DNA from: Diprion similis
Taxonomy: Eukaryota; Arthropoda; Insecta; Hymenoptera; Diprionidae
DNA: 64,000 bases
Direction of reading: 5' to 3'
Assembly: GCF_021155765.1 (NCBI RefSeq)
Contig: NC_060106.1
Location: forward strand, 20,486,031-20,550,030
The first letter of the stretch is position 1, and every line of letters begins with the position of its first letter. This document shows, piece by piece, positions 1-64,000 of the stretch. Below the pieces are notes generated by a model. That model was given only the letters and a program-made list of their open reading frames with translations. It was not told the DNA's origin and searched no databases. The position numbers and the translations under genes are program-made.

Positions 1-170
1 CCTCCCGTATTCCCCGATGGGGAGGTTTCGGTTTGGCGGGATGACGCTAGGAGGGCTTTTAAGCGGCGCTGGGGGGCGGGAGGGCGGGAGGAAGGGATGA
101 CGGGCGGATTGGGAGGGTGGGAGAGAGGGGAAGGGAGGGAGGGAAGGAGATGGCCCTAGCTCAGCTCCGG
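1..170. promoter_or_regulatory. G-rich island with GC boxes
   Basis: The + strand is strongly G-rich, with two adjacent GC-box-like motifs (GGGCGGG) at about 74-89 and several G-runs able to form a quadruplex. This resembles a GC-rich promoter or CpG-island edge. No gene can be tied to it from this window; it could belong to a far-upstream promoter of chn or to a gene to the left. Confidence 0.25.
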
Positions 171-591
171 GATCGTCCGCGTGCTGCCGAGGCCTCGCGT
201 CGTCTCCTCGCGATCCATTGATGACGTCCTCGGGTACGGCGCACCTCGCCCGGGGTCCTCTTTGCCCTCGTCCTCCTCCTCCTCCGCCTCCGCGCTTCTC
301 TCCAGATAACTATTGCTCCTCGTCGCCGTCGTCGTCGAAGCCGCCCGTTCCTCCTCCGTGCCGCACCAGCTTCTCCGCGTTTTCCTCCTACCGAACAGCA
401 CCGCTGATCTATGACCGGTATAAGACAACGCGTTGCCACTCAGTCACCCGCACTCGCGATCGCACAATAATGTGGGCTTTATCGAGGGTTCGGAAAGAAA
501 GAGGGGCTGGAGGGGGGCGGGGACGGGGAGGGAGGAAAAAAACGTGTATACAGGTGTATTCGATATATCCCAGTTTCGAACCGCTGCTGCA

Positions 592-621
592 GTTGTTGCT
601 GCTGCTGCTGCTGCTGCTGTG
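592..621. repeat. (CTG)n microsatellite
   Basis: About nine consecutive trinucleotide units, preceded by TTG units. No supported reading frame crosses it. Confidence 0.85.
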
Positions 622-1265
622 GTTGCGGGTGTACTTCGCGAAAGCTTGTTCCCCTCGTTTTGATCTTTTGCTTGCCCTTTTTTTTTTTAAATTTCTTTGA
701 TTATTTGTTTGCTTGTTTGTTTTTCTCTTTCTTTCTTCCCTTACTTGGTTAGTTAAAATTTATTTTTCAACAAAAGTACTGGTCGCCGCGACCGACGACG
801 GTTATAACACTTCGGTGCAACACACCCGACGCACACTCCAGCATTACGACGGATAGGTATTATAGGTACGTGTGTTTCTCCGGTTGTTCGGGTATCTTCT
901 TCTACTGGTATAATCCGAATGGTTGTGGCTCGTTTTTCGGGCTTGATGGTATGTGCGAGTAGAGTAAAAATAGTTTTTCGGCTCTTTCGTTTTCAGGGGT
1001 GTGCTGTGTGGCGGTAGAGACGGTGTGTGTGATGATGATGTTGGCTTCGCGCTCCCGCTCCAGCCCGCTGGTGGCAGGCGCGGTGCTCGCCGGCGAGTCG
1101 GGTCGAGTCGGGTCGAGAGTTCCCACGTATTGATTGGCGAGTGGCTTGGGAGCGCCTTCGCACCGGTCCACCACCACCGACGCGACGCGACGCCGACGAC
1201 CGCGCTGCCGGAGGTACACAACACAACCCGGATAGGATGAATCGAAGGAGGAAGAGGAACCTCCG

Positions 1266-1312
1266 CGATCCGATCCGATCCGATCCGATTCGATCCGATC
1301 CAATCCGATCAG
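1266..1312. repeat. (CGATC)n pentanucleotide repeat
   Basis: About nine near-perfect CGATC units with a few substitutions. A related short GTCGG/GTCGA repeat lies at about 1096-1118. On the minus strand the repeat creates an artificial D-R-I-G-S-type open frame. Confidence 0.85.
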
Positions 1313-2300
1313 GCCCGATTTCCTCCGATCCGTAACGCCGGCCGCCCCCGCGGCGGTCTTCCACCCCCGTTTGCTTGCGAGCGTTCACTTCATCCCTCGC
1401 ATATGCGTTTCTCACACGCTTCGCATCACGCACACACATGCAGTTGTATACACACAGTGCATGGATATATAGGACCGACGGAGATCAACGTTGGCACATT
1501 TTCTGTTTTTTTTGTTGTTTTTTTTTTAACCCGTCCTGCGGATTAATTCTCCCATTCACTTAGGTTTTAACCCGTGCTGTACACGTGACCTTTTACGTGT
1601 ACATATTATTATTATACGTGTTGTTCAAAGGGAGGCTATACTCGGGCGAACTCGCTCGCTTGTATCGCATGCGACTCCCAACAGCGAAAAGCCTGGCCTT
1701 CGTGCTAAGCTGACAACTAAACGCCGCGCGATCCTGTCCGTGTGTATGTATAATATACGTACATATATACATACCTTCGAGCGAGATATTTTTACCCTCG
1801 TAATAACAACGAACCTCTCTCTGTTTATTTCGCCCGCGCCACTATATTTCCTCGAGAGTCAGGGCGGGAGGGCGGCTCGGCGTGGGTCGGGGTGAAGGAG
1901 GCGGTGGTGGCGGCGGAGGAGGGGAGGGACACTGCTGCTGCCAGCCGTGAGCCGTTTTCGAACTTCACACAATTATCAGCGTTCTCTATCGCATCTCTTC
2001 GAAATCCGCGACGGATCTAGGCGACTGCAGGGTCTATAGTCTGTACTCATCTTCGACGGCTTAGGATCCGCGGAACTCTTCGCAGCTCCGTGCTCGCTTG
2101 AATTTAACCTCTGATCCACACAGCCGTAACTTTTCTGCTTCGATTCCCCCGTTGGTCTCTTTTACTTCCTTATACGTAATACCGCGATATGTTTCGCTTC
2201 GATTGTACAATGTATAACGTACGTACCGTGTGCTTGTAGGATTTCCATTCGTCTGGTGACCCGGTTTCCATTATAAAAATTTGACAATGGATTCAATGTA

Positions 2301-5300
2301 AGCCCCTCGCCTCCGCAGCGAAGCATCGCCGTATATCAAAGCTATACGCGCGGCGTAATCTTTCTTGGGGAAAGAGAAACTCGTTGTAGAATCTTACGCG
2401 GTATTTTCTTTACCTTAGTGTACTCTGTAGGTACTCACACCACTCGAGGGTGAAGTCTAGGAGGGTGAGCGGTTCTGGTACACCTGCAACCCTCGCTTCG
2501 ACCTCATTCCACACCCTTAGCTTATCTCGCCCTTGCGATGCCCGGGTAATACGTACGTTTTTCATGTGTGTGCTGCAGGCGGCATGGCGTTTTACCGATA
2601 AGGAATTAGAGACTTTAAGGAATCGCGAATCAGAGTGCGTGAAGAAATTCTGAAATCAGTAAAATTGGATTTGACAATAATGTCTCAAGTTTACTGGAAT
2701 TTTTTACCATATTTTTTAATCTCTCAATTTATCCATGCAAGAGCTTGCAATTAAACGAAATTAAACGCGTTATTATTCATTTCGATGAAACTGCAGCGAT
2801 AACGTTAAGCGAGAGTATAAAGTGGAAGCCTCATACACACACACAAGCGATGTACCGATACGATCGGACAACCCTTTTGGCTTAGAGGCCTTTACAGCAC
2901 GTCGTTCAAGAAGGTCCTCAGACTCGCGAATTGATTCTCGAGTCCGTATGTATGTATACCTTGTACCCATGAGGGTATAACAACCCCAATGATTTGGTTG
3001 AAAATTCAGCTAACCTGAGCTTCCGGCTGTCAGAAAAGTGTGGAAAAACCAGCGAATGATATGTGTCAGAAAATGTGATGCGGCTGCAGTGGGAATATCG
3101 GACAAACGTCAGGGAAACAAGGACGTCAATTTTGACGTTCGCTGTATTATTTTATCTACACATTATTCTATATACATACATATATGTACGCTGTACAGAA
3201 ATTATTTCACTCGAATGGTGAAACTATTTCGAAATTGCTGTCATAGATAATTTATCACAAGTTGTTTTTAGCACTCCATTTTTCTGAGTGTTGGGATGTT
3301 CGAATTGTCGGAGAACTTTACGCTCCATTGACTGCAGTAAACTGCACCTTGCCAAAAAACTCCGGTGATATAATACTCGGATTGAACAGCCGTTCATTGT
3401 GTGTACGAACGATAATACTCTTTGCTTAAACACGAAGGCGTAAGTTTACGATAAGCAAAACGCAGCTGCCGATCGCAGAGCGATGTAAGGGCTGACTTTC
3501 GAAGACCTTCGCCTACCAAAGGATATCCAAAAACTATTTCATTCGCACGAAGGGCAATATATGTTCCTTACGACTCCCCTTGGAACCCCAATAATAATTA
3601 TTGCTCAGGAAATCTAAGCGTAACTATAACGATATAACGACCATCCGTCTCTGCAGAATCTCTGCCACTTGTCGGTTTCACATGCAGGGTTTAACTTTTA
3701 CCTGTTGACGATTGAGCGCGCTTTTCAGTCGCTCAGAATGTAGAAACAAAAGTACAAGATCGACTAAGTGTCAAATTTTATTGAAGGCCTCCTAATATCT
3801 TGCTCCAAAAATTTCTGAATCAATTCTGAATCGATCACCGAAATGAAGACTACACTTATGCCATTTTTAATTTATTAATCAGTGAAATAAAGCTTTTCTT
3901 TTATTTGCACTGACAGTTCGGAATTCGGATTTTTCCTTTCCTGCAGCTTTGTCTCTAGATTTTCTTTGTTGTTGATTTTAATAATTATTGGCACCCGTTT
4001 ATCACTGCAGTGCACCATAGAATTTGTCACAGTGGCTTACAAGTCGTGTATTTCACGTTCTCCTACAAATACTTTTTATCGATCGCTTCCTCCCGCGACA
4101 TCGGCAGGCAGTAGAACCAAATAAACAAGGAATGTCTTATTCAGTCTCTAGAAGTTTTATTATTACTATTATTATTTCTTCCATTTTCTTATTGCTTCGC
4201 AGACAAACCTAATACAGCTCCTTCGATGTATAAATTTATTCCATCACTTTTCGTAGCGTATCTAAGTACATGCGTATGTATATCATACCGAACCCATTTT
4301 TCACGCCATAAAAAATGCGTGTAATAAATTTTATTTCTTTCATGATATGTTAAAATTTTTTCCACATCTCCTAACGGATTAAAAAACTATTACCTACGTT
4401 ATTATTAGTCGAGTAGTTTTTGTTTTTCAAGTCCATCAAACTCTACAGCATTTATAGTGCATCGATTCGTAAATGTTGAAAATAGTCATAATAATACTTG
4501 CACTACAACTATATTGGTACATATCATTCGAATAAATTTGATGAAAACCTCGATGTCTCGTCATGATTCAAATAATTGTTTATACAGTCTTCAGGCTCCG
4601 ATTGATACGTGTTACAGTAAAAATACGCTATTCATATATGGCTAGATTTCGCTCGAGCTGCAACAGCACAGGTATAGATATATATATATATATATATGTA
4701 TGTTAATAGATATGTAATATATAGCTAGGTATATACAACGGTCATCGAATTGGCATGAGAAAATTAATACCGTTTTTTCTGGAGCATCGAGGAGAAATAA
4801 AATAAAGCGAGAAATCCAAACGGAAGAAGATTTACGGATCAACTACTCTTCCTCCATATATAAACCCTTCATTTCCACACACGCCCTTCCAATTTTATAC
4901 ATCTGTATGATGAATCTTGTATACTGCAGTACCGGTGGACACCATCCTTCCGTAGATGGTACGGCTTATAGAAAGAGGTTGGAGGTAAAGCCATGATACG
5001 TAGTCAGAGGGGTTTATCATAAAGTATTGATTAAGAGTGAAATATACTCGGAGAGAAAACATCCGGATATCACGGATGAGTGAATTCCGTAAGCTAAATT
5101 GAAGCTTTAATACTTCCGTGGAATGTGGAAGCGTGTATAATACAAGTAAAATATTACTTGCGTCAATTTGTAGAGTGTCAACGGTCGGATCTTAATTTCT
5201 CACTGATATTTGCATTCATTTGTCAAAGAGTTTTGTAACATTTGTTTCTTCTCTTTTTGCACTAATCTGTCACTTTCACCAAGTGTTCAGCTAATCTCTG

Positions 5301-5900
5301 TCATACCTGCGCCATTATTTTGGCACGAGAAATCATTTTTGCACCATAAAAAAGTTCGAAGAATACTTGTTTATTTTGTACAATGATCGATTTCAATTAT
5401 TACACTCGTATATTATGTTCTTACCTGCATTTCAACTGATTGTGAGTCAGATGAAAAAAAAAACCTAACAGAAAGGTCCACCTAATTTTTCAATATTGAA
5501 TAAACATGCGCGGTCAAACGATTTTTTCAACCCTTTCGTTTATGAAAGCCGGACGGTCTGCAGTAAATCAAGTATAGATAAACCATACGGTGCCATGGTG
5601 GAGCATCTGATCTGGTAGATCCCTGGCCAGATCAGTGAATCCATATATACACCTAAATTTCATCCCTGGCACCGCAGAGAATCTGTATAATCGCGTGAGC
5701 TCCGGGTTCCTCCGGTTCCTCTCTACGTGGTACGTATAAGATAGCCAGGAACTCGACAACCGCCCACGCGTGTCATACCATGATAGACCCAGTAACTCCT
5801 ACGAGGATACCCAGCGCAGCTCCAGACGCCGTCACCGTCGTCGTCGTGTCGTGTCGTGTCGTGTCGTTGTTGCCGGTATGTGTGTGCAGCCGGGTGACGC
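2301..5900. other. AT-rich non-coding region
   Basis: I see no supported gene here. All open frames are short (70 codons or fewer), overlap on both strands and lack domains. A short (TA)n run lies at about 4679-4697. The region is probably intergenic or part of a long 5' intron. Confidence 0.4.
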
Positions 5901-5928
5901 GCTTACGTGTATTAAACGCGGGTGGGCG

Positions 5929-6116
5929 ATGAGGAGGAGGAGGAGGAGGATGAGGATGGGGAGGAGGAAGAGATGGAGGAGGAGGAGGTGGAGGAGGAGG
6001 AGGAGGAGGAGGAGGAGGAGGAGGAGGAGGAGGAGGAGGAGGAGGAGGAGGAGGAGGAGGAGGAGGTGGTGGAGGAGGAGGAGGTGGTGGAGGAGGAGGA
6101 GGAGGAGGAGGAGGGG
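5929..6116. repeat. (GGA)n purine tract
   Basis: An almost uninterrupted GGA/GAG trinucleotide tract of about 190 bp with only scattered T interruptions (for example GGTGGT near 6066 and 6085). One strand is nearly all purine, so it could form triplex or G-quadruplex structures. The long poly-Glu, poly-Arg and poly-Pro frames it creates in every frame are artefacts. Confidence 0.95.
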
Positions 6117-6215
6117 AGGGTGAAGGCACGCACGCACGCACAGGCGTAGAGAGAGGAGGAGGCCTGTGGGCATGTGTACTGTGCGGGATTGAATGGGCGA
6201 GGGGTGGTAGATATT

Positions 6216-6310
6216 GCCCCCCTCCCAACGCCCACCAACGACCCCCTCCTAACGCCACCCAACACCCCACCCGGCCACCACCCCGCCTGCCACCCACTTG
6301 CCACCCGACT
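6216..6310. repeat. C-rich imperfect repeat
   Basis: The + strand switches from purine-rich to C-rich with loosely repeated CCACCCAACG/CCACC units, about 100 bp after the GGA tract. Confidence 0.5.
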
Positions 6311-7202
6311 GCCGCCGAGGAAACAACCTGCAACTCAACATCGGGGAACACGAGGTTCCTTTCTACGAGACACAAGATCGACTCAACCTCACTTTGGGTG
6401 AGTACAAAATATCAAAACGTCACAGAGTGAGTAGGCACTAACAATAACTAAGCTGTACTCCGTACTTCCAGTTTCCCGTGTGTAACATGGCGCGTTGGCA
6501 TCATCCAACGCCTTACAATTTCCCTCCCGAATTCGCCTGTTTTCACTCGGACGTCGTGTCGTACTGGCCTTTCTCCTTCCACATTTCTCTGCTGCTACTC
6601 CTCCTCCTCCTTCTCCTCTTCCTGTGAATTAGTTCTTTCGTGTATACATATGATATATACATACATACGAATACGGTGCGATCATGAGGATGTTTCGCAA
6701 GACACAGGTGTGCCCTGCATTCTGCAAGCCCGTAGAGCAGTACACAGGCGCAATGGGGTAGTCGCCTACCAGTTGTTCCAACCGTCTCTACCGTCGCGTC
6801 GTGTGTCCCCCGACCATCCCTTAAAACCCGAAGTAGTTGTTTGCGCGCGCGTCCCTCCCCGAATATGAATGTATATATTATGTACGTACATAAATGTGCG
6901 CGCGTTTCCATGTGCATATATCGAAAGTGATAACTACAGGAGGGTTTACGGTGAAACGATACAAACCGTGCTTTCCACCACTTGCGGCGAGAATAGATGA
7001 CGTAACCGTTTGCCTTGCTCAACAACTCTTGGATTGCAAATCGTATTGAAACCGTTTCATCCAAAAACTAACGAAGATTTTTTAGAAAATCTCAAACCGC
7101 GTTCCCGTAGCTCCGTCTCTACAAGAATTGTTTCCTCAAGAAGTTTCAGCCAACGTGTGTCCCCCCGTCGTTATAGTCAGTGGCTCGCAACCGGTCGACA
7201 AT

Positions 7203-7262
7203 CCGGCAATCCGTCTGTCCGTCCGTCCGTCGGTCCGTCCGTCCCTCCGTTCCTTCGGTCGT
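7203..7262. repeat. (GTCC)n tetranucleotide repeat
   Basis: A run of GTCC units with single-base variants (GTCG, CTCC, TTCC), inside a GC-rich stretch (about 7100-7700) that looks like a promoter or leader. Confidence 0.7.
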
Positions 7263-8686
7263 TCGTTTGTTGTGCTCGTTTCTCTGATGCCAACTCAAAG
7301 AGAAAGAGAGAGAAAGGGACGGCGGCCGAGAAAAGCCGAAGCGGTCCGAACGCAGCCGAGACCCATCTGCCTGACTAGCCTCACCATCCCCCCTCCTCTC
7401 GACACCACACGCTCAAGTTTACGTGCTTGTGCGTTTACGTCCACGTTTACGCCCGAGTTGCACGTTTATCCGTCGATCGGATCGGTGTGCGTGCGCGCCG
7501 CGTTACCACCGCCTCGACCTCCTCCGAGGGTGTATTGATTTTCTCCTCTCACATCCAACGACCCCTGCCCCTCCACTCTGTCGGTACATACCATCCCTCA
7601 CGCCCACACGAACGGGCGAACGAACACACGCGCGAACCATGGAACCACCGGGCCAACGACTAGGAACTTGGTCTCGAGACTCCCTGACCCCGGGCGATCA
7701 ATACAGACGTACAACGCGTCTCTTCAACTTCGTTCCCTCTTTTCTTGATCAGCCCGACGCGACGCACGGTCGACAACTCGTATTTGTATCCTCCTGTACC
7801 ACCCGAACAACCCCCGCATTAACCCAGTTATATGTATGGATAATACGTTTCCGCAAAGCTGCTAGCTGCACGTTACCGCGACAAACGTGCTGTTTATAAT
7901 ATAATGTATTATACGTGTTCACTTGGGAGTTTTATTTTTATACAAGCTTAGTTTGAGATCGACGATTGTCGTATAATATTAATCTCGATAACGCTAAAAT
8001 CCATGTACAACGCCCACTGTTTCAGGATAAATTAGTATGCTAATAATTATTATACAAAAATCTTTCGTGACGGAAGAATTCGTTTTCAGATTCCAGAACA
8101 GATTGTCATGTATACATATATATTACGATTTTCCACAAGGTGTGTAATAATATACGATCGTCATACCGTTTCAGGAACGTGTTAATCTTGAAATTCTTTT
8201 TTTTTTTATGTCCCGGAAGGTCGGTTAAAATATTCACAGTAATGCATCATGAACACATTTTGCGATATAATTACATTTTGACAAAAATAATAAATCATAC
8301 GAGCAAAGTAGTATAATGTCAAGTAAAAAAGATATTTTTGCGAAGCTAAATCGTCGAAAATTAATCACTGTTCCCAATTTCTTTTGCTCCTGAAAGCGGA
8401 AAGTGTTGAGTGGCATACGGCATATGGCTATATTCACCGTTACTACTTGCATTTCGAAAAAAATTATTCTCGAACTTGTAATATAGGTATCTATTTGCGT
8501 TGTTTCTCACTCGTGCGATGTTACTTTACATACCTATATACGTTATAATATACTGCGTATATGAATACACGAGCATCTGTGTATATCATATATGAAAGGT
8601 ATAAGAGTCGAGAAGAGTTACGAGCTACAACCCGGCGCGGGGTTGAAACCTAGGTATAAGAATACCGGAGACGTTCGCAATTTCAG

Positions 8687-8873
8687 GTATAAGAGGCGGC
8701 AGCGGTAGCACCGTTAGAGAAAGAGGAGGAGAAGGTGGTGGTGAAGGAGCCGGAGGGGGGAGGGTGAAGCAGGTCCATCAACCGAGGCCCGGCCTCGGAG
8801 CTTACCGCGAACCGGGCCGAGCGCCGGGTGTTCTGACGCTGGGAGGGTCGCTGCACCATCACCGGAGGTGGGC
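8687..8873 (+). other. chn: candidate 5' UTR exon of chn
   Basis: A TTTCAG acceptor ends at 8686 and is followed by GC-rich sequence up to the chn ATG at 8874. The coding frame is closed upstream by TGA at 8742-8744, so most of this is leader. A strong donor (GTGAGT at 6398) could end an upstream leader exon. The pairing is inferred only. Confidence 0.3.
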
Positions 8874-11800
8874 ATGGAGGGTAGCGGCGTCGGAATCGGC
8901 AGGATTGACTGCTACGAAGATATGTTCAAGGAGATCACGAGAAAGCTGTACGGAGAGGATCCTGATCACCGAAGTAAGAAAATTATAAGGTCATGGGACA
9001 CCTTGAGAGCCGAATACATAGGTACTTTGTTCTCTAATGATGAACGCCGAACAATTTAATCATACCTACCTCCATGGACGAAAAGAAACTTTTCAGGGCT
9101 CGTAGTATTAACTATAGAAGTAACGTCTTTCTATGTTCAGTATCAATTTTGGATCCATAATTCAATGAATTGGATTGATGTAATGTAAATGAAAATTTGA
9201 AATTCAAAAACTAGTCGCCCAAATTGTTGCATTTCAAATACTTCCTCTACGGTCGTCGGAGTTATATTACGTACTATAATAGCTATATTTGCGCTAATAT
9301 TTCTGCTCTGACGTACATAATCGAGGCTAAACTGCACGATCATCTGTTTTAACATTTAAATTTCCAATAATTCGTCTCATTTCCTCACGACGATAGCATC
9401 GAGCATACAAAACGAGTTCGAGACTTCGACATCCTATAAAAATAACACGGACGACGATACCGGAAACGGAAATGACGGTACTGACGACGCAGGTTGGACC
9501 TGCGCCGAAGAACCTCTAGAATGTACAGAAGGTAGTCGCGTTGCTGCCTACCACGCGACCAAAGCCACTTGGAGATGCTGCGAATGTGGCAAGTATTACG
9601 ACATTATGTCTTCTAGTTTCGAACAATTTTTTTCCCTATTAATTTCGAACGGAATAAGTAGAAACTTCAAAGTATCCATCATTTGGATTTGTACAAAAAT
9701 CATGTTGAAAAATTCAAAAGTTTGAATATCGTCCGTGAACGCCAGGCTCTTGAATCGTACGTGACAGACGAATTGTAATATATTATATAAAATGAATTTT
9801 TCCTGTAAAAAAGTTCGTGATGAACAGTTTTTGAACAAGCCAGCTTGGTCATTTTCAGGCGAATGTCTCAACGGAGGGCCTCGGGAAGTTGCCGAGCATT
9901 TCCTCGGACTGCATCCGTCCAGGGTGTCCGTTGAGGATGGTGGAGTGGGCCACCACGCGGGTCGATCAGCGGAGTGCAGAAAAGACTCCCTCGCAGACGA
10001 GGTTACCCTTTATCTAGAGCGGGTCCGCGAGCGGGCGGAGAGACCGTCGCCTCCATCTCGAAGGTCCCAGGAAACCCAAACAATTCCTGCAGCTCTCTTG
10101 CCTCCCGCCACTAGCTTTCTTCTTCACGATGTTCACGCCGCGACCTCGACCCAGCATGCTCACTTACATCAGGTATATGACAATGCGCTATTAAACTAAT
10201 ACGTAGTTAATAGGTGAAAGTTAGTCAGATTATAGGAGACGTATGATATACAGAGAGACAGTAATGGCGAGTTGAAACAGAGATTGGAACTAGAAGATTT
10301 TCGTACTCACCATATAACTGAAGTTCGATTTTGTCAGCAGAGTGCTGGAACGGGAACCACGACAACAACGGCGAGCACCAAGAGGTACGCGTGTCCGTAT
10401 TGTCCCTACGGTACGGACAGGCGAGATCTGTACACCCGTCACGAGAACATTCACCGTGAGGAAAAGCCGTTCCATTGCTACGTCTGCTATAAGCCATTTA
10501 ACAGAGCGGATCACGTGAAGAAACATTTCTTGAGAATGCACAGGGAACATCGATACGAGTTGGCCAGGATACGCAGACCCACCGGTAGCACCTCAAAGTC
10601 CATACAGGACCAGAGCGCTGCTGCTGGAAGCGGAGGAACTGCTTCCACTGCCTCCCACCATACCGGAAGCTACTCAACTGCGTATAACAACAATAAAAGC
10701 TATCAGCTGCATTCCACGTCAACTACTGGTCTTTATCCAACGCCAGGATTGCCTGCCACGACGATGCACACACCAGCACGGAGAACGCAGAATGGCGGAT
10801 GCAATAGCAAGAGTCACCTCAAAGGAGCGTCGAAAGGAGCCCAAGAGAGAAGGTTGTGATATCACAAGTTTGCACAGTAGTTGTTGATCTCTGGAATAGA
10901 ATATAATTATAGTCTATGGAGACGATGTTTAAATATTAATACGGTTTGACGATTCTTTACACCCAGGTACACGTGCTGCTACTGTTCTTGGAGCGGTGTT
11001 GACAACTGGTGCCTGAAACGCCACTTGAACACTCACCTCAAACCGTTTGCTTGCGCCTTGTGCGAGTACAAAGCCGCCCGAGCTGAGCGTTTGTCAACCC
11101 ATGTACTCAAGGTCCATAACAGAAGACAGTGCTCGCGCTGCTCCTACCTCGCTGAAGATGCCGCACAGCTACAGCTGCACCAGCTACACGTTCACAGGGT
11201 TACAACCGCCAATGCTCCAACGGTTCCTCCGACTCCACGCCATCACCAACACTTACAGTGCGTACAGATGTGATTTTAGCATTCGTTAGTTACCTAATCA
11301 ACTTTCTTCTGTCCCAACTAATAGGCCTTCTGGTGGTGGTGGACGCCCGCCGCCTGGTCCCCCTGTATTTCCGGCTCCAGCTCCGCCGACTGTCAGCGGT
11401 AGCGTTATACCGCCAACAACAATTCTTGGGTGAGTATCTGCACAGATTATAATTTATTTCTCTAAGTTTACTGTCACACAATCACTTTCATTCACTCGAC
11501 GCTAATAGTCTACTGGTAAACTAACTGCATCAATAAAAAGAATTGTACTGCATGATTCAATAGGAATTAGTCTAAAATAACACTAATCACTAACATTTGG
11601 TAGTATTCTTTGCTGTCTCAATTTCTGCATGCCATCCATTTACTCTCATGTGTATGTATGATGTACAAGATTATGCAATCGGAATTCATTACAGCTCTAA
11701 ATCTAGCAGCAATTGTATTTCTATCGAGTTTGTTCGCATCTCTGAAATTAATTTTTCATTACTAGTTACTCAAAGTGTAGATCGTCAGAGTATAGTCGTT

Positions 11801-12822
11801 TCAAATGCAGGCGAACTTTCAATAATTTGTTAAAAGCATTCGAGGACAATTTCGCTTTTGTCAATTCAAGCAATAGCATTACAAGTTTTCTAACTCTTGT
11901 CAGGTTGCACATTAAAAACTTGGCAAATTCCAAAAAACATACCTATACCGTATAGTATATCACACTAAATCTTCTTTGCTGTTCGTTGCTGTTTTCCGAA
12001 CTGTACAATTTGTACGAATACATATGTGAAATACTGTGTTGTATTCTCTTAATATCCCTTCAACTAACACCTGATGTTCCTGAAATGATGCGAACGTAAC
12101 TTATGGAGCAGTGCCGCGGTGGTTGCAGCCACGAGATGGTAGACGGCTCCACAGCCGCGGCAAGCTTACAGTCGCAGGATATATTAATCTGCGAGAATTG
12201 CGGATCTGAGTTTCTGAAGAGGACTGGATTCGGAACGCGGCACGAGGGAACTGTCTCTCGACGTTGCAGTGAGAATCAGCCAATTTACTGCTACAAATGC
12301 AGTATTTACCAATTGGACGTTGGTACTTGTTCCGAAATGATAGACCGAATAACAAGAAGTTACTTAGCTTCTTATGAAAATCAGATCAAGACAGAAAACA
12401 GAATTAAGCCAGATGATGATATTTCGTGCACCAGTGAAAAGCGTGCGCGGAAACAGCGGCGGCCACAGAAGTTACTTGCCGAAGGCGATGTTCAATCGAG
12501 ACAAAATACTTTTAGCACCGTCAATGCTCGAGGAACTCAAACGAGATCGAATCAAGCAAAGATAATCGAGATACGAGAAAGATACTTAGCACAATTAGTC
12601 TCCAGAAAAGGATTGTTGAAGTGCTATCGTTGCTCGAGACATGCTTCGGCTAGAGCGTCTACGTGGGTTCCTTATCACACCAAGGCTTCCCTAGCCTTAC
12701 ATAATCTTTGGCGTCACTTCCGATCTAATACTTCTTTACGTACAAAACGTGAATCGCGTTCGGTTACGTTACGAGCAACCGTATACACGCGTCATGCGGA
12801 TGCGTTTCAAGAAATTAGTTAG
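8874..12822 (+). CDS. chn: charlatan-like C2H2 zinc-finger repressor, seven coding exons
   Basis: The product is a nuclear C2H2 zinc-finger protein; Drosophila Charlatan is a REST/NRSF-like repressor of neural genes. The coding join is 8874-9021, 9397-9588, 9859-10172, 10338-10852, 10967-11257, 11325-11429 and 12129-12822, giving 752 aa in phase. The N-terminus carries the charlatan-type motif YEDMFKEITRKLYGE. A degenerate CCECGEC finger spans about residues 108-130. A paired finger set at about 235-286 includes DRRDLYTRHENIH and FNRADHVKKHFLRMH. A triple set lies at about 391-466. Between them is a Ser/Thr/Gly-rich linker. The last exon has extra cysteine pairs (near 543) and a long-loop finger (about 687-718). 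The ATG is the first in frame after an upstream stop. Intron 2 uses a GC donor. The acceptor at 12129 is the least certain join; it was chosen because it alone keeps phase. The name rests on remembered family motifs. Confidence 0.88.
9589..9858 (+). other. chn: GC-AG intron in chn
   Basis: The donor is G|GCAAGT and the acceptor ATTTTCAG. Reading G + GC restores a glycine between CCEC and ECLNGG and keeps the frame. No GT donor nearby gives the same phase. Confidence 0.7.
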
Positions 12823-13846
12823 CAATCCTCAATGTTGACTTGGATACATTAATATTATTGGAGTTCGAAATTAACAGATGAATCATTTAAGTTCAGAGTT
12901 GAATATAGAACACAGATTTTGAGAGTCGGACCATCTTTGCTACTTATGGCGATGTTTTATTCAACCAGGAATCCGAAATCGTCATTGATTAAGGACAGAG
13001 GATTCCTAATAATTTGAAATTTGACGTATCGAATAGACACTTGGTTTCGCATTTGATGGTTTGCAATGAGTAGCATGACTTGAGATATGACATTCGTTAG
13101 AATGATGAGTATACTCTTGACTACGATGATTCAACTTGTTCGAGAAGGAATATAGCATCTTTCAATTTTAAAAATGTGTTAGAAATGAATTGAGCAGCGC
13201 ATACAGCCTTCTTCGCCTCTTAATAATACATTACTTTGACCAAGTTACACAATACATACCTCTTAGTAATACAATCATTCTGTGAAACTGAGATTTTAGT
13301 ATCGCGACTATTTTTGTCTTGTATACATAGCGATAATATTGCGTATTATTGAAGAGACAGATTCTCGATGACGATATTGACTTTTATATATGTAATCAAA
13401 TCTTGGTAACTAGTTGTTACTTGTTGAAATTGTTAGAAATTGTGAAGAAATCAGGGCGTTATATTTCATTTCTGAAACGTACAACGACCATTTTTTGTAA
13501 AATAGCCTTGATAACATAGTAATATCATATTATTCTCCCATCGGAAGGTTTGTCAATAGTTCTTAGGAGCAGTGCTGTCGAGTCAAGTGTGTATCATACA
13601 GGCAGTATAATGTATGTAATGAGATGACGTTGCCAAAGTCACATGGTAGAAATTACATAGAACGAAATTTTACAAACTCGATAACGATTCGAATACGTCG
13701 AATTAAGAACCAAGATTGCTTCTCCCGTTAAATTATTATACATTCCAAGGACTCTCGCGGTTTGGTTGGAACAGATCCAATCCAGTTTGCCAAAGGCTTG
13801 CTCCAAGTTACTTTTGCAATCCTTTTGTATAGATATAGTCGTCCTC

Positions 13847-13852
13847 AATAAA
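13847..13852 (+). terminator. chn: candidate chn poly(A) signal AATAAA
   Basis: A canonical hexamer about 1 kb after the chn stop, followed by a GT-rich stretch. It would give a 3' UTR of about 1.05 kb. Bases 12823-13846 show no coding potential. Confidence 0.5.
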
Positions 13853-13869
13853 CAGTGTGACTTGAATTG

Positions 13870-15484
13870 AAGTCTTTTACGTGAGTTGAGGTAATATTCT
13901 AATAAGTCTCATTATCAAGTAACACTGTCTTCAGAGACTAACTGTATATACGTCTAACATATTTTGCCGAGACGTAAGTAGGGAAGTAAGAAAAGAAATT
14001 CACTTCCCGAATATGTGCATCTTTTTATAACATGCTATTTGTACAATTATCTTGTTTACGTTATTATATAAAATATATCTATTGACAACCTTATCATCCA
14101 AGAATATTATATCCATTCCTACTCAATTTCCCATTCAATTTACGTGTCGATTTTAAATTGGAAACTCGCAAAAATTGAATTCGGTGAAATTTCTACAGGA
14201 AATTACACAAGAATAAATAATACCTCGGACTGTTGCAAATAAAAATTATAAGAACTATACAGTCAAGCAGCGAGTGCTCGTCCCATTTACTAAGAAAAAT
14301 AACGGTCAAGAGCTTTGTGAAGACATAGTTGAACGTCATATAACTTCTTACATCCGAAATAATCGTTTCAAACCGAAAACGAAACGTTTTGAAGTGAGTA
14401 TGACTTCCATATGGAAATACTGCGAATACTTACGAATTTAGTGTTGGTGTGAAGGCGCAACCGTGAAGATGCAATCGCGATCGTCATTTGTTTAGCGTTA
14501 AAAAAAACCAGTCCCAAAAATACGGCGTGAAAATGAAACACTCGGTGACTTTGAACTGTATATTTGACGAACACTTACTAATACCAGTCCCACGCATCGT
14601 GTTAATTGCGAAAAATTATTGAATTCAGCACGAATTTGAACAGATTCGTGACGCAGGATGCGAGCGAGGCACGTTCGAATTTTTCAGCGCCCTATGATTC
14701 CCCTATAAATACCTGCGCTTGCTTTTGTTGGATTACCAATAAAATAAATCATCATGAAACCAACCTGATCTCTGTCCCCTCTTCTTTCTGTGTTACCCAC
14801 ATTGTTACGTGTTATTATCACGTTATTATTAACAAAAGTAAAAGAAATCGTTTGCGATAGAGTGTAGCCGACAAATGTATAAAAAAAACACAAGGTAATC
14901 CCACTTGTAAACTTTTACTCTGCTGTTGACATATCCACAAACGTCGTGCCGTGCATTACTTCTGTTACCTACTGTCAGTAAATAGAGTAAATATAGATCA
15001 GCTACCGACATTGATTTCTCGCTGAAAATTAGTTTTAAAAAAAGTCAGTTGGACAGTGCTGCGCTCTGTATGAAGCTTTGGTCAAATTTTGTGTGCTGTA
15101 TGATTCACCTTTCTCAATTTGTAGCCAATGATCTCGTCGATGCCGAAGAATTCCAAATTTCAAACTTCTGAGCGTCGTGAAAAACTGTCATTCACGCGTA
15201 ACACTTAAAAATATTTTTATGAAGTGAAACAACTAGTGACAAGTGTCTATTAAAACGTGGTTCACTCACATTATATAGCCTCCTTTTTTAGTTAACGTTT
15301 TTTACACTGAAAGCCAGATCGGGGACAAGAATTTTTAGGTTATAAACAGCGTTGGTAAATACCCGCGGTTTGAACAACACTCGTGTGTATCGAACTGTCG
15401 AATGTAATGAAGCTCAGTAAAGTGTCTGGCTGATTGCTTCAATTACTCGTTTATATTACAAATAACGTACATGAATTACGAGCA
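13870..15484. other. chn-HAUS3 intergenic region
   Basis: AT-rich and without a supported gene. The HAUS3 promoter and leader should lie in its last few hundred bases. I see no clear TATA box. Confidence 0.4.
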
Positions 15485-18400
15485 ATGGAAGTAACGGGAT
15501 TAATTTTGCACAAAAAAATTCATGAAATCTTTCCCGACGTATCGCCCAACATAACTCCAGAAATATTAAACAGAATATGCCACCAATCGGACAGCCAGCA
15601 ATTCTTAGAATGGTTTTGCTTTCATGTTACTCGTGACAATTTTTTATCAGATGAGGATATCCAAATGTAAGTATTTTTAATATTTCAATTGAAAACAAAC
15701 TGGCACACCGATGAACCTCCAAGCAAGTAAAATAGATTTATCTTCATTTTATTTTTTTCTTGACTGAATTGCAGAAAACAACATCTAACAAAAACTAATA
15801 AATGGTTAACCGACGGTCTGAATACCGAGATCGAACAGGCCACTGCGAACTGCCCTGAGCTACGCCGACTCCTATATTCTAAGATTACAGATGAAACAGA
15901 CTATAATTGTGAATATGAAGTGGAGAGAGAAGCTTATAAAGAGGAATGGGCATACTTGCAGCTCCTCGAACAAAGCGTTCAGAATTTAAAGTATGTCATT
16001 TTAATATAAAATTTTTCTGGATCTAAAATACTAAGAAATTCTGGGTTACAGGGAACAGGAAGACAAAGTGAACGAAGACGTTGAACAGCAACAAATTGAG
16101 CTTGCCAAAGCAAGTAGCGAATTGGAAGAACGTTTCAAGGACTGTTTGGACCTCACAAGGGATTTTGACGAAGTTCATAGAGTTCTGCAAAAAGATGTCG
16201 AAAATTTGATCAATGTTTATGCCGACGCTGCTGAGATGGTACAAGACTTGAAATCAAAAAGTTATCTTAACGATTAATAATTTATGAGAGATAATTTCTA
16301 CTATGTCATTAAAAACAAACAATACATATTTTGAATATTTGGTTCAGAAAGGACCCGCTGTCGTTTGGACCCAGATGCCTTTAGAGCTGTGCAAAACTCA
16401 GACCGAGATGTATATGAATTATTTAACTGCTTGTATAAAACGACATTTTGGGAACACTGGCAAAGATGAACATATCAATGATTCAGACTATAATACTTTT
16501 ATGGAAGACAGCAGAGACAGACGCGGAGAAGAAATATTGCAAGAATTATCCGTTTGTCTCAGAAAGTAAATCATTAATCAGTATCACAATATTCTTTATC
16601 GCTGTATCAAGTTTAATTTTTTTAAATGTACAAACATCAAATTTGGTTTACAGCTTAATTACTTCGAAGACCGAAGAGATCACTAGCAAAGCGAGCGCAG
16701 ATGCTTGCTTGGCGATGCAAGAACTAGCGGCGAATATATACAACAATGGTAACCCAAAGCTGCCTCAATCACAAGCGCAGCTCGAGTGAGTATAAGGTCT
16801 ATGCTTGACATCTGTAATATCTTCTAAAGATCTCAAATAGGTGATTGTTTCAGGGCGGAGGTAACGGAGTTGATCGGAAAGAGAGATTATTTAGAAGAAA
16901 ACGTCCGACTTTGGCGAGAAAATCAAGTGGAGGAGGCGGTAACGCATTCTGCAGAATTTTTCATAACTGAAATTCTTGTGCTGGATGCTCGGCTTCGATA
17001 CGAGAGAAGGGAACACCGTCTATCCAGTATGCTTCGCCTTCGGGAATTAGCACGTGAACGTGGACACGCGCACTCTGACCTGCTTTGTATGCTCCTTGAA
17101 TTGCAATTCAACAGAGTTATGGAAGCGGTTGAATTCGCCGCAGATGCCCGCTATTATCTCTCCACCGAATACTCGCTCTCTTCAGTGAGAGATGTGTGTA
17201 TATTTTTATTGTCTGTTTTTCGAGTGTAATGACATAATTACCAAGAAAAAAACAATGGTTCCCATTCATTTTTTTAACTGGTCCATTTCAATTACAGAAC
17301 ATCATGCAGCAAATGCAAGCCGAATATGACACTATAGTTTCAGGCCCACCCGCTAAGAGGAATGTATACAACAAAATATTTATTTCTATGATGAATGGTA
17401 ACGTAAATGACATTGATTCTTTGGCCTCGTCCATGAGGCAGTTCAAACGGTTAGTAGCAGATAATGAAGCAAACGAGGAAAAAATATTCGGCGACGATGT
17501 TGACGGCAGAATAAACGGGGTCATATCATTGTGAGTACAGGGCAACGTATAAATAAATATCTCTGAAACTACGTAATTTCGACAGTTTTCATCCCAACCA
17601 AGTAAACCTCATAAAAAATTCCAGATCAGCGGCCTTATTTCCGAAAATTATTCGACTTCCTGTTTAACATTTTTTGATACTCCTATACTTCTATCCTACG
17701 TATATGTTTTCCACTCAAACGCATGTACCTCGTACTATCACCTTTATTTTCCATGCAATTTACACATCTAAATTTATCTCCTTGGCCGCAACTGTTTCCG
17801 AATCATACGTCAAAGTTGTGAAATTTGAAATCCTCACGTTAGAGATGTTAGTGGACATGTTTATGTATGCAATTCATCAATTTTTTGCTCATCTTATTTT
17901 CAAATTCCGCAAATATTTGGTTTCCAATCGACTAACAGTTTACTGACATTACCGATAATGGGGTGTTCATAACTAACCTATGGTTTGGAGGATTTTTTAC
18001 CTAATTTAATCGGAATACTTGTGATCACGATGAACAAATAACTATTCAATTGAAAGTCTTATTGAAATAATGAAAATTAATTTCTGTCGATATTTACTTT
18101 TCCTGTGGAATTAGAATCTTCCTGCTCATGAATTTAGAAACTGTAATGTTTATTTACGATCTGCCATGCATATGCATATTTATATAACGCAACTATACGT
18201 GTCATTTGGACTTTAAAAACGATGTCATGAACATTTTAAACCACCGCAACCGGTAAAACTTTTTTTCTATAGGGAAGACCAGCTGAACGAAGTTTATCAA
18301 CGGGAAATAAACAACGGCCGCACATCAAGCTTAATATCAACATCGTTTGAAACAGCAACGCGAACTAAGGAAGTGGTCAGCCGGGTTTCACAGCTTGAAA

Positions 18401-18783
18401 ACGACGTTGCAGCTCGCAGAAAACGACTCAAGGAAAAACTGGTAGTTTTTTTTTTATAGAGAAGTAAAACTTGAATTATCCAAGTATTTGTAAAAGTTGG
18501 CTCATTCATCCTCGATCTTATGATTTCAATTTCGAAACGCTTGCTTTTTACGAATGCAAAGAACAATTATAATTATTCATCTCAAAAGACTTTCCTCGTA
18601 ACAAATCGTGTTGATCTTATATATCATTATTCTACTTTTTTACAGCGTAAAAACGTCGACGGATTTGAGTGGGAAAAGTTGATTCTTTGGCAGAGATTCC
18701 TCGCTGATCCTAATTCCGTGAAAAAGGTTTATGATGACGCTCAGAAGAAGCTGGAACAGTTGCACTTTGGTACCAGTTTTTGA
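15485..18783 (+). CDS. HAUS3: HAUS augmin-like complex subunit 3
   Basis: HAUS3 (Dgt3 in Drosophila) is a coiled-coil subunit of augmin, which recruits gamma-tubulin to spindle microtubules to nucleate branches. The join is 15485-15666, 15775-15990, 16052-16238, 16348-16565, 16654-16785, 16854-17184, 17298-17530, 18273-18441 and 18646-18783. It totals 1806 nt, giving 601 aa against about 603 for human HAUS3, and all phases match. The N-terminal FLEWFCFHV segment matches the conserved HAUS3 start (FLKWFC in human). It is followed by long charged helices, with heptad-rich stretches around the end of exon 2, exon 3 and exon 6. Other donors are close to consensus, but the donor of intron 3 (GTACAA at 16239) is weak. 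Intron 7 is the longest (about 740 bp). The ATG at 15485 is the first in frame in the exon and sits just before the conserved domain. Confidence 0.9.
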
Positions 18784-18847
18784 GAAAGACTAGTTTAATT
18801 ACATAAAGCAAAGCACCTATTTTTGGAATTTATTGTGTAAGAAAAGA

Positions 18848-18853
18848 AATAAA
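18848..18853 (+). terminator. HAUS3: HAUS3 poly(A) signal AATAAA
   Basis: A canonical hexamer 65 bp after the HAUS3 stop codon, implying a very short 3' UTR. Confidence 0.65.
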
Positions 18854-18869
18854 ATCGAATTATGACAAA

Positions 18870-19556
18870 TATTGTAATCAAACATATGGATAATAGAATT
18901 AAGTATTAGAATTAAAAGTCATGCAAAGAGAAAAGAAAATTCATTAATAATCTTGGAACACGATAAGTTCGGTCGTAGAACTCGGAATAAAAAGTCAATG
19001 AAAATAATCCAAGCATATTGATTTAAAAAGAGAATAAAGAGAATCAGCCGAGCTGTTTTGAACTTCTCAACGAGCGTAGCGTGATTGCAACCCGCTAGCA
19101 TTGTGTTTATGAATTGAAAACGATGCAGAAATCTAAGTACTAGTTAATTAAGGTGCCTCGTGCAAGCACCTTGGCATAATAAATAGCTGTCTGCCTGCGT
19201 GGATTGGTGTGTAAATAAAGGAATGGCGCATAAATCAGCTAGCTTCAACGAACCTTGAGCTAGTTTACAAATTCATCCGATTAAATATAGCGATAATTAT
19301 AAAAACAAGATACGTTTGGGTTACATAATTGATACTGGTATCTCTGCAGGCCCATTTAGCGTGCATGACTTTTGTGCAATGCAGAGCGTGCTGATTCTCG
19401 ACGACGTAATAACCATCGAAAAAATCCTGACATCAAGAGAGTGCGATAATTCGGCTCTCTCGACATTCCTACGCTTTATACATTGTTTTGAATTTATTTC
19501 TCCAACCACTGATTGCGGTCATCACAAGCGTATACATATCGCAGCGTCAAATCAAA

Positions 19557-19588
<32 letters not shown>

Positions 19589-21578
19589 CTCTTCCCTCTT
19601 CTTTTCTCATCTTGTATAATTCTCTGCCTACACTGGCACCTGTACTTGCTCTTTGCCCATGGTGCATAATATGTTGTAAATGCATCACAAGCTTGTTCAA
19701 TATTGCCATGGACAAATAAAATAGTATCTATCTATCTATCTATCTCGCTCTCGGCTCTTTCCTTAACCTTGACCCACAGCTAGCTAAATTACAGCAGATA
19801 TACATTCGTTCGCTTTTAATGATGAATGAATAGAGCTCTCAAACATCAACATAATATCTCGAGTTTTGCAATAGCAGACTGATCATTACAGCGAAGTCAT
19901 CGAACTGAATTTCACCCCTTGTACACATCCTCGCCCTTCGATCGCACTTAGGGCTTTCATCTAAATTTAGACCGCGGTATGCGGGTAGGTATAAACGGTA
20001 CAACAACTGCCTCAGCTGACGCGTATTTAACTCCTGTTTACGGAGCCGAATAACAACAGCCCGCATTTCGCTTCGATGCCTTAATGGATCGTAGAAAGAA
20101 AAGAAACACAGGAAACGGATAAAAAGTGAAATTACAAACGGGGTTCTTTTTACCAGACCAAACAATTAAGATGCAATGTTAAAATGTAAGAAATCAGCAG
20201 TTTTCAGTATCATTCAATATAATCACAGTATTTTCCGAGGTTTCTCTTCCCGATCGAGAATAACTCTAAACCGGAATTTCCTCGTGGAGTACCCTTGGTA
20301 GATTCCAATGAAGACGAGACAAGTTATAGGCGAAAAAACGGGAAACTTGAACGGATGTTCAAAAATAACGGGCATAAACAACAGTTTCCTCGAAATGTAA
20401 ACGATACTTTTTGTTTTTCCTTTAATCAAGGTGAAATACAAACCGGGTACGATAGGCGCACGTGTTTCTCGCGCCGGGTGAACAAGGTGCGATGAATGAT
20501 AGAAGCGCGAAGGGCGGGAGGGCGACGAGAGAACAAGACACACACATTCACACACCTCCGTGGAGGCGCGCACGAGCCTCCAGTGTAACCTTGATCTGAC
20601 CTGAGGGTAGAGGGCCGAGGGTCGTGGAGGGGGGGGGGGGGGGGATAGCAAAGGGGACCGGAAGAGCTCGGTCAGGTGGTTTATGAAAAATGGGAAAGAC
20701 TGAAAGATGTCGACGAACGGTGCAGCAAGTACTCGGGACAGGAGTACGGAGAATGAATGAAGTAATTGCGGATTTACGCAGTGGCTGAATCTCGAATCGT
20801 TGAAATAATCAGCCAAGCGACCGTGTTATATTTGCGAATAACTTTGTCGGTTTGGGGTTGAATTTTGAGCGGTGTATGGTCTGGTGTGGTGGAAAACGGT
20901 ATCGAGAATAGTAGCGGATGCACACCAGCGAGTGGGTATCGATTGACCAGGCTTGCCTGAGTTAACGGTTTGTTTACACGAGCGAGTATCAAGGCGTCAC
21001 GGCGCATGCGCGAGTCGTTCCAAAACAATAATAGAGTAGGAAGGAAGGCTGGCCTGGCGGCGGCAGGGAGACAGGCAGGCAGTAGTCGCTGGCTCGATTC
21101 TCCCGTATTGCCAACGTACGGTGCCGACACGTAAGAAAACACGGATAAAACCGAGAGAGGCAGAGAGGCGCGCGCGCGCACGCACACACAGAGATATAAT
21201 AAACACGGGCGTACGACGAACGAGTAACGACGACCAACGATCGCGCACCAAAATATATTGCATATATACACAGACGTAACTACCGTCATCTCGATTCGGC
21301 AGAGAGCGTGTCGCACGGTGTAAAACTACTGGCTGGCTCTTGGCTGCGACTCTCTATCGCTGGCAGCAACGGTGTCCATAATTTCGTCAGTCGAGAATCG
21401 CTCCGACTCCGCGTGTTGTTGCCATTATTGTGCAATGTTTAATCAACTGTTCTCAATTCTAACTCTCTAAAAACTCCTGCGGGTGTAGTTTCGTTGCGTG
21501 TGTGTTCGTTCAGCTTCGATTCCGAGTGCAAGTGTTGCATATTTTGTATCTCGTGTTTGTCCGTACCAGCAGATAATA

Positions 21579-21630
<52 letters not shown>

Positions 21631-21800
21631 GCACAACCACACAGAAGCGTCAGTTACGAACGACGATTCGTCGGCAGCGCGTAGAGTGTGACGTAACGTG
21701 CAGACACTCGACGCTACTCGAACCAAAACAATAACAACAATAGGACAAAAGAACGGAGAGGCACATAAGTACCGTTGTAACAAAAGTTTGGCCGAGAGAT
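18870..21800. other. HAUS3-FRAT intergenic region
   Basis: No supported gene. It holds (CT)n at 19556-19582, (ATCT)n at 19726-19745, a 16-base G run at 20629-20644 and a long (AT)n run. From about 20.5 kb it becomes richer in CpG and repeats, consistent with an approach to the FRAT promoter. Confidence 0.45.
21581..21627. repeat. (AT)n microsatellite
   Basis: About 23 uninterrupted AT units, likely length-polymorphic. Confidence 0.95.
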
Positions 21801-21807
21801 AGAGGAA

Positions 21808-21813
21808 TATAAG
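21808..21813 (+). promoter_or_regulatory. FRAT: candidate TATA element upstream of FRAT
   Basis: TATAAG in a purine-rich context, about 0.7 kb upstream of the FRAT ATG. The leader that follows holds (TTG)n and (GA)n runs. It would fit a long unspliced leader. There is no direct evidence for the start site. Confidence 0.25.
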
Positions 21814-22015
21814 AGAGCAAATACGTGGTGCAGAAGACGATCCCCGCTCGATCGAACTCTCGTTCATCAACATTTCATATTTCGGTACAATAACAAGCCA
21901 AGTCCGCGGCGGTTGTAAGTACAGCTTATTCGAACCGCTAACGAGTCTGTTGATATACATATAAATCGTACTCGGCGGTCGAACGATATCGGGGAAAATT
22001 CCAAACTTGATTTGT

Positions 22016-22044
22016 TATTGTTGTTGTTGTTGTTGTTGTTGTTG
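22016..22044. repeat. (TTG)n microsatellite
   Basis: About nine TTG units in the presumed FRAT leader. Confidence 0.85.
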
Positions 22045-22149
22045 ACGATCGGTGATACCGTTGCCGGTTTATTCAGAGAACAGCAGAGACAACGTTAAAG
22101 CTTAGCTGGCCGAGTCATCGTCAGTGAGTGGAGACCGGAGCGAGACAGA

Positions 22150-22206
22150 GCAAGACTTGAGAGAGAGGGAGAGAGAGAGAGAGAGAAGTACAGAGAGAGA
22201 GAAAGA
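22150..22206. promoter_or_regulatory. (GA)n tract, possible GAGA-factor site
   Basis: Two nearly continuous GA runs about 300 bp upstream of the FRAT start. GA repeats bind GAGA factor (Trl) in insects. Its use here is inferred. Confidence 0.4.
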
Positions 22207-22503
22207 GGTGGGATAGTTTTCGTCATCCGGGTGAGTCACGCGCGCGACCCAGTACACCAGCAGCCCGCAAGCTCGAACTTGCCTGAACGGAGGAGAAAGA
22301 CCAACTGCATTGCGGTCGTTCTGTGGTAGCGATTCAGTGAGGTGACAGGACATACCAGTGCCGAGAGAGTAAAGAATAGCGGCAGGACCGCGAGTGACGC
22401 AGCAGCAGCAACAGCAGCAGCAGCAGTAAGAGCACAACCCGAAGGAACGAGTAGTATCCCTCTTTCACATCGCATCGCGGAGGACGTACGGACGGGAGTA
22501 AAG

Positions 22504-23088
22504 ATGCCGAGCGCAGCTGAGGAAACTACTTATTTAAATTTAATCGACGTTATGCCGCGACGAGAGGCGACGACGACGCAGGAGTTTCTAGCGAGAGACG
22601 TCGACCTGCTGGTATCCCAGATAAAGGAGAACCTTAGGCTATCAGGATTCAAGGCCAAGTCTAGCTTCACCCAGAAAAGCCGCCCTTCGCCCTACAGGAT
22701 ACCATCGAGATCGTGGGCAGATCCGGCGGCGACGTGCGAGGCCTGCAGGTTAAGAGTCGACGCGACCGAGGACGAGCGGCAACAAAGTCATCACAACTAC
22801 CATCACCACCACCACCACCACCACCATCACCACCACCATCATCATCACAATCAGAAAAGGTCGAGCACAAACGTCGACGACCCGTACGAGCTGCTTCAGG
22901 TTCTACTTCGAGAGGGTGGTCTGATTAAGGAAGCGGTCAAGAGGCTCCAAGCATCGTTGCAAGCCTCGCTACAAGCGAATCTTAAGGAGCTGGACAACGC
23001 CGAGGAGGAATCCGTCTACGAGAGGAAGCCCTACTTCTACGACTCCGAAGACGAGCCTAGGCCGGTGATACCGCCGCTTGAACTTTGA
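22504..23088 (+). CDS. FRAT: FRAT/GBP-type GSK3-binding protein, intronless
   Basis: FRAT/GBP proteins bind GSK3 and displace Axin, stabilising beta-catenin in Wnt signalling. This CDS encodes 194 aa without introns; vertebrate FRAT genes are also intronless. Two FRAT hallmarks are visible. The first is an N-terminal block beginning MPRRE (residue 17) with DVDLLVSQIKENL at 32-44, like the vertebrate MPCRRE start and EVDRLVAQI segment. The second is the GSK3-binding helix at 124-149, with DDPYELLQ and GGLIKEAVKRLQ, matching the FRATtide pattern DDPxxLLQ...LIKEAVxRL. Between them is a run of 16 histidines (100-115). The acidic C-terminus (YFYDSEDEPRP) is not one I recognise from vertebrates. 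ATG 22504 is the first in frame; ATG 22552 (residue 17) is an alternative start that aligns better with vertebrate FRAT. The family call is by motif only; overall similarity looks low. Confidence 0.85.
   Translation: MPSAAEETTYLNLIDVMPRREATTTQEFLARDVDLLVSQIKENLRLSGFKAKSSFTQKSRPSPYRIPSRSWADPAATCEACRLRVDATEDERQQSHHNYHHHHHHHHHHHHHHHHNQKRSSTNVDDPYELLQVLLREGGLIKEAVKRLQASLQASLQANLKELDNAEEESVYERKPYFYDSEDEPRPVIPPLEL
22801..22848 (+). repeat. FRAT: poly-histidine codon tract in FRAT
   Basis: Sixteen consecutive CAC/CAT codons. The mixture of two codons suggests a tract that has diverged at the DNA level while the amino acid run stayed intact. Confidence 0.95.
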
Positions 23089-23923
23089 GGTGATAGAATG
23101 AATGTATTACGGACTTAGTAGAGACCAATGCGATTTGGTACGGTAATCATAATCATAATCATAATGTCAAACAGCAACAACAACGACGACGCTAATCAAT
23201 GTGAAAAAGTGAAATTTCTACATAATTTCGACATACCCGCGTTGTTTCAGCTATACGTATCGTGCAGGACAACGAGGTATCCACGTAGTACCTACTTACA
23301 TACATACGTAGTGTCTTTGCTGATCGCGCGAGTCGCGTGTTTCCTATTGTAATATTTAATAAGGTGATCCACAAATGAACGTGAAAAACGGATTGCCAAA
23401 AACAAAACAAAAAATAAAAAATTCCACAAAAAAACAAAAACGTAACAAACGAACAGTGGCAAACTGGCAAATAAGATTGATAACAGAAAAAATGAAAAGA
23501 AAATAACAAAAAAAAACATTCTCAATATACATGTACACACACATACACATCATACGTATACACACGTTTAATTTGAAATGTTACGCTTTCGTCCGTATGA
23601 TTGAAAAAAAAAGAAAGAAAAAAAAAAAAATAGTTCCATCCGCACGCGCTCACCATTGCATTTAAATGTACAATATCAATACAGAGGTTTTCTAGAACCC
23701 GTATATATGTGGCTTGTGCGGAGTATAGATATAAACGTAATTGGGCAGGAACTCGCCTTACGCGGTCGTGTGTTTGTAAATATGGTGTGTTGTTATTTGA
23801 AGGAGTATCTAACTGTCTCTCTCTCACTCGCGGGCGCTTCGTGAACGTTCGGTCAAGATCGGCGCCGGCGTATCGACTCTGACTATATACATATAATACA
23901 CACATAGTATACAGATATATATA

Positions 23924-23945
23924 CTATAGTATACGTATACTATAG
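23924..23945. repeat. 22-bp perfect palindrome
   Basis: The half-site CTATAGTATAC is followed immediately by its exact reverse complement. In a transcript it could form a short AU-rich hairpin. Confidence 0.9.
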
Positions 23946-25025
23946 CGAGAGGCTACGTGGAAGCTCATGGCGGCGACGTATGTTACAACCTATCGATATA
24001 GCATGCCCGCAGAATACACACACACACACACACACACACTCATATACATACAAATACACAATCGGCGTATAAGGCAAGTATGCATATACATATACACGCT
24101 GTGTGATTTTATGCACGTAAGATGCGGCATACGTTTATAATTTCAATACTACCACACCACTCGTATGTATGTACAAGCCACATACTATACACCGTGGCGG
24201 CGCTCTTAAATGTATAAAGGTTTACGTACTGTATATTATGTGTACACGGCACGACGCTCGCCTTTCGCTGCTCTCAACGGTCGCGACACCATTCAACGAA
24301 TTTCATGACTCACTACTATTATTGTTATTACTACTCCGAACGAGTTCGCAAAACGCAGCTTTCTAACGATTCGCGGTAAATAAATATTGCCACGTTTCGC
24401 GGCCTGTCGACGAACAGTTTGGGAGGGGGGATTGTATTCGTTATGTATATGGTATATTGTAACCAGATTTCTTTGCGCCTCTGTATACTATTAACGTTGT
24501 TAACAATTTATCTATCATCATTCAGACTTACACATCATCCTCATTATCATAATTATTGATATTAGTTTAATTTATACAAACATATAGATATACATAATGT
24601 ACAACGTTTAAAGTTCCGAAAAGTGTAATATTATTCTGGCACCCATCGGACTAGCCAGTGTTACACCTCTTTCTCCTCCTGTAGCATAATAGGTGTGGTA
24701 CACATGTTGCACCGCAAACAAACCTGGATGATGTACACGAATAGTATGTTATGTCTAACAACAAATATATGTATGTCAACAGTACGATAAGGGAGTTGCA
24801 TAGTATACTATATGATGTAAAATGCTACTACGTCGACTTATATCAATTCGTAGTAACTGGCGAGATGAGTATGGTACATTATAAGTGTATTTTCATCGAG
24901 TTCCATCTTTGTAATCAACGATATAATAGTATGTATAGTATAAAAGATGGAAGGAGAATAACAGATAAAAATAGCAAGAATAATTCTGTACATGTGTCAA
25001 TAAGTACGGTATGTTGCTGCTTTTT

Positions 25026-25071
25026 TGTGCGTGCCTGCCTGCGTGCGTGCGTGCGTGCGTGCGTGCGTGTG
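25026..25071. repeat. (GTGC)n microsatellite
   Basis: About ten tetranucleotide units with CTGC variants at the 5' end, in the presumed FRAT 3' UTR. Confidence 0.85.
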
Positions 25072-26539
25072 TATATGTGAAATTTTATACTTTGGGAATG
25101 AAAGAAAATATGTGATCTCATTTATTTGTCGAAAGGAAAAAAAAGAAAGAAAGAAGTTAGAAACTGAAAATATGCTCGCCGGTAACATTTTTTTTTTTTT
25201 TTTTTTACTTTCTATTATCAATGTACAGAACATAACATAAAGTATTTACGTTGGAATGTTCGATTTGAATAGACAATTCTCTATGATGTTTTTCTTAGTT
25301 TTTTTTTTTTTTTCCTCTTTTTTTCAAGATAAGTTTGTAACCTTTGTTCCGACGACTCTTGCAGTTGATACACATACAATTATGTCTAGACAACCGTATG
25401 CACTACGCGTATAATTGTTCGTTGAAATGAAAGGGAATAGCTTGTATGTATGACGATAATAATGAAATGCGAAATGATTATATAGAAATATACAGAATAC
25501 AAATATACGAGTAAAAACTAAGAAAAATAACGGCTTATTAAAAAGTCGAGAATAGAGTACCTACGGGCACCAGCTATACATGTAATACACATGTATATGT
25601 AACGTAACTTCTAACTACGAGAAGAAACGAAGAGGGGAGGGCTTATAAATGAAATATACATATATATGTGTGTATATATATACAAGCTTTACCTTGTGCC
25701 ATGCATGTTTTAGTGCATGGTCTGTATAATAATCACATATTATAATAATCATTTAACATATAGATGTAACGACGTGTTATGGCTTTTGTAAAATATGATG
25801 TATATTAAAAAGAAAAACAAGAAAAAAAAAACAACAAATCATTAAAAAAAAAAAAAAAAATCTGTATATTAATATGTGGTCATTGACACCAGACGACGAG
25901 CTATTCACTTCTCACGGTTACCGCAGCTCAATTCGAACGAACGATTGTATACCTTCGTTATATTATAGCCAGCATAAATTTTTTTCGAAACGATGTATTG
26001 ATATTGCGCCGTAACGTGGGTTGTATAAACTGATGAGAATAATTGTGCATGTACACCCAAGTGCGTCCCAGATGTCAACCAAAACTACGCATAACTTGAG
26101 TGACTACGCGTCATTACATATTTAGTATCTTAATAATAAATCTTTCTCAACTAGTATGTAGTAACAAGTATTGTGTACCTACGAGAATGCTGTGAGAATT
26201 AATTGAGTATGATAATATCAGTTTCCGATGAATGATTATGTATAGAAATGTAACGATATTCCTCACTGTATGAATTTTTTTTTTTGCAAGTGGAATCTTT
26301 TTTTCCCTCGCATCTTGTTCGTTATATTTTCTTTTTCTTTTTTTTTTCTGTCTTTCTCGTATTATCGTGACAATAGTGTTGTTCCAGTAAAATATTGAAG
26401 TAAAAAGAGAAGGCAAAAAAAAAATTAAAAATAATGGAAGCAGAAACGACAACACTTTAGTAAATTAAGAAAAAATTAACTCTATGTGATCGTTGCGGGG
26501 ACACCGTGTCCGGCAAATCTATTTAATAATAAAGGAATT

Positions 26540-29500
26540 AATGAAAAGTTAGACTCGCAGTGTATATATTTTCTTCGCTCACCTACATACCTTATCTAAA
26601 ATTGCATTTATCATGCATGTGTAATGAGGATAAAAAGACGGAATTCCCCAATAATGAAACATGCCTGTATCTAGTGGATCTATGGATCCTATAGCGTATA
26701 TACAACGGGCCCATTAGGCTTACAAATATAGGTATTACTACCTCGGTGATGTCAGCAGATAACAACGTTATCATACACAGTATATATCGTAAATATATAT
26801 ATAGTGTATATGTCGTCGGCAAAGTCGGACTCTTCAACCATTCTCACAATCAGTAGTCTTGCCAGAATACCTGATTGTGAGTATTCAGGTGTAGATATCT
26901 ACCTGTGATCATGTCCTGGGAATCATACATGTGCTTCACCTGCTCTTCACTATCTGTTCATACGCGATGAGTAAACGGAAATTTCGTTTTATCATTGTTA
27001 TTATATGATGTCTATAAACGAAATGCTTACTAAACAAACGTTTATCAGCGTGGATGATCTGATGACGTTTATAGAAATTAGCTTGACTCGGTGACACACG
27101 TTAAATAGCGCTCGGGTTTTCTGCTAGTTTTTTTTTTCGATGTACGAAAAAGGAATTCGGTAGAATGAAATTAAACGGGTTAAATAATGATGGGTAAATA
27201 AACTTCTCCCACGTAGTTTAGCGAACTATAGGAAGTATTGCGTAATGTGTTAGAATTGAACTGTCAGTCTTACGAATTATTGCACAAAATTACGTAACAG
27301 TCTTGAGTCATCCGGCCTGATTTTTACCTCAAAGTATAGACATACCTGTATTTGTATGAAAGACGTTATACAGTCGGTCATTGAGTGTGACAGGCAATCG
27401 TAAACAAAGGAGATAAAACTATACGGAAAACATTAAAACTGACACTTTTATGAAGTATGCAGGTAGAACACGTGTTCCAATGATGCGTCAACTTGCGGTG
27501 TAACAAGCAAATTCATGGCGAATAGTCTCTTCGTTCTACATACAACCAAGAAACTGATTGTATTCCGATATACTGTACTACTTTGTGCAAGACCCGGCAG
27601 CTAGCCGTATTTGGTTTACGACTGGTCCAGATGGACGATTACATCTTGTACGTTTGTTTTGTTCATCACTAACTGGTCGAAGCATCGCACGAACGTATAT
27701 AGCAGGGGTTTAATGGCGGAGGGATCTGGGTAAAACGTAACTATAAAATTCTCGAAGCCTTATGCATTACACAACCGGCGTTCGAGTGTTGTAAAAATTA
27801 GTGGTGGTTTGGTATATTATGACGATGAAAGTTCGGATTGAGGAAATTGTTTGAACATGTTGTCATGTAGCTGGTAAAATCATTAACGATTTCCGCGACA
27901 GCTGTACAATTCAACTAATGTGTTTCGCCTATTTTTAATAATAAAATGCTGTCCTTATTGCAACCAGGATCATACCGACTAAATATGACAGTAAAGTTTC
28001 TCGTGCTGTAATAAAAGAAAGTATTTTGCATCAACTTTTTAAGATTTCTACTGTTTACTGTTTTCGCTGACGTTGTACAGTCATAAAATGTTTGAAACGC
28101 ATTTATCTACCCGCCTTGTTAATCCAACCAATTTTTCAACAAAACATTCTTATGATAATGTATTCTATTTATAATTCATTGGATTTTACTAGACAAAATA
28201 ATTATCCCTGGTACTCGAACAAAAAACGTCAACAATCTATCAGTCATCTTTACAGGTCTTTACTCATCGTGCATAACAATCAATATTATCTTCCTAGGTA
28301 TGTGTAACTCAGAGGTATACGCAGGTTCTAAACTTGTGAATCACTTTTGAAGAATTAAATCCACAGAAGTTGTTACTTGCGCGGAAAAATTTATTTATTA
28401 TGTATACTTAGTTTACTCTCGAGGACTTACACCGTTAGTCCTAAACCTGTGTGCAAAGATACAATTCGGCCATTTCTATGGCAAAAAAGTTTTTGCGCAC
28501 CTGCATCAGGTTTCGTTGAAACTGTATTTCTCCTTTCATTCGGCACTGTGGAAAAGATTTCTATAACTGTTGGGCCTCCGGGCCGGTTTTTTCATTCGGA
28601 AAGTTTCGAAGCGTCTCTTTGACAAATTGAAATTCCAGGAACGTCGGTTTATACCTGCGTCCTGGGGCTCTGATGGTCAGTACTCACTGTACTTTACATC
28701 TGCGCATATGTTTCTATTATTAATCATTTATTGCTTATCATACAACAACGCGATAGCAGAGGTGACAATGTGCTGTTTCGAAGTGTCTATCCATGAATTA
28801 TTATACAATTTATGATTCTAATCGTACATTTCGGAATAACACGGGCAGTGGTCATATTAATAGATACCTATATGCATACATTAATCTTCCCACGAATAGA
28901 GAGAGAGAGAAAGAGAGAGAGATCCAGGAATATAACAAACCTTTGAATAAACAATTATTTTTAATATTTAACGATTCGTGGAAGCTCGTCCTCGAGTCCC
29001 TGGATAACAAAGCTTTTACGAATAATGAATGAAAGATGTTTGTTCCCGGTAAACTGTTATCACGATGCGCGGGCGCAAATTGTCACTTCGACCGTGTACG
29101 TAGCTGTTTGGAAAACGTATTTACGTACGCGCGTATATATTTAACATTTATATTCGTCCTTTCACACACTTATGCAGTCTTAAACAGTCTATTGTAAATT
29201 ATTTACATTCACCAGATTATTATAGGCACGAAGTCAACTCCGAAATGCCAGTAAATCATTATCGCAAGGTTCCCGAGAGCATAAACATCGAGAGTATTAT
29301 ATAACTTGATTAATTTACCGCATTCACCATACCTATTTACCTTTACGGAGGTAAGAATGAGCGCACATCTTCACAATTCTGTCTTAGAATAATCAACGCT
29401 GCAATAGTAAATCGATTTTCAAGCGTTGATAAACTTCCAACATTATTCATGAATGGTTGAAAATTGTTTGAAATATGCTTGACATAGACGAAGATTGAGT

Positions 29501-29900
29501 ATAGCAGTAAATATATCTGCATGGATTAACATTCGGGCGTATCAATTTTTATCTCTTTCTCAATATCCGTTTTATTGTTAAGCTATTTCAGGCATTTTAT
29601 ACACCATCACTGAGGCAAGTTTCGTCGCCGAACCCAAACCTGGCTTGAGGATCTAACAACAGCGTTGCTTCGCGTATATCGATTTCAACATTACAAAAAC
29701 AAAAAAGAAAAAAACGTTTCCGTCAACAGATTCAGGACTGGCATTAAAAATGCTAAGGGACTGAATTTTCCTTGGACAGTGCGTACTTGTCCCATCTCGG
29801 ACTTCCAACACACGCGCGTGCGTCTGGCAAAGCTGCTTATTCACACGGTTACAGAGGGTCGAGATCGAACAACGTTGTACACAACGACACAAGGATACAG
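26540..29900. other. FRAT-PEPD intergenic region
   Basis: AT-rich, with open frames of about 80 codons or fewer and no recognisable domain, RNA gene or transposon. A short GA repeat lies at about 28900-28922. Confidence 0.45.
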
Positions 29901-29934
29901 CCAGATGACAGGTTCGAGTGACGATAAGAGACCA

Positions 29935-29942
29935 TATATAAG
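29935..29942 (+). promoter_or_regulatory. PEPD: candidate TATA box of PEPD
   Basis: TATATAAG in the context CATATATAAGAGG, about 360 bp before the PEPD start codon and at the edge of a GC-richer leader. Position and context fit a core promoter. No start site can be proven. Confidence 0.35.
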
Positions 29943-30297
29943 AGGACTTTGGAGTCTGAGGGCGAGACAACGGCCCGCGAGTTTAGTTCTACGCGTTGGG
30001 CATTCACGACGTCGTTCTCATCCGTCTCTTGGCAGTGAACCAGAAAACGTGTAATACAAGGATAAGGATCAGAATTCGGATCAGAAGCAGCATCAGCGTC
30101 AACAACGTTGCCGTCCCGCAGCAACCAACCACATAAGCAAGGCATCGGGTCGAGCGTGCGGCAAGGAAAAGCAAAACAGAGAGCTGGAGAGTTGAGGCGA
30201 CGACGACGAGGACGACGACTACAAACGTCGACTTTCAACCCACAGCGCAACTCGAACGGTGCGCCAATACCGTCTGAACAAGTGCCGGAGAACCAAC

Positions 30298-33200
30298 ATG
30301 GCCGATACGCAAGCCACGTACGTATTTGTCAAAAAGCTTACAATTAGATAAAGTCCCTGTCGCTTTCTACTCCTCCGGCTTGAAGTTTTAGTTCAGCTGC
30401 AGATTCTTTACTATTGCACTGTGATTTTACAGTCCAAGAAAATTAGTATAACCAGAGAGAAACCTTAAATGATCCTTGGGGCTCGAGATAAAGCGTACTG
30501 TGAAGTATAAGAGGGCAACCAACTCCTCCCACTTGGATGAGAAATTTTTATATTTCTATTCTTATGAGGTTTCTTTTTTTTATTTCGTTTTATTATTATT
30601 TCTTTCCTGCTACAGAAAAATCGTCCGTCGTTAGCTAGTGTTATACTAACTCACACGCATATACTTTTCGGTAGATGTATCAACGTGTCGAGTATAAATG
30701 CCGTTAGAACTTGTATAATAATAAAGCGGGAGTTCAGACTGCCGACGGATCATAATAAACAACAGACCTCCGCTTCGTGCATTCTGACAAGGAAATATTC
30801 CACGGTTTGTATATCTATGTAGGTATGACATCAAGTGCGGACGAACTCGATGATCCTGAGATTGTCGCCTCGATAATAATTGCATGTTTTCGTCGATGTT
30901 GTATATGTATACGGTTCGATCAAACTGCTCAGTCGTCAACTGGTACTTATTTTATTTTATATAGCTACACTTATTCAACGTACAATTTGTTTGTTGCTTT
31001 GAACGGTACAGCTATAATTCTTCGATTATTCTTGTTTCGAGGATTGTTTTGTCTGACTGCCCCCCTACAGCGTATACAAAATTCAATGTAGATAACGATG
31101 ACTCGAAACGACAATATTTACCACGTTTCCGGGCACGGGTCATTAGAATTTGCTGATTGAAATACCCTGCACGCGACATCGACAATAAACGATAAACATT
31201 TAATTTCCAATACTTTTCCATTACCCAGTATACATATTTATACCTAATTTCTTCACATCGATTATAACAGGCCTCTTGTTTGTCCCATCTAAAACAGGTG
31301 GCAATTTGAAAAGTAACCGTTGCCTGCAGCTGCGGGTTTGTGAGGCGGAAGGGGGGAGGTGGAATGATTCAATTTTATTGTTGTCCATCGATAACGATGC
31401 GGCACCAGATGGAGTATCTGTCTCTATTATTAGATAAACGCTTCGAGACAGCTAAATGTTCCTCCATTTACCAAGCTTGTGATCAGCCAGTCGGCCAGAG
31501 AGGGGATAGTATGTGGGCTCGGCTATACTCGGCCAACTTCGTCACGAGGATTAAATATGTGTTACATGTTTATTTTACACGCATGCGATCGCGTAGTTTT
31601 CCTTAGCGGATATGTAGTGGTGATCAGCTATAGTATCATAGTTCAAGGTATTCCGTTGAGATTCGAATCTAGAATAGGTATAATGTATAACAAGACCATG
31701 CAGAGTCAAGAATAGCGCTCTCGGAAATGCCTATAGCGAGTTCCGATTGCCAAACTGTACACAAAATTTCAATCGATGCGATCAATTTCTTCAGTCATTA
31801 AAGGAAAATTCTTTCACACCTATTCATATCGCAGGAATATACGTTTATTCACAAATCTATTTTACGCGCACAGTTGGAAATTTCTATCTATGATATATGC
31901 ATTGACGAGTGTTATTTTTCTCGTCAAGTGAGTCGTAGCCCTTTCTTTTTCTGGCTATAATATATTGCTTGTTTTTATTTCTTCGTCTTTGTTTGGAACA
32001 CCGCCACGTGTGCGTGGTTGGATAACCGTTTCACGGAAATTTACCGAGTGTAGGATAGAAATTGAGATAGGTTTCGATCGTTGTTCTCGTTAGATTCTAG
32101 TTTCGTGGGTTTGATTTTTTCATCTGGATTCGTCGCTTTCAATTCTAATTGGTTGGCGAATTAGTCGGAGGTCCAAGTTTTTAGTGCTTGATTTATGCTT
32201 TTTCATCTCCACACAGTTTGATTACAATCTCGTTGAACAATTAGCTGCTTGCGATTCGGAATAACTTATAGACAAGGACAAAAAGATGAAACGTCGATCC
32301 AATATGATGTCGTTCGAGTTGTGGTATAAGTTGCACGTATTTTTGCTTAAAATAAACAGAGTGTATTTGCTCTGTATTTGAACGTTATACACGTGCTACA
32401 GTCAGTATCAATACGTACGTATACGTAATATAATATATTTTGTTACACGCGAATGACGCGATCGACTATTTCTGGTGTTTCGAACTTGTTGTTAATTTAA
32501 AATGATTGTATCAATTATGTATATAAGCTTCGGTGAAGAGGTAGAATATGTACGATATGCAAAGTTTAATTGATCAACAACGGTTTCATAAATTTCCCTG
32601 AACTAGATACGCCATTCTGCGTGTATATATATATATATATATATACCTATGTAAACGGCTGTCAGCGCTGAAACTAATAACGGTTGACAAATAGTTGCGT
32701 GAACAACAATGTTGCATACTTCGTTCCTTAAACCTCTTAGAATGGTAAAAGCAGTCACCCATTTGTAACAGAGTTTGTTGGGCTGGTTCTTCGTCATTTT
32801 GAAAATCACAAATTTCCTGTTCGTCTCTTACTCTCCGTCACGTTTCAGGAGGTTTATAAATAAACGTCACGCTTCGTGGTAGCTCGAAGGTATCTGGTTA
32901 CGAGTATTAGTATAGCTCTAGCTGGTTCAAAATTCAATTCCACATTTGCATGTCAACTTTACCTACGGTTTGTAGATCAGCAATGCTACGCGTCAGCGAA
33001 TATTTCATCGAACCATATATTGCCGCAATATTCACTCTGCTTCATCCGCGCATATTTCTATTGTGTATTACACTCGATATTTGCTTGCGTATGTAGGTCT
33101 AATGAAAAATTGCATCAAAGCTGATCGTGAACCTGATATCCACCATGTTAAAGAGGATCTAAATATTCGTTATATATTTAAATGTTTTGTATAAACTCGG

Positions 33201-36200
33201 ACAATATGCGTACAATATTTTTCTTATACACGCGGTTTTGCATAATGTAACCAAGAGAGGTTTTCCTCTCGCAAAGGATCTCTGACGTTATATAATTATG
33301 GCTATCAACTTCCCGTTGATAAAGCTACTAGGAAAATTTCATTGTGGCAAATTGAATGAACTCTGTTGCTATTAAGTGTGTAATTTATGTAGTAGCAAAG
33401 AAGCAAAACAAAAATAAAGAAGAAGAAAAGAAACTAAAATCGTAGGTGAATAAATCTAAGTCACTTACCACCTTAAGCAAATAAATAACGCAGTCGACAA
33501 AAAAAAACTCTGCATTTATAAAAAGATGACAAAGTTCCATTACGATGTCGTAACGGTATTTTATTCTTACGATCTTACACCGTGTGCAATGCAATTTGCG
33601 AAGCCGTGACACCGGTCAAATTTCTGTGAACATCGAGAACCTATAACAAGATATTAGACAAACCTGATTCGCTAATTGAGTCCACTCGACTCACCTTGGC
33701 CTGACGGGGGTTAATCTTAATACTGATTGACAGGCTCCTTGTACACCTATTCGTACGAATTATGCTCCTAAATCTGTAATTCCAGTTATTGCAGAGTTTG
33801 AAAAGTAATTTCGCGATCATGATGGTTGATCCCGAATGGCGTCAATTCGAAACTTATTATATGATCACGGCCGGAGAAAGTTGCTTGAATGAAAAGAATG
33901 GCGGCTTATGAGTAATAAAGAACCGAATGACGAGTACGATTATTGGGAAATTCCACCATTTCGGCTTTCATCAAATTTTTTTGTTTGACTTCGTCTGACC
34001 AAACGCCTCTGTAATTTTTCGAATGAAGATACAGAAGTTTCGGATATAACATACAATACCAAATATAAATATCCTAAAAAAAGTTTCATTCTACGCCACA
34101 ATGGTGCCAAAAAACGTATTCTTGTCATTGAATTACCGCATTTATCGTAGGCAAACATTTCCTTACCATCTTCACGCATTAAAGAAAAATTGCGCTAATT
34201 GCCGCATTTTCACTGGATCAGTGCTACAGTAACAGTGTCGGACAATACCAAGAAACAGTGAAATCTTACTCAATCGATAAAGACTGACTGTAGCATCCTC
34301 TTAAGCTGAAACGCGCGGAATCTCCGCAATGCACATCTATCCTTACAGAGTTCTCATTCTCAAATGAATATTTTCAAGCAAGATGGAGAAAAACTACGAG
34401 GAATCGAGCGTACCACTTATATATATGTCGTTATGAAGCACGGTATGGATTTACGTTCGTCGACTCGAACGTTTGCGTAAACGACGTCGGGAGGCTTTAT
34501 GACGGCCTATTAACGGTGACACGAGTTTGGAGGCTAAATATAAACATGTATGTAAAATATAGGTACACCTATCCTAGTTCGAGGAACGCGTCTAGGTGAC
34601 GATCTTGTCGCACATGAGTGACGTAGGTATATCCGCGTCACCGTAGCTCATCTGCTTATATATTGTATACTTATATAGAACGTATATTATCGAGATGAAA
34701 GTGTGCGTATTAATTATTGGTAAAAGAAAGAAAAGAAGCAGCCAAAATTGATAAACAACAAACGTCTTTCAAAATAAAATTCAAAGTCTCATATAGACTT
34801 TGCGGCGAATGACCCGAATTTTTTTTTTTTTTCCTCTCAGGTGTCCGATGGAGTCGCATTTCGTGAGGGGCGAACACACCTTGAAGGTCCCCATGTCACT
34901 TTTTCGGGAAAACAGGGAACGACTCGCCGCTGTTCTTCGGGGAAATACCGCCGTACCGGAAAAAGGTGCCTTCGTAGTCCTGCAGGGCGGCGTCGAGGTC
35001 CCGTTCAACGACACTGACATCTCCTGGCCATTCCGACAGGCAAGCATTTCCATATGTGAGCTATTGTACTAGCTGTTAATGATCTAAAATTATCATGCGA
35101 CTTTTACTTACTTTACTTATAATGCAAACGGCATAGAAAAGAGAGGATTTTATTATGTTGCATAGCGTATAGGAAGTGGTTTGGAATTATATTTCAAAAT
35201 AACACATTGACCACAGCTCTTATACGCATATCAGAGCATTATTTGTGATCCATGATGCACATACATGTGAATACTTTCTTCAAGTAATCGCGAATTATTG
35301 CGTAATTTTTTAAAGCACAGCAGCTATATAACATTCATGCGTTGTAAAATCAACAGTGCAGTAATACTATGATTGTTGGATTGTATAACACCATAAAGTT
35401 AATCTAGAAATGATCCTTCTTGCATTGCGAATGTAATTTATCATCAGTACATCTCATCAGCAAAATACAGAGGTCAGAAGAACGAAGTTTAATACCGTGA
35501 TGTAAAAATAAGAAAAAAAAAATAACGGAATCGTATTCACAACGAAAGAGTACAATAACGTTGGTGCTATAAATGTAGTTTGGTAAAAACTGCATGAGAT
35601 ATTACCTAGTGACAGAGTACTGTACAATGTATACGGTAATTTGAAACCATAAGCGATATACAGAGAATATTTAAAAAAAAGTTTTTCTTCTTTGCATCTG
35701 GCACGAGGATCAGACGTTCGTATAATGAATTTGCTAACTCGCTTAGGTAATCTGTTAATAATCATTGCTAGGCAGTTAATATCGTGGAATATAAAATAAA
35801 GATTGACGATTTTTATTTTTCAATATCTATGCACACTATGTAAACAATTAATGTTATAATATAAAAATTTTCACTCAAAAACAGCTGCGACTTGGGAGTT
35901 TCGTGTATTGTATTATAGGCATAGAAAAATCTTGAAGGTAAAAATTAGTAGACACGGTGACTTGTAATTCGAAAATGTAACGCGAAGGGTGAACTAATTT
36001 TAATATTATTTTCAAGCGTTGCTGTCGCTAAAATAATTCTCAACTCTCACCTTTTGCGTAGAAAGTGTTCGGCACTTACGTATTATACTCGTATGCATAC
36101 CCATAATAATATATTCTCTGCGAGTATATTTACGTGTATATTCGTTGATATACGTTTGCTCGTCACTCGTTCATATTAACACTTGGCTTACACGTGCGGT

Positions 36201-39200
36201 ATATATAATAACCGCAACTATTCGAGCTCGCCCAATAATCACTATATATACTTGTGGTTTTGCACGTAAAATCGATGCGAATACACATATAGGGATACCT
36301 ATATATGAATAAGATCGCGGGAAGAAAAAGTTGGTCATACAATTATCCTGATCACGTAAGAAATAAAAAGGGGATTCCCGAATCAATAAAAGATATTTTT
36401 AGCCTAACATTTTTCTCTATAATAATTATCAACGAGTCAATTTTACTGTAACTGCTTAATTCGACTATAATTCATGTTTCTGCCGTGCGAAATGCCTCGG
36501 GATTATCCGATTTAACAATGTGACGTTCTTTTCCGTGCGTGCAGGAATCGTACTTTCAGTGGTGCTTCGGGGTTGAGGAACCAGACTGTTACGGATGCAT
36601 TGACGTCACGACATCCGAGTCCATTCTGTTCTTCCCCCGCTTACCGGCCGAGTACGCGGTGTGGCAAGGCACCCTTTACACGACCGATGACTTCCGGAAA
36701 CGGTACGCGGTCGACAAGGTTTACTACACCGACCAGATTGCGGATGTTCTAAGCCAGCGGGGTGCCTCCATGCTTCTGACGTTGGTGAGCTTTGTTTTTT
36801 TCCGTCGGTAAAAAAGAAAATGATAAAATGCGTATCCGTTTTGCACCACGCTGTAGATAAATTGGATAAATTATACACTGCTTCTCTATGCTAGGTTGTA
36901 TGTACAACTCATTTTCTTATGCGTTCGTCGTTTATCTTAGAACGGATTAAACACCGACAGTGGACTTGCCGCGCGCGAAGCTGTTTTCGACAAGATTGGC
37001 CAGTGAGTACGATAAAATTCAAAATGTATATTGAATCTCCTAAGAAATGAAAATTTCTCACAATAAACATCTGCTTCTTATATTTCAGATTCAACGTTAA
37101 CAACACGCTGTTATATCCGGAAATAACGGAGTGGTGAGTCCTACAGCTTTGCATTGGAGCAATATTACCAAATGCGTTTTTGTCGCCAGCCGGTAACTTG
37201 CGAATGCTTTTTAGACTGCTGCGCGGGTAAACTGGTATTTCATAAATATCGAAAGATCGCTGTTATGCCGACGGAGATTTTGTAACACAAGACGTTAACT
37301 GCAAATGACGTCTCTTACCAAAAGAAAATTACGCATTCAAATTGAATAAAAAACGCTGCAGATATCGCTAGCGTCAATTTTTTAATCCAGCAAAGTTTGG
37401 CCGATATTTAAATGCCCGACCGCTCACTTGTTCAGAATAATATGGCAAATTGACACGGCCATTTTTTTTTTTTAAGAATTTATTCATCGCATTTTATTCC
37501 CGGAAAGTCATTTTCTCATTCAGATTAAATTTTTAGTCATTTTTTTTACCGTCAAGTCAAATCGCTTACGGCGAAACCCGTTTCGACGATCACGTCGTGG
37601 ATTCCCATTGAATTGCCAATGAGGTGCCATAAAAACAAGAAACCCAAGTAACCTCTAAGGACACACACACGATGCTGGCGAGAGCACTGTATCGAAGACT
37701 TCCGCTTCATTCGGCTTCTTGGACAGTTCTTCGTTCTCCGATTTCGGCTCTCAGCACCGTAGCAAGAGGCGGACCACGAGTATTATTGCGCAGCACGATA
37801 CTTGTCCAGGACGGATCGCTGGTCCACGAGTTGCCGGTGATGGTCAGAAGGCCGAAGGACTTGTTGCTGCAGGATGAAAAGGGTGAGAGACTCAGCAGCC
37901 GGAGTAACATGACGAAGAAGTCGAAGAGCGAAGGTCGCCGAGGACCGAGTCGAAGGATAAACATCGAGACGGATGAGGGAACGGCGATCCTGTTCGGATC
38001 GGACCTCGATTTCCTCAAGGAAGCTAACGTCGAGCAACTCCTTGCCGGCCTCGAGTCATGCTACACGCCGAAAGGGGTCTTCTCGCTCCTGGAGACGATA
38101 ATAGTAGAAGAGATAAACTCGATGGTCGCCGTCCAGGCGCTTCGAAAGATAATCGAGCTCGAAAATTCCCCGCGAAATGGAAGCAGAGCGAGCCCAACCT
38201 GCAACCGCGAATGCGTCCTTGGCCAGGTGGTCGAAATGATTGCCGGGACTCAGGACGGTGACACGCTCCTTGAAGCACTCGATCTTCTAGCCAGGGACAC
38301 TATCAGTCCACCGGTGAACCGGTTGCGGGATCGTCTCTGCGACGAGGTCGCGTCCAGAATCGCTGACAACGAGATGAGTGTCGCCCAGATCGTCGAGGCG
38401 GTTCGGGTTATGACCAAATTCAGGAACCTCGAGTACCAGGAAGTCGTCGATTCTTTATGGGTCGGTCTCGCAGCTAGAGAGAGCGAGGTCTCAGCTGAGG
38501 ACCTGGTCCCGCTCTTCAGGTCTCTTCACTCGTTCAAGAAGAGCAGAAGGTTCGTTCACGCCGTTCTTGACCGCAGACTTGAACGCCATTTGAGGCTGCT
38601 CACGGGCCGACAGATCGCTGACATTCTCAACGCTTTGGCCAACGCGGCCATCGAGTCTCCTGAGACTCTTAGATTGGCTAACAAGTGGGCTGCGACCAAG
38701 GCGAACACCGTCAACGAGCAGGATCTACTGGACCTCGTCCGCACTTGGACGGTTACTCGCAACGTCGATCCAGCCGTCGAAAAAATGATGGAGACTCATT
38801 TCGAGACGAGGCTGGGCAAGGCCAAGGCGAAGGAGGTGCAGCCATCATCGATGCATGAGTATTTTCGTAGCGCGTGTTCGGTCCTTTTGGGGTCTTGGGT
38901 TCGCTGGTTCCGAATTTGAAAGCAAGATTGCGTCATTGCTAATGGGATAGAAAGAACGTAGTCGAGGACACGGATTCAAGGTACTAGAAAACGTCCAACA
39001 CGCGCTGCGAAAGTGCGTATCTACAAGTGTGACAGTAAAAACTTTCGAGTGGCTCGATTCACTCAATTAGAAATCAGTTGGAAATCACTAGAAATCAGTG
39101 AATTTCAAGCTATTTGTTAATATTAGACATCATTTGGAAATCAACGAGAAGTTGGTGAACCTTGAATTTTTTAGTATGACTTGGAAATCAGTGGATTTCA

Positions 39201-42200
39201 AGCTATACTTGAACACCAACAAATCCTAAGTAATTTCCAAGTGATTTCCAAACGAAGAGCCCCTCCGAAAAAACGAAACCACCAACTAAATCATTCATGG
39301 CCTGTTTTCCGAAGGATCGGACATTGGTCGGTGCGATGATGAACTACTGCGAGAGCATGAGGATCAGAAACCCCGTTATTCTTACTGGGTGTGCCGACTA
39401 CCTGGGAAAAAATGCCAGGAGTCTTCCGGCAGGAACGATCGTGTCGATTTTCGTGCCATTCGGTAGCCTCTACTTCCGGCCTCCAGAGCTGATATCCAAC
39501 CGATTTTGGAAGTCTTTGGAGGACGCGGTGGCCAATAAGTTTCTTCAACTGAAGCCGAACGATGCGTTGGACGTTTTGCTGGCCTTTGTCCACCTGGAAC
39601 GATGCCCGGTTAAGTTCGTCGAAAAGGTCTTCAGGGCCGGTTTTCTCGATCGGCTTTTCCACAGACGGAACCTTCGCTCGCTCGACGCTTCCAAGACGAA
39701 ACTGAGGCTCTTCGACGCCGCCATGACACTCGAATGCCCGCAATACGCGGGCCCGATGATCCCGAGGGGCGAGAGGCCCGGAAACCCAGTCTGCCAGGAC
39801 GCGAGGCTCAAGCGAATCGTCAACCGGTTTCATCCTCATCTCGTCAAGCTTGCGGGCCGCCATTACACCGTCAGCAAGACCATTTTCCTGGGCCAGCTGC
39901 CCAGCATCGAGTTCTACGCGATCGACGCCCTCATTTATCCAAAATCCGGTCCTTTTCCGAGCCAGGTTTTCAGCTTGGAAAAACGGCACCGAAACCTCAG
40001 CACCGCCGTTCTTGTTCATCTACCCGAACATTTTTGCCGGAACAGTCCGCAGCTTATGGGACCTCAAGTCACGAGGAAAAGGCACTTCCGGAAACTTGGT
40101 CTCCGCGTTATGTCACTCGATTTTCACACTCTCGAGAAAATTGTTAACGATCCACTCGCTGTCGCTCGATACCTCGAGGAAAGATTGCTTGCCGCTGAAG
40201 AGGGAATGTAGAAACCTGGTACTGCGTCAATTTGCTTGTAACTGATATCCTGAGCTTAATTCAGTCGACGCAAGTGTTTTGATAGTTTCTCTCTGAAGAT
40301 TTCCATCAACAGCTCCAACGCTGTTGCACGTCGCTAGTCCGAATAAGTACGAAAAAATTGTTCAACCTTCAGAAAACTCGGTTCCGGTGTTCTGTTTGAG
40401 ATTTTTTTAATTCTAATGTGAATTCGCGATTAGGGATCGAAAAAATTCTAAAGTCACCATGTCTGATCACTTTTTAACTCCAATTTCAGCAAAAATGACT
40501 GGCAAATAATTTTTCCGTAACTTGACCAGCAGAGAAAAGTATCGATGTTTTATTTTCTGTTTCAATAAAATGGAGAGCGTTTCATTGGGTAAATTTCTTT
40601 TTCTGCAAGGATAGCCGAGTGATCAAGTCACCGAGGGAGATCGAGGTCTTGAGATACGTAATAAAAGTCAGCTCCGATGCCCATCGTGCAGTGATGCGAG
40701 CTGTCCGACCGGGTCTCGCCGAATTTCAAGCGGAAGCTGCCTTTTTGCACCATGCTTACTCCGTAGGTGGATGTCGCCATGTTTCTTACACTTGCATTTG
40801 TGGATCTGGCCACAACGCCTCTATCCTTCACTACGGACATGCCGGTGCACCGAACAACAGGGTCCTCAAGGACGGAGATATGTGGTGAGCAATGCAGACT
40901 CTGCGTCATAGATCTCAGATCTTTGCGCTCTTATTCCTGTAATTTTATTCCCCGTAAAATGTACAATCCTAAAATCGTCACCTTGTGATTGTCAATAGAC
41001 TGTGAGTCAGGGTCTTGGATGTCATTTAAGATTATTATTCTTGTGGGGTTTATTTTCGGAAAGCTACAGATTTCTCCTGCCAGAGTTATCTCAATAACAG
41101 TGCAAAATTCACAATTTCATAACTGTGTTAAAAACTTGGGGACAAAAAGCGCTGTATAATCATCGGCATAAAATCAATTTTTCACGTAGGTATGTTGACA
41201 TTTATTTGATGAGCAAAAAGAAAAAATCCGTAAACCGGAAATCAAACGACAGATCCGTTCTTAATTCGTGATTAGATTTTCTTACTCGCAAGTCGAAGGT
41301 CGATGTTTTTCGTTAACCCGTCAAGTGTTTTTTTTACATTCGCCATGCGAACGGTATAATACCTACCACCAGTATGTAAAATATTTTTCAAGACAAAACG
41401 GGGTCTTGTGGATTGTGACGAAAATATACATGAATTATGCATAATACGTGTATAATACATTGAAGTTCGAAATTCCTTGCTTGGAATTAGATTTCGGGAT
41501 ATAAAAAGTAGTTGCTATCGCCGGCTATGCATGTAATAATATATACTCTCGATCTATTGTGGATTCGATCAAAAGACCAGACACGCGTGTCCTCCTCTGA
41601 GAGGCTTTAGTCCGCAACGTGGAATTCCACGGTTACGTGACGAAATGAAAAAGTCTGATTTTCGATATCTTCCTCCCGGCTTGGTAATTAAGCGTATCAT
41701 AATACGTACCACCTTTGCAATGAATCGGCTAATTACTGAGAGAGTGAATCATCCAGGTGCATGAACCTCGTGATCTCTTGCGCAAGGTTGAAAACTCTTG
41801 GCCGGTGTGTAAATTAATCTGCGTTAATACTTTGCATTTAATGGATGAAAACATGATGCAAGTGTTACATGTTCATTGTACGATTTCAACTTCCATTATC
41901 GATTCACATTCTGGAAAGAACCACGCCGAGTTTTATCGAAATCCGGGTTGGTCCTAATCTCTCTTTACTTTCGGACGTCATCAAGTCTATAATAATGCGT
42001 GTATTAACGCCGACCTTGGTTTTTCCCGAGAAACAATTTATTTTATCAAAATATTACGTTATACCATAAACTACGTGTAATAATTATCTTCGGACTTACG
42101 ACGAACTTTCAATTACACATTATGAAAGAAATTCAAACGCGCAAGCGCTGCCTATTCTCCACACTCATTTCATACGTCACGATCTCATATGGTCATACGT

Positions 42201-45200
42201 ACAAATTATCTTACATATTCATTCACTTACAATACTCAGCAGGTGTTTTACTGGCGTATTTTTTTCACAAATTCCTCGCACATATTTGCTATCACGCGGG
42301 AGGCCCAGTCTGTCAAGATACTTTGCTTAGTCGGTTTCGTTTTCTTTTTTTTTTTTTTTACTTTTCCTTCACATTCTGGCAATCTCGTCAAAGAGTTGGT
42401 AATCGTTAAGATTATTATACTCATACATGTATGTGTACACTTTATTCATTCAAAATTTAATCGACGCAATTTAACGTCTCTTAGTACCATTCATTTCAGA
42501 GCCTGCAAGTTATACTCGGTAATATTTAATACACGCATAAACAATGAAAAGTAACAGGTGTCGTAATGTAATCATTGTTAATTTGATAGCATCTACATGT
42601 TGCACATGGTGTCAAAAACTTTACATCACGTGTACCAGCAACTGTAATGTATTTTGAAGCTGATGTAAATATGTATATTAATCGTGTACAGGCGTATTGG
42701 TATTATTCATGCAAAGCATTACCACATCTGTACGTTCAAGTTACGACGATTACCGATTATCATTAAAGCCACGCATACAACGATAAACTCGTACCTACCT
42801 ACGTATGTTGGGGAAAAAAAAACGGTGGGAGAAAAAATTGAAATCAGAAATAAAAAGTTGTTAATAAAAATGAAATACAAGAGAAGAAATAAAAAATAGG
42901 CGACGATTTATGTACTTGTCGTGTCAAGGGAATAAATACAGAATTGAAATAATCATAGGAACTGTTTAGAATTTCAAATTTATTTATTACTCAGGTTCTT
43001 GTATATACTCGTAGTATACTTACGTACAATATATGTATGTATAGTACGTTCACGGAGAGGGAGATACGTAAAGTGTTTAGATATAGCAAGAATTTCATGA
43101 AACGAAACACATCCATATAAGGCCCAGCAATCTAACCGCGGATGCCTCGGTGCGTTCTGCAAAACTGAACGCTTGTTATGCATGTACGTATATTATGCAC
43201 GTCGTAACCTCTTTCATCACTCGTAAATAATTGAATATACAATGTTATACACCGTGTTTTAAAATGGTCTTATTCTCTGGGGAAACGTCGGGTCGTAGAA
43301 ATAATGAGAACGGAATTGAAAATGCTTCGGGTGTTCGTATAGTCTGGCTGAAAAAAGTCGCGATACTCAAGTCACGAAGTAAATCAGGTTGGGTTGTGAA
43401 ACTGTAGAAATTACTTGAGTTGGATGTGCCGAAAACTGTGCAACGTTCAAATAATGAGAATAAGAATTCCAAAAACCGAGAACTTGAAGTGAGGCATGAA
43501 TTTCACTGACACCAAAGCATATCGTTCAACTTGTTTCCTTCGCAAATGAATTCTCTCTAAATCAAAATCATCATACTTTATTCAAAACGAAAAGAGATCT
43601 CAGGTTATTCGAAGAGGCTTCAATTACGAAGAAAAAAAGTCTCAGAATTTCACTGAATCTCATCGAAAGAAATTCTTCTGGTATTAAAAAAATGGCACAA
43701 TAACGGGAATTCTTCCACTTTCAGGATAACTGCTGAATATTTTTTGACGAAGCTGCCGGTTTCTCTATTTTTTATTATTTTATATTTTGGATCCATTCCA
43801 GCTGCATCTCTGATCCTTTTTTATATCATAATTTTCATTTCCTATCGTCTGAGCATTTCTGTCTGTACTTTTTCACACGTCATATTATCATACTCTGCGG
43901 TATTATAGTATTTCGGTAATCACGCGTTGCGTTGAAATTGTCGTTCCTTCTTTCCTGTTTCCATCTGTGCATCAACGTAATACAGACAATTACTCTCGGG
44001 GGTTAAATACTTGAGAAACGGACGTGGAACCGCATGCAAAGAAATTGTCAAGCTGCATAAACAAACCGCAGGAATTGCATTGGCAGTTACCAAAGTACTT
44101 GGAGTCTTGTGCTCCTTACTACTGTCCCTGCATGTTGGCTTGCTGCTCACTAAAGCATCGTCACTTTGTCACCAATGTCTGATCAACTTTCATACCCAGT
44201 AGCAGGACGTGACTTTATTTTAACTCTTCAAGTACCATCCGAACAGATTTGTACCCACCAGAATCGTAGTTGCCAGAAGTCTCAAGCAATTGGAAGCACG
44301 TCGATTAGCCCCCTTTTCAAATCAGCTCCTAATTGGTCTCCACGTTTTCGTCTTCAGCTTGTTCGACATGGGCGCAAACTACTGCGGCTACGCAGCCGAC
44401 ATAACCTGCAGTTATCCGGCCAACGGCAAGTTCACCGAGGACCAAAAGATGGTCTACAACGCGGTCCTCGATGCCCGGACCGCCGTCATGAACGCGGCGA
44501 AGCCTGGAGTGTCCTGGTCGAAAATGCACCTTCTGGCGAACAGAGTGATGCTGGGAAGTCTCGTCAAGGGAGGACTACTCGTCGGCGACGTTGACCAGAT
44601 GATTCTAGCCGGTCTCGGCGAGGTTTTCCAGCCCCATGGTCTCGGGCACTTGCTGGGTCTCGACGTCCACGACGTCGGCGGATACCTGCCGGGTCATCCC
44701 GGTCGTTCGAACGAACCTGGACTCCGGAAGCTGCGGACCGCCAGGACCCTGAAGGCTGGAATGGTGCTGACCATCGAGCCAGGGTGCTACTTCATTAACT
44801 GCGTAAGCATGGACCACCTTACGTGCACCGGTTTCGAAATCGCGCTGAACACGAAGCTGCTTTTAAAAATTGATTTGAGAATAACTGAAAAAATGAGAAT
44901 GAGAGGATGGAGAAACATCTCGGAATGTTTTCCGTAAGACCGTTCGTATCAACTTAAAAATGAGCATTTGGCTCTCGACCGATTCCCAAGGTTGTTCTTG
45001 TAGTATTAAAAAATGCCGGATTCAATCGTTACGTTTACTCTTATTCAATTACCTCGTAGGCCAAGCCTCTTTTCATCCGCGAAACGAATGGCAAAAATGG
45101 AAGTTGGTGTAAACAGATTCGTGTTCAGCATGCGGTAAAGACAGCGTTGTGGCATTGGTCTTATATTCGGAGTCTGTGGGTGTGTGATTAATGCTCGCAT

Positions 45201-45633
45201 GGTAAAATCGTCTGCATAGAAACTGGATGAAGCATTGGCTAACGGGGATCAAGCCAAGTACATCGTGAGAGAAGAATTGGAGCGTTTCCGAGGCTGGGGA
45301 GGCGTGCGTATCGAGGACGACGTCCTCATTACAGAGACGGGAGTGGAGAACATGACTGATGTGCCCAGGACGTGAGTTCGCCTGATATTACCATAAACCG
45401 AGACCATCGCTATCATTGCAATATTATGCATCTTTACGAGCTTTATAATGTCGCGATTCCGCGATTATGCTCGGATGCATGCCGCACGCTTATCATCTCG
45501 TAGCTATGCGACTTGGAGGTTTCTCAACTCAACTGTTTATTTCAATTTTCACAGCACCGAGGAGATCGAGGCCTGGATGAGTGTCGGCAGAAATTCCAAA
45601 TTACCTCAAGAGTGCAAGTTCTCCGACGCGTAG
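30298..45633 (+). CDS. PEPD: prolidase (Xaa-Pro dipeptidase), nine exons
   Basis: Cytosolic di-manganese metallopeptidase (M24 family) that splits dipeptides with C-terminal proline or hydroxyproline, used in collagen and protein turnover. The join is 30298-30317, 34841-35039, 36545-36784, 36941-37002, 37089-37133, 40615-40884, 44358-44802, 45220-45371 and 45555-45633. It totals 1512 nt, giving 503 aa; human PEPD has 493. The N-terminal creatinase-like domain has LKVPMSLF and VVLQGG. The catalytic pita-bread domain has metal ligands D282 and D293 (FDMG...AADITC), H376 ([16 protein letters not shown]), E419 (LTIEPG) and E459 (GGVRIEDD), spaced as in the human enzyme. The first exon holds only 20 coding bases. 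Intron 2 has a GC donor. Intron 5 (3.5 kb) contains a FASTKD gene. Nothing is missing, so the enzyme should be active. The Drosophila counterpart is Dip-C. Confidence 0.97.
30318..34840 (+). other. PEPD: PEPD intron 1
   Basis: A 4.5 kb AT-rich intron with donor GTACGT and acceptor CCTCTCAG after a T-run. I see no gene inside. It contains a (TA)n run at 32622-32645. Confidence 0.8.
35040..36544 (+). other. PEPD: GC-AG intron in PEPD
   Basis: The donor is CAG|GCAAGC, the acceptor GTGCAG. The join gives FRQ-ESYFQW, matching the conserved prolidase FRQESFF segment. The nearby GTGAGC at 35055 would break the phase. Confidence 0.85.
37672..40211 (+). CDS. FASTKD-family mitochondrial RNA-binding protein, nested in PEPD intron 5
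   Basis: FASTK-domain proteins act in mitochondria on RNA stability, processing and translation. Two open blocks share one strand: 37672-38919 and 39234-40211 (first ATG 39297). The first starts with an arginine-rich, acid-poor stretch ([17 protein letters not shown]) typical of a mitochondrial presequence, followed by helical leucine-rich repeats. The second continues the helical repeats and ends with a RAP domain ([18 protein letters not shown], then RKRHFRKLG), the usual C-terminus. Together they give about 690-700 aa, the family size, so I read one gene with an intron of about 0.4-0.5 kb. The likely donor is GAG|GTGCAG at 38836, with an acceptor before 39258 or 39315, all phase 0. Neither end is strong; alternatives are a frame-breaking mutation or two genes. 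The exact paralogue is unknown. Confidence 0.82.
39070..39256. repeat. GGAAATCA-type direct and inverted repeats in the FASTKD gap
   Basis: The segments 39091-39113 and 39184-39206 are 22/23 identical (start GAAATCAGTG, end TTTCAAGCTAT). Further GGAAATCA copies lie between and before them, and the reverse-complement form (TTTCCAAGTGATTTCCAA) at about 39234-39251. The segment could fold into a hairpin. Confidence 0.8.
40564..40569 (+). terminator. candidate FASTKD poly(A) signal
   Basis: AATAAA about 350 bp after the FASTKD stop and only about 45 bp before the PEPD exon 6 acceptor (40615). Confidence 0.5.
40885..44357 (+). other. PEPD: PEPD intron 6
   Basis: A 3.5 kb AT-rich intron, donor GTGAGC and acceptor CGTCTTCAG. 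No supported gene. The open frames near 44.0-44.4 kb are read-through into exon 7 or short hydrophobic runs without a domain. Confidence 0.75.
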
Positions 45634-45896
45634 GTCATCAAAATTCGATCAAATATAAGCATCTGTGACGTGCTTCGCGGCTAGGACGCGAATACAAATG
45701 TCGAGGTGTCTGCTGCTCTTGGAGGATCCATAAACTCTGTGCACGTTCGGTGGTGCTCTTTATTCACTCAATAATAATCAACTCTTATTCGGTCCAAAGG
45801 CTGCGCGGCCAATTCTAATTCTTGTTTATTAATCTTTGAACAGAGTTTCAGCAGGCAGTGATATCTACTGGAATTACGCAAAACGAGTTTTAGGAT

Positions 45897-45902
45897 AATA
45901 AA
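45897..45902 (+). terminator. PEPD: candidate PEPD poly(A) signal
   Basis: AATAAA 264 bp after the PEPD stop. A second AATAAA at 46201-46206 is an alternative. Confidence 0.5.
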
Positions 45903-46209
45903 AATAGAATTGATTTATAAATTTGCAGATTACAACTCTCCGAGACGTCCGATAATTTTTATTTCTCTCTTTTTGGTTTCGAAACTTTTTTCCCGAATGT
46001 ATTGACGCTTGAATACTATCGCGTCTTGATTATTTTTTGTTTGTACCTCGGGTGATTTAAAATTTTTTTTATCCTCATGATAAATGCCTTTTCTCTATGT
46101 TACATATTATAAGCAAGATTATCCGATGATGGTTGAAAATATTCTAGACCAGCTGACACTCCGTGGATTAAATTGCACAGATACATAATGGTGTTGATTG
46201 AATAAAATT

Positions 46210-48399
46210 AACATTCATTATCCTACATTATATATTTTGTATACCTATACTATTGAATATGTAAATTGGAACATGTTTGATATTATACCACATATGTATG
46301 AATTAAAATTTGTGATAATGTATAACGTGGCTGTATATGTATAGGTTTGATAATAATATTGTACTCATTGTCAGAATATAATATAAAATTCTAACGAGAA
46401 CGAATTATTAGCGTATATCAAATATAAACACCGCAATTCACCAAACGGCAGACAGTTGACTTCAATGACGTATGCTTATTATTCTTTGGAAATAAACGCC
46501 TTTGGCGTGAGGAACGATTTGCTAATTCTTTCGTTCCATTTAGTACCACATTTTTTTTCTTTTTCGTAACATTTTAGGCACTTCAGGTTCAGACTGCGGT
46601 ATTAAATGACCACGAGTATAGCATGGGGGCCGTTATTGCATAGCAGGAAGTGAACGCAACCGCAGTTGACGTAAATCACCGTGGCAGTTCGTATCTCTAC
46701 CTACCGAGTGCTCGGTTTGATTTAAACTTTCGAAGGTTCAAGATATTCAGATTCCGGTTGTTGAACTAAAAAGAAACTGGACAAAGGGGCACATTATTGA
46801 TCGGGTTCATTCGGGTTCTCTTTTTATTTAATTTTTTTAATCTCGCTACTATTTTATATCCCCGTTTACTCACAATTTTTGCCTCATTATACTCACAAAG
46901 TGCTGAAATAATATATTGTGTTACGAGTGCGGAAAGTGGAGGATTCCCGACGAGTATGAAATATGCTGCATAAACACAAGCTGTTTTTCCAACATAACCT
47001 AAACGCGCAAACTTCAGGTTGAACTCGACCCAATGGCTGACGGGGTGCGTAAAATTAAGTTACCGGAGAGTGCGCATGCGCTAATATAGCCCTAGTGTGT
47101 AAAATTGAGAATTTCAGATAAGCGCATGCGTCAGTGTCGTTTTAGCGTACTCTTCAGAAATGGCGGACCTCATGCCCGCCCTTCAAAATTAAAAAATAGA
47201 GCTTTCCAAGTGTTTGTTAAAAATATAAATTCCTCCGCGTTATTTAATCGCCAGATTTCATACAGCTTGAAATGAAACCGTGGCCTGTCGATTACACTTT
47301 ATTCGACACTTCATAATGTTACCATTAAACGTATGTATGTTTGTATTACGTTTTCATTATGCGTATGGAACCGTGTAACTTAGAGAGCTAAAATTAAAGC
47401 TATCTGTCGGTGCTATCAATCACGTATATGAACGGATGTTCTCGCGTTTCCGACACGTATGTACATGCTACGCCTTCTCAATTTCATCGTCAGAATTTTA
47501 GATAGATAAAAATATTCTATTTTCAGTTTACATCACGCCGGATTTATTTTGTGATAATCCCATTCGGCGGAAATGAAAATTGTTTTAATATGGGATTTTG
47601 TCTAGAAATTTATGACAACTCTGAGAGGAAAAAAAAAACAGCGAAACGTCGAAATATTTATACGAAAATCAAGAAAAGTCTATCTTTCAAATATTTGATT
47701 TTATTATCGAGATTTTTTACAAATATTAGCTGAAAAAAAATTCTGTATCCATTTTTTTTTTATATAACTGTGAATGAGAAATTTTTCCACAGATACAATC
47801 GGTTAAATTTTGTGAACGTTTCACATCGAGATTCCGATAAGTCTATAATAAATGAATGACGCGCAGTGATACGGAAATAAATTTTCGTCGATTCTCCGAC
47901 GAAGAATCTGGGCAGATTTGAAAAAGTTTTTCTTTGCTCGAGATTGAGCCCTGGTGTTCAAAGATGCCTGTGAGGGGTAGGAGAAAACGTTATCACAACG
48001 AGGAGGTCGAACCCGGGCTTCAAAACCGGCGACACCTTGTATAAGCGGCGTGTACAGACGGCATAATGGTCTCTCTACAACGAATCGACACACCTACACC
48101 GAAGTAAATGAATACAGACACGAGTATAAGCACGGTGTGACGTTAGGCGCGTTATCGGTTGCGCTACGAAGGTTTGCGCAGTTGGGTTTCAGGCGTCGGC
48201 GCGGCCTGATCATCATCCCACTTCGCAGCTGCGCGTTGAGCCAAAAGATGAGAGCATAGGCTGATTTTCACTTGGGCGATATTTGTTGCAGCAACATTGA
48301 GATAAGCTCGTGTGAAGCAAAACAGCAGCACCAGCATCATCATCAGCAGCAGCGGCAGCAGCGTCACTGAAAGCGCGATATACAACGACGCTCTAATTA

Positions 48400-48400
<1 letters not shown>
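46210..48400. other. PEPD-CMIP intergenic region
   Basis: Mostly AT-rich with no supported coding sequence. It contains the promoter-like NRF1/YY1 element cluster at about 47.1 kb. A CAG/CAT-rich stretch at about 48319-48366 marks the approach to the CMIP leader. Confidence 0.45.
47072..47168. promoter_or_regulatory. two NRF1-type palindromes plus a YY1-type motif
   Basis: GCGCATGCGC at 47072-47081 and GCGCATGCG at 47122-47130 are near-perfect NRF1 (insect Ewg) sites about 50 bp apart. AAATGGCGGAC at about 47158-47168 matches the YY1/Pho core seen at transcription starts. The only frame starting there is ten codons long. The transcript served is unknown: a CMIP leader exon, an antisense RNA or an unannotated gene. 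Confidence 0.5.
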
Positions 48401-63542
<15,142 letters not shown>

Positions 63543-64000
63543 GTATGTAGTGGACCATTTTTTTTAGTAGTTATAAATATTAAGCCATTTTTTGCGCAAG
63601 GAGATAAGATCCGGCGTCTGCCCATCCCGGTTCGGCTCGTTGTCTGATCGATAAGCGAGACTACCGGTACTTGGATAATTCGTTGTTTCAAGATAACGGA
63701 TAAAGTATGGCGCGCATATTAGCATCCAAAGCGTTGTAGGTATGTACACACGTGTGTAATATGCGGGAGTGATAACGGGGCAATAATAATAACAACGGAA
63801 ACTGATGATAATGGCTCGTTAATCAATCCTCAATCATTGATAAGACCGCCGACTGCAGCAGCCTGCAGATATATTGCAACGCGAATATTATACGAACGTC
63901 GACGATTCATCATTCGACGTATGTGTTAAAATGGAAAGGAAAAAAAAAAAATTTCCAAGTGTGGGACCGTCTCTTTCTAAAGCCGCAATGATGTCGATAA
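63543..64000 (+). other. CMIP: start of next CMIP intron
   Basis: Follows donor GTATGT and runs to the window edge. No further exon is recognised. Confidence 0.6.

Follow-up and report, generated by a model that had tools for sequence, protein, structure and literature searches.

An intact open reading frame of Diprion similis encodes a GSK3-binding protein of the FRAT/GBP type, so that the reported distribution of a known family, represented by FRAT1 and FRAT2 in mammals and by GBP in Xenopus, is widened to an insect. The frame lies at 22504..23088 on the forward strand of the window, the whole stretch of 64,000 nucleotides that was analysed, and specifies 194 amino acids. The gene is regarded with good confidence as an insect orthologue of FRAT/GBP, whose docking box at residues 125-150 would fold as the FRATtide helices and occupy the groove of Shaggy, the insect GSK3, that is used by Axin. 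The orthology is judged from the motif, the order of the conserved blocks and the single match in the genome, and not from a tree.

Family match and GSK3-docking box

The comparison of the whole protein with Pfam-A gave a match to GSK-3_bind (PF05350) over residues 113-162 with 37.1 bits and an E value of 3e-9, the curated cut-off of the family being 25 bits. Six other Pfam families appeared at E up to 10 (seven families in total), all of them under their own cut-offs. Membership of the FRAT/GBP family, which the initial annotation had proposed from the letters of the DNA, is borne out by this score; that annotation had named the lack of a hit to the family profile as the outcome that would speak against it, and a hit above the cut-off was obtained.

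The match includes the GSK3-docking (FRATtide) box DDPYELLQVLLREGGLIKEAVKRLQA (residues 125-150; 22876..22953, forward strand), recognized by Pfam, by the PDB search and by alignment. It is identical to the corresponding segment of FRAT1, DDPHRLLQQLVLSGNLIKEAVRRLHS, at 16 of 26 positions without a gap. The FRATtide pattern noticed earlier is indeed present, as DDPYELLQ at residues 125-132 and LIKEAVKRLQ at residues 140-149.

The insect protein also shows differences from the known members. It is shorter than FRAT1 (194 compared to 279 residues), it carries a run of 16 histidines ahead of the box (residues 100-115; 22801..22848, forward strand), encoded by mixed CAT and CAC codons, and it ends in an acidic and aromatic C-terminal tail beyond the family match. 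The patch PYFYDSEDE of this tail (23029..23055, forward strand) could be a docking motif.

The histidine run had a marked effect on the searches of the PDB. Among the best 60 of 868 matches of the whole protein, many of the top ones were due to the run or to tags, and the FRAT1 chains ranked lower (5oy4_X, E 8.1e-5). When the piece lacking the run was used, the FRATtide chain 1gng_X was found at E 3.6e-5, and FRATtide/FRAT1 chains made up the top four of the seven matches. The GSK-3_bind score was 35 bits without the run and 31.4 bits when the frame was extended upstream. An artefact of the run as the source of the family match was rejected, since in its absence the Pfam match stays and the FRATtide/FRAT1 chains lead the PDB matches. 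In the upstream-extended frame, a ZrgA match over the histidine run was also recorded, with 22.5 bits, below its cut-off of 27.4.

A single-sequence structure prediction, calculated without a partner and of low confidence (mean pLDDT 51.4, pTM 0.23), gave helices at residues 4-15, 25-46, 74-94 and 127-172. The docking box is predicted to be helical, within the last of these, in this low-confidence model. The box would most likely adopt the FRATtide helices.

N-terminal block

A second region with similarity to FRAT/GBP is the N-terminal block DVDLLVSQIKENL (residues 32-44; 22597..22635, forward strand), which is identical to FRAT1 EVDRLVAQIGETL at 8 of 13 positions. It shows the pattern VD-LV-QI-E-L, in the same order with respect to the box as in FRAT1, and the two lie in a single open frame as they do in FRAT/GBP. 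The ungapped score of the block against residues 23-51 of FRAT1 was 35. When residues 1-95 were shuffled 5000 times, 4 of the shuffled sequences scored at least as high (best 38). None did so among 1337 further stop-to-stop pieces of at least 30 amino acids from the window (best 31), a set from which the piece with the block was omitted. Taken alone, the N-terminal half matched no Pfam family at E up to 1, and FRAT1 was absent from its three PDB matches at E up to 10. For this reason the block is given weight only in combination with the box and with the order of the two; its position and order make it supporting evidence, and not a proof.

The initial annotation had compared both DVDLLVSQI and MPRRE with the N-terminus of FRAT/GBP. 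The first part of the comparison is favoured by the shuffles, DVDLLVSQI (residues 32-40) preceding the box in the order of FRAT, and the second is weak evidence. The MPRRE element (residues 17-21; 22552..22566, forward strand), which is a possible second start, shows weak similarity to MPCRRE of FRAT1. FRAT1 begins with MPCRRE, 38 residues ahead of EVDRLV, whereas in the Diprion similis protein MPRRE is internal and stands 15 residues ahead of DVDLLV. Because of this internal position, and of the probable start upstream at 22504, MPRRE was rejected as a signature of FRAT.

Open reading frame and 5' leader

The reading of open frames in the window gave an uninterrupted frame of 194 codons, from ATG to TGA, exactly at the place indicated by the initial annotation. 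A coding sequence in one exon is a trait of the vertebrate FRAT/GBP genes. The insect gene had been called intronless as well; the claim holds as far as the one open frame is concerned, and its support is limited to that frame.

Translation probably starts at MPSAAEE (ATG at 22504) rather than at the MPRRE codon at 22552, because no ATG occurs in the 1,066 bases that precede the one at 22504. These bases (21438..22503, forward strand) form a probable 5' leader, possibly with introns, that ends at the start of the coding sequence. The number of ATG triplets in the run is 0, compared to 14.95 expected; such an outcome was found in 0 of 5000 first-order Markov sequences simulated for it, and the run is the longest inter-ATG stretch when both strands of the window are compared. 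Runs free of ATG are not leaders everywhere, since the second-longest one, of 931 bases (50532-51463), sits inside another frame of the window, similar to the C-Maf-inducing protein (CMIP). The run upstream of 22504 stops exactly at the coding sequence, and therefore a long 5' leader and a start at 22504 are favoured.

The GC contents at the three codon positions of the coding sequence were 0.61/0.38/0.66, unlike those of both flanks (0.55/0.49/0.52 on the 5' side and 0.34/0.32/0.37 on the 3' side). Three neighbouring frames served as controls. A 428-residue open frame at 37633 (0.58/0.42/0.68) was close to the coding sequence, as was the FAST-like frame at 39234 (0.57/0.40/0.65); with 0.56/0.65/0.76, the CMIP-like frame at 50217 differed from it. 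The comparison is thus one with few controls, two of three neighbouring frames resembling the coding sequence and one differing.

Copies in the genome and neighbouring frames

One place was matched when the 269-Mb genome was searched with the GSK-3_bind profile. The search with the protein itself gave 26 matches, of which the other 25 all overlap the histidine run, with E values of 9e-7 or worse. The gene is situated at 20.5 Mb in contig C2. That the host is an insect, as the initial annotation had concluded, agrees with 103 matches in the genome to 7tm_6, which we take to be the insect-type odorant receptors.

It is very improbable that the sequence reflects contamination, a recent horizontal transfer or a pseudogene. 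Nothing was found in favour of these readings. Against them stand the position at 20.5 Mb in a contig of an insect genome, the intact frame, and the lack of a relative in the collections searched, which covered bacteria and archaea (114 pattern matches, 0 confirmed), viruses (29 pattern matches, 0 confirmed) and plasmids (none).

Among the neighbouring frames (56 in the list), eight were scanned and three scored above a Pfam cut-off. On the forward strand of the window, a FAST-kinase-like domain (FAST_1, 45.6 bits) was recorded at 39234-40208, an exon of an M24 metallopeptidase (109 bits) at 44224-44934, and an open frame with the PH domain of the C-Maf-inducing protein (PF23066, 62.5 bits) at 50217-51683. 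A further stretch of 796 bases between ATGs, at 48248-49044 on the same strand, ends about 1.2 kb ahead of the CMIP-like frame at 50217. Elsewhere in the genome, a partial COX1 match was seen at C7:8182164-8182700, with five TGA codons read through, and a fuller one on contig C45, with 11 TGA codons; the match on C7 may be mitochondrial DNA that was copied into the nuclear genome.

GSK3, Axin and GSKIP in the same genome

The proposed partners of the protein are encoded in the same genome; GSK3, Axin and GSKIP are known here from matches and exon pieces, not from assembled gene models. The closest place for GSK3 is on contig C12 at 8.78 Mb, where 64 of the 67 residues compared in an exon are those of human GSK3-beta. 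The exon includes a stretch of 35 residues that is unchanged compared to the human kinase and that, we presume, holds the contacts with FRAT and Axin. Contig C3 carries pieces of Axin exons, ordered along its minus strand near 3.39 Mb; by profile, these gave a partial match to RGS and matches to the beta-catenin-binding motif and to DIX. Ahead of the beta-catenin motif lies the helix PEIFAQVLIEKLENVKRARE, identified by eye as the GSK3-interaction domain. The GSK3-interaction domain of Axin is a helix that docks on the same groove of GSK3 as FRAT does. GSKIP gave a separate match on contig C10, with 97.4 bits.

GSKIP (PF05303) and Axin are, like FRAT, proteins that bind GSK3, and the kinase in common is what could recommend either of them as the identity of the insect protein. 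The chance of this is negligible, since neither GSKIP_dom (PF05303) nor the Axin domains RGS and DIX were found in the protein among the seven Pfam families at E up to 10, and the genome has a GSKIP of its own on C10 and an Axin of its own on C3.

More weight, although still little, is given to an unrelated insect protein that acquired a GSK3-docking helix by convergence. The profile match covers no more than 50 of the 194 residues, and the Axin helix, given the shared groove, indicates that more than one sequence is accepted there. The box, however, follows the FRAT-type pattern DDPxxLLQxLxxxGxLIKEAVxRL over 26 ungapped residues, a sequence different from that of the GSK3-interaction domain in the Axin of the same genome, and a second block is present in the same order as in FRAT. 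Convergence is accordingly judged improbable, and descent from a common FRAT/GBP ancestor is preferred.

As a member of this family, the insect protein is expected to bind Shaggy at the same place as FRAT binds its kinase, because both the box and the groove are kept; the box would thus be bound to insect GSK3 in the groove that is also used by Axin.

Possible function

According to PMC10826278, FRAT1 impedes the interaction between GSK3-beta and AXIN1 and thereby activates Wnt signalling. If the gene is expressed, as we infer, its product could compete with Axin for Shaggy and in this way affect Wnt signalling. Such a layer of GSK3-Axin competition is plausible in this insect, because the kinase, Axin and the FRAT box are all encoded.

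The part played in the Wnt pathway by the vertebrate proteins is not uniform. In PMC6974163, FRAT is described as dispensable for Wnt/beta-catenin signalling in mice; frog GBP is described as essential to the maternal Wnt pathway and as a ligand of kinesin light chain. A Wnt role in the insect is therefore not assured, given the dispensability in mice, and the mouse and frog results together with kinesin binding mean that the insect role could be either. It is accordingly a possibility of some substance, although not the favoured one, that the orthologue binds Shaggy and has its main job elsewhere than in Wnt activation, for example in steering a pool of GSK3 to kinesin cargo or to another place within the cell. 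The binding of GBP to kinesin light chain and the dispensability of FRAT in mice point in this direction, and it is tempting to speculate that PYFYDSEDE, being beyond the family match, serves as a separate docking motif; the requirement for GBP in the frog maternal pathway points the other way. For the FRAT/GBP orthologue described here, competition with Axin is the preferred reading.

Distribution of the family

In a 2020 paper (PMC6974163), TMEM98 is presented, like FRAT, as conserved in vertebrates and absent from invertebrates. No insect FRAT was met among the titles and first lines of abstracts listed from the open-access literature, and in PMC3953950 and PMC6956378 FRAT was found only in a reference. 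Insect entries under PF05350 may already be held by sequence databases, and for that reason the finding is perhaps less new for database users than for readers interested in Wnt signalling.

The protein is probably older than the vertebrates. That FRAT/GBP is not a vertebrate invention, as the initial annotation had argued, follows from the insect homologue. FRAT/GBP is not known from flies. We lean towards a history in which the last ancestor shared by insects and vertebrates already had FRAT/GBP in its Wnt toolkit, contrary to the published statement of its absence from invertebrates; some insects would keep this competitor of Shaggy-Axin binding, possibly with an insect-specific histidine-rich linker and a C-terminal docking patch, and the model flies would have lost it.

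An intact insect copy would place the origin of FRAT as early as the ancestor that insects share with vertebrates. If flies lack FRAT, this would explain why fly genetics never met it. Diprion similis would also offer a system in which one FRAT gene was found and could be removed, compared to two in mammals.
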